Of a stretch of DNA of 64,000 bases, positions 1 to 64,000 are shown piece by piece. Source of the DNA: Desulfoscipio sp. XC116. GTDB taxonomy: Bacteria > Bacillota > Desulfotomaculia > Desulfotomaculales > Desulfallaceae. Both the position numbers and the translations under genes were made by a program. How positions within the stretch are numbered: position 1 is the stretch's first letter; every line of letters begins with the position of its first letter. Below the pieces are notes generated by a model. That model was not told the origin of the DNA, did not search any database, and was given only the letters and a program-made list of their open reading frames with translations. Location: assembly GCF_039851975.1 (NCBI RefSeq), contig NZ_CP156660.1:3477035-3541034 (forward strand), written 5' to 3'.

Positions 1-241
1 AATTTCTTTCAGACTTATCACCTAATATTTATTATACTGCACCCATTGACCATTTTCCATCATATGCCATAAATTTTTAAGTCGATACAAAACATAAACC
101 CATTAGGATAACACGTTAAGCATCACCAATTATCACAGATATTTCTCCTAGAATCAACTCAGCCCAAGCCTTATAGCCAAGCCATAGGGCCCCGGCATAG
201 ATGGCCTGATAGTCTTTGCCCAACCGTTTATCCCTTCCACA

Positions 242-1558
242 TCACTTGCGGCCGGCTTTCCAGCGCAATCCCCAGTTATAAGCACCGTCCATTTCCCGGT
301 GCCCGGAAAAATAGCGCACCTGGCGTTCCACACTGAAGGTTTCATTGTTCACGTTCTCTATTAGAGCAATGGCGCACATAATTTTGCGCCTGTCATGCTC
401 GTCCAGCCGCACTTCAATATCGGGGCCGCCCGGCTGTTTAATGGTAACTATACCGTCGGCCTGAGCCCAGTTGGCCACACCCTCGTAAATATAGGCAAAG
501 ACAAGAATGCGCTTGATATCCGCAATATAATCGCCGTTTATCCTCAAGTTTTCACCACCGGACACCGCCCCCGTCCGGTCATCTCCATCCAGGGCGATAT
601 AAGGAAAGCTGTGATATGACCCAAAGGATTTACCGAGAGCTTGGATGACGCCCTTTTGACCATCTCGCATATCAATCAGGCAGCCCAGGTCCAGGTCAAC
701 CCCACCGCCGCCACCGCCAAAGATCGAACCCAATAAACCGGTCGATTGTTTTTGCTGATTCCAGTTCAGATTGATTAATATTTCCCCTAATTTGTTGCCG
801 GCCTTCTTTTCCAGATTTATTTTGTCGCCCTTTTTCTTTAACTCAATTTTACTAAGGTTAATCCTTTGCCCCGGCTGTCCGGCTGCCTGCGGCCGCGGTG
901 CGGCTGACATATTAAGCGGCGGCCCGGCCGGCTTTTGGCCCGGTGGATTTCCCGATGGACCAGCCGGAGGGTTGTCCGGCGAGTTGGCCCGCGAATCAGC
1001 CGACCGCTCGGCCACCTCAATGCCGAAACCTCCGCACAGTGCGGCCAGGCCACCGTGGTAGCCCATAGCAACCGGGTTAAACTTCCATTCACCCTGATGA
1101 CGGTACAATTCAGCCACCACTATAGCAGTTTCAGCATTAAAGCCGCTGTCCATATTAAACCTGATCAATTCTTCGTTGCTGTTATTGGTAACCTTTATGT
1201 ACGCGCCGGAAACCTGCCCAAAGGTGTGCCCCCTTTGAGGACCTTCATAAATAGTCAGCGTAAACGCAATTCTGGCTGCATCCGGAGGAACCGCGGGCAA
1301 ATTAACCTTAATGCTTGCTTTGTCCGGCACCCGGGCAGTTTGCACCTTTACGGCACCATTGCGGCCATTGGGGTTGCCGTAAAATATAAAATCTTCGTCT
1401 CCCCGGCATTTGCCGTTACCCTGAAGCATAAAAGCAGCGGCGTCTATTTCAATGGCTCCGGCAGAAGTTGCCCAACCCAAAGCCACTATAATTTCCGAAA
1501 GGCCGGGGTGCTTTTTGGTAATATCCGTTTTCTGTCCCCTCATCACAGTTAGAGACAA
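242..1558 (-). CDS. TerD-TerA two-domain tellurium-resistance family protein
   Basis: Seen: residues 1-185 form a TerD domain (start SLTVMRGQKTDITKKHPGL, ending with an AELYRHQGEWKF-type motif). A Pro/Gly-rich linker follows (about 190-235). The C-terminal half (about 236-438) begins with a second NLSKIELKKKGDKINL-type segment and holds a poly-Gly stretch, as in TerA-like proteins. Known: TerD domains bind Ca2+ and work in membrane-linked stress responses (tellurite, phage, colicin). The TTG at 1558 is chosen because GAGG lies 8 bases upstream and the protein then starts like other TerDs; ATG codons at 1564 and 1561 are alternatives. It is the last gene of the minus-strand Ter island, downstream of the AIM24-like gene. 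Family is certain, cellular role inferred. Confidence 0.88.
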   Translation of the reverse strand: MSLTVMRGQKTDITKKHPGLSEIIVALGWATSAGAIEIDAAAFMLQGNGKCRGDEDFIFYGNPNGRNGAVKVQTARVPDKASIKVNLPAVPPDAARIAFTLTIYEGPQRGHTFGQVSGAYIKVTNNSNEELIRFNMDSGFNAETAIVVAELYRHQGEWKFNPVAMGYHGGLAALCGGFGIEVAERSADSRANSPDNPPAGPSGNPPGQKPAGPPLNMSAAPRPQAAGQPGQRINLSKIELKKKGDKINLEKKAGNKLGEILINLNWNQQKQSTGLLGSIFGGGGGGVDLDLGCLIDMRDGQKGVIQALGKSFGSYHSFPYIALDGDDRTGAVSGGENLRINGDYIADIKRILVFAYIYEGVANWAQADGIVTIKQPGGPDIEVRLDEHDRRKIMCAIALIENVNNETFSVERQVRYFSGHREMDGAYNWGLRWKAGRK

Positions 1559-1593
1559 CATCATCACCTCATTAATTAAATTTTTAACATAGA

Positions 1594-2277
1594 CTAAGAG
1601 CCCTTAGTTGGTATAAACCTGCGTATCCAGCTGCCAAATCCCCGCGGGTTTCTGGTCTGAATAATCACCGGCCCCGGTCCCCTGAACCGGCAAACCGCCA
1701 CTTCACCCGAGGTGAAGGTGGATATCCAGCCGCTGGATGCCTTCTCAATGGTATATTGCATATAATCCGGCCAAGCTACCAGGTGACTGTTATCCACTAT
1801 ATATTCCTGGCCCGGTTCGAGATTTATGATATGGATGCTGCCATAAGTGTTGACAAACACCATCCCTTTGCCGCTAACCTTAACCACAAAGAAACCTTCC
1901 CCGGAAAAGATGCCCTGGGTTAAGTTTTGCATTTTAGTGGACACCTGTAATTCCGCGGCACCGGCCAAAAAGCCGTCCTTCTGCACAAGCAGGCTGTAGG
2001 AGCCGTCCAGCTCAACATCGACAATATCCCCCGGTATGGATGGAGCCAAAAGCACCTCGCCGTCCCCCCGACGGGCCGTAAGGGTTTGAAAGAAAAAGTT
2101 CTCCCCCGCCAGCATGCGGCTGAGACCGCCCAATAAACCCCCATCCAGCTTACCTTCCACATCAATAGCGGTGGACATGGCCACCATAGCGTCGGATTCC
2201 GCCTTAATTACTTCGCCCTGCTGAAGATTTACCTGAAGCAAGGGAAAAGCGCCCTGACAGAGTATGCTGTATTTCAT
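1594..2277 (-). CDS. AIM24 / TIGR00266 family protein
   Basis: This 227-residue protein has the beta-rich, glycine-punctuated pattern of the AIM24/TIGR00266 family (for example LLAPSIPGDIVDVEL, GEGFFVVKVSGKGMVFVNTY, and GPGPVIIQTRNPRGF near the C-terminus). Biochemical function of the bacterial members is unknown; they often accompany ter genes. The start ATG at 2277 has AAGGAG 8 bases upstream; an in-frame upstream codon at 2319 lacks a site. It lies between the HAD gene and the TerD-TerA gene on the same strand, so it is probably part of the Ter operon. No signal peptide or membrane segment is visible. Confidence 0.85.
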   Translation of the reverse strand: MKYSILCQGAFPLLQVNLQQGEVIKAESDAMVAMSTAIDVEGKLDGGLLGGLSRMLAGENFFFQTLTARRGDGEVLLAPSIPGDIVDVELDGSYSLLVQKDGFLAGAAELQVSTKMQNLTQGIFSGEGFFVVKVSGKGMVFVNTYGSIHIINLEPGQEYIVDNSHLVAWPDYMQYTIEKASSGWISTFTSGEVAVCRFRGPGPVIIQTRNPRGFGSWIRRFIPTKGS

Positions 2278-2362
2278 AATATTCTCCTTCAGAGCCCGGC
2301 ACTCTAAAAGCTCTCTCAAGTTATGACAAAGTGCCCGGCAAATTTAAGTTATGCTTTATCAG

Positions 2363-3328
2363 CTATTCGATTGGCCGCAACAATTGCATCACTGTTTTTA
2401 TAATCTCCTCACCGGCCGCTAAACCGGAGGATTCGGTAAATATCCAATGTCGGCGCGAACAAGCACCTTGCTTGTTGTTCGGCAAGTCCGTAAAGGACTC
2501 CGTAAATACCCGGCGCCAACACTTGGGATGCGGATTCAGATAACACTGGGAGCGTTTGTGTGACTGTAATTGTGACTGTGACTGTGATTGTGACTGTGAT
2601 TGTGATCGTGCATGTAAATCGAGCTGATAGCCGCCATACTGCTCATACAATTCGCCATGCGCGGGGGATATAGCATAGTCGGCTCCCTGAACGAGCGGCA
2701 AGTCCAATAAAGAATCCCCGGCTGCAGCCACTTTGTCGTCACCGGCCATTTCAAGCACCCTTTGCAGCGCCGACCACTTATTGACCGCCCGGGGCACCAG
2801 GTAAAGCTTACGGCCCTGCAACGATACGTGCCAATTCTGTTTAGCCGCCCAGTCGCTAAATTCAGCCAGTTCGTCCAACGGCACATTATCCCTCTCTACA
2901 ATACAATAATAGAAAGCCTCATCAGCGTGCCGCATGGCACCGGCCCAGCCGGCCCCGGACAGCCGGCCGAAACCTTGTAAAATATCCATACCCGCCGCAC
3001 AGTTATGAGCCAGCGCCTTTAGCATGTCGGACCGGTAAGCGGCATCCGGCGCACCATCCACCAGAAGATTCGCCCCGTTACTGGTGACGGCATACCGGCA
3101 CCGCAGCTCATTCTGCAAGAAACCAATGCGCCGGTACTGTTCCACCGTCCTTGTGGTACAGGGCACGAAAAGCAATCTACCGGCCAGATCCTTAAGCAAC
3201 TCCGCCGCGCTTTCCGTCATATAGGAGTAATAATCGCCGGTTTCCACCGCTTTTACCGGAGCAGGATAATCATTAACAAAGGCCTGGGAATATATCAATG
3301 TGCGATCAAGATCACTGGCGAATATCAT
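2363..3328 (-). CDS. HAD-family phosphatase of the Ter biosynthetic module, with Ser-Gln repeat
   Basis: Seen: HAD motif I DLDRTL at residues 6-11, a cap region, and motif IV in the AAAGDSLLDLPLV segment (about 195-207), resembling sucrose-phosphate-phosphatase-like HADs. Its start overlaps the stop of the upstream StiP-like gene in ATGA, so the two are translationally coupled. Odd: after GYQLDLHA the protein carries a (Ser-Gln)n tract (residues about 240-252) coded by hexanucleotide repeats. A further 40 residues with duplicated FTES segments precede the expected tail HWIFTESSGLAAGEEI. Known: HADs recur in Ter-associated enzyme modules predicted to make a nucleoside- or sugar-phosphate-like metabolite. 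The exact substrate is unknown. Confidence 0.85.
   Translation of the reverse strand: MIFASDLDRTLIYSQAFVNDYPAPVKAVETGDYYSYMTESAAELLKDLAGRLLFVPCTTRTVEQYRRIGFLQNELRCRYAVTSNGANLLVDGAPDAAYRSDMLKALAHNCAAGMDILQGFGRLSGAGWAGAMRHADEAFYYCIVERDNVPLDELAEFSDWAAKQNWHVSLQGRKLYLVPRAVNKWSALQRVLEMAGDDKVAAAGDSLLDLPLVQGADYAISPAHGELYEQYGGYQLDLHARSQSQSQSQSQSQLQSHKRSQCYLNPHPKCWRRVFTESFTDLPNNKQGACSRRHWIFTESSGLAAGEEIIKTVMQLLRPIE
2557..2610. repeat. Hexanucleotide microsatellite coding (Ser-Gln)n
   Basis: About nine tandem 6-base units of the form TGTGAC/TGTGAT/TGTAAT lie inside the HAD gene, read on the minus strand as alternating Ser and Gln codons. Units are a multiple of three, so unit number can change without breaking the frame. 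Confidence 0.85.
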
Positions 3329-4530
3329 GGCCTGTCCCTCATCGGCTTAATCAGCCCGTAACAGCAATAACTCATTTGAGAATATTCCTCCACCGGTACC
3401 CCGCGATCCCGGGCCAACAGAAGTACATGCTTAATATCAGCATTATTGATATCTTTAACCAGCACCTTCCACGGCACCCGCCGCAGCAGCACTCTGGTAG
3501 TTTCTCCCACCCCCGGTTTGACCAGGTTAATGTTTTTAATGCCAAACTCAGCCTGGATACGCGCCGTTTCTTGCCTGCCCAGCCAAGCCGGAGCCTTGTC
3601 CATACCCAACGCCGGATTTTCCTGCAACATCCGCCGGGCCTGGTCCCGCACATCCGTAAAATAACCGGCCACCTTATCCACGAAATAATTGGACAGGTCT
3701 TCCTCCATTAGCTCCCGATAAAATTTAGCACCGTGAAAGTCGAGGGGACCGACCAAATCATCCCGCAAGACCGTTCTGGACATTAAACCGGATACCGTGG
3801 CATTAAGACAAGCGCTGGGAATTAAGAAGTCGTCACGGGTGCCGAAAATATTGGCGCAGCAGCCCGGATCAGCCAGTACAGCAATATCCCTGACCAATAC
3901 ACCCGGCCCGACGCCGTGCTTCTGTTCAAAGTCCTCCACAGCGCTAATTAATTCCCCGGTAATAGCACCTTTGCCCGTCCATCCGTCAATGAACTGGATA
4001 CTGCAATCCGGATGTCTTTGCAAAATATAAATAATAGCGTTTTGGTCAATACCCCGGTCGCGAATGATGGAAATACTGTAATGCGGGACATCAAGCCCGC
4101 AAAAACGCCGCAGATACCTTTTAATCAGCACCCCCGCCGGTGTGCCGGCCCTGGCCAGGGACACCAGCACCACGCGGCGGCCACGCCCGCGCACAATCTG
4201 CTCGGATACAATAGCCGCAGCCAGCGCCAGCCGGCGGCCCGTTTCCTTTAGCGATTTATGAAACAGGTCAATATATTCATGGGTGGGCCGGTACTCGATG
4301 GGCAGCATTTCAGAATAATGCCGACCGCTTTGCATCGCCCTTTCCCTGACCTCATTATCTTCTTCCTCCACGTATGGGCCAATGTCCTTTAGCAGGAATA
4401 CCACATCGCAAGCCGCGTAGCTGCCCAGAGGGGCCGGGTCGGGAATAAGCGGAGAGATACGGCTATTTATCAGAGTGCTGTTCGGCTGTGCCTTGGGGCC
4501 GCCATCTTTGGCTGAAGTATTGCAACTTAT
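3325..4530 (-). CDS. StiP-like (cysteine protease StiP / PELOTA-linked) protein of the Ter module
   Basis: The protein matches the StiP family of Ter islands: an N-terminal GSYAACDVVFLLKDI segment, a PRTase-like core (VVLVSLARAGTPAG, LADPGCCANIFGTRDD), and a C-terminal part (about LVKPGVGETTRVLLRRVPWKV) typical of the PELOTA-like RNA-binding extension. Start: the first standard start codon in frame is GTG at 4404, but this cuts off the conserved GSYAACD segment. In-frame coding runs up to a TGA at 4537-4539. The only start fitting the perfect GGAGGTGATC site (4537-4546) is ATA at 4530, 9 bases after GGAGG. I therefore extend to 4530 (401 residues). It couples to the HAD gene through ATGA. The exact reaction of the family is unproven. 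Confidence 0.8.
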   Translation of the reverse strand: MSCNTSAKDGGPKAQPNSTLINSRISPLIPDPAPLGSYAACDVVFLLKDIGPYVEEEDNEVRERAMQSGRHYSEMLPIEYRPTHEYIDLFHKSLKETGRRLALAAAIVSEQIVRGRGRRVVLVSLARAGTPAGVLIKRYLRRFCGLDVPHYSISIIRDRGIDQNAIIYILQRHPDCSIQFIDGWTGKGAITGELISAVEDFEQKHGVGPGVLVRDIAVLADPGCCANIFGTRDDFLIPSACLNATVSGLMSRTVLRDDLVGPLDFHGAKFYRELMEEDLSNYFVDKVAGYFTDVRDQARRMLQENPALGMDKAPAWLGRQETARIQAEFGIKNINLVKPGVGETTRVLLRRVPWKVLVKDINNADIKHVLLLARDRGVPVEEYSQMSYCCYGLIKPMRDRP

Positions 4531-4536
4531 AGCGGA

Positions 4537-4546
4537 TCACCTCCCG
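4537..4546 (-). promoter_or_regulatory. Consensus Shine-Dalgarno that decides the StiP-like start
   Basis: On the minus strand the sequence reads GGAGGTGATC, a full anti-16S match, located just after the stop of the PRTase gene. The next base triplets in the StiP frame are TGA TCC GCT ATA, so the site points to ATA at 4530. Confidence 0.75.
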
Positions 4547-4555
4547 GTTAATCAA

Positions 4556-6019
4556 TCAGTCGCAAAAATAAACAAAAGTAATATTAGGTATACCGGCCTG
4601 CCTTAGTGCCCGCACCAAAGGGACAACTTGCCCGGGCAGCACCTTGCGTTCCCAAAATACAAATACCTCATCATAAGTATGCGGAGGTATATTATAAACA
4701 AAGTTTGGCACACCGGACCTCATAGGGTCCTCAAAGGTTATGGCATATTTAACTCCGTAATCCTCCCTCAGGTGGGGATGCACCGGGCTGCGGGTGGTTG
4801 ACTGCACCCAAACACCCTCGCCCATAAAACCGGCGACGAGAAAAGGTAAATACATAAATTCACCGGTGCCCAGACAAAGCGTCTTATTGCCCTCCCTCCG
4901 GCGGGCTAATCTTTGACCCAATACCCGGGCTTCATCATGTAAACGATTGTTTTGCCGCCCATCCAGGCCAAACCGCCCGGTATATCCAAGATAGCGGGCT
5001 TTGCCGCCACCGGCATCAGCCGCCCGGACATTCACGGTCGCGGTCATGGGCAAGCGCAGCATATGCACCGCCTCGGCGGAATAGTTTGCACCGTCTATAA
5101 AAGCAAGAGAATTATTCAGCACCGGAGAGGTACCTTTAGACTCAAAACGGCCCCTCATAAGAGCCAGCACTTGAATCCGCGTACCCAGTTCCTGTTCCGC
5201 CCGGCTATATTTTTGCAGCGCTTTGTCATTACGCCAATCCAGGATAGTTAAAACCACATACTTCGGCTGAGGGTACTTACCGTGGACAGTCTTTATAATA
5301 TCAAGACAGGTATTGCCTGAAGTGACTTCATCGTCTATTAAAACCAGCACCTCATTGTCCTTTACCAAGTCGATATCGCTGATCAAACAGCGCTGCTCCG
5401 GCGCATGACAGTGCTCCTCAGTAAAGTATAAAGTATCAAATGAGCCCGCCAGATTTTCCCGCGTGGTATGCAGGTAGCGGTGCTCACCGGCAAAGCAGCT
5501 GAACACGGCATGGCCAAGAGCTGTGGCAGTTTCCGCAAAACCGACAAACAAAGCCCGTCCGGGCAAATGATACACCCGATTAAATTTAGAAAGCACATCG
5601 GAGCAAGGCAGCTTAAGAATTCGCTCCTCCAAAGAAGCACCCAACTCACCGGGCCGGGCGGCATGAGAGCAAGACTGCTTTGATGCCGACGGCTTACCCA
5701 TCCGGTTCGATACCAGCATGTCCACCGCTTCACTTATCAAATGTTTTGCAACCGGCAAACCCAGAGCTTGAGCCAGTCCGGACGCCAGAATAAATCCCGC
5801 GGCAAAAGGCGTTGACGGGTATACCGGGATGTGCTTACCGATTAGTTTGCTGACAAATAAATAACTTCTTTTGGGGTTATTCCTGGCGGCCATGGAAAAA
5901 ACAGCCTCAAGGGGCAAGTCAAAAGAATTCTCCCTTACTTTAACGCTCACCGATAAGCTATCCAATATTTTGAAACTTTTCTCCTTCGTAGATAATGCTT
6001 GTGTAGTCATACCTTTCAT
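4556..6019 (-). CDS. Phosphoribosyltransferase with TRSP domain (Ter module)
   Basis: Seen: the PRPP-binding loop VLVLIDDEVTSGNT (residues about 225-238) defines a type I PRTase fold (PRTase_2 type). The C-terminal third contains the hallmark TTRSPVHP (TRSP domain). At 487 residues it has the length of the family. Known: this enzyme accompanies HpcH/HpaI lyase, HAD and StiP-like genes in Ter islands and is predicted to transfer or release phosphoribosyl groups for a nucleoside-like metabolite. It starts inside the 3' end of the upstream lyase gene (62 bp overlap), so translation is likely coupled. The substrate is not known. Confidence 0.9.
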   Translation of the reverse strand: MKGMTTQALSTKEKSFKILDSLSVSVKVRENSFDLPLEAVFSMAARNNPKRSYLFVSKLIGKHIPVYPSTPFAAGFILASGLAQALGLPVAKHLISEAVDMLVSNRMGKPSASKQSCSHAARPGELGASLEERILKLPCSDVLSKFNRVYHLPGRALFVGFAETATALGHAVFSCFAGEHRYLHTTRENLAGSFDTLYFTEEHCHAPEQRCLISDIDLVKDNEVLVLIDDEVTSGNTCLDIIKTVHGKYPQPKYVVLTILDWRNDKALQKYSRAEQELGTRIQVLALMRGRFESKGTSPVLNNSLAFIDGANYSAEAVHMLRLPMTATVNVRAADAGGGKARYLGYTGRFGLDGRQNNRLHDEARVLGQRLARRREGNKTLCLGTGEFMYLPFLVAGFMGEGVWVQSTTRSPVHPHLREDYGVKYAITFEDPMRSGVPNFVYNIPPHTYDEVFVFWERKVLPGQVVPLVRALRQAGIPNITFVYFCD

Positions 6020-7145
6020 TGAGCACCCCGTATATTTTGGACAGCGTCATAATTCTTTCAGCCCAATTTGTATGTGGCTTGGCTTCATTCATTTTGTTGT
6101 TGTATATACTTTTGGTAACCCCGCCGCTGCCGCCGCTGGCCAGTATGTCCCTGGCATCACAGTATTCCTCATGGGTTACCGCATGTAGCGCCTGTACCGG
6201 CAGCAAATGGGTCGGATGAATAATAGTCTTGCCTATTAAACCGTTGGCCTTGTCCAGCATTACCTCCCGGATAAGACCGTCAATGTATTGGCAAAGCAGA
6301 TTCTGCCGGAGTTTGCTGCCGTCGCTGCCAAACTGTTCCTGAAAAGGAGTTTGCCTTAACTGCGGTTTCAACACCCTGGAACCCGAGTAAAAATATTCCC
6401 AGACCGGACCGGAAATAACATAGCCGTCCCCCGGCCGGCCCAAAATATTCACCAAATCGGCAATAAAATCCCGTATCACCGCTACATCGTATATGGTCAG
6501 CTCGGGACTTCTGCGCAGACCGTATAAGCCCGATAAATCAGTTGCTCCTATACGCACATTTAAAACAATGTCTTTGTACCGGTCCAGCAGCTGCTTAATG
6601 TTTAAAAGATGTTCGGTCCGGAATTCCCGATACATTACTTCGGGGCCCTCCAGTATGGGCATACCGTACAGCGTTTTGTTCAGCCGGATATTTGTTTCCG
6701 CCAGGTGGTCAAAATAATCCCGCCCCGCAGCGGCTTTAAATTTAGGAAATACGAACCCGGTTAAGACATCCAGCGCCGGGCCAAATTGCCTGGTAATCCT
6801 TCTAAATTGCCCGGCGTCCCTGACCCTGATAAAGATAAAGGGGAGCACGCTCCCCTTTTCCTTTAAAGAATATAGTTTTCCAAGCTGCAGGGCCAGGTTC
6901 TTCTCCGCGGCGTCCACATCCCGGTCGTCCACCGCATCCTCAAGGCAGAGCACAGTGGAAATAAGGCCGGGTATCTGATCATTAGCTATACTGTTTATAG
7001 CTTTGCGGTGTATGCCGGGCATATACAAGACAGCCCCCAAAGCATAAGCCAATGTTTTTTTATCGGCGTTCAAAGGACCCTCGCAAGGAGGCAGATAAAA
7101 TATCCTCTGTTTTTGTTCATCACTTAAATAACTAAAATAACTCAT
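5958..7145 (-). CDS. HpcH/HpaI aldolase / citrate-lyase-beta-like protein (C-C bond lyase, Ter module)
   Basis: This 395-residue protein has the family features: ALGAVLYMPGIHRKAINSI near the N-terminus, the acidic metal/substrate segment STVLCLEDAVDDRDVDAAEKN, a conserved LNVRIGATDLSGLYGLRR and the late GLIGKTIIHPTHLLPVQ. Known: members cleave or form C-C bonds through a Mg2+-bound enolate. In Ter islands a distinct C-C_Bond_Lyase subfamily is paired with the PRTase-TRSP protein. Its ATG overlaps the terC stop (ATGA), and the PRTase gene begins within its last 62 bases, so terC, lyase, PRTase, StiP and HAD form one coupled set. Confidence 0.9.
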   Translation of the reverse strand: MSYFSYLSDEQKQRIFYLPPCEGPLNADKKTLAYALGAVLYMPGIHRKAINSIANDQIPGLISTVLCLEDAVDDRDVDAAEKNLALQLGKLYSLKEKGSVLPFIFIRVRDAGQFRRITRQFGPALDVLTGFVFPKFKAAAGRDYFDHLAETNIRLNKTLYGMPILEGPEVMYREFRTEHLLNIKQLLDRYKDIVLNVRIGATDLSGLYGLRRSPELTIYDVAVIRDFIADLVNILGRPGDGYVISGPVWEYFYSGSRVLKPQLRQTPFQEQFGSDGSKLRQNLLCQYIDGLIREVMLDKANGLIGKTIIHPTHLLPVQALHAVTHEEYCDARDILASGGSGGVTKSIYNNKMNEAKPHTNWAERIMTLSKIYGVLNERYDYTSIIYEGEKFQNIG

Positions 7146-7903
7146 ACCGTTTTTTTACCACCTTCGCGCAAGTGATGAAGCGCCATAGTACCTAAAAGCA
7201 CCGAAGCCATAACACCAAACAGCACATAATGCGAAACATGATAGCCAAAGGCCTGCCCCATAAGCTTAGCGCCAATTAAAGCAATCAGAATATAGGCGGC
7301 GGATTCCAGGGTCGGGTATTTTTCCAGCCACTTAATGAATATGGTGGCCACACCCCGCATCATCAAGATACCCAACAGGCCGCCCAGGAACAACACCCAG
7401 ATTTGGTCGCTCATGGCAAAGGCCGCCAGTATACTGTCCACACTAAAGGAAATATCCATTAGCTCAACGGTAACCACCGTACCCCAGAAAGTATCCCAAA
7501 AACCGCCCCTGCGTACTTTTGGTTCGTCCCCATCAGCAGATGTCTCCTGCCTTTTAGACATAAAGTACTTGCCGGCCATCCACAGCAGATATCCCGCACC
7601 CAGTATCTGCACCCACTGCACTTTGATTAGATAAGTACCTAATCCGATGGCTAAAAAGCGGAAAAAATAAGCGCCCCAAATACCGTAAATCAGCGCTTTC
7701 TTCTGCTGATGCTTGGGCAGGCGCCTTACCACCACCGCCAGCACCAGTGCGTTATCGCAGGACAGCAGGCCTTCCAATATAACCAGCCAGAAGATGATGC
7801 CCCAGTTCACCGGGTCGGTAACCGTCGCCAGTATGGCATCCCAGGAAAAAAAACTTCCGTAGTTGGCTATTAGCCCGGATAAAAATGTAGTTATTGCATC
7901 CAC
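7142..7903 (-). CDS. terC: TerC family integral membrane protein
   Basis: The 253-residue polytopic protein has about seven hydrophobic segments and the two acidic TerC motifs, EGLLSCDNALVLA (residues about 44-56) and DISFSVDSILA in the second half. Known: TerC/Alx/MgtA-adjacent proteins move Mn2+ or act as membrane platform for TerD proteins. The GTG at 7903 is preceded by AAAGGA at proper distance; an ORF extension to 7981 runs through a hairpin and is rejected. A hairpin at 7951-7977 lies between terD and terC. The gene couples through ATGA to the lyase gene. Confidence 0.93.
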   Translation of the reverse strand: MDAITTFLSGLIANYGSFFSWDAILATVTDPVNWGIIFWLVILEGLLSCDNALVLAVVVRRLPKHQQKKALIYGIWGAYFFRFLAIGLGTYLIKVQWVQILGAGYLLWMAGKYFMSKRQETSADGDEPKVRRGGFWDTFWGTVVTVELMDISFSVDSILAAFAMSDQIWVLFLGGLLGILMMRGVATIFIKWLEKYPTLESAAYILIALIGAKLMGQAFGYHVSHYVLFGVMASVLLGTMALHHLREGGKKTV

Positions 7904-7950
7904 TTGTTGATAGTTCCTTTCTTTGTTAAATACAGATATATTTTTTAATA

Positions 7951-7977
7951 AAGGGGTGCTGAAAATGAGCACCCCTT
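7951..7977 (-). terminator. Hairpin between terD and terC (terminator or attenuator)
   Basis: A perfect 10-bp stem AAGGGGTGCT / AGCACCCCTT with a 7-base loop is followed on the minus strand by TATTAAAAAATA. The weak U-run and its position 48 bases before the terC start suggest partial termination, setting terD above terC. Confidence 0.6.
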
Positions 7978-8096
7978 GCATACAAACTGCTTGTTTTTAT
8001 TCTCCGCTGAATACTCCGAACCCCTATATCCATTCAAGGGCTGAATTATTATAATGCAATAAGACTATTTCTCACCTAATACCAGAGAAAACGGTT

Positions 8097-8675
8097 TTAG
8101 CCCGCGCTTAAACCGTAGGTTGCGGCCAGCGCGCCCAGACCGCCTTGGAAGCCGCTGCCCACGGCGCTAAATTTCCACTCGCCGCTATGCCGATAGATTT
8201 CGGCTACCACAAGACCGGTTTCAATGGAGTAATCCTCACCCAAATCATAGCGGAGAATTTCTTCACCATTGTCTTCATTTACCACCCGGGCAAAAGCATT
8301 GGACACCTGGCCAAAATTTTGGTTGCGGGTATCAGCCTCGTGGATATCAATGCAGATGGCAATTTTATGAACCTCCGCAGGAACACCGGCCAAGTTGATT
8401 TTGACTGTTTCGTCATCGCCTTCACCCTCACCGGTACGGTTGTCCCCGGACAGAACAACGGAACCGCTGGGATCTTGCTTATTGTTATAAAATATAAACG
8501 CCCCGTCGCCGGTGGCCTTACCTTCCGCGTTAACTAAAAAAGCCACAGCGTCCAAGTCAAACTCGTTGCCGCCGTCATATTTATTAGTGTCCCAACCAAG
8601 GCCAACCATAATTTTGGTCAAGCCGGGGTTGGTTTTTGTTAGATCAATCTTTTGACCTTTGGCCAATGATATCAT
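8097..8675 (-). CDS. terD: TerD domain protein
   Basis: A 192-residue single-domain TerD: N-terminal SLAKGQKIDLTKTNPGL, Ca2+-binding-type acidic segments EFDLDAVAFLVNAEG and [18 protein letters not shown], and the C-terminal VAEIYRHSGEWKFSAVG. Known: TerD proteins are soluble Ca2+-binding stress proteins. The ATG has AGGAGG upstream, and a sigma-A-type promoter lies about 30 bases before it (8705-8734). It is the closest paralog of the 9410-9982 protein. Confidence 0.95.
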   Translation of the reverse strand: MISLAKGQKIDLTKTNPGLTKIMVGLGWDTNKYDGGNEFDLDAVAFLVNAEGKATGDGAFIFYNNKQDPSGSVVLSGDNRTGEGEGDDETVKINLAGVPAEVHKIAICIDIHEADTRNQNFGQVSNAFARVVNEDNGEEILRYDLGEDYSIETGLVVAEIYRHSGEWKFSAVGSGFQGGLGALAATYGLSAG

Positions 8676-8704
8676 TAAAATTGACCTCCTATTTTTACCC
8701 TTAT

Positions 8705-8734
8705 ATTATATCCGTATAAATATAAATCGAGCAA
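8705..8734 (-). promoter_or_regulatory. Sigma-A-type promoter for terD (8097-8675)
   Basis: Minus strand: -35 TTGCTC, 18-base spacer, -10 TATAAT, about 30 bases before the start codon. Confidence 0.6.
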
Positions 8735-8779
8735 ACTAACCCATATAACCGAGCATGAGGTTTTATTTTTATATTACAT

Positions 8780-9394
8780 CTACAAGAAACGTCTGGATAG
8801 GGTTTCCAAACCGGGATCGGTTGTTGATTCGCCCAGAGCGGCAAATTTCCACTCGCTTTGATGACGATAGACCTCTCCGGTAATTAGTGTCGTTTTATTC
8901 TCGTAACCTTCGGAGAGATTAAATTTGCACAATTCCTGGTTATTGGCGTTATTCACCACCCGGATGAAAGCATTGCGAATCATACCGAAGTGCTGTCTGC
9001 GCTTTTCGCAGTCATAAATATTAACCACGAATACCAGCCGGTGCACATCGGCCGGCACTCTGGACAGGTCCACCATGATTTGTTCATCATCACCCTCACC
9101 CTGCCCGGTGAGATTGTCGCCCGAATGGCGCACGCTGCCACAAGGGCTTGTCTTATTGCCATAGTAAACCAAGTTCTTTTTCTTGGCTAATTTGCCATTG
9201 GCATCCAGCAAATAAACCGAAGCATCACAATCAATATTGCCGGTTTTAGCTCCCCCGCCAAACAAACTGCCTAACAACCCTTTCCCGCCGCCGTTATTAT
9301 CAGCGGGGTCCCAACCCAAACCAACCGTAATTTTAGATAAACCGGGGTTGTTTTTAGTCAAATCAATCTTCTGCCCTTTTTGCAGATTAATCAC
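8780..9394 (-). CDS. TerD domain protein with glycine-rich insertion
   Basis: A 204-residue TerD paralog (NLQKGQKIDLTKNNPGL start; [35 protein letters not shown] end). It differs from its neighbours by an early insertion GGKGLLGSLFGGGAKTG (about residues 36-52), like the Gly-rich segment in the TerD-TerA protein, and by a shorter C-terminal end. GTG start at 9394 follows GGGAG. It is 15 bases downstream of the 9410-9982 gene, so the two are cotranscribed. Confidence 0.93.
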   Translation of the reverse strand: MINLQKGQKIDLTKNNPGLSKITVGLGWDPADNNGGGKGLLGSLFGGGAKTGNIDCDASVYLLDANGKLAKKKNLVYYGNKTSPCGSVRHSGDNLTGQGEGDDEQIMVDLSRVPADVHRLVFVVNIYDCEKRRQHFGMIRNAFIRVVNNANNQELCKFNLSEGYENKTTLITGEVYRHQSEWKFAALGESTTDPGLETLSRRFL

Positions 9395-9409
9395 GTAAAT
9401 ACTCCCTTC

Positions 9410-9982
9410 TTATTCCAAGCCGTACAGGCGTACCAGTCCGGCCAACCCGTCGTTAAATCCCTGACCCACGGCGGCAAACTTCCACTCGGCACCGTGCCGG
9501 TAAAGTTCCGCAAATACCAGGGCGGTTTCAATACTGTAATCTTCACTGAGATCATAACGCAGCAGCTCTGCACCCGAGTTTTCATCCACTATGCGGACAA
9601 AAGCATTGGAAACCAAACCAAAATTCTGATTGCGCTCACCGGCCATATGGATAGTCACGGTAATGGCAATTTTATGAACGTGCGCGGGAACCTTGCTTAA
9701 ATCCACTTTAATTTGCTCGTCGTCACCTTCACCCTCGCCGGTAAGGTTGTCCCCCAAATGTTCAACGGAACCGCTCACGTGCTTTAAATTATTGTAAAAT
9801 ACAAAGTCATCGGTGCTGGCACATTTACCGTTTTCACCAACTAAAAAAACCGAAGCGTCCAAATCAAAATCCGGCCCGTCAAATTTATTGGTATCCCATC
9901 CCAAACCGGCTATAACCTTGGTAAGTCCGGGTCTACCTTTAGTTAAGTCCACCTTTTGTCCCTTTTGCAAATTAACAGCCAA
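9410..9982 (-). CDS. terD: TerD domain protein
   Basis: A single TerD domain of 190 residues: [17 protein letters not shown], the acidic [15 protein letters not shown] and [19 protein letters not shown] segments (Ca2+ ligands in known TerDs), and [17 protein letters not shown]. Start TTG 9982 is chosen because AAGGGGG lies 7 bases upstream and the protein then begins like other TerDs; ATG 10009 would add nine non-conserved residues. It is the first gene of the Ter island and is preceded by a TTGCAT-17-TATAAT promoter. Confidence 0.95.
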
Positions 9983-10041
9983 GACAATACCCCCTTTTAC
10001 ATTGAACAAGCATATTTGCGCATATTTTGTCTATATGTTAA

Positions 10042-10070
10042 ATTATAATTTTTTATACTTCCCAATGCAA
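10042..10070 (-). promoter_or_regulatory. Sigma-A-type promoter of the Ter island
   Basis: Minus strand: -35 TTGCAT, 17-base spacer, -10 TATAAT, about 60 bases before the TTG start of the first terD gene. Confidence 0.6.
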
Positions 10071-10316
10071 GCGGATAAAAGTATGCAATTACTTAATTAG
10101 CACCATAAAGGTTGCGAACATCATCTATTATCTTCTTCAAGTTGCCTATTATTTCTGTTAACCTTGTGCAATAAATAGCCATTCGCCAAGTCCGGAATTT
10201 TGAACGAGCACCCATATGGCAAAACCAGGGAGCAGGTTATAATGAGTGCACTCGTTCAGCTAAAAGCTAACAGCGGAGCTTCGGATGGGCATTCCACCCC
10301 ACCCGAAGTAAAATTA

Positions 10317-10346
10317 GAGACTTCCGCTTATAAAAGCGGGAGTCTC
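10317..10346 (-). terminator. Terminator of the GGDEF gene
   Basis: A 13-bp stem with one mismatch (GAGACTCCCGCTT / AAGCGGAAGTCTC) followed by TAATTTT on the minus strand, starting 10 bases after the stop of the GGDEF gene. The rest of 9983-10316 holds only the Ter promoter; an 82-codon plus-strand ORF there (10200-10448) has no recognisable family and overlaps the GGDEF gene. Confidence 0.65.
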
Positions 10347-10355
10347 GGAATTTAC

Positions 10356-13217
10356 TTAACCGGCCGCAACCGCCACCTGGTCGCGGCCATTGGCTTTAGC
10401 GCGATATACGGCGGCATCGGCGGCCCGCACAATATCCGCCGCGGTTAAACCGTTATCCGGATAAAGGGCCACCCCCAGTGATATAGTGATCGACCCCAGT
10501 GGTTGACCAAGGTAATTTACTTCCATATGTTTAACCATATCGCACAGCCGCCCGGCTAACTGACAGGCTGCATCCAGTGAAGTTTCCGGCAGTATGAGCA
10601 GGAATTCCTCACCGCCGTAACGGCACACAAAATCCCCGTCATGTATATTATTGCGCAAGAAAGCACCCAGTCCCCGCAGCAGTGCATCACCCGCATCGTG
10701 ACCGTGATTATCGTTGAAACGTTTAAAGTGGTCAATATCAAACATAATCAACCCCACCGACGCTGATAAGCGCTCGGCCCGGCGCACCTCGCGATCCAGC
10801 GATTCCTCCATATAGCGCCGGTTGAAAAGACCGGTCAACGGGTCGCGAATAGCCTGGCTGTGCAATGTCTCCCGCAGGCTCAAGTTGGCCAGGGCCAGTG
10901 CGATTTGATGCGCCACCGTGACGGCCAGTTGATGTTTGCATTCCTTCATACACACCGTATCATCTTCGGAATATTCCGGTTGATCGGTACTTTGCCACTG
11001 CAAATGCAGTATACCCAGCGCCTCACCGTGGGCCATCATCGGTACACACAGGTAGCCTTTGGGCAAAGGATCACTTATATGACGGCAATACAGTCCCAAT
11101 TGACCGTTTTCCACCAAGTACTGCTGCCCGCGCCTCAGGGACCAACAGTCATTGGGGTTGAAAACAGGCTTAAAACGGTCTCCATCCCCCCAATCGGCAA
11201 CGATTTCCACTAAATCACCCGGTTCGTTCAATAAATATAACGCTCCTTGCTCGGTGGCAAACAATTCCCTGACAAACCGGTTAACCACTGCAATAGCCTC
11301 CTCGGTGGTATAGCAGGCCTGCATCATCTCGCTCATTTGACTTACCAATGTCATTTCACGATTGCGCTGCTCCAACTGTCCGATCCAATGAGATAATTTT
11401 TCATTAATTTGCCGCAGCTCTTCCTCCACTATTTTCCGCCCGTCTATTTCATCCTGCAGCACTTCATTTAATTTGGCCAGTTCAGCGGTTCGCTTCGCCA
11501 CGCTCATTTCCAGCTCATCATACGCTTTATGCAGCTTTTCCTCAGCCCACCAGCGATCGGATATATCGTGTCCCACCGACTGGTATTCCGCCAAAACTCC
11601 CTGCTCATCAAAAATAGCCCGGTTAGTCCACTGCAGCCAGCGAACCGTACCATCGGGCCGCATAACCCGGTGTTCCACGGTAGCGGATGGCTTCTCTAAA
11701 TTCAAGGAGGTTATGTGCTGTTGATACCGTTCATATTCATCAACAAAAATATAACGCCAATGTTTGCACCCAATCAATTCATCCTGGGCCATATTAAAAT
11801 ACCGGCAATAGGCGTCATTAACAAAAGTAAGTACGCCATCGGGCAAAAACCGGCAAATCAGTTCAGCTTGATCTTCTACGATGGCCCGGTAACGCGCCTC
11901 GCTCATCAGCAATTCTTCATCAGCCAGCTTGCGCTCGGTGATATCGGAAGAAATACCGTCTAAGCGGTAAGGTTCCCCATGATCATCAAAAACCAGCTGT
12001 CCCCTAATATGCTGCCAGCGCACCTCCCCATCGGGCCGCAGGAACCGGCAGTCAAATGCAAAGGAATCGGTCTGATCAGACAACATATTAATTTGCGCAT
12101 CAATAATATATCGGTCCTCGGGGTATATAACACCAAGCCACAGGTCCGGCTCGACAATAAAATCGGTTAGCGCCCGGCCATACACACTTTCCGCGGCGGG
12201 ACTCAAATAAAATAACTGGGAAAAATCCACCGAAGCGGACCATACCACGTCCTTAAGGGAAGATATAATACTTTTAATTCTTTCCTGGCTTTCCCGCAGC
12301 CGCTCATCAACCCGTTTGCGCTCATTTATTTCAAATTGCAGCGCCACGTTAGCCTCCATTAATTCCAAAGTGCGTTCGGAAACGCGCGCTTCCAGATCAC
12401 TGTGCGCTTGGCGCAGGTCTTCATCCGACCACTTGCGCTGCACGACAATAGCGTATAATGTGGCCAGCCGTTCCGCCAACATCTTGTCTTTTTCCGTATA
12501 TTCCCGGTTCGCGTTAGCCACCGCTATTTGCCCCACCAATTTTTTATTAAACATGACCGGAACGGATAAAAAACGGTGGATAGGCAAATGCCCTTCCGGA
12601 ACACCTGTGGACCGCGGGTCCCGGATAGCATCGTTGGTCATAATCGGCTGGCCGTTGTCCAGCACCCAGCTCCACAGACCGCCAAATTCTTTAACCACCG
12701 TATCCTTATCCTCAACCTGGCAAACATGCCAGATATTTTTGCTCATAGCAGGCGAAACAAGACAGCCTGTCCGTGGATCTATATAGCCCACACAACTAAA
12801 GGCGCTATCCGTAAGCCGGGTGACGTAATCCAATATAAGCTCCGAAATATCTTCAGTCTTCCCCGGCTCAATCAGCGCACCGGCCACCCGGGCGACGGCT
12901 TCGTTAATTTTAGATTCCCACATTAGCTCATTGCAGGCTATCTTATACGCATTGATATTAATCATCCAGCCGGTTTTGATGTTCTGCCGGTTGCGATAGG
13001 CAAAAAACACCAAAGCAAAACCCAAAATGACCTGTAAAATAAATAGGTCATAAAATAATATTTCAAAATGACGATGTTTGCTAAACCAGTCTCTCAGGCA
13101 ATTAGGCAAATTAAAAAATAACAAAAATATATAAATAAAAATTCCGAACATAGCAATGACTACCGCGTCCCTGGAGGTTTTGGCGCTCATAAACTTGCTT
13201 ATTTTACTGACAGTCAT
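10356..13217 (-). CDS. Membrane-anchored GAF-PAS-PAS-GAF-GGDEF diguanylate cyclase
   Basis: Seen: two N-terminal membrane helices (about 17-38 and 50-72), a GAF domain (about 95-265), coiled coil (270-315), two PAS domains with PAC motifs (about 315-435, 440-565; DGEVRWQHIRGQ, DGTVRWLQWTNR), a second coiled coil, a second GAF (about 640-780) and a C-terminal GGDEF domain (about 790-950). The active site reads GGEEF (in CRYGGEEFLLIL), which is catalytically competent; the RxxD inhibitory site is not obvious upstream. Known: GGDEF makes cyclic di-GMP from two GTP. Start ATG follows GGAGGAAAGG. No EAL domain. It is monocistronic, divergent from the agr operon. Confidence 0.93.
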   Translation of the reverse strand: MTVSKISKFMSAKTSRDAVVIAMFGIFIYIFLLFFNLPNCLRDWFSKHRHFEILFYDLFILQVILGFALVFFAYRNRQNIKTGWMININAYKIACNELMWESKINEAVARVAGALIEPGKTEDISELILDYVTRLTDSAFSCVGYIDPRTGCLVSPAMSKNIWHVCQVEDKDTVVKEFGGLWSWVLDNGQPIMTNDAIRDPRSTGVPEGHLPIHRFLSVPVMFNKKLVGQIAVANANREYTEKDKMLAERLATLYAIVVQRKWSDEDLRQAHSDLEARVSERTLELMEANVALQFEINERKRVDERLRESQERIKSIISSLKDVVWSASVDFSQLFYLSPAAESVYGRALTDFIVEPDLWLGVIYPEDRYIIDAQINMLSDQTDSFAFDCRFLRPDGEVRWQHIRGQLVFDDHGEPYRLDGISSDITERKLADEELLMSEARYRAIVEDQAELICRFLPDGVLTFVNDAYCRYFNMAQDELIGCKHWRYIFVDEYERYQQHITSLNLEKPSATVEHRVMRPDGTVRWLQWTNRAIFDEQGVLAEYQSVGHDISDRWWAEEKLHKAYDELEMSVAKRTAELAKLNEVLQDEIDGRKIVEEELRQINEKLSHWIGQLEQRNREMTLVSQMSEMMQACYTTEEAIAVVNRFVRELFATEQGALYLLNEPGDLVEIVADWGDGDRFKPVFNPNDCWSLRRGQQYLVENGQLGLYCRHISDPLPKGYLCVPMMAHGEALGILHLQWQSTDQPEYSEDDTVCMKECKHQLAVTVAHQIALALANLSLRETLHSQAIRDPLTGLFNRRYMEESLDREVRRAERLSASVGLIMFDIDHFKRFNDNHGHDAGDALLRGLGAFLRNNIHDGDFVCRYGGEEFLLILPETSLDAACQLAGRLCDMVKHMEVNYLGQPLGSITISLGVALYPDNGLTAADIVRAADAAVYRAKANGRDQVAVAAG

Positions 13218-13550
13218 AATCCTTTCCTCCGTTCACATGGCTTACATATCTTTATGGTGTTACCGGTAACATACAACATGTTCGCCAACAGGCAATATAT
13301 ACCATTATTTATATGTTAATCATTTGCTACTTGTTACATGAAAATAACCGGCCGCACAACATGAAAACGATTTGTGTTGAAATGCGGATTATTGTCGTAT
13401 TATGCGATCGAAATATGTACGCATTAAATAGGATTTTTTGCCATGCTGTAGAATAGAAAGATTAATATTACAAGTTCATATGAATTTCAGCTATAGCGTC
13501 GAAAATACTATTGCCTTTGTAATTACATCGCAGTTTAACGAGGTGCGCTA
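13218..13550. other. Divergent intergenic region, GGDEF gene / agr operon
   Basis: AT-rich, 333 bases, with the promoters of both flanking units presumably inside. I see TTGAAA and TATTAT separated by only 15 bases on the plus strand, a poor promoter match, and no strong repeat or ORF. Confidence 0.4.
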
Positions 13551-14012
13551 ATGATACAGACATTGCTTTTTTTTCTGCAGGGTGTTCCCGAAATTGCAGG
13601 CATTGTTGCCTGTAGTCTGGCTCTGGCCAGAGTAAGACTGCGCTGGGGAATAATTCTTTCTTTCGCCTGTATTTTAGCGGTGGTAATTTATATTATCAGA
13701 AACATGCCGGTCACCTTTGGGCTGCACACCGTAATAAGTATTTTATTATGTGCACTATTTGTTACTAAATTTACCAAGGTGCCGCCTTCAACAAGTTTTA
13801 CTGTCGTTTTTGCCGGTTATGCCATTCTAGCGTTATTGGAGGTGACCATGCATGAATTGTTTTCTTCCCTTTTACATACCGAAGTCAGCCAGTTAATATC
13901 CGATGATTACATATGGAAGCTAATAGGATTTCCCCATGCAATCTTTATGATTGCTATTGCTCTAGCCATTGCAAAGTACAAAAAACCTCTGGAAAGTATG
14001 TGGAGAGTATGA
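13551..14012 (+). CDS. Stand-alone polytopic membrane protein upstream of agrB (AgrC-sensor-like)
   Basis: A 153-residue, very hydrophobic protein with about five membrane segments and no soluble domain. The layout (LQGVPEIAGIVACSLALARV near the start, then FGLHTVISILLCALFVTKF) resembles the N-terminal receptor part of AgrC-type GHKL sensors in Clostridia, but the kinase is absent. RBS GAGGTG lies upstream of the ATG. Its stop overlaps the agrB start in ATGA, so it is the first gene of the agr operon and is coupled to agrB. Possible roles are autoinducer receptor, immunity or export partner; this is inference from position and topology. Confidence 0.75.
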   Translation: MIQTLLFFLQGVPEIAGIVACSLALARVRLRWGIILSFACILAVVIYIIRNMPVTFGLHTVISILLCALFVTKFTKVPPSTSFTVVFAGYAILALLEVTMHELFSSLLHTEVSQLISDDYIWKLIGFPHAIFMIAIALAIAKYKKPLESMWRV

Positions 14013-14647
14013 GTTATTTAACCTTCAGCAAACGCTGGGCCGGTTACCTGAGCCGGAAAAACGGCCTTCCGACGGAACAGGAAACAGTTTTGGCTTATGT
14101 GATTGAAGTTTTAATATTAAACTTGTTGAATATTATCTTCACACTTTTACTGGGAGCGCTATTGGGTGTGCTTACCGGAACTGCGGCTTGTTTGCTTACG
14201 GCGGTATTATTCAGACATAGCGCGGGGGGAGCCCATTCCAATTCTCCTATACGCTGCGCCGCCGTCACCATCGCTATTTTCCCCCTGCTGGCCCTGCTGG
14301 GTGCATATTTTAGCCATCTGGGCCAAGAGTATGTTGATATACTGTCAGTCATAGCCTTTGGAGCGGGAATGACAGCTATGATATTGCTGGCCCCGGTGGA
14401 TTCACCCGCGGCTCCTATTATATCGTCACTTCGAAGAAAAAAACTGAAAGGCCTATCCATTATTCTTATGATTTTGGTAACCGCTACAGCGTTGTGGCTT
14501 AGAGGCAATCAGTGGCAATATGCGGAAACGGTTCGAGCCTGCGTCAATTTGACTTTACTGTGGACCAGTTTTATGCTCACCGGTTGGGGACGCAAATTAA
14601 TGTCTTTTATTGACAATATATTCATTAAAAACCAAAAGGAGGTGTAA
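14009..14647 (+). CDS. agrB: AgrB-like peptide-processing membrane endopeptidase
   Basis: A 212-residue polytopic protein with the AgrB signature RHSAGGAHSNSPIRC: the His and Cys are seven residues apart, as in the catalytic pair of AgrB. Known: AgrB cuts the C-terminus of the AgrD propeptide and forms the thiolactone. ATG 14009 overlaps the preceding stop and has GGAGAG upstream; a longer ORF from 13913 only reads the upstream gene in another frame. The gene end carries the AAGGAGGTG ribosome site of agrD. Confidence 0.93.
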   Translation: MSYLTFSKRWAGYLSRKNGLPTEQETVLAYVIEVLILNLLNIIFTLLLGALLGVLTGTAACLLTAVLFRHSAGGAHSNSPIRCAAVTIAIFPLLALLGAYFSHLGQEYVDILSVIAFGAGMTAMILLAPVDSPAAPIISSLRRKKLKGLSIILMILVTATALWLRGNQWQYAETVRACVNLTLLWTSFMLTGWGRKLMSFIDNIFIKNQKEV

Positions 14648-14651
14648 TACG

Positions 14652-14783
14652 ATGCAAAAGATAAAGTCCAAGTTGTTTGTATTTGCAGTTACGGCACTGT
14701 TGTTTTTAGCTAATGTAACTGCCGCATCCGCTTGCGCAATTTCTCAATACCAGCCGGAAGTACCTGAAACATTGAGAAGATAA
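14652..14783 (+). CDS. agrD: AgrD-like cyclic lactone autoinducer propeptide
   Basis: A 43-residue peptide beginning MQKIKSKLFVFAVTALLF, with an amphipathic/hydrophobic leader, then ASACAISQ and the charged tail YQPEVPETLRR. This is the clostridial AgrD pattern: leader, Cys-containing core, and a Pro/Glu-rich recognition tail (xPEVPExL) cut off by AgrB. Cys28 would form the thiolactone, with a five- or six-residue ring (Cys28 to Gln32 or Tyr33). AAGGAGGTG overlaps the end of agrB, so the two are coupled. Family assignment rests on the tail motif and context; the mature peptide is predicted. Confidence 0.9.
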   Translation: MQKIKSKLFVFAVTALLFLANVTAASACAISQYQPEVPETLRR

Positions 14784-14827
14784 AAAAAATAACTTTTTAG
14801 TGTTCTTTTGTATTTAACTATTGCATT

Positions 14828-14851
14828 AAGGGGTGGAGATTTCCACCCCTT
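14828..14851 (+). terminator. Hairpin between agrD and the histidine kinase gene
   Basis: A perfect 9-bp stem AAGGGGTGG / CCACCCCTT with a 6-base loop, followed by ACTAATAAAAAA, which is a poor U-tract. It may end most agrBD transcripts while letting some continue into the kinase gene. Confidence 0.5.
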
Positions 14852-14886
14852 ACTAATAAAAAACGTTTATAGAGAAGGTGAAGGAC

Positions 14887-16536
14887 ATGGCAACAAATAA
14901 TATGCTCCACAGGGAAAAAGAACTGCAGGAATATTTAGTTACAACCCATATGCTTTGCCTTCTGATCATGATATCTTCACTGGTGCTCAGTAATAAATTT
15001 TTTAGAGCGACTCAGATATATCCCATTATAAATGTGCGTTTTTTTATCTTAGCCGGGCTGGTTGCATTGAGCTTTATCATATTTATAAAAACAAGAAATC
15101 ATTCTATATTAGATAAAACCGACACCCTTTCCTTGACCAAAGCATCTTATTTATCCTTTCCTTTAATACTTACGGCAATTACCATGTTGGTCGTAGATAA
15201 CAGCATTGACAATATCGAAACCATCCTGCTGCTGCCCGTCCTGGTGGCTGCTTCCATGACCGGAAAAACAGGCGGAGTGACTATGTCCACCCTGTGCACT
15301 TTTTGGTTGCTTTTTCACAGCACTTTAGTAGCTAGCGACATAAATATTTACCAGGCCGTAGAAGCACACCTGCTTTTTATCGGCATGATGTACGTAATGG
15401 GTTGGCTCATAGGCGGGCTGACCAACCTGGAAGCGAATCATCGCAAACATTTAAGCCAAAGCCTGCACTCTCTGCAAAAAGAAATTACCTCCCGGGAGAA
15501 AGCGGAAGAGCAGCTTAGGATACTATCCTGCGCCGTGGAACAAAGCCCGGCGATGGTGATAATAGCAGACACCGGCGGCAGAATACAGTATGTTAACAAC
15601 AGTTTCACCCGTGTTACCGACTATTCGTCCGAAGATATGAAAGGCAAAGAGATCTTGGAGTTTTTGGGGGATCAAGCCAAGACATTAAAAGAGCTGACGA
15701 ATATAATAAAAACAGGCGCGGACTGGAAGGGGGAAATAATCAACAAGAAAAAAAATGGGGAGTATTACTGGGAAAGTACTATCCTTTCTTATCTGAGGGA
15801 CTCCGAGGGACAAATTACACATATTTTAAAATTTGCTGAAGATATAACCGAGAAAAAGCAAATGGAAAAAGAAATGGCCGACTTGGACCGGCTGAACCTG
15901 GTGGGTGAGATGGCAGCCGGTATAGGACATGAAATCAGAAATCCCATGACTACGGTACGCGGCTTTTTACAACTATTAGGCGGCAAGGAAGACTGCCAAA
16001 AGTATAAAGAATATTATGATTTAATGATCGAGGAATTAGACCGGGCCAATTCAATTATTAAAGAATATCTTTCTCTGGCTAAGGACAAACCTGTTAACTA
16101 TAAAATGCAGAACCTGGCAGCAATTGTAAAGACTATAGCCCCGCTGATAAATGCCGACGCCATAAACTCGGGAAAAATTATAGAACTGGACCTCCAGAAG
16201 GTACCTGATTTATTGCTTGATGAAAAAGAAATCCGGCAGCTTTTGCTGAATCTGGTCCGCAACGGACTGGAGGCCATGCAGCCCAGGGGCAAACTAACCG
16301 TAGGAACATTCATAAACAGCAATGCGGAGGTAGTTTTATCCGTTAAAGATCAAGGTTGCGGCATTGGCCCGGAGGTGCTGAATAAAATTGGCACTCCTTT
16401 TTTTACTACCAAAGCAGAAGGAACCGGCCTTGGTTTGGCGGTTTGCTTCAGTATTGCCGCACGACACAACGCAGACATAAAACTGAATACCAGCGCCGAG
16501 GGTACTACTTTTTCCGTTATTTTCAAGCAATCGTAA
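14887..16536 (+). CDS. KinB-like membrane sensor histidine kinase (PAS)
   Basis: Seen: about five membrane helices (residues 15-180), a PAS domain (about 205-330), HisKA with GHEIRNPMTTVRGFLQLL (about 345), and HATPase_c with N-box LLLNLVRNGLEAM, G1 KDQGCGIGPE and G2 GTGLGLAVCFSIA. The HisKA sequence is of the sporulation-kinase type that feeds Spo0F/Spo0A. No response regulator is adjacent, which fits a phosphorelay. ATG 14887 has AGAAGG 8 bases upstream; GTG 14878 is an alternative. Context downstream of agrBD suggests it reads the autoinducer or works beside it. The catalytic half is a close paralog of the protein at 37341-38663. Confidence 0.9.
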   Translation: MATNNMLHREKELQEYLVTTHMLCLLIMISSLVLSNKFFRATQIYPIINVRFFILAGLVALSFIIFIKTRNHSILDKTDTLSLTKASYLSFPLILTAITMLVVDNSIDNIETILLLPVLVAASMTGKTGGVTMSTLCTFWLLFHSTLVASDINIYQAVEAHLLFIGMMYVMGWLIGGLTNLEANHRKHLSQSLHSLQKEITSREKAEEQLRILSCAVEQSPAMVIIADTGGRIQYVNNSFTRVTDYSSEDMKGKEILEFLGDQAKTLKELTNIIKTGADWKGEIINKKKNGEYYWESTILSYLRDSEGQITHILKFAEDITEKKQMEKEMADLDRLNLVGEMAAGIGHEIRNPMTTVRGFLQLLGGKEDCQKYKEYYDLMIEELDRANSIIKEYLSLAKDKPVNYKMQNLAAIVKTIAPLINADAINSGKIIELDLQKVPDLLLDEKEIRQLLLNLVRNGLEAMQPRGKLTVGTFINSNAEVVLSVKDQGCGIGPEVLNKIGTPFFTTKAEGTGLGLAVCFSIAARHNADIKLNTSAEGTTFSVIFKQS

Positions 16537-16655
16537 TTATCACTAATTGAATTACTAAAACAATTACGTTACTATTAATACATAATGTTTTTATAAATAG
16601 CTATAATATTCATTTATTAACCAAACTAACCTTTAATAGACACTTTTATGGGCGG

Positions 16656-17006
16656 GTGAGGGTTATTAAACTACGTGAAGTTCAGCATATATTAGACGCA
16701 GAAGTAATATGCGGTGAAGATTTACTGGATAACGAAGTCGGCTCGGGCTTTGGTTGTGATTTAATCAGTGATTCGCTGTGCTTTTCCAGACCAAACTGTT
16801 TACTGATAACCGGGCTTACCAATATTCAGATTGTTCGAGTAGCCGATATGATTGAAGCCAGCGCTATATTATTTGTACGCGGCAAAAAACCGGGACAGGA
16901 TATCATCCAACTGGCTAAAGATAAACAATTACCGCTGCTGGTAACCAGGCGGTTTCTTTTTGAAAGCTGCGGTTTGTTATACCGGCACGGCCTGCACAGT
17001 TCATAG
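16656..17006 (+). CDS. DRTGG-domain protein linked to [FeFe]-hydrogenase genes
   Basis: A 116-residue protein resembling the DRTGG domain (LREVQHILDAEVICGED start, LLITGLTNIQIVRVADM core, LPLLVTRRFLFESCGLLY end). Known: short DRTGG proteins recur beside ATP-binding anti-sigma-like proteins and [FeFe]-hydrogenase-like proteins in Clostridia and Thermotogae; their role is not established. GTG start, weak ribosome site, so the exact N-terminus is less sure. It is first of a three-gene set with 17108-18917. Confidence 0.8.
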   Translation: MRVIKLREVQHILDAEVICGEDLLDNEVGSGFGCDLISDSLCFSRPNCLLITGLTNIQIVRVADMIEASAILFVRGKKPGQDIIQLAKDKQLPLLVTRRFLFESCGLLYRHGLHSS

Positions 17007-17107
17007 ACATCCATGCCGCTTGCACAGCGCCGGCAGAAGGGTGATAATTAACTTACCAACCTGAGCTTTTTCACGGCAGGTTAAACCCGGGGAGAGAGTG
17101 ATATATA

Positions 17108-17533
17108 TTGCAGATGGAGTTCAGTGTTTGTGGTATGGACTTTAACCGGGCCGGTGAAGCGGCGGCCCAAATTAAAAAAGCCCTGCAGCTGGTGGGCATG
17201 CACATGGACACCATGCGGCGAGCTGTTATTGTAGCCTATGAAGCCGAATTAAATATTGTTATACACGCCCGGCAAGGTCGCCTGGTAGCGCATATACACC
17301 CGGACCGGGTTGAATTGGAGGCCATAGATGAAGGACCGGGTATACCCGACATACCCCGGGCCATGCAGGAGGGCTACTCCACCGCTCCCGCCCACATCAG
17401 GAAAATGGGCTTCGGAGCCGGTATGGGACTGCCCAACATAAAAAAGAGCGCCAGTCAAATGCGGCTTACATCAGAGATTAATGTAGGCACGCGGCTTACG
17501 GCAACTATCATTAACCAAACAAGTGGTGATTAA
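17108..17533 (+). CDS. RsbW-like ATP-binding protein (HATPase_c)
   Basis: A 141-residue stand-alone GHKL ATPase domain: N-box region MRRAVIVAYEAELNIVIHA, G1 AIDEGPGIPD and G2 GFGAGMGLPNIKKSA. This is the anti-sigma-factor/serine kinase type rather than a full histidine kinase. Start TTG 17108 follows GGAGAG; an internal ATG at 17114 is the alternative. It overlaps the downstream hydrogenase-like gene, suggesting coupled translation and a regulatory partnership. Its target protein is not identifiable here. Confidence 0.88.
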   Translation: MQMEFSVCGMDFNRAGEAAAQIKKALQLVGMHMDTMRRAVIVAYEAELNIVIHARQGRLVAHIHPDRVELEAIDEGPGIPDIPRAMQEGYSTAPAHIRKMGFGAGMGLPNIKKSASQMRLTSEINVGTRLTATIINQTSGD

Positions 17534-17534
17534 T

Positions 17535-18917
17535 ATGTCCCGTTATTTTCACTCAGTCATGCTGGACCAGGATAAATGCAAGGGATGCACTAATTGCATT
17601 AAACACTGCCCCACGGAAGCCATCCGGGTACGCGAAGGACGAGCCGTCATTATTGAAGAACGCTGTATTGACTGCGGAGAATGTATTCGCATTTGCCCCA
17701 ACCGGGCCAAGCTCGCCATCACCGACCCGCTGGAAAGACTGGCGGATTATCAATATACTATCGCTCTGCCGGCCCCGTCATTATATGCCCAGTTCGGTCC
17801 GGAAGTACTGCCCGGCAGCATCATCGGCGCTCTTTTAAGTATGGGCTTCGATGAAGTATATGAAGTAGCCGTAGGTGCCGTAGCCGTTTCCAATGCCCTA
17901 CACCGTTATATCGAGAGCCAATCCGGACACCGGCCGGTGATTTCCTCGGCCTGCCCGGCGGTAGTGCGTTTAATGCAGGTTAGGTTTCCCGGCCTTCTGG
18001 AACACATAGCTCCCGTGGAAACCCCCATGGAAATATCAGCCCGTCTGGCCCGGGAAAAGGCGCGGCAAGAGCATGACCTTCCCGATAACGCAATCGGCGT
18101 ATTTTTTATTACCCCCTGCCCAGCCAAGGTAACAGCTATTAAACAGCCTTTCGGGGAACGCTCCTATGTTGACGGGGCTTTTTCCATGTCCGCCATATAC
18201 GGTGCTGTATTGCGCCATCTGCAAGACGTTGCAGACGCCCCCCCGGACAGTCTGTCACCGGCTCTGGGAGTAGGCTGGGGTAAAACCGGCGGCGAAAATC
18301 AAGCTATTAAAAAACACGCACTGCTGGCAGTGGATGGCATACACAATGTAATTAACGTACTGGAGGAGATTGAGCGGGGCGGGCTGACGGACATCCATTA
18401 TATAGAGGCTCAGGCCTGCACCGGCGGGTGTATCGGCGGCCCGTTAACCCCACAGAATCCATTCGTAGCCCGGGTGCGCATGGAAAGACTGCTTAAGGTA
18501 TTAGCCGCCGGCGAACGTCCCCTGCCCGCTTTCCCCGATGACCCGGAGTACTACCGCTTAGCCGGTCCGATACCCCCACGTCCCACGCTAAAGCTCAGCA
18601 GCGATATTAACCGGGCCATTGGTATGCTGGAGGAAGTGGAGCGCATCACCGCCGAACTGCCCGGCCTGGACTGCGGTTCCTGTGGATCTCCCAACTGCCG
18701 GGCGCTGGCGGAAGATATTGTCCGCGGCTACGCCGAAAGCTCTTACTGCGTATTTAAACTTAGAGAAAAGTTGCAGCTTTTAGCCAGGGAAATAGTGGAC
18801 TTGGCCCATAAGCAGCCCCCGGCTATGGGGAAACCCGAAAAGCATAGTAAAGATTCCGCTATCCAAAACAAAAACGCGGATCAACAAGTCGGAAGAAAGG
18901 AAGGCACGGATCTTTGA
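17535..18917 (+). CDS. Sensory-type [FeFe]-hydrogenase-like Fe-S protein
   Basis: Seen: two N-terminal 4Fe-4S motifs (CKGCTNCIKHCP, CIDCGECIRICP), then the hydrogenase large-subunit C-terminal domain. The H-cluster motifs diverge from the catalytic ones: L1 SSACPAV, L2 TPCPAK, L3 ACTGGCIGGPL. The C-terminal domain has CGSCGSPNC plus a later Cys, an Fe-S domain as in HydS/group C-D type proteins. No small-subunit domain. Known: such proteins are thought to sense H2 or redox state and signal through attached or adjacent modules. ATG 17535 is preferred over GTG 17523; both overlap or abut the ATPase gene. Confidence 0.85.
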   Translation: MSRYFHSVMLDQDKCKGCTNCIKHCPTEAIRVREGRAVIIEERCIDCGECIRICPNRAKLAITDPLERLADYQYTIALPAPSLYAQFGPEVLPGSIIGALLSMGFDEVYEVAVGAVAVSNALHRYIESQSGHRPVISSACPAVVRLMQVRFPGLLEHIAPVETPMEISARLAREKARQEHDLPDNAIGVFFITPCPAKVTAIKQPFGERSYVDGAFSMSAIYGAVLRHLQDVADAPPDSLSPALGVGWGKTGGENQAIKKHALLAVDGIHNVINVLEEIERGGLTDIHYIEAQACTGGCIGGPLTPQNPFVARVRMERLLKVLAAGERPLPAFPDDPEYYRLAGPIPPRPTLKLSSDINRAIGMLEEVERITAELPGLDCGSCGSPNCRALAEDIVRGYAESSYCVFKLREKLQLLAREIVDLAHKQPPAMGKPEKHSKDSAIQNKNADQQVGRKEGTDL

Positions 18918-18970
18918 GGCTCAGGCACAAGCCGTACCCACTTGCACGGGTCATGTTCCCCATGTGCTTG

Positions 18971-19879
18971 TCATTTAATAAACCGCTGCTTAATTTCCTC
19001 TTCACTAATAAAAGCACGGAAGGATCTCGTGACCAGGCTTTCCTGGTCGGGGCGGTTCCAGGCCAGGTATAACTCATAGCTTAGTTTAACCCCGGGCACG
19101 ACCACCTCGCCTAAAGACCCCCTCTCCAGCAATTCAGCCGCCGCCCAGCGGGACACCACGCTGATGCCCAGCCCCAGGCGCACCGCATTAATCAACGCCT
19201 GGGTGCTGCCCAGTTCCAAAAGACTGGCGAACTGATCCAGGGTAACATTATGCTTTAAAAACTGTTCTTCCAGCGCCTGCCTGCTGCCTGAACCGGTTTC
19301 CCTGACCACAATAGACTCATTAGTCAGCGCAGCCGGCGGCATTTCTTTTCCCTTGATAGGATGCCAGGGTGGAGTAATCACCACCATGTGATCGGTCACC
19401 CACGGTTCACAATCCACCCCCTCGGCCTTGACGGGGTATCCTGTAATACCCATTTCCACTTCCCTATCCTTAAGCCACTGGACCACCTGGGCGCTGTCCC
19501 CCACCCTCAGACTGACCGATACCGCCGGGTATTGCTCCCGGAAACCGCCGATAATCATCGGCAGCAGCCATTCTCCGGCCACCGGAGTGGCCCCCAGCAT
19601 CAGATGCCCGGCTTTGACCTCTCGCAAATCATCTATACCAGCCTTAATTTTGTTATACTGCCTGATCATCTGCGTGGCAATGGGATAAAGCAAACGCCCC
19701 GCCTCGGTGAGCACCACCTTTTTATCAGTGCGTTCAAAAAGCGAGATGCCCAGTTCTTCTTCCAAAGACTTGATTTGAAAACTCACTGCGGGTTGACTCA
19801 TGTCCAGCTGCGCCGCCGCTTTGGTGAAATTTTTCAACCGGGCGATTAGTAAAAACGCTTCCAGCTGTTTAATATGCAA
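18971..19879 (-). CDS. LysR family transcriptional regulator (CysL-like)
   Basis: Typical LysR protein of about 300 residues: N-terminal winged HTH (LNFTKAAAQLDMSQPAVSFQ type: KNFTKAAAQLDMSQPAVS, then LEEELGISLFERTDKKVVLT) and the two-lobed inducer-binding domain. TTG 19879 is chosen because AAGGTGATC lies 8 bases upstream and the protein then begins HIKQLEAFLLIARLKNFT; GTG 19888 is possible. It is convergent with the hydrogenase-like gene and divergent from the cyclase gene, which is a candidate target. Effector unknown. Confidence 0.9.
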   Translation of the reverse strand: MHIKQLEAFLLIARLKNFTKAAAQLDMSQPAVSFQIKSLEEELGISLFERTDKKVVLTEAGRLLYPIATQMIRQYNKIKAGIDDLREVKAGHLMLGATPVAGEWLLPMIIGGFREQYPAVSVSLRVGDSAQVVQWLKDREVEMGITGYPVKAEGVDCEPWVTDHMVVITPPWHPIKGKEMPPAALTNESIVVRETGSGSRQALEEQFLKHNVTLDQFASLLELGSTQALINAVRLGLGISVVSRWAAAELLERGSLGEVVVPGVKLSYELYLAWNRPDQESLVTRSFRAFISEEEIKQRFIK

Positions 19880-20152
19880 TCTGATCACCTTGTTTAATTA
19901 TAAACTTACTTTTAAACATATTGCCGTCTCATAACATTACAACTTTTCATGAACTTGACAATTTGTTCTATTATATCACCTTGTACGACTCATGCCCAGA
20001 TTCCGGCCCATACCGAACAAGAATGATCCTGACCCAAATCGCCCGTCCAATCCGGTGCGAACTGCCCACAGGAACGGATGTCCGCGGGTTATTTATCGTT
20101 CTACACTACCGGCAATGCATCTTCCCATCTTGCCATATAAGGCCATAAATTT

Positions 20153-20181
20153 TTGGAGACGGTTTTCTGTAAAAATATACT
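20153..20181 (+). promoter_or_regulatory. Candidate promoter of the terpene cyclase gene
   Basis: TTGGAG, 17-base spacer, TATACT, about 65 bases before the TTG start. The remaining bases of the 19880-20246 gap show no ORF of interest and no strong repeat. Confidence 0.45.
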
Positions 20182-20246
20182 TTTTTAGTGTCCCCAGTTG
20201 GCTTTTATCAGCATAAATTAAAGAAAAAGCAAAAGGGGTAGTTGCT

Positions 20247-22139
20247 TTGGCTACTTCCGATTTACATGCGCGAGTTTACGAAAAGATCGCCGGCATCACC
20301 AATTACCTGATGCATTCCCAGGCTGCGGACGGTTCATGGTGTTATTGTTTTGAAAGTGCAACCTTAACTGATTCATACATGATAATTCTTTTACGACATC
20401 TAAATATACAGGATAATACCCTCATTTATGAGCTGGGGCAAAGGATCATTTCCAAACAGGAACCTTCCGGTGCCTGGAAGCTTTTTTATGATGAACCGGA
20501 GGGCAATTTATCCGCTACTATCGAATGCTATTATGCTTTGCTTTTAACCGGCTGCAGAAGCAAGGACGACCCGCAAATGAAAAAAGCCCGGAATTTCATT
20601 CTTTCCAAGGGAGGACCCCACCAGGCCAGCTCACTAACCAAGGCGATGCTTGCCCTCACCGGCCATTACCCGTGGGAAAATACACCCAACCTCCCGGTAG
20701 AAATAATATTGCTGCCCACTTGGCTGCCAGTTAATTTTTATGATTTTGTTGGTTATGCCCGGGTTCACTTTGCGCCATTAATGATTTGCAGGGATAAACA
20801 GTTTATTCTTCCCCTGCCGGACGGTCCCGATCTTTCGGATTTATTTCCACCTTCCCCAACATCGCCGGTTGATCTGCCCGAGTTCTTGCCGCAAGCGATA
20901 AAATCGGGATTAAAAAACATTCCTCTGCCTTTGAACGAAATCCACTGCCTGGCCTTAAGCAAGATTGAAAGATATATGCTGGCCAGAACGGAGAAAGACG
21001 GAACGCTTTATTGTTATTTTACATCTACGTTCTTAATGATTTTTGCCTTACTGGCGCTGGGCTATGAATTAAGACACCCTGTTATAACCAAGGCAGTCGG
21101 CGGCTTAAAAACAATGACCTGCTTTACAGGCATTGATTATCACCAGCAGGAAACGACGTCCGCTATTTGGGACACTGCTTTAATTACTTATGCGCTGCAG
21201 GAGTCCGGGCTTCCTTGCCATCACCCCGCCATCAATAAAGCCGCCGCTTTTCTGTCAGCCAAACAGCACACCCGGTTCGGCGACTGGCAGATCCACAATC
21301 ATCGGGGACGCCCCGGAGGCTGGGGGTTCTCCAGGACCAACACTATCAATCCGGACGTGGATGACACCGCTTACACATTACGAGCGCTGTACCGGCCGGC
21401 CGCTTACTTTCCTGAAACCCTCGGCGAAGCTTGGAAAGCCGGACTGGACTGGTTGTTGAGTATGCAAAATAGTGATGGCGGATGGCCGGCTTTTGAGAAG
21501 GAAACCGCAAAAAAATGGCTGGATTTTCTGCCCATACCCGACGCCAAATCGGCACTGACAGACCCTTCGGCAGCAGATTTAACGGGTAGAGCCCTAGAAT
21601 TTTTAACTAATTACGCCGGGCTGTATTCCGGCAATCACGTCCGGCGAGGAATAGAATGGCTGCTGCGAAATCAGGAATCAAATGGCGCATGGTTCGGCCG
21701 GTGGGGAGTCACTTATATTTACGGCACCTGGGCGGCCATAACCGGACTGGTCGCGGCGGGTGTAAACCCGGGGCACAAAGCTATAAAGAAAGCTGTAAAA
21801 TGGCTGCTATCCATTCAAAACCCCGATGGGGGTTGGGGCGAATCGTGTTTAAGCGATTTAGAAAAAAAATATATCCCGCTGGGGTTTAGCACCCCATCCC
21901 AGACAGCCTGGGCCATAGATGCCTTAATTACAGCCGGACTGCGCGATAACATCGCTATCACCCGGGGAACAGAAGCCCTTTTATTGCTTACGGCCGATAG
22001 CGGCGTTACTCCCGCCTATCCTACCGGAGCGGGCTTACCGGGAGGGTTTTACATTCATTACCACAGTTACCGCCACGTCTGGCCCCTGGTGGCTCTTGCC
22101 CATTATCTTAAGAGCCCGATTTTCATAAGCAACCCTTAA
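20247..22139 (+). CDS. Squalene-hopene cyclase / sporulenol-synthase-like terpene cyclase
   Basis: A 630-residue class II terpene cyclase. The acid-catalysis motif is present as PDVDDTAY (DxDD). Several QW repeats are visible (GGWPAFE, NGAWFGRWG, QNPDGGWGES), and the alpha-alpha barrel periodicity is clear along the length. Known: these membrane-associated enzymes protonate and cyclise squalene or C35 prenyl chains to hopanoids or sporulenes, which stiffen membranes and protect spores. TTG start with AAAAGGGG 8 bases upstream. A hairpin terminator follows. A cis-prenyltransferase lies 1 kb downstream. The substrate (C30 or C35) cannot be decided from sequence reading. Confidence 0.9.
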   Translation: MATSDLHARVYEKIAGITNYLMHSQAADGSWCYCFESATLTDSYMIILLRHLNIQDNTLIYELGQRIISKQEPSGAWKLFYDEPEGNLSATIECYYALLLTGCRSKDDPQMKKARNFILSKGGPHQASSLTKAMLALTGHYPWENTPNLPVEIILLPTWLPVNFYDFVGYARVHFAPLMICRDKQFILPLPDGPDLSDLFPPSPTSPVDLPEFLPQAIKSGLKNIPLPLNEIHCLALSKIERYMLARTEKDGTLYCYFTSTFLMIFALLALGYELRHPVITKAVGGLKTMTCFTGIDYHQQETTSAIWDTALITYALQESGLPCHHPAINKAAAFLSAKQHTRFGDWQIHNHRGRPGGWGFSRTNTINPDVDDTAYTLRALYRPAAYFPETLGEAWKAGLDWLLSMQNSDGGWPAFEKETAKKWLDFLPIPDAKSALTDPSAADLTGRALEFLTNYAGLYSGNHVRRGIEWLLRNQESNGAWFGRWGVTYIYGTWAAITGLVAAGVNPGHKAIKKAVKWLLSIQNPDGGWGESCLSDLEKKYIPLGFSTPSQTAWAIDALITAGLRDNIAITRGTEALLLLTADSGVTPAYPTGAGLPGGFYIHYHSYRHVWPLVALAHYLKSPIFISNP

Positions 22140-22150
22140 TTTATGGAATA

Positions 22151-22173
22151 GGGAGCCCCTGTTGGCGGCTCCC
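22151..22173 (+). terminator. Hairpin after the cyclase gene
   Basis: GGGAGCC / GGCTCCC with a 9-base loop, 11 bases after the stop; U-tract poor. Similar in sequence to the hairpin after the cis-prenyltransferase gene. Confidence 0.5.
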
Positions 22174-22226
22174 TGAAATTTACTTGATTCAATATGTTTT
22201 TGAACTACTTACGAACAAATTCAGGG

Positions 22227-22856
22227 TTAGATTTTATAAGTAATAATGTTTAGAAGTTCCCCGGGAGTTTCAGCTATAAAATTAGGCTTACCGGTCGTTA
22301 GCAATTCTATGGAGTCATAACCCCACGCAACAGCAATAATTTTGACATTGTTTTTCCTACAAGCAATAATATCCCTGTATTCATCTCCGATGTAAACGAT
22401 ATCTTTTCCAACAAGATTATGTTTTTTTAAAAAAGCATTGATTGTCCATCCCTTCCCCATATAATGCCTTGACGTATAAATATCAGAAATATTAATATCA
22501 TTTTCTTGGCAAAATTCACTGATAATATCTATTGAGTTGGAAGAAATAATACTAAGTTTTAATCCTTTTTCTTTTAATGCCCGAATAACTTTGTTGATGC
22601 CACTATATAAGCGCAATTGAGGCATAGTTTGTTGATATTTATTTTTCAGCTCGACATAAATCACAGGTATCATATAAACAGGCACGTTAATAGCTTTGCA
22701 TCTCTCCAAAAGTGATAGCGAACGTAAGTTTTCGAACTCTTCCTCTTTTATTTTTCGGAATCTATATTTATCTGCTAATTGATTTAATAAATTAATAGCT
22801 GCATATCTGGAGTCTGCTATTGTTCCATCAAAGTCAAAAATAACATGTTTTATCAT
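22227..22856 (-). CDS. HAD-superfamily hydrolase (phosphoglycolate-phosphatase-like)
   Basis: A 209-residue HAD with motif I DFDGTIADS, motif II Ser in SIISSNS, motif III Lys in YMGKGWTI and motif IV VYIGDEYRDI. It is a complete small phosphatase of the Cof/Gph class with helical cap. Base composition is clearly more AT-rich than its neighbours, with many Ile/Lys/Asn codons ending in A or T, suggesting recent acquisition. It lies opposite to and between the two terpene genes. Substrate unknown. Confidence 0.87.
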   Translation of the reverse strand: MIKHVIFDFDGTIADSRYAAINLLNQLADKYRFRKIKEEEFENLRSLSLLERCKAINVPVYMIPVIYVELKNKYQQTMPQLRLYSGINKVIRALKEKGLKLSIISSNSIDIISEFCQENDINISDIYTSRHYMGKGWTINAFLKKHNLVGKDIVYIGDEYRDIIACRKNNVKIIAVAWGYDSIELLTTGKPNFIAETPGELLNIITYKI

Positions 22857-23201
22857 TGAATCTCCCTTTCATAAAATTGATTTTATACTTGGCAATAATT
22901 ACCCTTCGCCGTTTCCCTAATTTATGCAAATAAAAGGTAAAGTGATACTGAAAAGCCGATAACCGTTTTCAGAATTTTTTTACAAGCAGTTTCCATATTA
23001 TAAGTAACATCAATAGCAATTTAGCCGGTCTATTATAAGTCGCATTAATGAGGCATCGCATATGGCATTAAAAAATTAATTAAACTCTTTATTTTTATGA
23101 AAGCACTCCGCCGCTATACAACATATTATGTGCTATAAGCTTGTTAAATAATGGATCTATAGAAATTCGGGGTGTGTTTTCGAGGGGAGGCCTTTATAAT
23201 A
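22857..23201. other. AT-rich divergent intergenic region
   Basis: 345 bases between the HAD gene and the cis-prenyltransferase gene. No ORF, clear promoter consensus or repeat that I can support; base composition is as AT-rich as the HAD gene. Confidence 0.4.
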
Positions 23202-24044
23202 ATGGAAAATCACAATGCTGACTTTAAACAGGCTGCTATTCAACAAAAAGAGCAAAACTTATTGGAGGTTATTGATAGCGATAAACTGCCCAGGCATATT
23301 GCCATTATCATGGACGGCAACGGCAGGTGGGCTCTTAAGCAGGGATTTCCCCGCTCCCAAGGCCACCGTGCGGGAATGGATGCTCTTAATGACATAGTAG
23401 ATGTATGCTGTGATTTGAAAATCGAAGTGCTGACAGTCTACGGCTTCTCCACAGAGAACTGGAGAAGGCCCCAGGGTGAAATAGATTATCTGATGAGTTT
23501 GACAATTGAATACTTAAATAGGAAACTCGAGGAATTGTGTGCAAAAAAGATAAGAGTCAACCCCATTGGCAATTTAGAAGAGTTTCCGAAGCCGGTCCGG
23601 GATATCCTGGCTAAATCTGCCAAGCAAAGCCGGGATAATAAGAAGCTAATCTTTAACTTGGCTCTGAACTACGGAGGACGTATAGAAATAACCGACGCAG
23701 TCCGCTCCATCGCCAGGGCTGTTGAGGCGGGTTCTTTGCAAGCCAGTCAGATTGATATCCAAACAGTGTCTGAGCATCTGTATACTGCCGGTCAACCAGA
23801 GCCGGATTTATTAATCCGAACCGGCGGTGATTTCAGAATCAGCAATTTCTTGCTATGGCAATTGGCTTACAGCGAAATCTGGGTTACAGACCTAATGTGG
23901 CCGGACTTCCGGCGGCAGCATTTATTGAAAGCTTTAGTTGACTACCAGCGACGGGAGCGCCGCTTCGGAGGTTTAGCGGATATATTTTGCCGCAGCATTA
24001 ACAAGGACACAAGTCCGGACTTATGCATCAGGGAGCCCCGGTAA
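23202..24044 (+). CDS. uppS: cis-prenyltransferase (undecaprenyl diphosphate synthase family)
   Basis: A 280-residue UppS/ISPT family enzyme: catalytic IIMDGNGRWA at residues about 34-43, GHRAGM, VLTVYGFSTENWRRP, and the C-terminal LLIRTGGDFRISNFLLWQL and AYSEIW. Known: these enzymes add isopentenyl units in cis to farnesyl diphosphate, giving the C55 carrier or shorter chains. ATG 23202 has GGGGAGG upstream; the ORF begins 10 codons earlier without support. It stands alone, not in the usual frr-uppS-cdsA operon, which suggests a second, specialised copy, perhaps for the nearby cyclase. That link is inference. Confidence 0.9.
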   Translation: MENHNADFKQAAIQQKEQNLLEVIDSDKLPRHIAIIMDGNGRWALKQGFPRSQGHRAGMDALNDIVDVCCDLKIEVLTVYGFSTENWRRPQGEIDYLMSLTIEYLNRKLEELCAKKIRVNPIGNLEEFPKPVRDILAKSAKQSRDNKKLIFNLALNYGGRIEITDAVRSIARAVEAGSLQASQIDIQTVSEHLYTAGQPEPDLLIRTGGDFRISNFLLWQLAYSEIWVTDLMWPDFRRQHLLKALVDYQRRERRFGGLADIFCRSINKDTSPDLCIREPR

Positions 24045-24062
24045 GAGGGCTCCCTGACGCAT
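24023..24062 (+). terminator. Terminator overlapping the uppS stop
   Basis: Long stem ATGCATCAGGGAGCCC / GGGCTCCCTGACGCAT with an 8-base loop that contains the TAA stop. No U-tract. Confidence 0.55.
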
Positions 24063-24112
24063 ACCTCAAGCAATTGTATTTTCCATTGAAGAATGTTTCC
24101 CTTTAAAAGCTT

Positions 24113-25297
24113 TTATACGGAATATTTGACCGCCCCTTTATCCTCAGCCGGTACATTGGAATCAGTTGCCCGGCCATGCCGGTGTTTAGGAAGGATATTG
24201 AAATTTTCTACGACGAACAGATAACCAAGCACACCAATGGCTATCAAACCAATGCTGACCAACCACTCGATCACGGAGGGGAAGTAAAAACCGCCCATAA
24301 AACCGGACATACCGGTAAATACAACATTCATCCGGTTAATAATGACACCCGCCACCACCAGCACCCCGAAGGTCACCAAGCCACCCTTGCTGGCGCGCAG
24401 CTTCGGACTGAAACATATAATGATAGGAATGATTATACCGGCCACCATTTCCAGCAGAAACATGTTACCTTCCAAATTACCCTGGAAAACCAGTCCGGCA
24501 GCCCCGCGGTACACCAGGTCGACCACTTTCATTACGAGGTAAACCAGCATCATATAACCGGACACCTTAATCAAAGACTGCAAAACACCAAGGTCGACCT
24601 TATGCCCATGCGCCCTGCCTGCCAGCATAGTCTCCACAGTTACCATCGCCGGTCCCACAAAGAAGGACGACATTAAAAAGAACACCGGCAGCAGCATGGA
24701 CCACCAAAGCGGGTACAGCTTGCCCACCTCAATCACATACAGCGAGCCCAACGAAGACTGGTGCAGCGTGGGCAGCAACACACCAATAATCAGCAGCACG
24801 GGCATGATTTTTTTGAAAATTCCATGCCAGCGTTTTTGCACCTTTTCAGTAGCCACCTCGCCGAATTCAAGCAGCTGAATCATTGTATACAGTGATATGC
24901 ACCAAAACACTTCAAACAAAACACTATGATAACCCCAGGAAACAAACGGGCGCCAGAAGTTGAACCAACGGCCGATATCCATAAATAACCCGGCCATCAC
25001 CAATAAATAACCGATTAACGAAGTTAACATAGCACTGCGGGCAATGGGACTAAATTTTTTTATGCCCATGATGTGCACTAAAAGCGCCGTGCTGTAACCA
25101 CCGCCGGCCAACGCCACGCCGGTAAGCACATCAAAACCGATCCACAGACCCCAGGGCCATTCATTGTTTAGATTGGTAGCACTGCCCAGCCCGAACACCA
25201 GCCTGTACACCATCAGCAGCATACCCAGCGCACCCAGCACCAGCAACACATACCTGGTGGGGGTCATAGGAAAACGCCATTTATCACTAGTGGCCAT
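24113..25297 (-). CDS. NrfD/PsrC/HybB-type integral membrane subunit
   Basis: A 394-residue polytopic protein with about ten membrane helices. It has family features such as WGLWIGFDVLTGVALAGGGY near the N-terminus. Known: NrfD-type subunits anchor periplasmic oxidoreductases and exchange electrons with menaquinone. ATG 25297 has GGGAGG upstream. It is the last gene of the hydrogenase operon, 21 bases after the Fe-S subunit. Inference: it links the exported [FeFe]-hydrogenase to the quinone pool, in the direction of either H2 uptake or reverse-electron-driven H2 release. Confidence 0.9.
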   Translation of the reverse strand: MATSDKWRFPMTPTRYVLLVLGALGMLLMVYRLVFGLGSATNLNNEWPWGLWIGFDVLTGVALAGGGYSTALLVHIMGIKKFSPIARSAMLTSLIGYLLVMAGLFMDIGRWFNFWRPFVSWGYHSVLFEVFWCISLYTMIQLLEFGEVATEKVQKRWHGIFKKIMPVLLIIGVLLPTLHQSSLGSLYVIEVGKLYPLWWSMLLPVFFLMSSFFVGPAMVTVETMLAGRAHGHKVDLGVLQSLIKVSGYMMLVYLVMKVVDLVYRGAAGLVFQGNLEGNMFLLEMVAGIIIPIIICFSPKLRASKGGLVTFGVLVVAGVIINRMNVVFTGMSGFMGGFYFPSVIEWLVSIGLIAIGVLGYLFVVENFNILPKHRHGRATDSNVPAEDKGAVKYSV

Positions 25298-25321
25298 CAC
25301 AAAGCCTCCCTGTCGATTAGT

Positions 25322-26143
25322 TTAACCGTTATCTTTACCGGACTTATTTTCCCGAGCAATTTCGTTGCGCCGACGGTTGTACACGTACATGCCGGTTAGC
25401 AGTGCTCCCCAGCCCAGTCCCACGGCCGGCGTCAAGCTCAGTATACTTTCGGTATACTGGGGCAGCGGCCTGGTAGTGATGTTGGTGCGGAAGCCCAATG
25501 CTTCAAAAGGCACATCCGATATATACAGCCAGGCCGTGCCCCCGGCCTCTTTTTCACCATAGATATGCTTTATGTAGCTGCTGTCGCTGTTTATTTTTTC
25601 GCGGGCCTGGCTTAGCAGATTATGGCGATCGCCATAAGTAAGCGCGCCCGCCGGACATACACCTACACAGGCCGGGCTTTCACCCGCATGCAAGCGATCC
25701 GAGCACATCTGGCATTTGCGTACCTGGGGAAAAGTCTTATCCCACTCATATTTGGGAATATTAAACGGACAGGCCAGCATGCAATACCGGCAGCCCACAC
25801 ATAAATTTGCATCGTACACCACCGGGCCATCCTTGGTCTTTTTAATAGCCTTGGAAAAACAAGCCGAAGCACAGGCCGGCTCCTCGCAGTGCAGACACTG
25901 GTTTTTAACAAACCGCCACACTGATTCATTACCCTTCTTAGTTTCCACTTTATTAACTACAGTCCAGTTCTCCGCATCAAGGCTTGCTTCACCGCCTTTA
26001 TCCGAAGCGGTCCGAGTATATTGCAATTTGTTCCACATTTTACAGGCCACCATACAACTGCCACAGCCCACGCACTTGGTGAGGTCAACTAATACTCCCT
26101 TTGACAAACCATTCACCCGCCTTGTCAGAAATTCTTTTAACAT
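25322..26143 (-). CDS. HybA/HmcB-type 4Fe-4S ferredoxin subunit with C-terminal membrane anchor
   Basis: A 273-residue protein with four 4Fe-4S cluster motifs: CVGCGSCMVACKMW, CLHCEEPACASAC, CVGCRYCMLACPF and CQMCSDRL...CVGVCP. The C-terminus has one membrane helix (SLTPAVGLGWGALLTGMY). This is the DmsB/HybA electron-transfer fold. No clear signal peptide: the start carries an RR (TRRVNG) but no hydrophobic segment follows, so it may be exported together with the Tat-dependent hydrogenase. Located between the hydrogenase and NrfD genes, it should carry electrons between them. Confidence 0.9.
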   Translation of the reverse strand: MLKEFLTRRVNGLSKGVLVDLTKCVGCGSCMVACKMWNKLQYTRTASDKGGEASLDAENWTVVNKVETKKGNESVWRFVKNQCLHCEEPACASACFSKAIKKTKDGPVVYDANLCVGCRYCMLACPFNIPKYEWDKTFPQVRKCQMCSDRLHAGESPACVGVCPAGALTYGDRHNLLSQAREKINSDSSYIKHIYGEKEAGGTAWLYISDVPFEALGFRTNITTRPLPQYTESILSLTPAVGLGWGALLTGMYVYNRRRNEIARENKSGKDNG

Positions 26144-26320
26144 ATTAATAATTGCAATTAATCAGTCGGTAAAAATATTAAACCCTGTAAACTACTTTAA
26201 TTGCCAACTAATCACTATCCGGCCGGAAATTGATAAGTTATTTCGCAAACGGAGTTAACCGGTAATATATAAGGGATAGCAACTATAAAACCAGCAATTA
26301 ATAGGTAGATTTAATTTCCG

Positions 26321-27892
26321 TCAGGCTGTGAGCTGTTTAGCTTTTTTGCCCCGGTCGGTATAGCTGGTATGCAGCAGTTCCTCGGCCAGTTCACTCATCG
26401 GATGCTCCAGGAAGTTCTGATACAAGGCAAGCACCTCGGAGTTTTCATGGCTCTCACGCCACTGCATGCGAGCATCCGCTTGATACAGGCTGTTAATCCT
26501 CTGCATGCGCACCTCGTCGGAGGGCGGCACTGCGGACCGGGGCTGCCCGCCTCCGCTAATGCACCCGCCGGGACAGCACATGAATTCCACAAAATGCCAG
26601 GGCGCGTTACCCTTACGCACTGCTTCCAACACCTGCCGGCCATTACTCATACCGTGACAGACCGCCACCTTCACCGTACCCACGCCGGGCACATCTACCG
26701 CCGCCTCTTTAACCCCTTCCAAGCCGCGCACCGGAGTAAGGGTCAAAAGATTGGCCGGAGGCTGCTGCTGAGTAATGAAGTAATACGCGGAACGCACCGC
26801 CGCCTCCATCACGCCACCCGTAGCGCCGAAAATAATTGCGCCGCCGGTGCTTTTACCCAACAGGGGGTCATAGTTTTGTTCCGGCAATTTGTTCAAATCA
26901 ATGCCTTGCTGCTTGATTAGCCGGGCCAGTTCGCGGGTAGTTAATACTGCATCCATATCCCGCATATTCTGTTTATTCCAATAGTGAGCGCTGCTGTTCA
27001 TTTCCGGGCGCTGAACCTCAAATTTTTTGGCGGTGCAGGGCATAATGGATACCGAAACGATGTTTTCCGGGTTAATGTTTTTCATCTTAGCATAGTACGT
27101 TTTGACCAGCGCACCCAGCATCTGCTGAGGTGATTTACAGCTGGACATGTGGGGCAGCAAGTCCGGGTAGAAATATTCACAAAACTTTACCCAGCCCGGG
27201 CTGCAGGAGGTGAACTGGGGCAGCGGCTTATTTATATCTCCCTTGATCCGCTTAATCAGTTCCGTAGCCTCTTCCATAATAGTTAAATCAGCTGAAAAAT
27301 TGGTATCAAACACCGCGTCGAAGCCCAAACGTTTTAAAGCCGCTACTTGCTGGCCCATCACCCAGGTGCCCGGAGCCAGCCCGAACTCCTCGCCCAGCGC
27401 CACTCTGGTGGCCGGAGCAGTTTGTACTACTACATGTTTGTCGGGGTCCTGCAGAGCCTGCAGTACTTTTTGAGTATCATCCCGCTCGGTAATAGCTGCG
27501 GTGGGACACCACAGCGCACACTGTCCGCAGTTAACGCATACCATTTCATCCGCAAGCGGCAGGCCATAATGACCAAAAACCGATTGGATGTTTTTGCATA
27601 CCTCCAGGCACTGCCCGCATAAAATGCATTTTTCATCGTCCCGAACAATGGATGGATTATCCGGAGTAATGGGCACCCGCCCCCGCACCTGGGCCGGCCA
27701 GGCTCCCCGCCCTTGGTATTGCTGGGGCAGCCAGCCGTCCCCACCGGCTTGTCCCGCTACAGTTGAGGCACCGCACCCGGCCAGGCTCACCGTAATGCCG
27801 GCCAGTCCCAACCCTCCCATCATTCTTAGAAAAGACCGCCTGGTTACTTGCTTTTCCAGCCGCAGCTCATCATCTTTGACACGGTCGTCCAT
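26321..27892 (-). CDS. hydA: Tat-exported lipoprotein [FeFe]-hydrogenase, large and small subunit fused
   Basis: Seen: Tat signal TRRSFLR followed by a hydrophobic stretch and lipobox SLAGC (residues about 18-40). Then two 4Fe-4S motifs (CILCGQCLEVCK, CVNCGQCALWCP) and complete H-cluster motifs: L1 TSCSPGWVKFCE, L2 MPCTAKKFE, L3 CCPGGCISGGGQP. The C-terminal region (SLYQADARMQWRESHENSEV onward) is the small-subunit domain. Known: this enzyme interconverts H2 and protons; maturation needs HydE/F/G in the cytoplasm, so it must fold before Tat export. ATG 27892 has AAGGAGG upstream. Operon: tatA, tatC, hydA, Fe-S subunit, NrfD. Confidence 0.94.
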   Translation of the reverse strand: MDDRVKDDELRLEKQVTRRSFLRMMGGLGLAGITVSLAGCGASTVAGQAGGDGWLPQQYQGRGAWPAQVRGRVPITPDNPSIVRDDEKCILCGQCLEVCKNIQSVFGHYGLPLADEMVCVNCGQCALWCPTAAITERDDTQKVLQALQDPDKHVVVQTAPATRVALGEEFGLAPGTWVMGQQVAALKRLGFDAVFDTNFSADLTIMEEATELIKRIKGDINKPLPQFTSCSPGWVKFCEYFYPDLLPHMSSCKSPQQMLGALVKTYYAKMKNINPENIVSVSIMPCTAKKFEVQRPEMNSSAHYWNKQNMRDMDAVLTTRELARLIKQQGIDLNKLPEQNYDPLLGKSTGGAIIFGATGGVMEAAVRSAYYFITQQQPPANLLTLTPVRGLEGVKEAAVDVPGVGTVKVAVCHGMSNGRQVLEAVRKGNAPWHFVEFMCCPGGCISGGGQPRSAVPPSDEVRMQRINSLYQADARMQWRESHENSEVLALYQNFLEHPMSELAEELLHTSYTDRGKKAKQLTA

Positions 27893-28023
27893 AATATACC
27901 TCCTTAAGGTCATACTTAAACCTTATAGCTATCCTTAAAAAGCTATTCCCAAAAAATTCAAATCACCATCTACGCTGTGCTTTGCAGTTGCCATTTTAAT
28001 GTGCCTGTTAACGTGCCTGCGAT

Positions 28024-28132
28024 TGTCATTGCAAGCGCAAGCAAAGCAATCTCAGACCCCGAAGCAGGTCTCCAAAGAAATGCGGGCTGCAAAACAGAGA
28101 TTGCTTCGCCGCCTCACTCCTCGCAATGGCAG
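28024..28132. repeat. Dispersed palindromic repeat, copy 1
   Basis: About 110 bases bounded by TGTCATTGCAAGCG and its inverted counterpart CTCGCAATGGCA, with inner inverted GCAATCTC / GAGATTGC. The inner part is the reverse complement of copy 3 at 57124-57251. It lies in the tatC-hydA intergenic gap (27893-28205), which holds no gene. Confidence 0.8.
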
Positions 28133-28205
28133 CGCCGCAGGCTGTATTCACAGCAATAACAGACCAAGGTACTGCGTTTGCCGGCACAGCCGTCTATCTA
28201 ATATA

Positions 28206-29033
28206 TTATTTAGCCGTCAGTCCCCTGCGCATGACCTTGCGCAGCAAGCGTTTAAAAAATGCCTTCAAATTAAATGTTTTTCCAGCCTGTTTGCGATACT
28301 TCATCCATTCTACCAGGCGGACTATAGTAGCGCTGATTTCGTATAAAAGATACATGGGGGCCGCAAAAAGCAATACTGTAAATATGTCGGGAGAGGCCAC
28401 CAGGGCAGCGGCAATCACAACCGCGGCCACGATAGCTATTTTTCGTCCCTTAACCATCATCCGGTAGTTGATAATGCCCAGCCTGGCCAGAAAATAACCG
28501 GCCAAAGGCAATTCAAAGACTAACCCGAAAGGCAGCAAAAAGTTTAAAGTAAAGGAAACGTATTTGCCGATAGTCAGCATGGGCACAAGTTCAGCGCCCC
28601 CGTAGCGCAGTAAAAAGGTAACACACATACGGAAAACGACAAGAAAGCCGAAGGCCACGCCGCCAATAAAAAGCAAAAAGGAAACCAATATAAAAAAGGT
28701 GAAATAAATGCGCTCCAGCTTACGCAAAGCAGGAATGATAAACCCCCAAAACTGCCAGAGAGTTACCGGCAAAGATGCTAAAAATCCCAGGAAAAAGGCC
28801 AGTTTTATTTTAGTCATTATTGCTTCGGTGACACCGATGTAGATTATCTTATTACCGGTGCCGGTTACCGGTTCCAGCAATATCCTGAGTACGGGATCGC
28901 TTAAAAACCAGCACACCACCGCCATGGCAAAAGTGGATATTATCGAGACGATAATTACCCGGCGCAGTTCCTCCAGGTGCTGCATTACCGACATCTCTTC
29001 ATATTGGGCTGTTTGCTGGTTTTTTATTTGCAC
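28206..29033 (-). CDS. tatC: Sec-independent translocase TatC
   Basis: A 275-residue six-helix membrane protein with the TatC hallmarks: MQHLEELRRV near the N-terminus and the FELPLAGYFLARLGIINY segment in the fifth helix region. Known: TatC recognises twin-arginine signals. The C-terminal cytosolic tail (LVEWMKYRKQAGKTFNLKAF onward) is basic and longer than usual. It lies downstream of tatA and upstream of the Tat-dependent hydrogenase on the same strand, 314 bases before the hydA start, a gap that contains the dispersed repeat. Confidence 0.94.
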   Translation of the reverse strand: MQIKNQQTAQYEEMSVMQHLEELRRVIIVSIISTFAMAVVCWFLSDPVLRILLEPVTGTGNKIIYIGVTEAIMTKIKLAFFLGFLASLPVTLWQFWGFIIPALRKLERIYFTFFILVSFLLFIGGVAFGFLVVFRMCVTFLLRYGGAELVPMLTIGKYVSFTLNFLLPFGLVFELPLAGYFLARLGIINYRMMVKGRKIAIVAAVVIAAALVASPDIFTVLLFAAPMYLLYEISATIVRLVEWMKYRKQAGKTFNLKAFFKRLLRKVMRRGLTAK

Positions 29034-29092
29034 CGCCCCCTTTGCTTATAATGGTAGGCCCGGAAAACTGCGTCCCGCCTTAAACCGGGCTG

Positions 29093-29362
29093 TTATTGTG
29101 CATTGGTGCCGGTGCTTTGCGGAGCATTTTGTACAGAGGCGGCTACATTACCGGCTCCGTCCTTTGTCAGCACATCTAATTCTTTTTTGTTTGGTTTACT
29201 CTCTTTGCTTTCCTCATCTTCAGCAGCAAAAGAGTTCCTCATGTCCCGCATTGCCTTGCCCATAGCTTTGGCGGCATCAGGCAATTTGCCGGGCCCAAAA
29301 ACAATGAGTACTACCACGAGAATGAGAATCAGATGAGTAGGTTGAAAGAGTCCGTTAAACAT
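29093..29362 (-). CDS. tatA: TatA/TatE family translocase subunit
   Basis: An 89-residue protein with one N-terminal helix (PTHLILILVVVLIVFGPGKL), the FGPGKLPD hinge, an amphipathic helix (AAKAMGKAMRDMRNSF) and an acidic/polar tail. Known: TatA polymerises into the Tat pore. The ATG has AAGGAGGGG upstream. First gene of the tatA-tatC-hydrogenase operon. Confidence 0.94.
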   Translation of the reverse strand: MFNGLFQPTHLILILVVVLIVFGPGKLPDAAKAMGKAMRDMRNSFAAEDEESKESKPNKKELDVLTKDGAGNVAASVQNAPQSTGTNAQ

Positions 29363-29496
29363 CCTTACCCCTCCTTTGAAATGTTATATTGGTACCGGAA
29401 AAATTTACTTATAAAATAGGTTTAATAAATAAAATTTATTGTTAAACTAACGTTACGATAAGTATAGTTAATCGTTATTGATTTATTATACTTATT

Positions 29497-29525
29497 ATAA
29501 TATTGCTTTTTGCCGGAAAAATCAA
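29497..29525 (-). promoter_or_regulatory. Promoter candidate of the tatAC-hydrogenase operon
   Basis: Minus strand: TTGATT, 17-base spacer, TATTAT. Just downstream lies an imperfect inverted repeat (ATAAGTATA at about 29458 and TATACTTAT at about 29488) that could be an operator. Confidence 0.5.
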
Positions 29526-29690
29526 CAATTAATTAACTGAGAATTAACGTCAAAGTTACAGCCCGCCAAACTTTTTATAAACCTTAGGTGGTGACAATAG
29601 CCCACAACAGTTCACAACAGTCCACAGAAAGCAAAATACCGCCACCAAGGCAGTATTAAGTATTTGATGCCTCTTTCACCTACGACAATA

Positions 29691-29719
29691 TTGCTTGCCA
29701 GTTAAGTAACCGGTATATA
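29691..29719 (+). promoter_or_regulatory. Promoter candidate of the structured RNA
   Basis: TTGCTT, 17-base spacer, TATATA on the plus strand; predicted start near 29727. Confidence 0.55.
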
Positions 29720-29726
29720 TAATAAC

Positions 29727-29883
29727 TTTAACTGAATTAAAAACATAATAATATCTAACCGATGGCAGGGTTGACAACCTGCCCGGAAGGATTAATCTGA
29801 ACCTTTTATGACTTCACCCTGAGGCAAACAGGTACCGGCGATACTGCGGTCAAGGGGGCAAGGTTTTATATGCTTGCCTTTTT
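29727..29883 (+). ncRNA. Candidate structured non-coding RNA or riboswitch, family not recognised
   Basis: Between tatA and the hydrogenase regulator lies a transcript-like unit: a promoter at 29691-29719, then stems GGCAGG/CCTGCC (29764-29783), AAGG/CCTT, CCTG/CAGG (29818-29832) and ACCG/CGGT (29834-29850). It ends with a textbook terminator GGCAAG/CTTGCC plus TTTTT (29857-29883). A second terminator follows at once. No ORF with a ribosome site is present. Sequence is far more GC-rich and structured than the AT-rich flanks. I do not recognise a riboswitch consensus. It may be a small RNA or a leader attenuator for the downstream hydrogenase-maturation genes. Confidence 0.5.
29857..29883 (+). 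terminator. Intrinsic terminator 1 of the RNA candidate
   Basis: GGCAAG / CTTGCC stem with 10-base loop followed by TTTTT. Confidence 0.8.
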
Positions 29884-29932
29884 AAACAGCCTGTTTATCT
29901 TATATTAGGAGAAAACAGGCTGTTTATTTTTT
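29884..29932 (+). terminator. Intrinsic terminator 2, tandem
   Basis: A perfect 13-bp stem AAACAGCCTGTTT / AAACAGGCTGTTT followed by ATTTTTT. It directly abuts terminator 1. Confidence 0.8.
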
Positions 29933-30092
29933 AATAGAAGCCCGCCTCTAACGGTTAAATCATTAAAAATAAAGACATCATGGACATACCGTTATAGGTG
30001 AATATCATACAGCTGCGCAAAAGAAAGAAATGTTTTACCGGCTGCGGGCTTATAGCCCTCAGCTTCGATAACATGCAAAGGAGGTGTGGTTT

Positions 30093-30344
30093 ATGGTCAT
30101 GGAAAGGCGGATCGGTGTTATTGGTATTGTGGTTGAAAACCGGGAGCAGGCTCCTAAAATTAATGCCATATTAAGCAGCTATGGTGAAGTAATCGTAGGG
30201 CGCATGGGTATTCCCTACCGTGAAAGGGATCTGTCCGTTATTTCACTCATAGTGGACGGCAGCACTGACGAAATAGGCGCTTTAACCGGCAAATTAGGGA
30301 ATATAAGCGGTGTACGGGTGAAAAGCGCACTGGTAACCCGCTAA
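30093..30344 (+). CDS. Iron-only hydrogenase system regulator (TM1266-like, ACT fold)
   Basis: An 83-residue protein of the TM1266 family: RRIGVIGIVVENREQAPKIN start, then GEVIVGRMGIPYRERDLSVI and a C-terminal VRVKSALVTR. This small ferredoxin-like/ACT-like fold is found next to hydE/hydG and [FeFe]-hydrogenases and is annotated as putative system regulator; no direct biochemical role is proven. ATG 30093 is chosen because AAGGAGG lies 8 bases upstream. It leads the regulator-hydE set, 42 bases before hydE. Confidence 0.9.
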   Translation: MVMERRIGVIGIVVENREQAPKINAILSSYGEVIVGRMGIPYRERDLSVISLIVDGSTDEIGALTGKLGNISGVRVKSALVTR

Positions 30345-30386
30345 AAATCCCGTCATATACAGCCAAAGACTGGAGTTGACCCGGCT

Positions 30387-31454
30387 ATGAATTCTTTTCA
30401 AGACTCCCTGCAAAGCTTATCAACCGGCTCGCCACCGAATGAGGAACAAATTACAGCCCTGCTGTCCGCCAATGCCGAGCAAATGCCGGCGCTTCTGTCC
30501 GCGGCAGATAAGGCGCGCAGGCGGGGAGTGGGCGATGCGGTGCACCTTAGGGCCATCATTGAGTTTTCCAACTACTGTCGTAAAAATTGCCTGTACTGCG
30601 GCTTACGTCGGGATAATCGCTCCCTGACCCGTTACCGCCTAACCGAACAGCAAATACTGGATGCCGCCGGTGAGGCGGCCGCCCTGGGGTTCCGCACGGT
30701 AGTGCTGCAATCGGGCGAAGATTTATATTACACCCCGACAGTTATTGCCCGAATAATTGAACGAGTCAAAAACAAATACGATCTGGCCGTCACTTTGTCG
30801 CTGGGTGAGCACAGCCGGCAAACTTATAAAACCTGGCGCGAGGCCGGGGCCGACCGTTACCTGATCAAGCAGGAAACCGCGGACGAACAGCTTTTTAAAC
30901 GTCTAAAGCCTGATACCAGCCTGTCCCGCCGGGTGCAATGTTTGTGCTGGCTCGGAGAACTGGGCTACCAGACCGGATCGGGGAATATGGTGGGACTGCC
31001 GGGACAAAGCCTGCATACTCTGGCCCGGGATATACTGCTCATGCGAAAGCTTGACGTGGACATGGCAGGTATCGGCCCCTTTTTACCCCACCCGGCCACA
31101 CCGCTTAAGAACGCCGCACCGGGCAATCTGGAGCTCACTTTAAAGACACTGGCCATAACCAGGCTTTACCTGCCACAGACTCACCTGCCCGCAACCACGG
31201 CATTGTGCACATTGGCCAAGGACGGACGCAGACTGGCTCTGAGCGGCGGAGCCAACGTAATTATGCCTAATTTGACTCCCCCGGCTGTGCGGGATAAATA
31301 TTTAATTTACCCTCAAAAAGCCGATATCGGTGAAAAGCCCGCCCGGGCGCTGGCCGACATAACCGCTTTACTGGCCGATCTGGGCAGGCCGCTGGCCGGA
31401 GACCGGGGACATGCCGTGAAAAACAAACCAATGGCTTACCCGGAGCTGGCTTAA
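30387..31454 (+). CDS. hydE: [FeFe]-hydrogenase maturase HydE (radical SAM)
   Basis: A 355-residue radical SAM enzyme: cluster motif CRKNCLYCGLR (CX3CX2C, residues about 63-73), LQSGEDLYYT, and a BATS-domain C-terminal half with GGANVIMPNLTP. Known: HydE works with HydG and HydF to build the 2Fe subcluster of the H-cluster (dithiomethylamine-linked intermediate). It is followed by hydG after a 192-base gap; hydF is not in this window. Ribosome site CTGGAG is modest. Confidence 0.94.
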   Translation: MNSFQDSLQSLSTGSPPNEEQITALLSANAEQMPALLSAADKARRRGVGDAVHLRAIIEFSNYCRKNCLYCGLRRDNRSLTRYRLTEQQILDAAGEAAALGFRTVVLQSGEDLYYTPTVIARIIERVKNKYDLAVTLSLGEHSRQTYKTWREAGADRYLIKQETADEQLFKRLKPDTSLSRRVQCLCWLGELGYQTGSGNMVGLPGQSLHTLARDILLMRKLDVDMAGIGPFLPHPATPLKNAAPGNLELTLKTLAITRLYLPQTHLPATTALCTLAKDGRRLALSGGANVIMPNLTPPAVRDKYLIYPQKADIGEKPARALADITALLADLGRPLAGDRGHAVKNKPMAYPELA

Positions 31455-31646
31455 TTGGGAGTATGCTCCCGGAATACTAAATGAGTACGGAATTTAGCTC
31501 CGTATACAATCTAACTATTATCAACGCAGTATAACTAAGTAATACCGGTCAGTCAGCGCAGGATTAGACTGAACATATTTATCTGTTATGAGCATATGCG
31601 ACATATGCTTTATCCAGCAAAGGAGTTTATTAAGGGAGGTTATTAA

Positions 31647-33179
31647 ATGCCCACTATGCAAGCTGACTTCATTAACGAACAGCGGATCAACACTTTTTTA
31701 ACTGAGGCCCGGCAGGCGGACAAAGCCTGCGCAAAACGCATTATTGAAAAGGCACGTCAGGCCCGGGGGCTGACGCCCTATGAGTGCGCCGTACTGTTAC
31801 ACATTGAAGACCTCGAATTATTGGAGGAAATGTACCGGGTGGCCCGCCTGATCAAAGAAGGGATTTACGGACGGCGGCTGGTGCTTTTTGCACCCCTGTA
31901 TATCAGCAACTTCTGCATTAATAACTGCGCATACTGCGGCTACCGGCGCGACAACCGATTCACCAGGCGGCGTCTGACTATGGAGGAACTGCGGAAAGAG
32001 GTCAAAGTGCTGGAAGCATTGGGGCACAAGCGGCTGGCCCTGGAAGCCGGGGAAGATCCCCAAAACTGTCCCATAGAGTATGTACTCGAATCTATTAAAA
32101 ACATATATGCGGTAAAAGAAGCCAACGGCAGCATTCGGCGGGTCAACGTCAACATCGCCGCTACGACGGTGGAAAACTACCGGCTGCTAAAGGAAGCCGG
32201 CATCGGCACCTATATTTTGTTCCAGGAAACCTATCACCGAAAAACCTACGCCAATACGCACCCCAGCGGCCCCAAGCACGACTACGACTACCATACCACG
32301 GCTATGGACCGGGCCATGCAGGGCGGCATTGATGATGTAGGCGTGGGAGTACTGTTCGGCCTGTACGACTACAAATATGAGGTACTGGCCTTGTTGCTGC
32401 ACGCCCTGCACCTGGAGGAAGCCTTCGGCGTTGGCCCGCACACCATATCGGTGCCCCGCCTGCGACCGGCACAGGGCGTTAATTACGACAATTTCCCTTA
32501 TTTAGTAGATGATGCGGCTTTTAAAAAGATCATTGCTGTTCTGCGTCTGGCCGTGCCCTATACCGGCATGATTTTGTCCACCCGGGAACGGGCCGAGTTC
32601 CGGGATGAGCTGCTTACCGTGGGCATATCTCAAATCAGTGCCGGCTCCTGCACCGGGGTGGGCGGCTACCAGCAAGAGCACATACGCCAATCCACCGGCA
32701 CCTGCACATATGACGGCAATGCAAGCGGCAATAGTGATACCGATAACAGTATAGGCAAGATTTGCAGTGATAACAGCGGCGGCGGCAGTGACAGCGGCAA
32801 CGGCGGCGCAAGCAGTAATACCAGCGATGAAGCGCCGCAGTTCCAAATTGAAGACCACCGCAGCCCGGATGAAATGCTGCGCAGCGTCTGTCTCTCAGGC
32901 TATATCCCCAGCTTCTGCACCGCCTGTTACCGCAGCGGACGTACCGGCGACAGATTTATGCCTCTGGCTAAAAGCGGGCAAATTCAAAATGTCTGCCAGC
33001 CCAATGCTATTTTAACTTTCAAGGAATTCTTGGTGGATTACGCGTCCCCCGAGACCCGGGCAGTGGGTGAGAAAACCATCCATAAGCACCTGACTGAAAT
33101 CACCAACCCTAAAATCCGCCGGCTGACTGAAGAACGTCTAAAACTAATTGAGCAAGGTCAAAGAGATTTTTATTTTTAG
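31647..33179 (+). CDS. hydG: [FeFe]-hydrogenase maturase HydG with low-complexity insertion
   Basis: A 510-residue radical SAM tyrosine lyase: CINNCAYCGYR motif (residues about 91-101), TIM-barrel core, and the C-terminal auxiliary cluster motif CTACYRSGRTGDRFM. Known: HydG splits tyrosine to supply CO and CN- for the H-cluster. Odd: after SAGSCTGVGGYQQEH, where the family normally continues quickly into PQFQIEDHRS, about 45 residues rich in Gly, Ser, Asn and Asp are inserted (residues about 350-393, DNA about 32695-32830). The frame stays open and both cluster motifs are intact, so the enzyme is probably active. ATG with GGGAGG upstream. Confidence 0.94.
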   Translation: MPTMQADFINEQRINTFLTEARQADKACAKRIIEKARQARGLTPYECAVLLHIEDLELLEEMYRVARLIKEGIYGRRLVLFAPLYISNFCINNCAYCGYRRDNRFTRRRLTMEELRKEVKVLEALGHKRLALEAGEDPQNCPIEYVLESIKNIYAVKEANGSIRRVNVNIAATTVENYRLLKEAGIGTYILFQETYHRKTYANTHPSGPKHDYDYHTTAMDRAMQGGIDDVGVGVLFGLYDYKYEVLALLLHALHLEEAFGVGPHTISVPRLRPAQGVNYDNFPYLVDDAAFKKIIAVLRLAVPYTGMILSTRERAEFRDELLTVGISQISAGSCTGVGGYQQEHIRQSTGTCTYDGNASGNSDTDNSIGKICSDNSGGGSDSGNGGASSNTSDEAPQFQIEDHRSPDEMLRSVCLSGYIPSFCTACYRSGRTGDRFMPLAKSGQIQNVCQPNAILTFKEFLVDYASPETRAVGEKTIHKHLTEITNPKIRRLTEERLKLIEQGQRDFYF

Positions 33180-33219
33180 CAGCCGCTACCGCCATCGCCA
33201 GTAGCAACTGCCGGCTGGC

Positions 33220-33262
33220 GCCCGGTGTTGAAAAAAGATTAAATAATCTTTCAACACCGGGC
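33220..33262 (+). terminator. Terminator of the hyd maturation genes
   Basis: GCCCGGTGTTGAAA / TTTCAACACCGGGC stem with inner GATT/AATC pairing; follows hydG by 40 bases. No U-tract. Confidence 0.6.
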
Positions 33263-33432
33263 ATCAAAGCAGGAATTGGCAACATTAAGTATAATTATAT
33301 TAATTAGTTACTGTTACTACCGGCCCCATAGCCGGGATGAATCTATACCCACTACGGCCATTGATTTCTTTATTATCAGACCGGCCGACCGGTTATTTTA
33401 ATGTTTTTAAACTAACGGGAGATAAGAAAGAT

Positions 33433-34149
33433 ATGGATTTAAAGATTGAAACACTGGTAAGATCGCTTTTTATGGAAATGCTGTCGTCCTCATTATCCGG
33501 CGAAAACCAAACTGACAGCGCCCTCACCACGGATCTGAATTTTTCCGATGTTTTATTAACAGCCCTTTTACGTCAGGGAATAAACCCGTCGCCGCCTGCC
33601 CCGCTTAATCTATTGACAGCCGGCAATGCTTGGCAGCTAATCGCTCAGAGCCATACAACAAACGGCTATCAGGCAAGTAAAGGTTATTCAGCCGGCACTA
33701 ACGATCCTATCCCCGGTGCCTATCAAAGAGCTGCCGGTGCCCATACAGTCACCGGAGCCACTAAGTCGGGACTGGAAGAAATGATAGAACAGGTGGCTTT
33801 GAAATACGGCGTAGATCAAGCACTGGTCAAGTCAGTGGTACAGACAGAATCCGGCTTTAACCCCCGAGCGGTTTCCAGAGCGGGAGCTATGGGACTGATG
33901 CAGCTTATGCCCGAAACGGCCGCCTCGCTTGGCGTCACTAATCCTCTGGACCCGGCACAAAATTTAGACGGCGGGGTACGTTATTTGAAACAAATGTTAA
34001 ACCGCTACGACGGCAACGTCTCCCTGGCACTGGCCGCTTATAACGCCGGTCCCGGAACCGTGGACAAGGCCGGCGGTGTCCCCAATTACCGGGAAACGCA
34101 CAATTACATACAAAAGGTAGCTAAAAACAGAGTTAACTTTGTAGTGTAA
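33433..34149 (+). CDS. Lytic transglycosylase (SLT domain)
   Basis: A 238-residue protein with an N-terminal, poorly conserved half and a C-terminal SLT domain (about 110-235): catalytic Glu in [13 protein letters not shown], then [26 protein letters not shown] and [12 protein letters not shown]. Known: it cleaves peptidoglycan giving anhydromuropeptides. No signal peptide is visible with start ATG 33433 (GGGAGA upstream); similar signal-less SLT proteins occur in Firmicutes. Earlier in-frame codons from 33337 lack a ribosome site. Confidence 0.9.
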
Positions 34150-34183
34150 GAAATATAATACCGAGGTTTGAAGGGGGGAAAAC

Positions 34184-34633
34184 ATGCAACTACAACCTAT
34201 CGGCTGCATCCATACCCCGTATAAAAAATCAGGCGAGGCACCAAAACAGGGACGGTATTCCCGGGAAAACTGCATCATAGAGATACTTCCGCCGTATATC
34301 CCCGGGTTAAAAGATATAACTGAAGCCTCTCACCTTATCGTATTGTATTGGTGCGACCGGGCCGACCGGGAAAAACTGCAGACCAAAACACCCTATAGTG
34401 ATGCAATCAGAGGAGTGTTCGCCTGCCGGTCACCATCCCGGCCCAACCCCATCGCCTTCTGCATCGTCGAGCTACTGGCCGTTGACGGAAATAAGCTCAG
34501 CGTGCGGGGACTGGATGCCCTGGACGGCAGCCCGCTTTTGGATATTAAACCATACTCGCCAAATATTGACGCATTGCCCAACGCCAAACTAAAATGGCTG
34601 CAAGACTCCCTGCCGGCCGGGGGCAACCAATAA
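34184..34633 (+). CDS. trmO: TrmO (TsaA-like) tRNA t6A37 N6-methyltransferase
   Basis: A 149-residue protein of the TsaA/YaeB beta-barrel methyltransferase family: QPIGCIHTPYKKSGEAPKQG start, ASHLIVLYWCDRADRE, GVFACRSPSRPNPIAFCIVE and DALDGSPLLDIKPYSP. Known: TrmO methylates the threonylcarbamoyladenosine at tRNA position 37 using SAM. In Desulfotomaculum-type genomes such genes also sit beside molybdenum/FmdE genes, as here. Ribosome site AAGGGGGG. Confidence 0.9.
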   Translation: MQLQPIGCIHTPYKKSGEAPKQGRYSRENCIIEILPPYIPGLKDITEASHLIVLYWCDRADREKLQTKTPYSDAIRGVFACRSPSRPNPIAFCIVELLAVDGNKLSVRGLDALDGSPLLDIKPYSPNIDALPNAKLKWLQDSLPAGGNQ

Positions 34634-34686
34634 GCCCCCGGTAACGAGATGTATTGAACCGGCAATTTTTGTTTGAACATACCAGG

Positions 34687-35301
34687 CTATAACCAGCCCC
34701 GGGAGTAATCTTCAAAGCAGTCAAGACACACAAATTCGTTATCACGTATTCTGGCCCGGGGCTCCATTACGTATTCCCCGCAGCGGGAGCACTGAACAGA
34801 AGGGAAAATCCGCGCTTTGGACGGAAATTGAAAATCAATTTGCTCCACCTTGCAGAACTCTTCTTCGGGCATGTGCAGGATTTGTTCTACACGCCGGCCT
34901 CGAGCCAGCTGATATTTAGCCTTTTCATTTTCGGTGGCCGTACCTCCAAACACTTTGCTGCTCAATTGGGCTGCATCGGGGTCGGGCCGATGCAAGACAG
35001 CACCGTTAACCGATATACGCAAAGCCCGGTTGGCATTGCGGCTGCCAAAAGTGTACACTTGTTTGCCCCGGTCACGATAAATTAGATTGCCCTTACCCAA
35101 GGTGCAACCCGTCAGTACCATGACAGCGTCTACGCCGCAGGCGTCATTTTCCACAATAGCCAGCAGTTCCTCATCAGGCGAACGCAGTTCCTGCAAATGT
35201 TTTAGAGCTATCTCCGATACTCTGTAGCCAATAGCCAATCCAGGACAAACATGCCCGTGAAACTCAATGGCTTTTTCCCAGGGGGACTTTTCCATACACA
35301 T
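34687..35301 (-). CDS. fmdE: FmdE-like protein with C-terminal zinc ribbon
   Basis: A 204-residue protein: FmdE domain (residues 1-145) with FHGHVCPGLAIGYR and VENDACGVDAVMVLTGCTLGKGN, and a C-terminal TraR/DksA-like zinc ribbon with CSRCGEYV and CLDCFEDY. Known: FmdE is encoded near molybdenum formylmethanofuran dehydrogenase in methanogens, but relatives are widespread in anaerobes and bind metal; the function is not proven. It is convergent with trmO. The CX(n)H/C residues of the HVCPG motif are intact. Confidence 0.88.
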   Translation of the reverse strand: MCMEKSPWEKAIEFHGHVCPGLAIGYRVSEIALKHLQELRSPDEELLAIVENDACGVDAVMVLTGCTLGKGNLIYRDRGKQVYTFGSRNANRALRISVNGAVLHRPDPDAAQLSSKVFGGTATENEKAKYQLARGRRVEQILHMPEEEFCKVEQIDFQFPSKARIFPSVQCSRCGEYVMEPRARIRDNEFVCLDCFEDYSRGWL

Positions 35302-35648
35302 GTTTTAGCACCTCGTTTATAAATTTATTCACGCCTAATGCTTTAAAAAAACTATTCTTTGTCAAGCTTTGGTGGGAAAACAAACAGCCACCAAGACGCC
35401 TCTTCTTGAGACAGACCTTCGTGGCCACGTTTTAACTTTTATACTTACTCAATATAAATAACCGAACATATTTTTTGCTTGCAATAAAATCAATCAGCTT
35501 CCAGCCGATTATTTACGTTTTTATGCTAACCGGTTTTTGGCTATTTGTCAACCACTTACCCGACAATCGCTATATATCGGAACCTCGCATGAGTCTCACG
35601 ACTTTCAATATCCCCATACCCGGCGCCGATCTACTTATCGGAACCGCT
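35302..35648. other. Intergenic region between fmdE and a lipoprotein gene
   Basis: No supported gene. A hairpin-capable sequence TTGGTGG / CCACCAA lies at about 35370-35396. ORFs here read through the neighbouring lipoprotein gene in other frames. Confidence 0.4.
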
Positions 35649-36365
35649 CTACATCCGGCTTATCATCTCACTGATGTCCCGCACCGTAACATCAGCCGGC
35701 AATTCAAAAATATCAGCCGGCAAGGCTCCCACTTCCAAGTTTTTATACTCCATAACAGACTTAGTGCCGTTAGCATCCGTTTCTTCCACACGCACGGGCA
35801 GCCCGCAGTCTTCCCGCACCCACATCTTGGCTTCATCTTGCGAGTCCTTTTCTCTAGCCAAAAGGACTCTGCATTTAACACCTTCATGGTTCACAGTTTC
35901 CAGTTCGGTAATTACATCCTCGCCGTCTACATCCTCCGTATAGTCAAGGGGCGTATCAATTTCATCGCTATCCCCCTGCATATCCTCATCAGTATATTTG
36001 ATAGCCGTATTTTCAGCCGGGTTGTAACTGTAAAAAGTATTACCATCAGAAAGCATAATTATTTTTTGTCCCTCGGCTGTGGTTTCATTTTTCACATTGT
36101 CACCGTGCGCCCACATCTTACCCCGTACGATAATATCTTCCACCGTTAAAACATAATCACAAGTCATACCCTCATTTTTTTGTCCTTTAGCCAATAAATC
36201 CCGCGCGGATTCCCGATCGGTGCTTTGCGCCGCCTCTTGTCCCGTATCGGCGGTTTGGCTGCCGCCGCTGCTTTCCTGCTTATCGCCACCGCACCCGGCC
36301 AGGCCAAAGGAACCAAAAATGATAAAAAGCACGATGGTCAAAAATATCTTAAACTTATTCAACAC
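35649..36365 (-). CDS. Lipoprotein with LolA/LppX-like domain
   Basis: A 238-residue lipoprotein: basic N-terminus, hydrophobic helix, lipobox FGLAGC (Cys about 25), a Ser/Gln/Thr-rich spacer, then a beta-rich domain (MTCDYVLTVEDIIVRGKM, MLSDGNTFYSYNPAENTA, MWVREDCGLPVRVEE) like outer-membrane lipoprotein-sorting protein folds. In Gram-positives these are surface lipoproteins of unknown cargo. GTG start at 36365 with GGGGGGAG upstream. Monocistronic. Confidence 0.82.
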   Translation of the reverse strand: MLNKFKIFLTIVLFIIFGSFGLAGCGGDKQESSGGSQTADTGQEAAQSTDRESARDLLAKGQKNEGMTCDYVLTVEDIIVRGKMWAHGDNVKNETTAEGQKIIMLSDGNTFYSYNPAENTAIKYTDEDMQGDSDEIDTPLDYTEDVDGEDVITELETVNHEGVKCRVLLAREKDSQDEAKMWVREDCGLPVRVEETDANGTKSVMEYKNLEVGALPADIFELPADVTVRDISEMISRM

Positions 36366-36427
36366 GTCACTCCCCCCCTTTAATTTTCACATATAATTCG
36401 GCATACGGGGAAAGTTACCCTTTATCT

Positions 36428-36574
36428 TCAAAGCATAATTTTACCGACATTTTGCTGCCTATTAACCTTGAATCTACCCGGCAAAGCTTTTAGCTCATCC
36501 GGCAACCCAGCCATAGACTCAACTAAAGCCAACAATTCCTCCAGCGCCGCGGTTTGATTTCCCGCTAAAACCAT
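36428..36574 (-). pseudogene. Remnant of a methyl-accepting chemotaxis protein C-terminus
   Basis: The 48-residue minus-strand frame contains NQTAALEELLALVESMAGL and PDELKALPGRFKV. This is the typical end of an MCP (Glu/Ala-rich helix, then a GRFKV tail). Upstream of the ATG the frame meets a stop and no MCP sequence continues, so it is a decayed leftover, not a gene. Confidence 0.6.
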
Positions 36575-36702
36575 TGCGTTTCACGCTCCCAACGCCTCCC
36601 GTAGCGCGAATGTTCACTCCCGCTGTCCGGCAATGTATATTTTTTATTATTTTCCGCACTCTAATAACAACAAACTACTTACCAAAGGAGCGCGATATAA
36701 TA

Positions 36703-37194
36703 ATGAGCACTAAAAAGTTGACCACATTACTGCTGGCACTGTTCGTCACCTCACTGATTATCTTCAGCGGCTGTTCCGCGGCCAAAAAACCCGGACCCAC
36801 GCAACCCGCCCCCAACCAGAATCAAACCAATAACAACGCTGCCAACCAGACTGATAATGAAGCTCAAAAGCAAAGCCGGGACATCGCCCGGGAAGCTGAC
36901 CAGGTGGACGGGGTTAAAAGTTCCACCGTGGTAGTGGCCGGAAATACCGCCTATATCGGACTGGATATCAAGGCTGACGTTGAAAAAAAGCAAACCAAAG
37001 ATATAGAGGAAGCAGTTATTAGTCGCGTTAAAGGCATTGAATCCAACATTAAAACCGTTTTTGTAAGCTCGGATGCAGATACGGTTACCCGCCTTAAAAA
37101 TATAGAGCGGGGCATAGCCGAAGGCATGCCAATGACAAGCTTCGACAACGAACTGAGTGAAATAGCACGTCGCTTAACGCCAAGAACCATGTAG
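36703..37194 (+). CDS. YhcN/YlaJ-family sporulation lipoprotein
   Basis: A 163-residue lipoprotein: signal MSTKKLTTLLLALFVTSL, lipobox FSGC, an Asn/Gln/Pro-rich spacer, and the YhcN/YlaJ domain (READQVDGVKSSTVVVAGNT, AYIGLDIKADVEK, VSSDADTVTRLKNIERGI). Known: these proteins are found in spore membranes and germination complexes. AAAGGAG lies 12 bases before ATG 36703. A hairpin terminator follows. Confidence 0.9.
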   Translation: MSTKKLTTLLLALFVTSLIIFSGCSAAKKPGPTQPAPNQNQTNNNAANQTDNEAQKQSRDIAREADQVDGVKSSTVVVAGNTAYIGLDIKADVEKKQTKDIEEAVISRVKGIESNIKTVFVSSDADTVTRLKNIERGIAEGMPMTSFDNELSEIARRLTPRTM

Positions 37195-37208
37195 TAAAAT
37201 AAGTAAGG

Positions 37209-37254
37209 GGCTGTTGCACAACAAGCTAAATAGTTCGTAATGCAACAGCCTTTT
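37209..37254 (+). terminator. Terminator after the YhcN-like gene
   Basis: GGCTGTTGCA / TGCAACAGCC, 10-bp perfect stem, then TTTTATAAAG. Confidence 0.7.
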
Positions 37255-37340
37255 ATAAAGATACCGGATTATTATCGGAATAATTCGCGTGTCCCGGCAT
37301 ATTAACTCTTCACACGACCTTCGGACAAATACACAGGGCA

Positions 37341-38663
37341 TTAAGAAAACTTAAAACGCACTAAAAAAGTGGTGCCGGCCGAGCTACAATCCACAGCTAT
37401 ACTGGCATTGTGTCTGGCAGCGATACTATAACAAACCGCCAGTCCCAAGCCGGTACCGTTATCTTTGGTAGTAAAAAAGGGGGTACCCAGCTTATCCAGT
37501 ACCGCGGGCTCAATGCCGCAGCCATTGTCTTGCACCGCTAGAATCACCTCGCCACCGGCCACGGCAGTACTAATAGCCACCCGGCCTTCGGCGGGCATGG
37601 CCTCCAACCCGTTGCGCACCAGGTTCAAGATGAGCTGACGCATCTCTTTGGCATCCAATAATAAATCAGGCACCTCGCCCAGTTTCAGATCAATATGCTT
37701 ACCATCCTTTATACTATCCGCCTGAATTAAGGGGAACAAATTTTTCACCAACGTGTTTATGTTTTGCATTATCTTTTCAACCGGTTTATTTTTAGCCAAA
37801 GCCAGAAAATCAGTAATAATGGCATTGGCCCGATCAAGTTCATCAATCATTAGGTCAAAATATTCTTTATATTGCAAGCAGCCTGTTTTACCGGACAATA
37901 TCTGCAAAAACCCCCGCACCGAAGTCATGGGATTGCGCACCTCATGCCCGATGGTTGCCGCCATTTCCCCTACTATACGCAAGCGCTCCAGCCGGGCCAT
38001 TTCCTGCTCTACCCGCTTATGCTCCGATATATCCTCAGCTAATACCATACCCCCGGCAATCCGTCCATCCTTGACAACCGGCGCCACGTTTAGCCTCGCA
38101 TAACGAATGCTGCCATTTTTATGTAATAATTCTATCTCGTAATTACCGGCTACACCGTGCTGCAGCCTTTTGGGAACTTCCTCCCTGACCCTTTCCTTAC
38201 ATCTATCCGACACTAGTTCGTATATATTTTTGCCAATCATTTCTTCATTCCGATATCCTAAAACATCCCGGCATTTGCGGTTGGCAAATACAACACTGGC
38301 ACTGGTATCATATGTATAAAAAAGTTCATTCATGCTCTCCATCAGAGTACTCAGATAATCAAGCTGTTCTTTAAGCTTTTTTTCACTTTCCCGCAGCGTT
38401 TTTTCCATACATCTGCGCACATTGATTTCCCTTTGCAGCCTATCGTTGACGCAAGCCAGTTCACGGGTCCGTTCCCGCACTAAATCTTCCAACCGGTAGC
38501 GATGCTGTCTCAGATCATCTTCCAATCTTTTACTTGCGGTAATATCCCGAATACAATCAACACCCCCGGTCAGACAACCGGCACCGTCATAAAACGGTGC
38601 GTCAGTTATCCATAGATAGCCTCCCCGGCCCTGATATACTTGTTGGCATAAAAATTTCAGCAT
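37341..38663 (-). CDS. PAS-containing sensor histidine kinase, N-terminally disrupted
   Basis: Seen: the ORF opens inside a PAS/PAC end (VYQGRGGYLWITDAP, then GGVDCIRDITASKR), followed by a coiled coil, a full PAS domain (about 115-235), HisKA GHEVRNPMTSVRGFLQIL and HATPase_c with LILNLVRNGLEAM, VQDNGCGIEPAVL and GTGLGLAVCYSIA. The catalytic half is a close paralog of the kinase at 14887-16536. Odd: the first PAS domain continues upstream in other frames (38602-38880), so the gene is broken by frameshifts. The remaining ORF could still be expressed as a soluble kinase, but no ribosome site supports the ATG at 38663. Confidence 0.75.
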   Translation of the reverse strand: MLKFLCQQVYQGRGGYLWITDAPFYDGAGCLTGGVDCIRDITASKRLEDDLRQHRYRLEDLVRERTRELACVNDRLQREINVRRCMEKTLRESEKKLKEQLDYLSTLMESMNELFYTYDTSASVVFANRKCRDVLGYRNEEMIGKNIYELVSDRCKERVREEVPKRLQHGVAGNYEIELLHKNGSIRYARLNVAPVVKDGRIAGGMVLAEDISEHKRVEQEMARLERLRIVGEMAATIGHEVRNPMTSVRGFLQILSGKTGCLQYKEYFDLMIDELDRANAIITDFLALAKNKPVEKIMQNINTLVKNLFPLIQADSIKDGKHIDLKLGEVPDLLLDAKEMRQLILNLVRNGLEAMPAEGRVAISTAVAGGEVILAVQDNGCGIEPAVLDKLGTPFFTTKDNGTGLGLAVCYSIAARHNASIAVDCSSAGTTFLVRFKFS

Positions 38664-38880
38664 ATAGTATATTTCCCTTCCTTTTTATATACTTATACTG
38701 TTGACCGATCTCTAACTCATCCACTCCGAATAAATCCGCCGCTACCGGCCCGGGCTGACCGTAAAATAACACTAAAGTAGGCATAACCACCCTTGCCCAA
38801 ATTCTTAAGGATACAATCTTGCAAGGTATATTTTGGACATCCGCGGCAAGTTTTCCTGCACCTCTGTATCGAAATATCAC
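38602..38880 (-). pseudogene. Frameshifted N-terminal PAS fragment of the kinase
   Basis: In one minus frame the sequence reads FYGQPGPVAADLFGVDELE and YKYIKRKGNILYAEIFMPT, the middle of a PAS domain whose end (VYQGRGGYLW) is in the kinase frame. In a third frame just upstream it reads KNLGKGGYAYFSV, which should precede FYG. At least two frame changes are needed, near 38640 and near 38770. Either sequencing indels or true decay. Confidence 0.65.
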
Positions 38881-39251
38881 AATAAAACAAATAAATTACA
38901 GTGGACGGTGTGAAAACAAAGCATGTTCCCTAAAAACGCAAACGGTAAACTGGCTCCGGACAGTTTTAAAAAGAAGGGTTTTACGAAGCGCTGCAGAATG
39001 CAAAAGCATAAAGGTTATGCATAAATACATAACCCCGACCGTATACATCGAGAATATTTGTACAATATACCGGGCGTCTCACATTAAAAAACACGGCGTA
39101 TGCAAATAAGGCAACAATAGCTGCGTTTTAAACCAAACTGATATGCTTTTACACACACAAATAATATGCGTAATAATAATGCTCAACTAAATCTAAATAC
39201 TCGAAGAGATAAGCATTTAGAAAGTCCCGCGCTAACCTGGAGGAGGTTAAA
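38881..39251. other. Divergent intergenic region before the sigma-54 activator gene
   Basis: 371 bases with no gene that I can support. The far end carries the strong GGAGGAGG ribosome site (about 39238) of the activator gene. Confidence 0.35.
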
Positions 39252-41360
39252 ATGTTAGTTAAAGATATTATGACGCCGATCGGCATCAGTCTTCGTCCCG
39301 ACCAGCCGGCGCAAGAGGCCTGGCGATTAATCAAGCAGCACAAGGTTGCCGGTCTGCCGGTGCTAAATTCGGAAGAGAAGATTATCGGCTTAATCACCAG
39401 GAACGATATCATTGAATGGGGCCCCAAGGTGTTTATGGAAACCACCGCTGCGGCCGATATAATGCAAAGCCCCGTGCATACCATTGGTGAAGATGATTCC
39501 CCAACGGACGTCTGGACTTTACACGGACAAGTTTTTCCAGTGGTCAATCAAGACTGCCGTTTCAGCGGCTTACTGGAAAAAGACAAAGTCGGCAGCGAGC
39601 TTCTAAACAAGGCCAGCTGGATACTGCTGCAGGTGGATACCATTTTGGATTCGGTGAACAATGGCATCATCGCTATCAACAATGACGGTGAAATTCGCCT
39701 GTATAACCAAGCAGCCCAGAAAATAACCAGGCGGTCCAAAAATTATGCCATGGGACGCCATCTTTCCGAGGTTATTATCCCGCAAGGATTGCTGGATATA
39801 TTAAAGGACGGCAAAAGCCGCAAAGACTATAAACTATCCATAACTTACACCAAAGGAAACCGCATCTACCTGACCAACCGCAGTCCGATCTATGAAAACG
39901 GGCAAATTGTTGGCGCTGTAGCTATTTTCCAGGATATTTCGGAAGTTGAGCTTATATCTCAAGAACTTAATTCAGTTAAACAATTAAATAAAAAATTAGA
40001 ACTTATTATTGAGTCATCCTATGATGGTATTATCATTACCAATGCCCAGGGTCTTATCATTAAAGCCAACCAGGCCCACGAACGCATTACCGGCATACCT
40101 TCGTCCCAGATTCATGACCGGAACATGAACTACCTGATAGAAAAAAAAGTTTATGCCCATTCCATCGTCAAAGCTGTGCTGCAAGCCGGCGAACCCGTTA
40201 CCGTGGTAGAAAAAGACCACTTTTTGATAACCGGCAGCCCCGTACGGAACCACGACGGAGAAATTGAGCGTATTGTTGTTAATATACGTGACCTTACCGA
40301 GCTTAATGAATTGCGTGAGCAGCTCGAGCAGACTAAGGAACTAAGCGAGCGTTACCAGGATGAGTTAAACCAACTACGCGGACGTCTTTTAAACCAGCAG
40401 GGGCTGATCTTCAACTCCCCCAAAATGCGGGAGCTGCTGCAAGCAGCGATACGGCTGGCTATAGTGGATACCACGGTGTTGATTCTGGGAGAATCGGGAG
40501 TAGGCAAGGAAGTCTTTGCCCGAACCATCCACAATAACAGTAAACGCAAAAACGGACCTTTCATTACCGTCAACTGCGGGGCTATACCCGAAAATTTATT
40601 GGAATCGGAGATGTTCGGCTATGAACGAGGCGCTTTCACCGGCGCCAACCGGGAGGGCAAAGCGGGCATGTTTGAGCTGGCCAATAACGGCACCCTGTTT
40701 TTGGACGAAATTGGTGATTTGCCGACGGGCTTTCAGGTTAAACTGCTCCGGGCCATCCAGGAGAGAGAAGTACTCCGGGTGGGCGGCAGCAAACCCAAGC
40801 CTGTTAATGTGCGGATATTGGCAGCCACCAACCGCGATTTGGAAACGATGGTCAGGGAGGGGCAGTTCAGGGAAGATTTATACTTCCGCATCAATGTGGT
40901 ACCACTGAACATTTGCTCCCTGCGAGAGCGCAAAGAGGATATCATACCTCTGGCCTATGCTTTTAAACATAAGTATGAAGAACAGTATGGCATTCGCAAA
41001 AAAATAAACCCCCGGGTTTTTGACGCCTTTTTACACTACCACTGGCCCGGTAACGTGCGAGAATTGGATAATATGATAGAAAGGCTGATGGTTACCATAA
41101 CTGATGATGAAATTACTGTGAGCCATTTACCGGCTCACGTTTTTGAAAACCTGGAGCATCAGCAGCCTGAAGTTTATGTAAAGGGCATTATGCCGCTAAA
41201 GAGTGCCGTTATGGAGGTAGAGCGACAGTTAATCAGTGCGGCTATTAAGGAATGCGGCAGCGCCAACAGAGCAGCTCGCGCCTTAAAGGTAGATCAGTCC
41301 ACCATTGTACGCAAAATCAGCCGATTAAAATCATGTGGCCTGGCTATATCGGAAAGTTAA
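39252..41360 (+). CDS. Sigma-54-dependent transcriptional activator with CBS pair and two PAS domains
   Basis: Seen: two CBS domains (residues 1-125; KDIMTPIGISLRPDQPAQEA), PAS 1 (about 130-245), PAS 2 (about 250-365), AAA+ domain (about 385-615) with Walker A GESGVGKE, the sigma-54 contact loop GAFTGANREGK, and Walker B LFLDEIGDLP, and a C-terminal Fis-type HTH (ANRAARALKVDQSTIVRKIS). Known: it remodels sigma-54 RNA polymerase at -24/-12 promoters. No sigma-54 promoter with the GG-N10-GC spacing was found upstream of the next genes, so its target is outside or unrecognised. ATG with GGAGGAGG. Confidence 0.94.
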   Translation: MLVKDIMTPIGISLRPDQPAQEAWRLIKQHKVAGLPVLNSEEKIIGLITRNDIIEWGPKVFMETTAAADIMQSPVHTIGEDDSPTDVWTLHGQVFPVVNQDCRFSGLLEKDKVGSELLNKASWILLQVDTILDSVNNGIIAINNDGEIRLYNQAAQKITRRSKNYAMGRHLSEVIIPQGLLDILKDGKSRKDYKLSITYTKGNRIYLTNRSPIYENGQIVGAVAIFQDISEVELISQELNSVKQLNKKLELIIESSYDGIIITNAQGLIIKANQAHERITGIPSSQIHDRNMNYLIEKKVYAHSIVKAVLQAGEPVTVVEKDHFLITGSPVRNHDGEIERIVVNIRDLTELNELREQLEQTKELSERYQDELNQLRGRLLNQQGLIFNSPKMRELLQAAIRLAIVDTTVLILGESGVGKEVFARTIHNNSKRKNGPFITVNCGAIPENLLESEMFGYERGAFTGANREGKAGMFELANNGTLFLDEIGDLPTGFQVKLLRAIQEREVLRVGGSKPKPVNVRILAATNRDLETMVREGQFREDLYFRINVVPLNICSLRERKEDIIPLAYAFKHKYEEQYGIRKKINPRVFDAFLHYHWPGNVRELDNMIERLMVTITDDEITVSHLPAHVFENLEHQQPEVYVKGIMPLKSAVMEVERQLISAAIKECGSANRAARALKVDQSTIVRKISRLKSCGLAISES

Positions 41361-41377
41361 GCCAGGCCTCAAAGCAC

Positions 41378-41575
41378 TTATTCCACTACTTCATAGCCGG
41401 CTTCCTTAATAGCTTGGGCTATTTGCGCCCTTTGGGCGGAGCCGGTTACTGCCACTTCTTTTTTAGTCAAGTTCACCTGTACATTTTCAACACCGGCAAT
41501 GCCTTTAACCGCTTTTTCTACGGCCATCTGACAGTGCTGACAGCTCATACCCTCCACTTTAAACGTCTGACTCAT
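41378..41575 (-). CDS. copZ: Heavy-metal-associated domain protein (CopZ-like copper chaperone)
   Basis: A 65-residue HMA domain: VEGMSCQHCQMAVEKAV metal site (CX2C) and a C-terminal IKEAGYEVVE. Known: such proteins carry Cu+ to a P-type ATPase. ATG 41575 with AAGGGGG upstream; GTG 41587 is an alternative. No copper ATPase or regulator is nearby, so it is an isolated chaperone gene, convergent with the activator gene. Confidence 0.88.
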   Translation of the reverse strand: MSQTFKVEGMSCQHCQMAVEKAVKGIAGVENVQVNLTKKEVAVTGSAQRAQIAQAIKEAGYEVVE

Positions 41576-41716
41576 TTCCAAACTCACCCCCTTGGCGTAC
41601 TTATGTCGAGCTTTATTTAGTTAAAGTTCAAGCACTTACGTTATTGTTTTCCTTTAAGAATATATTATGCCATTGTTAAAAAATCCTATCAACAACCATC
41701 TCATTAATCATCCATT

Positions 41717-41860
41717 TTGCTTTACCAGGAGCTATATGCCCATACAAACAATACGGATGTGAAAGATATGCTCAGCAAGCTGCTGCAAGAGGAAAAAATG
41801 CACTTGGTGGAGCTAAGAGAACAATACGAAGAATTGCATAATAGCGCGACAAAATACTAG
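41717..41860 (+). pseudogene. Tail of a ferritin-like protein (remnant)
   Basis: The frame ending at TAG 41858-41860 reads QELYAHTNNTDVKDML, then LLQEEKMHLVELREQYEEL. This matches the last two helices of rubrerythrin/ferritin-like proteins, including an ExxxH-type pair. Upstream a TAA closes the frame and only a TTG with no ribosome site could start it. I call it a decayed fragment. The rest of the 41588-41992 gap holds the promoter at 41929-41957. Confidence 0.5.
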
Positions 41861-41928
41861 CCCCTTTATTATGCAAGCCTGGTAATGGCTGACAGACAAC
41901 CAGTGGTTAAAAAAAGCAATTTTGTTAA

Positions 41929-41957
41929 TTGACATTGTTTCAATATAGTTTTAAACT
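41929..41957 (+). promoter_or_regulatory. Sigma-A promoter of the HdrD-like gene
   Basis: TTGACA, 17-base spacer, TAAACT, 35 bases before the GTG start. A TGTTAATT direct repeat flanks it (41923 and 41960) and may be an operator. Confidence 0.7.
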
Positions 41958-41992
41958 AATGTTAATTAACTATTTAATAAGGGGGAGAAAAA

Positions 41993-43237
41993 GTGAGTGC
42001 AATCATAGCAGACAAGTTAGACCCCAACTTTCTAAGTGAGGTTATATCTAAAGCTCGTACAACTAGTGATGCTAATGATTTCTACAATTGCCTGGCTTGC
42101 GGTATGTGCAGCGCGGGATGCCCCTATAATGGCGTGCATGATAATGCCGACCCCAGGAAGTTCATTCGTATGCTGGTGCTGGGCATGCGCGAAGAGGTTT
42201 TCAACTCGGACTTTATTTGGGCCTGTACCCAGTGCGGACGCTGCACAATGGACTGTCCTATGGGAGTAGAAATATTAACTCTGGTGCGTACAGTTAGGGG
42301 AAATTTTGGTTTGAAGGCTCCCGGCTTCCTGCAGGACGTGGTAGATGCGCAAATTAACACCGGTAACCAGATGGAAGTTTCCACGGAAGATTACCTGGAC
42401 ACCCTGGAGTGGATGGAAGAGGAGCTGCAGGAGGAAGTCGGCGACCCCAACGCCAAAATCCCCATTGATAAAGAAGGCGCAGACTTTTTGTTCCTCTGGG
42501 ACCCGCGGGAAATTAAATATTATCCCAATGACGTGCAAAGCATCGCCAAGATAATGTGGTATGTGGGCGCCAACTGGACATGCAGCAGCAAATGGTGGGA
42601 TGCCACCCACTACGCTCTGTTTAGCGGCAATGACGAAGAGGCGGCCATTATCACCCAGCGCTACGCCGATGAGGTTAAGCGCCTTAAAGTAAAGGAACTT
42701 GTGGTCACTGAGTGCGGACATGCCACCCACGCCAATAAATGGGGTCCCAAAGTTTGGCTCACCAAGGACAATACATACCCCGTGAAAAGCATCGTGGAAA
42801 AATATGTGGAATGGTTTGAAGCCGGCCTGCTTAAAGTTGATCCCACCATTAATAGCGAGCCCATCACTCTGCACGATCCCTGTAATTCAGTGCGCAAGCA
42901 AGGTCTGGGAGACGCCATGCGCTATGTATTAAAGAAAACCGTTATGAATTTCGAAGAAATGAACCCGCACGGAATTTATAATTACTGCTGCGGCGGTGGC
43001 GGCGGGCTGCTGGCCATGGGCAAAGATATCTACCCCTACAGAATGGCTAAAGGTAAACTCAAAGCAGACCAGATTAATGCCACGGGCTGCAAGCTGATAG
43101 CCTGTCCGTGCCACAACTGTTTCGACCAGTTAACCGACATCATCAAATACTACGAGCTGGAAGGTGCCCGGGTCATTCACCTGCACCATTTGATCAGCCA
43201 CGCTTTATTATTAGATGAAAAGCCAAACAAACAGTAA
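41993..43237 (+). CDS. HdrD/DsrK/HmcF-like (Fe-S)-binding oxidoreductase
   Basis: A 414-residue protein: two 4Fe-4S motifs (CLACGMCSAGCP, CTQCGRCTMDCP) at the N-terminus and the CCG domain with HDPCNSVRKQG, NYCCGGGGG and CPCHNCFDQL. Known: HdrD-type subunits use a noncubane cluster held by CCG motifs to reduce disulfides such as CoM-S-S-CoB or DsrC trisulfide. Here no DsrM-like partner or membrane gene is adjacent, so it may work with a soluble disulfide. GTG with GGGGGAG upstream; promoter and terminator make it monocistronic. Confidence 0.9.
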   Translation: MSAIIADKLDPNFLSEVISKARTTSDANDFYNCLACGMCSAGCPYNGVHDNADPRKFIRMLVLGMREEVFNSDFIWACTQCGRCTMDCPMGVEILTLVRTVRGNFGLKAPGFLQDVVDAQINTGNQMEVSTEDYLDTLEWMEEELQEEVGDPNAKIPIDKEGADFLFLWDPREIKYYPNDVQSIAKIMWYVGANWTCSSKWWDATHYALFSGNDEEAAIITQRYADEVKRLKVKELVVTECGHATHANKWGPKVWLTKDNTYPVKSIVEKYVEWFEAGLLKVDPTINSEPITLHDPCNSVRKQGLGDAMRYVLKKTVMNFEEMNPHGIYNYCCGGGGGLLAMGKDIYPYRMAKGKLKADQINATGCKLIACPCHNCFDQLTDIIKYYELEGARVIHLHHLISHALLLDEKPNKQ

Positions 43238-43251
43238 ATATATAAATATAA

Positions 43252-43287
43252 GCAAATAGTTCCGTTGCCTATTGCGGAACTATTTGC
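43252..43287 (+). terminator. Terminator of the HdrD-like gene
   Basis: GCAAATAGTTCCG / CGGAACTATTTGC, 13-bp perfect stem with 10-base loop, no clear U-tract; may serve both converging genes. Confidence 0.6.
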
Positions 43288-43353
43288 TCTGTAAATGCCA
43301 TAACAATAGCATCATCCACCCGCTTCATAACATCGGGCTTGGCCATAAAGCCG

Positions 43354-45960
43354 TTAAGCGTGCGGGTCATCGTAAGCGCGCAGCAAAATTTCGGCCAGTT
43401 CTTCAATTAAAGGCATGCGCGGGTTGGCGGTAGTGGATTGATCGAGAAATGCTTTTTCGGCCAGCTCGGGCACCTTTTGCTTAAACAGCGCGACGTCAAT
43501 ATCGCACTGGGCAAAGGTATCCGGTATACCCACGTCAGCCCGCAGTTTTGCTACCCCGGCTATAAGGCTGTCTACCCCCTCTTCCACGCTGCCTGCCGGC
43601 ATACCTAAAAAAGCGGCTATTTGCCGGTACTTTTCCGGGGCCTGGAAATACTCGTACTGCGGAAAAGAAGCGAACTTGCTGGGCAGTCCCGCATTATACC
43701 GGATCACATGGGGCAGCAAAATAGCGTTGGCCCGGCCGTGGGTAATGTGAAACTCGCCGCCCAACTTATGAGCCAAGCTATGACAAATGCCTAAAAAGGC
43801 GTTGGTGAAAGCCATACCCGCTATGCAAGAGGCATTATGCATTTTACTCCGGGCGGTAAAGTTATCCTTCTCCCCGTAGCTGGCGAGCAAATAATTAAAC
43901 ACCAGCTCGGTAGCTTTCATAGCCATGGCATCGGTATAGTCCGAAGCCATCACCGATACATAAGCCTCCAGGGCATGGGTCAGCACATCAAGACCGGTGT
44001 CCGCGATAACCGCCGGGGGCAGCGTACCAACAAAATCCGGGTCTATAATTGCCACATCTGGAGTCAGCTCATAATCCGCCAGGGGATACTTAATATCCTG
44101 GCCCTTGTGAGTAATCACGGCAAAGGCACTGACCTCCGAACCGGTGCCGCTGGTGGTGGGTATGGCCACCATCCGGGCCTGCCGCCCCAGCTTGGGGTAT
44201 TTATAAGTGCGTTTGCGGATATCCAAGAACTTCAGTTTTAGAAAGTCAAACTCCACCTCGGGATGTTCATAAAACAGCCACATGGCCTTGGCGGCGTCGA
44301 TGGGCGAACCGCCACCCAGCGCAATGATAGTATCCGGGCGAAATTGTTTCATTACCTCGACGCCCTTTTGCACCGTTTCCACCGACGGGTCGGGCTCCAC
44401 ATCGGAAAAAATCTCTACACTGACCTGATTATTGCGCTTGTTTAAGTGATATACCACCTTGTCCACAAAACCCAGCTTGACTATACCCGGATCGGTAACT
44501 ATGATAGCCCTGGCCACACCCTGCATTTTTTGCAGATACTGCACCGAACCCGAAGTGAAATAGATGCGTTCGGGTACTTTGAACCACAGCAGTTTATCCC
44601 GCCGACCGGTAACCCGCTTGATATTAATAAGGTTGTCCACGCTTACGTTGGAGGTAGTGGCGTTATGTCCCATCGAGCCGCAACCCAGAGTCAGCGAAGG
44701 CATATTGACATTGTATAAATCCCCAATAGCCCCGTGGGTTGCCGGGGAGTTGATGATAATTCGCCCGGTACGCATACGCCGGGAAAATTCAGCCACCACA
44801 TCCTTATCTTCGGTGTGCAGCACCGCCGAGTGCCCCAGGCCGCCAAAGCCCACTATTTCCTCACAGCGACTGATACCCTCCCGGTAACCGTCAACTTGAT
44901 AGCAAGCCAGTATGGGACTTAGTTTTTCCATAGATAGGGGATGTCCCGGACCCACTCCTTGCTGGAGCGCCACCAGCACTTTAGTTTCCCGGGGCACTTC
45001 AAAACCCGCCATTTGCGCGATATCGCAGGCAGATTGTCCTACAATGGCCTGATTTAAAGCACAGTCTTCCCCTTTTACCGCCATAGCCTCAAGCTTGCTT
45101 GTCTCCTGCTCGTCTAAGAAATAACAGCCGTAGGTCTTCATTAAATCAGTAACTTCCTGAAAAATCTCCCGGTCTATAACCACCGACTGTTCGGAAGCGC
45201 AGATCAAGCCATTATCGAAAGTTTTACTTAAAATCAAATCGGTTACCGCCCGCTTAATGTGCGCTGTTTTTTCAATATAGCAGGGTACATTACCCGGACC
45301 CACCCCCAGAGCCGGCTTGCCCGTGCTGTAAGCGGCCTGCACCAGACCGGCCCCACCGGTAGCCAGAATTAATTGCACTCCGGGGTGATTCATTAAGTAC
45401 CGGGTAGCCTCCAATGAGGACTCTTCAATCCAGCCGATACAGTTTTCCGGCGCCCCGGCGGCCACCGCCGCATCAAGCATTACCCGGGCCGCCGCCGCAC
45501 TGCATTTTTGTCCCCCGGGATGAAAACTAAAAATCACCGGGTTGGCTGTTTTAATACATATCAGTGCTTTAAACATAGTTGTGGAGGTAGGATTGGTCAC
45601 GGGAATTATAGCGGCAATCACTCCCACGGGCTCAGCCACTTCCATTAGATCCTCTTCCTCATTAATACTGATTACCCCTATGGTCTTTTTGTACTTAATA
45701 CTGTGATAGACCGATTCCGTGGCAAATATATTTTTAATCGATTTATCTTCGTAAACCCCCCTTTTGGTTTCCCGCACCGCCAGCCGGGCCAGTTCCATAT
45801 GCCGGTCCAGCCCGGCCAAGGCCATATTCCGAACAATATCGTCAATCTGCCGCTGAGACAGTCGCATTAAAGCCTGCCGGGCCTGCTCCGCTTTTTCCAC
45901 CAGCTTATCTACCATTAAATGCTGCTCATCGCCAATATATTTAATATTCTGCTCACTCAC
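43354..45960 (-). CDS. adhE: Bifunctional aldehyde-alcohol dehydrogenase AdhE
   Basis: A fusion of about 868 residues: N-terminal CoA-acylating aldehyde dehydrogenase with catalytic Cys in FDNGLICASEQS and the GVGPGNVPCYI loop, then an iron-dependent alcohol dehydrogenase with ALGGGSPIDAAKAMW and the metal-site His residues in the AFTNAFLGICHSLAHKLGG segment. Known: it reduces acetyl-CoA to ethanol through acetaldehyde with NADH and forms spirosomes. Start GTG 45960 has GGTGG about 7 bases upstream; the ORF extends to 46008. Monocistronic. Confidence 0.92.
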   Translation of the reverse strand: MSEQNIKYIGDEQHLMVDKLVEKAEQARQALMRLSQRQIDDIVRNMALAGLDRHMELARLAVRETKRGVYEDKSIKNIFATESVYHSIKYKKTIGVISINEEEDLMEVAEPVGVIAAIIPVTNPTSTTMFKALICIKTANPVIFSFHPGGQKCSAAAARVMLDAAVAAGAPENCIGWIEESSLEATRYLMNHPGVQLILATGGAGLVQAAYSTGKPALGVGPGNVPCYIEKTAHIKRAVTDLILSKTFDNGLICASEQSVVIDREIFQEVTDLMKTYGCYFLDEQETSKLEAMAVKGEDCALNQAIVGQSACDIAQMAGFEVPRETKVLVALQQGVGPGHPLSMEKLSPILACYQVDGYREGISRCEEIVGFGGLGHSAVLHTEDKDVVAEFSRRMRTGRIIINSPATHGAIGDLYNVNMPSLTLGCGSMGHNATTSNVSVDNLINIKRVTGRRDKLLWFKVPERIYFTSGSVQYLQKMQGVARAIIVTDPGIVKLGFVDKVVYHLNKRNNQVSVEIFSDVEPDPSVETVQKGVEVMKQFRPDTIIALGGGSPIDAAKAMWLFYEHPEVEFDFLKLKFLDIRKRTYKYPKLGRQARMVAIPTTSGTGSEVSAFAVITHKGQDIKYPLADYELTPDVAIIDPDFVGTLPPAVIADTGLDVLTHALEAYVSVMASDYTDAMAMKATELVFNYLLASYGEKDNFTARSKMHNASCIAGMAFTNAFLGICHSLAHKLGGEFHITHGRANAILLPHVIRYNAGLPSKFASFPQYEYFQAPEKYRQIAAFLGMPAGSVEEGVDSLIAGVAKLRADVGIPDTFAQCDIDVALFKQKVPELAEKAFLDQSTTANPRMPLIEELAEILLRAYDDPHA

Positions 45961-46283
45961 TGCCTGTCCACCATCCTTTATCATTCCTGTATAATACAAC
46001 CCCGACATCTCCCGGGCGACATCCGTTGTCTATCACCAATGCCGGCAAAAAAGCTCTTATAACGTTTCCACAGTCATATCTTCCGCCAAGACTTTGTTAG
46101 ATATGATATAATGCGAATTACTGCTTATTATAGCCGGGTAACTGCTGGTGTATGAATTAAAACGCATCATCTTAAATAATCTATAGGATGGGAATTATAT
46201 CGCTATGTCGGTAAATATAATGTCTTAATATAATCAGGCGCATGTAAGGTAAGAAAACACGAGTTGATAAGGAGGGCTAAAAA
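45961..46283. other. Intergenic region upstream of adhE
   Basis: AT-rich and without a gene. It must hold the adhE promoter on the minus strand; I cannot single out a confident consensus. Confidence 0.35.
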
Positions 46284-46312
46284 GCAGAGCATACCAGATT
46301 GGTATGCTCTGC
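46284..46312 (-). terminator. Terminator of larB
   Basis: Perfect 12-bp stem GCAGAGCATACC / GGTATGCTCTGC followed on the minus strand by TTTTT, 39 bases after the larB stop. Confidence 0.85.
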
Positions 46313-46350
46313 CTGGAAAGACTATCGGCATCATAATGAAAGTGAACTTT

Positions 46351-47109
46351 TTAATATTTATCCACCAAACGTATTATCGCATCGGCCAGCGTGGCAGCAC
46401 CGAAACCATTATCAATATTTACCACACCCACACCGGAAGCGCAGCTGTTCAACATGCCAAGCAGCGCCGCCAATCCCTGAAAACTGGCCCCGTAACCCAC
46501 GCTGGTGGGCACAGCGATAACCGGCTGTTCCACCAGCCCGCCCACCACACTGGCCAGAGCTCCTTCCATACCCGCCACCACAATGACTACCTGTGCCCAC
46601 GTAAACATTTCCAGTTTATCCAGCAGACGATGAATACCGGCTACGCCTACATCATAGCACCTGCGCACCTGATTGCCCATCACTTCGGCAGTGACCGCCG
46701 CCTCCTCCGCCACCGGCAGATCAGCAGTGCCGGCTGTGACCACCAGCACATTACCTCTGGGCACGGGGCGTTCACCGCGACATATCACGATAGTTCGGGC
46801 TAGTTCCGAGTAAACCGCATCACCCAAGACAGCCCGCACCGCCTCAAAAACTTCCCAATCGGCCCGGGTAGCCAAGACAGTGTGGTTATTACGACTTAAT
46901 CTTTCCATTATCTCTACAATCTGCCGGATAGTCTTACCCTGACAGAAAACCACCTCGGGAAAACCTTTACGCAACGCCCGGTGATGATCAAGCTTGGCAA
47001 AACCGATATCCTCATAAGGTAAAGCTTTTAGTTTATCTAAAGCGTCATCCACATCCAGACGGCCTTCATTTACATCCAATAATAATTGGCGCAGTTCAGC
47101 ACTGGTCAT
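46351..47109 (-). CDS. larB: LarB, nickel-pincer cofactor biosynthesis carboxylase
   Basis: A 252-residue AIR-carboxylase (PurE-like) protein: VLVVTAGTADLPVAEEAA, VCYDVGVAGIHRLL-type segment (RCYDVGVAGIHRLL), VVIVVAGMEGALASVVGGLV, and PVIAVPTSVGYGASFQGLAA. Known: LarB carboxylates and hydrolyses NaAD to make the precursor of the lactate-racemase nickel-pincer cofactor. GGGAG precedes the ATG. LarA, LarC and LarE are not in the window, so it is an orphan here. Confidence 0.94.
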   Translation of the reverse strand: MTSAELRQLLLDVNEGRLDVDDALDKLKALPYEDIGFAKLDHHRALRKGFPEVVFCQGKTIRQIVEIMERLSRNNHTVLATRADWEVFEAVRAVLGDAVYSELARTIVICRGERPVPRGNVLVVTAGTADLPVAEEAAVTAEVMGNQVRRCYDVGVAGIHRLLDKLEMFTWAQVVIVVAGMEGALASVVGGLVEQPVIAVPTSVGYGASFQGLAALLGMLNSCASGVGVVNIDNGFGAATLADAIIRLVDKY

Positions 47110-47396
47110 AGCACATTCTCCCTACCGTATCGTATATTAAAACGCATATTCCTGTATCTATTATATCGTATTAATACACTTCATGCCTTTAAATCAGCTG
47201 TTGTAATGTAAAGAATAATCCACGCCTGCCAAATCATTATCAAAAACGTCATACCTTGCCTTAACTTACCCCTGCGTGCCAAACTTTCTAATCCTTTGGA
47301 ACATCTGTCAATTTAGCATATATTTGACCAATGCTTTACTTGTCCAGTTATTTTATAATCTTTATGTGATTAAAAATACTATGTAAGGAGGCTATC

Positions 47397-48719
47397 ATGA
47401 TATCACCGTGTAAAAAGCATCTTTCTATCATCCTTACCGCTTTTTTATTGTTTTTCGTAATTAGTGTGCCCGCATCCCAAGCAGCATTGCCGCTAAAACA
47501 AGGGTACCGGGGAGCGGACGTGCTGACCCTGCAGCAGCAGCTGCAAACACTGGGTTACTTTCAGACCAACCCCACCGGCTATTTTGGCCCCATTACAACC
47601 AATTCGATATTAAAACTACAGGCAGATTATCAATTAGGAGCCGACGGTATTGTAGGAACGCAGACCAACCAATTAATCAACAATTTACTGGGCTATACCG
47701 CACCGCCGTCAAACAATCCCCCAGCCAAGTCCGAAAAGGAAGTGCTTGGTTTTTATGTTTGCAACGAATATCCAATCCCATCTTCCTACGCCACCCTGGA
47801 GAAGCAAGAAGAGACCATAACCTCCATTTCCCCATTCTGGTACAGGCTCGACAGAAATAACCCGGGGAAACTGGAACAATACGGCAATGACACGCCACAG
47901 GAAATGAACCAGGTTCTTAAATTCACTAAAGCCAACAATATTAAAAACTATGCCCTGGTACATAACTTGCTGTACGGAAATTCCTCCGTGGGACGGGATG
48001 TGCTTCACGCAGCGCTGGTCAACCCGGACACTCGCTGGGCATTGGTAATGAATATATATGAATTACTAAAAAGCAGCGGTTTTAACGGCGTGTGTATTGA
48101 TATTGAAGATATGCATGCCTGGGATCGCGAACTTTATATCCAGTTTTTGGCTGAACTATCCGCCCAGCTAAAGCCCGCGGGTTATGAAATCATAGCCTGC
48201 GTACCCTCCAGGACCACCGACAAGGTTACCGGCGGCTGGGGTGACAACTTCGATTTTGCCAAGGTGGGCCGGTATGCCGATATGGTAGCCGTCATGGCTT
48301 ACGATGAGCATACCGCAGGCAGCAAAGCCGGCCCCATAGCCTCTTCGGCTTATATTGAACGGGTAATTAAATATGCCCTGTCCAAGCTGCCGCCTGAAAA
48401 AATACTGCTGGGCGTAGCCGGGTATGGTTTTGATTGGAATTACGGGCTGGGCAACTCCCGTTACCTTTCATACCAGCTGGCTGTGGAGACAGCTAAAAAA
48501 TATAAAGTAAGTGTGCAATGGGATAACAGTAGTCAGGCACCCTATTTTAACTACACCGACCAAAACGGTCACTGGCACAGCGTTTATTTTGAAAACTCCA
48601 GCAGCTTGGCCTTCAAATTGGATGCGGTAAATAAGTACAACCTGAAAGGCATCGCCCTGTGGCGCCTGGGCATGGAAGACCCGGACAGCTGGCGGGTTAT
48701 TAAAGATAAATTAAGGTAA
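47397..48719 (+). CDS. GH18 glycosidase with peptidoglycan-binding domain (spore hydrolase type)
   Basis: A 440-residue secreted protein: signal peptide (about residues 1-29, ending SQAA), one PG-binding_1 repeat (GYRGADVLTLQQQLQTLGY, residues about 36-95), then a GH18 domain (about 115-440) with the acid motif GVCIDIEDM, AVMAYDEHT and LGVAGYGFDW. Known: SleL/YaaH-type GH18 enzymes cleave spore cortex fragments during germination. The catalytic motif ends in Glu after DI, as in family members. AAGGAGG before ATG. A strong hairpin follows. Confidence 0.92.
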   Translation: MISPCKKHLSIILTAFLLFFVISVPASQAALPLKQGYRGADVLTLQQQLQTLGYFQTNPTGYFGPITTNSILKLQADYQLGADGIVGTQTNQLINNLLGYTAPPSNNPPAKSEKEVLGFYVCNEYPIPSSYATLEKQEETITSISPFWYRLDRNNPGKLEQYGNDTPQEMNQVLKFTKANNIKNYALVHNLLYGNSSVGRDVLHAALVNPDTRWALVMNIYELLKSSGFNGVCIDIEDMHAWDRELYIQFLAELSAQLKPAGYEIIACVPSRTTDKVTGGWGDNFDFAKVGRYADMVAVMAYDEHTAGSKAGPIASSAYIERVIKYALSKLPPEKILLGVAGYGFDWNYGLGNSRYLSYQLAVETAKKYKVSVQWDNSSQAPYFNYTDQNGHWHSVYFENSSSLAFKLDAVNKYNLKGIALWRLGMEDPDSWRVIKDKLR

Positions 48720-48756
48720 TGCAATCTAATATTTTTGGATTAGATTCTTGTCAAGT

Positions 48757-48807
48757 AAAGTTTTCAGCCCTTGTTCCCTCACAACGGAAACAAGGGCTGA
48801 AAACTTT
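48757..48807. terminator. Bidirectional terminator
   Basis: AAAGTTTTCAGCCCTTGTT / AACAAGGGCTGAAAACTTT, a 19-bp stem with A/T-rich outer part that serves both directions. A smaller hairpin AATCTAAT / ATTAGATT precedes it at 48723-48746. Confidence 0.75.
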
Positions 48808-48808
48808 A

Positions 48809-49111
48809 TTATGGCACACCATACAAATTATCCAGCCACTCGGCCACATATCCGGCAGTACTCTCCCAGCCCGGCTCGCCGATTACCCAGTGCGTGTGGT
48901 CAAGCTCCCTGTAAGTGGCTAAGGGCTTATATTTTTCCGCCACCTTTCTGGCTGCCAATGCCGGGGTAACTTTATCCTCTTTACCGGCAATAACCAATAC
49001 CGGACATGTAATCTTTCGGGAGTTCACCCGGGAGGCCCGGCCCGGATCCAAAAACCAAAAACCAATTTCAAAAGCCGCACGGCCCGATTCATATACAAAT
49101 TGGCTATATAT
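48809..49111 (-). pseudogene. C-terminal remnant of an alpha/beta-hydrolase
   Basis: The frame reads CPVLVIAGKEDKVTPALAAR (the beta-strand with the catalytic Asp) and ELDHTHWVIGEPGWES (the catalytic His). This is the C-terminal third of an alpha/beta-hydrolase. Upstream the frame runs through FVYESGRAAFEIGFWF to a TGA at 49112-49114 with no ribosome site, and the nucleophile elbow is missing. I call it a truncated gene. Confidence 0.75.
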
Positions 49112-49207
49112 TCACCACAGAAAACATGTTTTAAAAAGCGGATTACATACTATTGCCGTTATCAGGCAAAATAATTATAACTTCGCATTAAAGGAGATGA
49201 TATACTC

Positions 49208-49468
49208 ATGAGTACGCAATTTTACCAGCAGCGGCAACCGGGACAAATTATGCCTGAACCCCCCAGTGTAAATAGCACCAAGGATCATCTTTACCTAAAA
49301 GACGCCCTTGCCTGGGAGCTCACGGCCATGAAAATGATCTACCACGGTGCCAGGAACTGTACAGATCCGGAAATCCGGGATTACCTGGACCGGGCCGGAC
49401 AAATGCATCAAGTGCACTACCAAATACTATTAAACCATCTTAACCCCGCCAATACAGCCAGTCACTAA
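49208..49468 (+). CDS. CotF-like spore coat protein, short
   Basis: An 86-residue protein with a Gln/Pro-rich N-terminus and a helical body (DHLYLKDALAWELTAMKMIY, then CTDPEIRDYLDRAGQMHQVH), as in small CotF/ferritin-like coat proteins. AAAGGAGATG before the ATG. It is 27 bases upstream of a second coat gene and forms an operon with it. Presumably sigma-K or sigma-E controlled; no promoter is assigned. Confidence 0.82.
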   Translation: MSTQFYQQRQPGQIMPEPPSVNSTKDHLYLKDALAWELTAMKMIYHGARNCTDPEIRDYLDRAGQMHQVHYQILLNHLNPANTASH

Positions 49469-49494
49469 GAAATCTATTTAGGGAGGTTTGAATT

Positions 49495-49959
49495 ATGTTT
49501 AATCAACAGCAAAACATGAGCGGCTGGCCCGGCCTGCCGGGCGGCCAATACATACCGGGCCAGCCGGGCATGCCAGGCCGGCAAGGTATGCAAAGCCAGC
49601 AAAGCATGATGGGTCTGCAGCAGAACCAGAACACAATTAAAAATCCCCAGTCCAATCTGGTACCAGAGATAAAAAGCGCCCGCATCAACGACCGGGACAC
49701 CTTGAATTTCGCCTTGGCCCAGGAAAAATATATTACAGACAATTTAAATGTATTTGCCCGCGAAGCCAGCCACAGGCAGCTGCATAACGATGTGATGCGC
49801 ATTTTTAACGAAACCCACGCCATGGCCAGAGAACTTTTTGACCTTATGTTTAGAAAAGGCTGGTACACCCTGGAGCCCGAACAGCCGCCTAAAATGGCGC
49901 AAACATACCAGCAATTCGGCCAGTACAGCACCCAGTTTCCCTACCCCATGAGCCAATAG
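49495..49959 (+). CDS. CotF family spore coat protein
   Basis: A 154-residue coat protein: Gly/Pro/Gln/Met-rich N-terminus (repeats such as GQPGMPGRQGMQ, about residues 8-50) and a CotF helical domain (about 60-130; NDRDTLNFALAQEKYITDNL, ETHAMARELFDLMFRKGWY). GGGAGG before ATG. Cotranscribed with 49208-49468. A perfect 14-bp hairpin follows. Confidence 0.88.
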   Translation: MFNQQQNMSGWPGLPGGQYIPGQPGMPGRQGMQSQQSMMGLQQNQNTIKNPQSNLVPEIKSARINDRDTLNFALAQEKYITDNLNVFAREASHRQLHNDVMRIFNETHAMARELFDLMFRKGWYTLEPEQPPKMAQTYQQFGQYSTQFPYPMSQ

Positions 49960-50020
49960 GGAATTAAACTTAACCTTCAATACGCAACGGTTTAGCCGAG
50001 GCATGCACAGACCATAAGTT

Positions 50021-50052
50021 AGAAGGAGGCTGTTGCAAAACAGCCTCCTTCT
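50021..50052. terminator. Hairpin between converging coat and TetR genes
   Basis: AGAAGGAGGCTGTT / AACAGCCTCCTTCT, perfect 14-bp stem, 4-base loop GCAA. Confidence 0.65.
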
Positions 50053-50083
50053 AAAGTAAAGCTTTTATGCCGCCAATACTGAT

Positions 50084-50653
50084 TTAACTGACGCCATTCC
50101 GCCCCGCAAAACCGTATATAAAAAGCTCTACCAACTGACTGACGGCCTCATCTAAAGTAAATCCATTATCCAGAACAAATTCAGGATTGATTACCGCACG
50201 GATAGAAGCTAAAAAGGCAGCCATAAAAATTTGCGGGTGGATATTCCGGGCATGACTTTTTTTTACCATGATTAGCTTGATAAAACGCTGAATCCTTTGC
50301 GCTCTGAACTCTTCGATTTTTTTCCAAAAATGAGGATAATGCACCCGCAAATCTCCCAATACAAGCGGGTTGATAAGTTTCCCGGCGCTTTGCGTAAAAT
50401 GTTTAACCAGCTCTTCAAACATATCCGTCGGTTCTTTCCCTTCATTAGCAATAATAATTTGTTCAATGCCGCCGGCCACGGAGGCCATAAACTCATCAAG
50501 CACAGCCTCAATTATTTCTTCTTTGCCGGAGAAATAGCGGTAAACCGTCCTTTTGCTCATGCCCGCCTGAGCGGCCAGTTCATCCATGGTAACATTATAG
50601 AACCCCCGCGTATGAGATAATTCCGTTAAAGCTGCTATGATTCGTTTTCTCAT
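50084..50653 (-). CDS. TetR family regulator
   Basis: A 189-residue TetR: N-terminal HTH (NVTMDELAAQAGMSKRTVYRYFSGKEEII, in which AGMSKRTVYRYF is the recognition helix) and an all-helical ligand domain. It is the last gene of the ABC export unit on the minus strand and the likely local regulator, perhaps acting at the inverted repeat upstream of hlyD. Ligand unknown. Confidence 0.88.
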   Translation of the reverse strand: MRKRIIAALTELSHTRGFYNVTMDELAAQAGMSKRTVYRYFSGKEEIIEAVLDEFMASVAGGIEQIIIANEGKEPTDMFEELVKHFTQSAGKLINPLVLGDLRVHYPHFWKKIEEFRAQRIQRFIKLIMVKKSHARNIHPQIFMAAFLASIRAVINPEFVLDNGFTLDEAVSQLVELFIYGFAGRNGVS

Positions 50654-50776
50654 TAGTACCTGGCACTCCCTTAGTTAATAGACTTTGCCGAACTTTAATT
50701 CCCTTATCCGTTAATATTTTCATTACCATGCCATAATAATATCATAGTTGGTTACGGCACTTTCAACATCAATCCG

Positions 50777-51886
50777 CTAAGCGATCCTTTTCTTAAACTT
50801 TAATATACTGAGCGTCAAAAGCACCACGGAAAATACCAGCAGGGAAAAAACCTGCCCCACCAGATAGGGAAATCCGATGCCCTTTAATACTATGCCCCTG
50901 ATAATATCCAGATAATAAGTCAGCGGAATCAAACTGCTAAGATAATAGATGAATTTGGGCATGGCATCTCTGGGAAACATGAAACCCGACAGCAATATGC
51001 TGGGCAGCATCACAAAGAAGGACATCTGGAACGCCTGCATCTGGGATTTGGCAATGTTGGAAATCAATATGCCCAGGCCCAGTGACGCAGTAATAAAGAA
51101 AAGGGTCAACAGGTAAAGCTCCAGTAGATTACCCCTGATAGGCACGTGAAATACAATCACCCCCACCAATAAGGCAACAGTGATTTGCAGATAGCCCAGT
51201 ACAATGTAGGGTATTATTTTACCGATCATCAACTCGTATGACTTAATGGGCGTTACAATCAGCTGTTCCAGAGTGCCCCGTTCCCGCTCCCGTACAATGC
51301 CCATGGAAGTCATGATTACCATGGTCATGGTCACAATGATCCCCAGAATGGCCGGCACCATGTAATAAGCGGTGATACCGTCCGGATTATACCAGGGCCG
51401 TACCCTGATATCATAGGGGGGACCTTTAAACTGTTTGCTTCGCGCCAATATTTCCTGTGATTTGATAAGGCCAATGGAATTGGCCACGGCCATAGCCTGG
51501 TTGGCCACCATGTTATCGCTGGCATCCACGATCACCTGCACCGGTCCGGATTCGCCCCGTTTGATACTGCGGGCAAAGTCGGGCGGGAAAATTATACCCA
51601 CCTTGACCTCGCCGCTGTCAATCATTTGATTAACTTCAGCATAGCTGTTTACCGAGCCGGTAAGGTCAAAATAGCCCGAAGCGCCAAAAGCCTCCAGCAA
51701 ATCCCGGCTCTCCACCGAAAGAGACTGATCAAAGACCACGGTGGGTATGTGCTTAACCTCGGTCTGAATAGCATAGCCGAACAACAACAGCTGCACCAGC
51801 GGCAGCATAAACACCAAACCCAGCGTCATTCGATCCCGGCGCATCTGCAATACTTCTTTATGTAAAACAGCAATAATCCTGCTCAT
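50777..51886 (-). CDS. ABC-2 type transporter permease (YhhJ/YbhR-like)
   Basis: A 369-residue permease: N-terminal helix (LGLVFMLPLVQLLLFGYAIQ), a large extracytoplasmic domain (about 45-165), and five C-terminal helices with the ABC-2 segment RERERGTLEQLIVTPIKSYE. Known: such permeases pair with ATPases and an HlyD-type protein for drug or lipid export. It follows the two ATPase genes but is separated by 228 bases that hold a dispersed repeat. Confidence 0.9.
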   Translation of the reverse strand: MSRIIAVLHKEVLQMRRDRMTLGLVFMLPLVQLLLFGYAIQTEVKHIPTVVFDQSLSVESRDLLEAFGASGYFDLTGSVNSYAEVNQMIDSGEVKVGIIFPPDFARSIKRGESGPVQVIVDASDNMVANQAMAVANSIGLIKSQEILARSKQFKGPPYDIRVRPWYNPDGITAYYMVPAILGIIVTMTMVIMTSMGIVRERERGTLEQLIVTPIKSYELMIGKIIPYIVLGYLQITVALLVGVIVFHVPIRGNLLELYLLTLFFITASLGLGILISNIAKSQMQAFQMSFFVMLPSILLSGFMFPRDAMPKFIYYLSSLIPLTYYLDIIRGIVLKGIGFPYLVGQVFSLLVFSVVLLTLSILKFKKRIA

Positions 51887-51945
51887 CGGAGCACCCCCTT
51901 CAGGTGATTAGATCATCATTTAATGCCGGAAAATATAGCTTAGCT

Positions 51946-52039
51946 TGTCATTGCGCGAAGCGAAGCGACGCGACGCGGCAATCTCATGTTGGGCTGTTTA
52001 CACAGTTTGGGATTGCTTCGCTTGCGCTCGCAATGACAG
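51946..52039. repeat. Dispersed palindromic repeat, copy 2
   Basis: Bounded by TTGTCATTGCGCGAAGCGAA and CTTGCGCTCGCAATGACAG, with inner GGCAATCTC / GGGATTGCTTCG. It is a shorter copy whose core differs from copies 1 and 3. It sits inside the operon gap between the second ATPase and the permease; the outer GACAGTTGCAAAACATACCA (52035-52053) is also found at copy 3. Confidence 0.8.
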
Positions 52040-52114
52040 TTGCAAAACATACCAGGAAAAAGTAATCTGAGTTTTTTCAACAACATGCCTAAAAGCCCCA
52101 TTCCAAGTGCCTTG

Positions 52115-53041
52115 TTAATCCATGAAGCCGAGCGCCTGTTGGTTTTTACCAGCCAGAGCAATAAAGACGTCCTCCAGTGATGGAGTGATGGGTTTGGGTA
52201 AGGCTCCCGCGAATTCCGCCAAAGCCGTCAGACTGGCCTTACTTTCCAGCAATACGTGCAGCAGCGGACCATGCACAGAACATTCCTTTACGTAAGGCAG
52301 TCGTTCGATGCCGTCCAGGCGGTCCATGGCGTCGGGCAAATCCAATTCCACCAGGCAGCCTTCCAAAACGTTGCGTTTCAGGTTGTCCGGAGTATCCACG
52401 GCCATCAGCCGGCCGGACGAAATAAAGGCAATTTTATCACAATACTCGGCTTCGTCCATAAAATGTGTGGTGACCATTACCGTAGTGCCTTCACCGGCCA
52501 AACGCCTGATGATATTAAAAAAACGACGCCTGCTGGTGGGGCTCACCCCGCTGGTGGGCTCATCAAGAAATACTATGGCGGGCCGGGCGATAATAGCACA
52601 GCCCAACGCCAGCCTTTGCTTCCAGCCGCCGCTTAAATTAGCCGCCAGCTCATCTTCCCGGCCGGTCAAGCCGGCCATGTCCATCATTTCCCGCACCCGG
52701 TTTTTCCTTTCCCGACGGGATATATTATACAACCCGGCATAAAAATGCAGGTTTTCACCGGCGGTTAAATCATCATACAAACTAAATTTTTGGGACATAT
52801 AGCCGATACGACGCTTTATTTCTTCGGTTTCCCGCACCAGGTCGCGGCCTAAAACAGCAGCCGTGCCCGATGTTGGTTCCAGTATGCCGCAGAGCATCCG
52901 TATAACAGTGGATTTACCCGCTCCGTTGGGTCCCAGAAAACCATAAATATCCCCCGGTTCAATCTGCATGGTTAATTTATCCACAGCCGTAAAACTGCCG
53001 AAAACCTTGGTCAATTGGTCGGTAGTTACCGTGTATTTCAC
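52115..53041 (-). CDS. ABC transporter ATP-binding protein (second ATPase)
   Basis: A 308-residue ATPase: Walker A GPNGAGKST, Q-loop MSQKFSLYDDL, signature LSGGWKQRLALG and Walker B AIVFLDEPTSGV. The C-terminal 70 residues are the regulatory extension of this family. GTG 53041 shares one base with the upstream TAG (TAGTG), so translation is coupled to the first ATPase. Two ATPases with one permease match the YbhF-type layout, here as separate genes. Confidence 0.92.
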   Translation of the reverse strand: MKYTVTTDQLTKVFGSFTAVDKLTMQIEPGDIYGFLGPNGAGKSTVIRMLCGILEPTSGTAAVLGRDLVRETEEIKRRIGYMSQKFSLYDDLTAGENLHFYAGLYNISRRERKNRVREMMDMAGLTGREDELAANLSGGWKQRLALGCAIIARPAIVFLDEPTSGVSPTSRRRFFNIIRRLAGEGTTVMVTTHFMDEAEYCDKIAFISSGRLMAVDTPDNLKRNVLEGCLVELDLPDAMDRLDGIERLPYVKECSVHGPLLHVLLESKASLTALAEFAGALPKPITPSLEDVFIALAGKNQQALGFMD

Positions 53042-53979
53042 TAAACCACCTCTTTTTCCGCCAACGCAATAAACACATCTTCCATGGTGGGACTGACCTC
53101 CGCCCAGCGCAATCCATCGCCCAAACCCTTTTCCGACAGGAGCCGCTCCATGGCCTGCCGGGCTGCCGGCACGTCTTCCACTACCACGCGATATTTATCG
53201 CCGTAATACGATACGTCCACCACTTGGGGCAAACCATTAAACAGCTCGGGACGGCGGACATCAATCCGCACCTCCAACACCCGATAGGGGAAATCACTTT
53301 TCAGCCTGGCCGGGGAATCAGCCGCCACCACCCGGCCCCGGTCTATGAAGGCTACTTTTGTGCACAGCTCCGCTTCGTCCATATAGGGCGTGGATACCAT
53401 AATGGTCATACCCTGCCTGTTCAGCCGATACAATATACGCCAAAATTCCTTACGGGATTCCGGATCCACCCCATAAGTGGGCTCATCCAGCACCAACAGG
53501 CCGGGCCGGTTGACCAGAGCGCAGGTCAGGGCTAATTTTTGCTTCATACCGCCCGACAGATTATCGGCCAAGCGGTCCTTAAAGCGTAAAAGCCCGGTCA
53601 TTTCCAATATTTTTTCCGCCCGCTCCTTAATAGTTGACCGGTTTAGTTCATACAGAGCGCCAAAAAAATTGATATTCTCCATCACCGTCAGATCACCGTA
53701 AAGACTGAACCGCTGGGGCATATAACCAAGTGTAACCCTGCCTTCGGCATGTTTATCGCGGGACATACCGGTCTGTTTCCGCCCGGCGCTGCCCTCCCCT
53801 AAAAGCACCCGCCCGCGATCGGGCGCCATCAGCCCGCAAATCATGCGCATTAAGGTGGTTTTACCCGCTCCATCCGGGCCTACCAGGCCGAAGATATCCC
53901 CCGCCGGAATACGCATGGTGACTGCACCGACGGCAATGATATTGCCGAAATCCTTGCCCAGTTTTTCTATTTTAATCAT
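53041..53979 (-). CDS. ABC transporter ATP-binding protein (first ATPase)
   Basis: A 312-residue ATPase: Walker [12 protein letters not shown], signature [12 protein letters not shown], Walker [18 protein letters not shown] 53979 overlaps the end of hlyD (ATGATTAA) with GAGGGCGG upstream; the longer ORF to 53997 lacks support. Coupled to hlyD and the second ATPase, so all belong to one export complex. Confidence 0.92.
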
Positions 53980-54970
53980 GGGCCGCCCTCGGACCAAAAG
54001 TTACATCGGCGGGCATGCCGGGTTTCAATGCGCCCCCGGCGTCATTTATCTTTATTTCTACGGCAAATACCACATTGGCGCGTTCTTGCTGAGTTTGAAT
54101 AGTTTTAGGTGTAAATTCACCCTTGGCGGCAATTTCCTCCACCTCCCCCTTAAACACTTTGTCCGTACCACTAACGGTGAATTGCACCTGCTGGCCCAAT
54201 TTAATAAAGGGCAGATCAACGGTGGGTATATATACTTTAATCCAAAGGTCGTTTAAATCGGCCACGGAGGCCAAAGAAGAGCCCATCTGCACGTACTCCC
54301 CAACCTCGTAATTTCTGGACAGTACAACACCTGAAATGGGACAATAAATCTTCAAATCCTCCAGCATGGCATCACTGGCTTTGAGCACGGCCTTACTGCG
54401 CTCAACCTCTGCCCGGGCCGAGTTAATTTGTTGAGGGCGGCTGCCCGACTCCAGCAGTTTGAGCCTGGCCTCGGCTGCCGCCAGCTGATTTTTAGACAAA
54501 TCAGCGTTCGTCCGCGCTTTATCATAATCCGCTTCCGGAACAGCATCGCTATGGTAAAGTGCCTCCACCCTGGCCAAATCCGTATCGGCCTTTGCCAAGT
54601 TAACCTTGGCGATATTCACCCCGGCTACAGCCTCGCTTTTTTCCTGTTCCCGGGCCCCGGATTGCAAATCCGCCAACTGAGCTTCGGCCTTGAGCACACC
54701 CAAGGCATCCCGCTCCCGCTGTGCCGTCAGGTCGCTACGGACCAGTTCGGCCGCCAATTGACCGCCGGTTACGGTATCACCGGTATCCACGGCCAGTTTG
54801 TTAACAGTTCCGGACATTTTAACATTCAGCTCCACCGTAGTGGCTTCGATGGTGCCGGCGGCCTGAATAAGCGCAACTTCGCGCTTGTAATAGTGTTCAT
54901 GGGCCCAGTAAGATCCTGTCACCAACAATAGTAGAATCAACACCGCCACCACCCGCTTTTTGTTGTCCAT
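53972..54970 (-). CDS. HlyD/YbhG-type periplasmic adaptor (membrane fusion protein)
   Basis: A 332-residue protein: one N-terminal helix (residues 8-22), biotinyl-lipoyl-like halves ([20 protein letters not shown] and [18 protein letters not shown]) around a long coiled coil (about 85-195), then a beta-barrel domain. Known: HlyD/EmrA/YbhG adaptors link an ABC permease to the envelope; in a Gram-positive the partner would be the cell surface. First gene of the export operon, preceded by an inverted-repeat operator candidate. Confidence 0.9.
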
Positions 54971-55043
54971 AAACCACCGCTCCCTTCACCTGCCGGATAA
55001 CTAATTGATTTGTATAGTGCCGCAAAATAGACATAAACAAAAC

Positions 55044-55081
55044 ACCAGGTAAACTATATATACCCAATTAGTTTACCTGGT
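55044..55081 (-). promoter_or_regulatory. Palindromic operator candidate upstream of the export operon
   Basis: Perfect 13-bp arms ACCAGGTAAACTA / TAGTTTACCTGGT separated by 12 bases, about 75 bases before the hlyD start. It has no U-tract and holds TATATA in the spacer, so it fits a repressor site over the -10 region better than a terminator. Confidence 0.6.
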
Positions 55082-55184
55082 AACATAATAGCACCGCCTC
55101 CGGCAAATGGCAATATATTTTATAAACTTTTATATAACCTCTATGACATTCGATGGATGTTGCTAATCCTCCCAATTATGCTGG

Positions 55185-55226
55185 AAAACCTCCACTAAAC
55201 CTTGTCACGGGTTTCTTGGAGGTTTT
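55185..55226 (-). terminator. Terminator of the MBL hydrolase gene
   Basis: Nested stem AAAACCTCCA / TGGAGGTTTT with inner AAACC / GGTTT, 29 bases after the stop. Confidence 0.7.
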
Positions 55227-55254
55227 TATCATATACTGATTCGTATTTACTTTG

Positions 55255-56103
55255 TTATAATTCCACCACGGTGCCGGCATTGTTAAAGAAGAATTTATCG
55301 CCAAATTCCCGTGCCAGCACCGCTGCCGGTGCCAGCCCGGTACAGTGGGATACGCCTATTCTCTCCACGCCCAACTTGCGCAGCGCGGCCATAGACCGGT
55401 CCAACTGCTCCCGCTGCGCCCGGAAAAGATGTGTGCCGCCCACCACCGCGTAAATTTTCTCTATACCGGTTATTTTTTGCGCGTGCATCAGCGTATTCAC
55501 CATGCCCCTATGGGCGCAGCCCAGCACTACAACCAATCCCCTGTCCGTTTTGACAACCAGCGCCTGGTCGTCGGGCAGGGTATCGGGCACAAAACCTTCC
55601 TCCGCCCGTATAAACATATTGTCATCTACCTTTTCAAAGGAAGTAACCAGGGGCACCTCGCCCGTGGCTACCATGTATTCATTTAGCCACACCGGCTCAC
55701 TTGACTCCATAAACACCGCCCCCAGCCCTTCCAGCTCCTCACGACAATAGGGCATCCCAATATGCCGGTACATTTTTTCCCCACTGCCGGGCAGGGGCAG
55801 GCAGGTATACTTTTTATCCCATATTTCCGGGTGCGCATAAATCTCCACCCTTCTTCTTAAACGCTGCAGCAAAAAGCGCAGACCGCCCGTATGATCGGCA
55901 TGCCCATGGCTAATAAGTATTTTATTTACTTTACTTAAATCAACATTTAAAGCCATAGCATTGCGCAGCATGGAATCACTAAGCCCGGTATCCAAAAGCA
56001 CCGTCTTATCCCCGGCCTCCACCAGTATGCTTAACCCCCACTCCCCGATACAACCCAGTCCAGCCACCGTGTTTTCACAAAGCGTAGTTAAACGAACCTG
56101 CAT
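55255..56103 (-). CDS. MBL-fold metallohydrolase
   Basis: A 282-residue metallo-beta-lactamase-fold protein: metal motif SHGHADHTGGL, a second His in LVVVLGCAHRGMVNTL, and the C-terminal CTGLAP. The pattern is that of the tetrahydromethanopterin-precursor synthase-like (beta-RFA-P synthase-like COG1237) group in anaerobes, whose true substrate is mostly unknown. ATG 56103, monocistronic, opposite in strand to the TetR gene at 56364. Confidence 0.88.
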   Translation of the reverse strand: MQVRLTTLCENTVAGLGCIGEWGLSILVEAGDKTVLLDTGLSDSMLRNAMALNVDLSKVNKILISHGHADHTGGLRFLLQRLRRRVEIYAHPEIWDKKYTCLPLPGSGEKMYRHIGMPYCREELEGLGAVFMESSEPVWLNEYMVATGEVPLVTSFEKVDDNMFIRAEEGFVPDTLPDDQALVVKTDRGLVVVLGCAHRGMVNTLMHAQKITGIEKIYAVVGGTHLFRAQREQLDRSMAALRKLGVERIGVSHCTGLAPAAVLAREFGDKFFFNNAGTVVEL

Positions 56104-56363
56104 TTTGTACCCCCGTTTCCTTTACCGTAGAACTTTCCTCAATCCCATACCGGGATAAAGCAATCCCCACAGATTAATTTTTCCTATGTTCATAATCTTA
56201 CCACAAAGGTCGGCGGTTAGGTAGTATATTACCGGCTGACCTTTTGTAAATCGCTTTAATACAACCGCAGGCTTTGATGCAATATTAAATATTTTATTAA
56301 TTATCTAATTTTTCAGATGACAGGTTGTCGAATGTTTGCTATAATTCATATGAGGTGACTCGG

Positions 56364-56987
56364 TTGTCATATCAACATAATGAGTTTTATCCGCTTAACA
56401 AAGCTAAAACTCCCAAAGGAGAAATTACCCAGCAAAAGCTACTGGAGGCGGCCGAGGAGATCTTTGGCAGAAAAGGTTATTACAATACCTCGGTGGTGGA
56501 AATCACTCAAAAAGCAGGGGTGTCTCAGGGCACCTTTTATGTTTACTTCAGCGGTAAACAGGAAATTTTTCGTCAACTGGTTATTATGCTTAATCACACT
56601 ATACGACAGGAAATTCAAATAGCCATCACCGGCATTGAAGATCGCAGAAGCAGAGAACGCATCGGCTACAAAACTTTTTTCTCCTTTGTCAGGCGTCACC
56701 GAAACCTCTACAAAATAGTTTTGGAAGCTCAGTGGGTGGATGACGAGATCTGCCAATGGTATTTTAAAACTTTTGCCCAAGGTTACATAAAAGGCCTCCA
56801 AGGGGCTATGAATAAAGGGGAGTTGCGCAGATTAGACCCGGAAACCCTGGCATATTGCTTAATGGGCATAACCATTGAAGTAAGCAAAAGATGGGTATTA
56901 TGGGAAGACCGGGAGATACCCGAACATGTCTTTGAAAATATGCTGGAGTTTATTTTTCACGGTATGCTTAACGACACCGAAGAATGA
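56364..56987 (+). CDS. TetR family regulator of the acyl-CoA locus
   Basis: A 207-residue TetR: N-terminal HTH (KLLEAAEEIFGRKGYYNTSV, then VEITQKAGVSQGTFYVYFSG) and helical ligand domain. TTG 56364 follows GAGGTG at a good distance; the ORF to 56325 adds non-conserved residues. It resembles FadR-type TetRs that answer to acyl-CoAs. Its neighbours (cupin, acyl-CoA ligase, thiolase and hydratase genes) make control of this locus likely, though no operator is identified. Confidence 0.87.
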   Translation: MSYQHNEFYPLNKAKTPKGEITQQKLLEAAEEIFGRKGYYNTSVVEITQKAGVSQGTFYVYFSGKQEIFRQLVIMLNHTIRQEIQIAITGIEDRRSRERIGYKTFFSFVRRHRNLYKIVLEAQWVDDEICQWYFKTFAQGYIKGLQGAMNKGELRRLDPETLAYCLMGITIEVSKRWVLWEDREIPEHVFENMLEFIFHGMLNDTEE

Positions 56988-57123
56988 TATTTTTTTACGC
57001 AAAAAACTGAGAGCTGAATCAAGTTTTAAAAAATATTAAGCTTTTTAAAACCTGACAATTTTATAAATTCAAAGATGCGCACCATGCCAAGATACTATGA
57101 ATATAACCTACGGCGCTTGAAGC

Positions 57124-57251
57124 CCGTCATTGCGGGGAGCGAAGCGACGCGTCAATCTCCGTCCTACAGCCCGCATTTCTTTGGGGACCTGCTTCGGAGT
57201 CTGAGATTACTTCGCTGCGCTCACAATGACAGTTGCAAAACATACCAGAAA
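57124..57251. repeat. Dispersed palindromic repeat, copy 3
   Basis: Bounded by CGTCATTGCGGGGAGCGAAG and GCGCTCACAATGACAG. The inner sequence (CAGCCCGCATTTCTTTGG, then GACCTGCTTCGGAGTCTGAG) is the reverse complement of the inner part of copy 1, and its 3' flank GACAGTTGCAAAACATACCA is shared with copy 2. It lies just after the cupin gene. Confidence 0.85.
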
Positions 57252-57254
57252 AAA

Positions 57255-57596
57255 TCATGCGCGAATCATTATCAGGAGCATTTTAAACCTTTCCACCGCC
57301 CGCAGCGCATGGGGTTCATTTGCAGGCATAATAACCATTTCGTCCTTTTTCAACCGCAGTGGCTTCCCTGATATAACTACTTCCGCCTCACCATCCATCA
57401 ACTGCACCATAGCATCAAAGGGTGCGGTATGCTCGCTTAATCCCTGCCCCTTACCAAAGGCAAACAAAGTTACCGTACCGGTCTTTTTATCAACCAGCGT
57501 CCTGCTTACCACCGATCCTTGCTGGTAATCAATAAACTCTGCCGGGCTGATGACCTCGGCCAGCGGTGCCGAGGTATTGCCATTAAAATCGTTCAT
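57255..57596 (-). CDS. Cupin-domain protein
   Basis: A 113-residue single cupin: first motif about GKGQGLSEHTAPFDAMVQLM, second GEAEVVISGK through MVIMPANEPHALRA. Metal-ligand His and Glu of motif 1 are only partly present (EHTAPFD). ATG 57596 has GGAGG 10 bases upstream. Sits between the repeat and the acyl-CoA ligase on the same strand; function unknown, possibly a small ligand-binding or isomerase-type protein. Confidence 0.85.
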   Translation of the reverse strand: MNDFNGNTSAPLAEVISPAEFIDYQQGSVVSRTLVDKKTGTVTLFAFGKGQGLSEHTAPFDAMVQLMDGEAEVVISGKPLRLKKDEMVIMPANEPHALRAVERFKMLLIMIRA

Positions 57597-57773
57597 TTGC
57601 TTCAAACCTCCGTAAGAACTAATAAATTATTCAATCCCCATTGAAATTTTTCCGCCGAGGATTGCAAATCACTAATTTATTGTTTCTTACTGCGGGAAAA
57701 ATATCCTCACACCAGCGGCGTTTGGTATGCCAACCGATTTACCCGGTAAATGGACGAAAAATAAATATATTTC

Positions 57774-59303
57774 TCAATTATCTTCCCGGTAACCGTCCCT
57801 CAAGACTCTTTTTAGCACCTTGCCGGAAGCATTTCTAGGCAACGCTTTAATAAATTTGTAAATCCGCGGTATCTTATAATCCGCCAAATAACCGGCACAA
57901 AAAGCTTTGAGCTCCTCGCCGGTAACAATAATCCCCGCCTTAGAACAAACCATGGCCGTAACGGTTTCCCCCCATACCGGATGCCGCACTCCGATTACCG
58001 CGGCTTCCAGTACCCCGGGGTGTTGATACAAAGCGTGCTCCACCTCGGTGGAATAAACGTTTTCACCACCGGTGATAATCATATCTTTTTTGCGATCGAC
58101 CAGAGTGATATAGCCCTCATCATCAATAGTAGCCAGATCACCGGTATACAGCCAGCCGTCTTTAAGTGTCTCAGCAGTTGCTTCAGGGTTTTTATAATAT
58201 TCTTTCATGATTGTCTCGCCCTGAATGATAAATTCGCCCACCCGGCCAGGCGTCACATCACTCCCGACATCGTCCACTACCCGGGCCTCGGAGTTGATAA
58301 TAGCCTTTCCTCCTGCTCCGGGTTTGCGCAATTGATCCTCGGGCTCAAGCAAAACTCCGCCCGGTCCGCCTTCGGTCAACCCACAAAGATTATAGATGCG
58401 GTCGGTGGGGAATTTGGCCAGCGCCTGCCGAACCAGTTCCATGGGCATAGGGGCCGCGCCGTAACCAAAACGAGTTACCGAACCAATATCATAATCGCTG
58501 AAGTTGGGCACCTGCAGCATGAAATTATACATGGTGGGCACCCCGAAGAAAAGAGTCACGCGCTCCCTTTGGATAGTATCAAGCACTGCCCGGGGCTCAA
58601 AGGCCCGCATAACAACGTGGGTGGCCCCCACGTACATACCCGATACCAAGAATAGATTCAGCTGAGCCGAATGGAACAGCGGTGCCACATGCAGCAAGCG
58701 ATCCCGCGGGTTAACTCCCATATGCACCACCATCACTATACCTACGTGTATAACACGGTGATGGTCAAAAAGCGCCCCCTTGGGGCGACCGGTGGTACCG
58801 GAGGTGTACAGTATTTCGCAATCATCCCACCCTTCCACCATTACCCCCGGTTCTTCAGGCGAAACCCCGTCTACCAGGGCATTCCATTGCAAAGTACCGG
58901 CTGCCCCCTCCCCCGACCCGGCGCAAATCATGTTACACACCCCAAACAGTTTAGCCCGCAGTGAATTTACAATATTCACATACTCGGGATCATAAATTAA
59001 TGTGCCACTGTCCGAATGATTAACTATATATTCAACCTCCGGCACCGCCAAGCGAAAATTAATGGGCACTACTACCGCTCCCAATCTTAAAGCGGCCATA
59101 AAAGCAATTACATACCGATCCGAATTTTGCATCATCAAGGCCACCTTATCACCCTTCCGCACCCCCAAACCAGCCAGGGCATTGGCCAGGCAGTTGACCG
59201 ATTCATTTAACTGCCTGTAACTGTATCGCTTTTCCTCATAAATTAAGGCTTCTTTGTCCGGGTGTCGCCGGGCGTTCCTGGCCAGCATACCACTAATGTT
59301 CAT
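57774..59303 (-). CDS. AMP-forming acyl-CoA synthetase
   Basis: A 509-residue adenylate-forming ligase: A3 motif YTSGTTGRPKG, A5 YNLCGLTEGG, A7 GWLYTGDLATIDDEGYI, A8 VDRKKDMIITGGENVYS and A10 Lys in NASGKVLKRVLRD. Known: it activates a carboxylate with ATP and CoA. The second ATG (59303) has GAGGAGGG 6 bases upstream. It is divergent from the HMGS-like/thiolase/MaoC genes; the specific acid (aromatic, branched or fatty) is not decidable here. Confidence 0.93.
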   Translation of the reverse strand: MNISGMLARNARRHPDKEALIYEEKRYSYRQLNESVNCLANALAGLGVRKGDKVALMMQNSDRYVIAFMAALRLGAVVVPINFRLAVPEVEYIVNHSDSGTLIYDPEYVNIVNSLRAKLFGVCNMICAGSGEGAAGTLQWNALVDGVSPEEPGVMVEGWDDCEILYTSGTTGRPKGALFDHHRVIHVGIVMVVHMGVNPRDRLLHVAPLFHSAQLNLFLVSGMYVGATHVVMRAFEPRAVLDTIQRERVTLFFGVPTMYNFMLQVPNFSDYDIGSVTRFGYGAAPMPMELVRQALAKFPTDRIYNLCGLTEGGPGGVLLEPEDQLRKPGAGGKAIINSEARVVDDVGSDVTPGRVGEFIIQGETIMKEYYKNPEATAETLKDGWLYTGDLATIDDEGYITLVDRKKDMIITGGENVYSTEVEHALYQHPGVLEAAVIGVRHPVWGETVTAMVCSKAGIIVTGEELKAFCAGYLADYKIPRIYKFIKALPRNASGKVLKRVLRDGYREDN

Positions 59304-59732
59304 AATCATCCCTCCTCTTTAATGGTCACCGTAAACGCAAAAACTATGCCGCTGGGTTAATCCGCTGAAATCAGCGGTCTGAATATTTTGAATTGACTCC
59401 CAATTGTACCGATTTCAGCACAACCGTCTTGCTATCAACACAGACAATCACGCCGCTAGCTTCGAATAACCCATCTAAATAAGGGTTTCGTGCTTCTCAC
59501 GTCCTGGCACATATTTTGCGGTAATAATTATACGTAAAATAATTTGCGGTTTTTGTAATAGCTTATTCGGGAACGGCCGTATAATCTATCCTTAGCCAAC
59601 ATCTACAGTACGTCAATAGTGCATTAATGCATCAACCAAATGAATAAATTTATTTTTCAATAGTATTATTCACAAGCATAAATATCCAATAACAACCCAT
59701 TAAAACTAATCATATAAGGAGGTATTAGCATT
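59304..59732. other. Divergent regulatory region, acyl-CoA ligase / HMGS-like operon
   Basis: 429 bases without a gene. AT-rich with short repeats of TTTTGCGGT (about 59515 and 59548) and a small AACCC / GGGTT hairpin; the strong RBS AAGGAGG of the next gene is at the end. Confidence 0.4.
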
Positions 59733-61145
59733 ATGGTGGGTATAACCGCCTACGGCGCCTATATTCCATTTAACCGCCTGGAACGTAAGCGCCTGGCCGA
59801 AGCCTTCGGGGAACCGGCTCCCCCGGGGGAAAAAGCGGTGGCCAATTATGATGAGGACAGTGTAACCATGGCGGTGGAAGCAGCCCGGGACTGCCTAACC
59901 AGCATCCATCCCCGGGAACTGGAGGGCATTTATTTCGCCACCACCACACCGCCTTACGCCGAAAAACAATCCGCCACCACCATAGCCGGCGCGCTGGATA
60001 CCACGGATCTGGTGCGCACCGCCGATTTCACTTCCACCCTGCGGGCCGGCTCCACCGCTGTGCTGGCTGCCGCCGATGCGGTTAAATCAGGAGCCCGCAG
60101 CGTACTGGTAGCAACGGCTGATTGCCGCCTGGGGAGCGCCAAGGGACAGTTTGAACAGATCTGCGGCGACAGTGCGGCCGCTTTAGTTATTGGCCGACAA
60201 AACGTACTGGCTGAAATAGAGGGCAGCTGCACAGTGGCCGGCGATGTGCTTACCCAGTGGCGTGACAATACAGACCGGTACGTGCGTGCCTGGGAGGATC
60301 GCTTTGTTATTACCCGCGGTTATGGCCCACTGGTAACAAAAGCTTTAGCCACTCTAGCCGGTAAATTAAAAATAACGCCTAAAGAGATTACCAAGTTGGT
60401 GCTCTATGCACCTTCCCCCCGCTACCAAGCGGGTACTGCTTTATCTCTTGGCTTTGACATGTCCCAAATAGAGGACGGTTTATTTAATACGGTGGGGCTT
60501 ACCGGTGCGGCTCACGCCCCGTTAATGCTGGCCGCGGCGCTGGAAAAAGCCCGGCCGGGGGACCGCATATTAATGGTCACCTTTGGCGAAGGGGCAGATG
60601 CCATATTGCTGCGCGCTACGGATAACCTCAAAAATTACGCTCCCCGGCGGGGCGTATCGAGAATGCTAAATTCCAAAAAAACTTCCCTAAGCTACCAGAC
60701 CTATTTGCGTTGGAAAGGCATGCTGGATTTTGAGCCGCCCAGACGCCCGGACCCCAACCGCCCCTCGGCCCCGGCCATATGGCGCAACGCCAAAAAAATT
60801 CTAGCTTTCTACGGCAGCCGCTGCACCAAATGCGGCACCCCGCAAATCCCGGCCCAGAGGATATGCGTACACTGTCAGGCTAAAGACAGCATGGAGCCAT
60901 ATTGTTTTGCGGATATAAGCGCCCGCATTGCCACCTATACGATTGACTATTTAACATTTTCCCAGGACCCGCCCACTGTCTTTTCGGTAATTGATTTTGA
61001 GGGCGGCGGCCGATTGCTCTGCGAGATGACCGACTGCGAACCCAATAAAATAGACATCGGCATGGAGGTGGAAACTACCTTCCGCAAGCTCTACCGGGCC
61101 GGGGGCATCCACAATTACTACTGGAAGGCCAGACCTAAAAGGTGA
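59733..61145 (+). CDS. HMG-CoA-synthase-like / DUF35 OB-fold fusion lacking the catalytic Cys
   Basis: A 470-residue protein: N-terminal thiolase-fold HMG-CoA synthase/KAS III-like domain (1-350) and C-terminal DUF35 with zinc ribbon CTKCGTPQIPAQRICVHC and OB fold (about 355-470). The segment that should carry the nucleophile reads ADFTSTLRAGSTAV: a Leu (about residue 103) replaces Cys, so it cannot do Claisen chemistry alone. Known: archaeal DUF35 bridges thiolase and HMG-CoA synthase, and BbsA/BbsB form a similar complex in anaerobic toluene degradation. Next gene is a full thiolase, so this is probably its structural or substrate-holding partner. AAGGAGG before ATG. Confidence 0.88.
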   Translation: MVGITAYGAYIPFNRLERKRLAEAFGEPAPPGEKAVANYDEDSVTMAVEAARDCLTSIHPRELEGIYFATTTPPYAEKQSATTIAGALDTTDLVRTADFTSTLRAGSTAVLAAADAVKSGARSVLVATADCRLGSAKGQFEQICGDSAAALVIGRQNVLAEIEGSCTVAGDVLTQWRDNTDRYVRAWEDRFVITRGYGPLVTKALATLAGKLKITPKEITKLVLYAPSPRYQAGTALSLGFDMSQIEDGLFNTVGLTGAAHAPLMLAAALEKARPGDRILMVTFGEGADAILLRATDNLKNYAPRRGVSRMLNSKKTSLSYQTYLRWKGMLDFEPPRRPDPNRPSAPAIWRNAKKILAFYGSRCTKCGTPQIPAQRICVHCQAKDSMEPYCFADISARIATYTIDYLTFSQDPPTVFSVIDFEGGGRLLCEMTDCEPNKIDIGMEVETTFRKLYRAGGIHNYYWKARPKR

Positions 61146-61394
61146 CTTACCCTAAATACGTATTTCATTCCTCTGACGGTATCTTTCAAAACAGCAGCGG
61201 CTCCGGCCAAAACTAAATTTACATTCCTTTATTGTGCCCTGCGGACGGCTTGGGGAGAATCACTATAAGTTAACTTCTAATAGTCATGCATAGAACCGCA
61301 TCAATAGCATGGAGGGTTAACCGGGAATTAAGCTTTTCATCATCCGATGGCGCCGCGTTAGCGGCAGGGATGCCTATTAAGGAGGTTTTTATAA

Positions 61395-62573
61395 ATGAGT
61401 ATCAGGGATAAAGTAGCCATAGTGGGCATGGGCTGCACCCGTTTCGGGGAGCACTGGGACAAAAGCGCCGACGATATGCTGGTGGATGCCGCCTATCAGG
61501 CGCTGGAAGACGCTGGGCTGGCCCCCGGGGATATCCAGGCCTACTGGCTGGGCAGCTGTGCTTCGGGCTGGGCGGGCATCAGCCTGTCCGAGCCTTTAAA
61601 AATACAGTACAAACCGGTGACCAGAATCGAAAATTTTTGCGCCACCGGCACGGACGCCTTTAGAAACGCCTGTTATGCCGTGGCTTCGGGGGCTTACGAT
61701 ATTGCCATGGCCATCGGTGTAGAAAAGTTAAAAGACTCGGGCTACAGCGGTCTGGTAATTACCCCGCCTCCAGGTGACGGCACAGCCCCCAATTATTCCG
61801 CCCCGGCCGCCTTTTCACTATTAGCCCCGGCATATTTTAACAAGTATGGCCTGAACCTGGAAACCGGCAAGCAGGTGCTGGCCCGCATCGCTTACAAAAA
61901 TCACAAAAACGGAGCGTTAAACCCCAAGGCTCAATTCCGCAAGGAAGTCCCTATGGAAAAAATTCTAAAATCCCCTATTGTGGCAGCACCTCTTGGCGTT
62001 ATGGACTGCTCCGGGGTGGCCGACGGATCGGCTGCCGCCATTATCGTACGAGCTGAGGACGCCAAAAAGTACAGAAAAGATCCCATATTCGTAAAAGCCC
62101 TGTCCGTGGTCTGCGGGCCGGGGCACGGCGCTATGCATCAAGACTTTGACTTTACTTCTATCCGGGAGACTTATTACGCCGGGCTGGATGCTTACCGCCA
62201 AGCGGGTATCACCAATCCGCGCAAACAAATCAGCATGGCTGAAGTGCACGACTGTTTCACTCCCACGGAGCTGGTTATTTACGAAGACCTGGGCTTTTCG
62301 GAAAGGGGCCGGGCTTGGCAGGACGTACTAAACGGTGTTTTCGACCTGGATGGTGAGCTGCCGGTCAATCCGGACGGGGGGCTCAAATCTTTCGGTCACC
62401 CCATTGGAGCCAGCGGCCTGCGCATGTTGTACGAAATGTACCTACAGTTAAGAGGACTGGCCGACTCCAGGCAGCTGGACAATCCCCAAATAGGGCTCAC
62501 TCACAACCTGGGCGGCTTCCCCTGGGAGGCAGTGTGCTCGGTATGCATTGTAGGCAAAGAAAGGCAGTGTTAA
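61395..62573 (+). CDS. Thiolase family acyl-CoA acetyltransferase (SCP2-type)
   Basis: A 392-residue thiolase: nucleophile Cys in RIENFCATGTDAF (about residue 86), MAEVHDCFTPTELV, GHPIGASG and the late HNLGGFPW. Known: it cleaves 3-oxoacyl-CoA to acetyl-CoA and a shortened acyl-CoA; SCP2-type thiolases without the second usual CxG motif pair with DUF35 proteins. GGAGG before ATG. It follows the HMGS-like/DUF35 gene by 250 bases in the same direction. Confidence 0.92.
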   Translation: MSIRDKVAIVGMGCTRFGEHWDKSADDMLVDAAYQALEDAGLAPGDIQAYWLGSCASGWAGISLSEPLKIQYKPVTRIENFCATGTDAFRNACYAVASGAYDIAMAIGVEKLKDSGYSGLVITPPPGDGTAPNYSAPAAFSLLAPAYFNKYGLNLETGKQVLARIAYKNHKNGALNPKAQFRKEVPMEKILKSPIVAAPLGVMDCSGVADGSAAAIIVRAEDAKKYRKDPIFVKALSVVCGPGHGAMHQDFDFTSIRETYYAGLDAYRQAGITNPRKQISMAEVHDCFTPTELVIYEDLGFSERGRAWQDVLNGVFDLDGELPVNPDGGLKSFGHPIGASGLRMLYEMYLQLRGLADSRQLDNPQIGLTHNLGGFPWEAVCSVCIVGKERQC

Positions 62574-62655
62574 ACGTTATTAAAATAAATTTAATTTGCC
62601 GTTATATACCGACTGCATCCATTTGCTCATTAAACGACTATGCAAAGGAAAACCT

Positions 62656-62874
62656 ATGCAAACCCTAATATGCAGTAAATATTTATGCCCGGTAATCGGG
62701 CGGGAAGTGCAAGTGGAAGAGTTGTACCACCTGGAGAGTACCTGTACCTGCCAGATAGACACCCGGTTAATTTCCTGGCACTGCCTGTACAGCAACAGCT
62801 GCCCTAATCCGACAGCCTGCCCCCTGTACCGGGAATACTCAACTACCGGGGAAGAGTCTTTACCGGACCAATAG
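62656..62874 (+). CDS. Small Cys-rich protein of unknown function
   Basis: A 72-residue protein with seven Cys (6, 11, 30, 32, 43, 49, 55), including a CTC and a CLYSNSCPNPTAC spacing; probably metal-binding. I do not recognise the family. ATG 62656 has AAAGGA 7 bases upstream. It lies between thiolase and the hydratase genes on the same strand, so cotranscription is likely. Confidence 0.65.
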   Translation: MQTLICSKYLCPVIGREVQVEELYHLESTCTCQIDTRLISWHCLYSNSCPNPTACPLYREYSTTGEESLPDQ

Positions 62875-62981
62875 CAGTCTATAACCCCGGCATGCGACAA
62901 AACAAGATTCTTTTTTCAACACCCGCTAACAGAATAAACACCAGGGCAGAATACCAAAGTAAACCACTAAAGGAGATATTT

Positions 62982-63422
62982 ATGAGTAACCACAGCAACC
63001 TGGTCGGCGCCGAACTATCCCGCTTTTCCTTTACCGTGGAAAGGGGGAAAATACAGGAAATGGCCCTGGCCATAGGGGACGACAACCTGCTTTATACCGA
63101 CCCTGAATACGCCCAAACCCTGGGCTACCAGGATATCATCGCCCCACCCACCTTCGGTACCTGCATGGATTTCTGGGGAGGCCAGGACTTTATGAACCTG
63201 TGTCTTAACCTGCAGATAAACCCATTAAAGGTGTTGCACGGCGGGCAAGAATACCGTTATTACGGCGAAATCAACCCCGGAGATCGAATTGAAGCCTGCT
63301 GTATGCTTAAACGATTTACAGATAAGGATAAAATGCGTATCTTCGACCTGGAAACCAGTTACCAAAACCAAAACGGCGTAACCGTTTTAGTATCACACAG
63401 CACGGTCATCGAAAGAAAGTAA
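62982..63422 (+). CDS. MaoC-like (FAS1-type) dehydratase, N-terminal half
   Basis: A 146-residue hotdog-fold protein of the MaoC N-terminal type (ELSRFSFTVERGKIQEMALA, DPEYAQTLGYQDIIAPPTF, LHGGQEYRYYGEINPGD). It lacks the catalytic Asp/His of a full hydratase and normally pairs with a MaoC half. ATG 62982 with AAAGGAG upstream; earlier in-frame codons lack support. It precedes the second half by 51 bases. Confidence 0.88.
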   Translation: MSNHSNLVGAELSRFSFTVERGKIQEMALAIGDDNLLYTDPEYAQTLGYQDIIAPPTFGTCMDFWGGQDFMNLCLNLQINPLKVLHGGQEYRYYGEINPGDRIEACCMLKRFTDKDKMRIFDLETSYQNQNGVTVLVSHSTVIERK

Positions 63423-63473
63423 CCCCGCTGCTGAACCAACAAAAACACAATTATGTTATCGGGAGGTATCCAT

Positions 63474-63941
63474 GTGAGCCAAGCGTGTCAAGACAGCAAG
63501 GCAAGCCGAACTCAAACTGTCTGCTTAGAAGATTTAACCGTGGCAGAACCCCTGCCCCCGCTTGTCAAACCGGCTATAGACAAAACCCAGCTGGTTAAAT
63601 ACGCCGGGGCCTCCGGTGACTTTAATCCGCTGCATTACATGGACGAGGTGGGGCAAAAGGCCGGCACCGGCGGAGTAATCGCCCACGGTATGCTGATCAT
63701 GGGTTTTGTGGGCCAGGCGGTTACCCGTTGGATTCCCAACCGCAATTTAAAAAGCCTCACAGTACGCTTTGTGGACATTACCAAGCCGGGAGATAAAATT
63801 ACAGTTACCGGTTCAATCACGGATAAAAGGGTGGACCATAGCACCGGGCTTGCTTCAGGACAGGTTATCGCCACCGATCAAAATGGTGGTATAAAAGTCA
63901 AGGGCACCTTTGAGGCAGTTCTGCCGCTAAAGCAAACCTAA
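63474..63941 (+). CDS. MaoC-like enoyl-CoA hydratase, catalytic half
   Basis: A 155-residue hotdog protein with the hydratase 2 motif YAGASGDFNPLHYMDEVGQK (Asp and His), followed by GVIAHGMLIMGFVGQAV. Known: two unlike MaoC chains form an active (R)-specific enoyl-CoA hydratase. GTG 63474 with GGGAGG upstream; an earlier ATG at 63453 adds seven residues. The operon may continue past the window end. Confidence 0.9.
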   Translation: MSQACQDSKASRTQTVCLEDLTVAEPLPPLVKPAIDKTQLVKYAGASGDFNPLHYMDEVGQKAGTGGVIAHGMLIMGFVGQAVTRWIPNRNLKSLTVRFVDITKPGDKITVTGSITDKRVDHSTGLASGQVIATDQNGGIKVKGTFEAVLPLKQT

Positions 63942-64000
63942 TTGAGCAGGCTCAATACGCCGGGAGTGCCCGGGTTGCATAACTTTCAACCTTTCAATAC

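Follow-up and report, generated by a model that had tools for sequence, protein, structure and literature searches.

A conserved RNA leader of [FeFe]-hydrogenase maturation genes, a candidate transcription attenuator and orphan riboswitch

Metabolite-sensing terminator riboswitches, and the orphan candidates found by comparative genomics, combine a conserved two-helix core in front of metabolic and transporter genes with a terminator expression platform, in which core and terminator can pair alternatively. The leader described here shares these features, but no described class has its core sequence or its gene set. The PyrR, HutP and TRAP leaders are protein-bound attenuators; here too a regulator-like gene heads the operon behind the attenuator, but the leader also stands before a transporter and before hydG/hydE genes distant from the regulator gene. 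The T-box leaders of Firmicutes resemble it as antiterminator/terminator leaders, but no T-box match was found at the leader in a search that did find a true T-box elsewhere on a relative's locus (L114). Moco and Wco riboswitches are likewise leaders of cofactor-related genes, and the Wco members that precede ferredoxin hydrogenases are the nearest published parallel, although a different RNA (PMC9481103). In contrast to both, the present leader matches no Rfam model, has another consensus, and has no Moco or W genes directly 3′ of it.

Ammonia-lyases in hyd operons supply nitrogen for the dithiomethylamine ligand, in a study whose main text makes no mention of a riboswitch, TM1266 or a transporter (PMC11736057). 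The literature searched, which covered few subscription papers, contained no RNA regulator of hydE, hydF or hydG, and an earlier naming is possible. The leader class, widely conserved and matched by no Rfam 15 family, is provisionally called undescribed.

The leader and its operon in Desulfoscipio

The window, a stretch of 64,000 nucleotides from Desulfoscipio sp. XC116 (genome G000), holds a gap of 730 bases between tatA (start 29362, minus strand) and the ATG of a putative hydrogenase regulator at 30093, as read from the sequence and its open reading frames. A preliminary description had reported a gap of this length with a good promoter, a structured multi-stem segment and two adjacent terminators, and each of these is borne out below. 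The features are as follows.

29695–29723, plus strand: sigma-70 type promoter TTGCCA-17-TATAAT, 11 of 12 consensus bases matched
29730–29932, plus strand: predicted leader transcript as far as the terminator, from sequence and fold, its start placed from the promoter
29753–29792, plus strand: helix 1, AUCU-AA-CCG...CGG-AA-GGAU, with a two-by-two purine loop; a covarying helix
29817–29857, plus strand: helix 2, the most conserved core, CCCUGAGGCAAACAGGUACC...GAUACUGCGGUCAAGGGG, from alignments and covariance models
29819–29834, plus strand: core strand CUGAGGCAAACAGGUA, complement of the terminator 5′ arm (antiterminator), from a permutation test and folding intermediates
29857–29883, plus strand: first hairpin and U-run (stem-loop 29857–29878), from the fold; variable among relatives
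29883–29932, plus strand: intrinsic terminator (hairpin 2) UAAACAGCCUGUUUAUC...GAAAACAGGCUGUUUA-UUUUUU (hairpin 29883–29926, U-run 29927–29932), conserved in relatives
30077–30084, plus strand: ribosome-binding site AAAGGAGG, from sequence
30093–30344, plus strand: TM1266 family, putative [FeFe]-hydrogenase system regulator (TIGR03959, 120 bits, above cut-off; PF21699)
30387–31454, plus strand: hydE, H-cluster radical SAM maturase (TIGR03956, 363 bits)
31647–33179, plus strand: hydG, H-cluster radical SAM maturase (TIGR03955, 680 bits)

The promoter ranks top in the region, and alignment places promoter-like –35 and –10 elements at the equivalent position in several relatives. The segment 29730–29935 folds at –65.8 kcal/mol, compared with –44.2 ± 4.2 for shuffled sequences (z = –5.2, 0/200). 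Because the two hairpins supply much of this z-score, the folding energy proves little by itself, and the relatives were used as the real test; it is conservation and covariation that carry the case. A simple terminator scanner listed neither hairpin in the region, probably owing to the 10-base loop of hairpin 1 and the internal bulges of hairpin 2. Both hairpins have U-runs, and the retention of hairpin 2 together with its U-run in relatives identifies it as the functional terminator. Hairpin 1 is enclosed by the antiterminator helix in the window's folding intermediate. A minus-strand self-match of the leader was discarded as merely the terminator's own inverted repeat.

The window's TM1266-family protein, a relative of PDB 2nzc, has one domain and 83 residues, and its gene starts 160 bases behind the terminator. 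The encoded HydG (31647–33179) contains a low-complexity insertion with many G, S, N and D residues, and the HydG profile match is split into two stretches. Away from this operon, hydF lies beside an aspA-like gene (G000:C1:3109500-3112200, L284), and a search before this aspA-hydF operon detected no leader. Partial matches to the HydF C-terminus occur apart from the full gene at G000:C1:3145098-3145364 (129 bits) and 3131743-3131868 (40 bits), and are possible duplicates or remnants. On the other side of the gap, 24113–29362 (minus strand) encodes in one run a large [FeFe]-hydrogenase subunit whose N-terminus is twin-arginine-like, subunits resembling HmcB and HmcC, and TatC and TatA; this is probably an exported hydrogenase with Tat genes of its own.

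Conserved core and distribution among relatives

Searching the family at the DNA level located eight genomes with conserved copies, centred on 29816–29868; the short A+T-rich matches past the first nine or so look like chance. In seven of these eight relatives, whose genes were named from their similarity to HydE and HydG of the window (both HMM-confirmed), the leader lies directly 5′ of TM1266 and the other hyd maturation genes, sometimes with an ammonia-lyase gene between. The eighth (L040 8887–8990, in G010) is a decayed leader at the old tat locus, which TM1266 has since left; the core of this copy and its downstream arm (GATAAGCAGG / CCTGCTTATC) retain their complementarity. In G010, G011, G012 and G014, where TM1266 has relocated, a leader of the same plan stands in front of the relocated gene.

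The eight aligned relatives give the consensus YCCU-GA-CCG...CGG-RA-GGGR for helix 1 and CCCU-GM-GGC-AAACA-GGUACC...GGUACU-GCG-GUC-A-AGGG for helix 2, and share the terminator arm CCUGUUU. Covariation in homologous loci was examined in an alignment of 25 sequences that was not fitted to the structure. In this alignment 91.6% of cells are paired, with 39 double-change cells compared with 11.1 ± 2.8 in shuffles (0/500) and a maximum of 15 for slid structures; the pair register was picked by eye from this very alignment, and that somewhat favours the tested structure. Helix 2 pair 71–110 is C-G in 20 sequences and U-A in 5, and helix 1 pair 8–35 is C-G in 13, G-C in 8 and A-U in 3. Almost no variation is seen in the closing U.G pair or in the purine loops. 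The 5′ leader thus contains a conserved, covarying structure like that of an aptamer.

A covariance model built from the eight sequences matched 13 genomes of the window's order. Adding 80 TM1266 loci from named genomes brought in Moorella, Pelotomaculum, Desulfofundulus, Desulfotruncus and others, and every new weak match of the model in these loci was just 5′ of TM1266. A refined model of 25 sequences gave 50 matches at E ≤ 0.05 among 398 genomes of the phylum. The next gene was TM1266 in 35, hydE, hydG or aspA-hydF in 12 (hydE and hydG named by resemblance, and L201 from a partial frame), an SsuABC-like ABC transporter in 2, and one match was false, in coding sequence. At E ≤ 0.01, 68 of 113 genomes of the window's order had a covariance-model match, with two of the weaker ones, on inspection, inside coding sequence (L312, L314); these were discarded for that reason, as were L064, L065 and L211. 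Plasmid and phage collections yielded no leader match.

A loose leader pattern was present at 55 of 79 TM1266 loci, compared with 9.7% of control windows. By eye and by pattern, the motif was provisionally located in Desulfofervidaceae (L136), a Deltaproteobacterium (L134), Armatimonadetes (L140) and Hydrogenedentes (L132). The leader class is distributed across the Clostridia and extends, provisionally and by motif, into a few other phyla. Upstream of TM1266 in L131, L133, L138, L141 and L143 are one-helix leaders, CCUGACCGCAAGG...GAGCGGGAAGGCG, and at least L131, L133, L141 and L143 have another conserved hairpin, GUAUCUGC...GGGAUAC, further 5′. One-helix leaders (e.g. L131, L133, L140) were assigned by eye and the loose pattern rather than by a covariance model, so that their membership is provisional; the one-helix leaders of L131, L133, L138, L141 and L143 may be a second leader type.

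The 160 bases from terminator to regulator in the window, together with the good promoter, would suit a free-standing small RNA that acts in trans and has the terminators as its 3′ end. We consider this highly improbable: in many relatives no more than a few dozen bases separate the terminator from the start codon, the leader stays 5′ of hyd genes while the upstream genes vary, and its core is built to compete with the terminator (see below). Its position also depends on the genes downstream, hyd or transporter genes lying behind 49 of the 50 phylum matches. The earlier options of an abundant small RNA or a general RNA find no support.

Another reading places the leader in a known riboswitch family, as a divergent member that scores below Rfam thresholds; the Moco/Wco family is an example, tandem Wco riboswitches having been reported before ferredoxin hydrogenase genes (PMC9481103). 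Searches against the 4227 families of Rfam 15 found none at gathering score for the window leader, Moco included, and no sensible fit on the leader region at E ≤ 10. Eight relatives at E ≤ 1 gave no leader match; for 17 relatives, a T-box and a yjdF element were the only matches, both unrelated to the leader and lying elsewhere on the loci. With no Moco or other riboswitch family fitting the leader in the window or in relatives, and with a core consensus that is the leader's own, this reading is close to refuted, and the preliminary statement that no known riboswitch core is recognisable holds.

Competition between core and terminator

In each leader, the core strand and the 5′ arm of that leader's terminator are complementary. 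For 38 non-redundant loci, the duplex energy of the core with its own terminator arm was –12.4, compared with –10.35 for exchanged arms (z = –5.3, 0/20000), while a control pairing of the segment upstream of the core with the terminator arm gave z = –1.2. The permutation mean, not a ranking of the best own arm, serves as the attenuation test; the ranking (2 of 38) was uninformative, probably because related loci share arms. From lineage to lineage the complementary sequences change: AAACAGG pairs with CCUGUUU in the window, GCGAAAAGG with CCUUUUUUCGC in L072, UGCGGGGAGGGUU with AACCCGACCCGCA in L136, and AGCGGAAAGG with CCUUUCCGCU in L131.

For window intermediates ending at 29895–29912, the antiterminator is the predicted fold. 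Two observations weigh against this account: when intermediates were folded, the core paired with over 30% of the arm in only 32 of 55 leaders, and certain members, such as L070, L082, L111 and L151, show weak pairing of core and terminator. The complementarity of core and own terminator arm makes the two alternatives, as in a transcription attenuator, and the permutation test and folding intermediates indicate an expression platform alternative to the aptamer-like fold. Attenuation by the leader is strongly supported, and we are highly confident that the RNA is a conserved leader that attenuates transcription of [FeFe]-hydrogenase maturation genes. The RNA in the gap is probably a switch that stops transcription of the genes building the [FeFe]-hydrogenase active site.

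In the proposed mechanism, RNA polymerase would make the two helices first. As long as nothing holds helix 2, its strand GGCAAACAGGUA would pair with the terminator 5′ arm CCUGUUU and the operon would be read. A ligand holding the two-helix core would let the terminator form, and transcription would stop near 29932. Since the terminator can form once the core is stabilized, the switch is predicted to be OFF with ligand.

Transporter copies and the putative ligand

A second copy of the RNA in the window's genome (G000:C1:3093386-3093473, minus strand, L193) lies behind genes resembling hypD, hypE and hypF and is followed by genes for a permease, an ATPase and a binding protein. It has its own promoter-like sequence and its own terminator. 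The binding protein belongs to the SsuA family (TIGR01728, 193 bits, above cut-off) and falls under NMT1 in Pfam. RNA copies are present 5′ of orthologous transporters in G012 and G013 (of one genus with G000), of a transporter in G133 with a 44% identical binding protein, and of one in G256 (31.9 bits). G083 has a weak copy (E 0.008) 5′ of a different NMT1-type transporter. A copy was hinted at for the G463 transporter (L266, 11 bits) and was sought and not found at that of G050 (L264). In G300, TM1266-hydE-hydF come directly after an SsuABC-like transporter, within a single run of genes. SsuABC-like transporters also lie directly behind a gene resembling an [FeFe]-hydrogenase or NuoG-type subunit in L270 and L271 (G288 and G359), with no match of the refined model at the transporter.

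The transporter copies in G000, four other genomes and, weakly, a sixth imply that the leader is not bound to the TM1266 gene. Leaders away from that gene are found at L193, L200, L267, L303, L304, L194, L196 and L197, and a tie to TM1266 in cis only was dropped, as copies precede a transporter and other hyd genes. The gene set, hyd maturation together with SsuABC/NMT1-type transporters, points to one pathway or ligand. That the regulon joins assembly with uptake favours a small molecule, and the second copy in front of an uptake transporter hints at what the RNA senses.

In the main rival reading, the leader would be the binding site of a protein, most simply TM1266, that closes the attenuator of its own operon and those of other hyd and transporter genes in trans, in the manner of PyrR, HutP or TRAP. 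TM1266 is the commonest first gene behind the leader (35 of 50), encodes a small one-domain protein of 83 residues, and was accompanied by the leader when it moved in G010, G011, G012 and G014. Its occurrence in 16 of the 16 genomes checked (G378, with a false match only, among them) leaves room for action in trans. We nonetheless regard a protein-bound leader as unlikely. Five loci from named genomes (L079, L095, L110, L118, L122) have TM1266 behind coding sequence and no leader, the more distant TM1266-like paralogues away from hyd genes (L160–L167) also lack one, and the long conserved core, non-helical internal loop and transporter use give the RNA the usual look of a riboswitch.

The RNA is best read as an orphan riboswitch that would switch off the assembly of the H-cluster and, in certain genomes, also the import of a compound. 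We favour, with moderate confidence, the full account of a TM1266-hydE-hydG 5′ leader acting as an attenuator that is OFF with a small-molecule ligand tied to H-cluster assembly; direct sensing of a small molecule by the RNA seems somewhat better than an even chance. The ligand would most likely be a small molecule tied to H-cluster assembly, possibly the cargo of the SsuABC-like transporter that bears its own RNA copy. More tentatively, and at less than even odds, the RNA may be a new riboswitch class whose ligand is an unrecognised H-cluster building block or assembly product imported by that transporter. A metabolite-sensing leader controlling H2 metabolism had been suggested from the window's sequence; its leader part is strongly supported by the RNA preceding hyd maturation genes in relatives, and the sensing is what we infer.

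The leader class gives access to the question of how anaerobes control H2 metabolism, and the hyd-linked transporter, as its second gene set, offers a route to the compound sensed. TM1266, annotated only as a putative regulator, gains a defined genetic context. If the RNA is indeed a riboswitch for an H-cluster ligand, it would report H-cluster supply and name a missing import step of the pathway.
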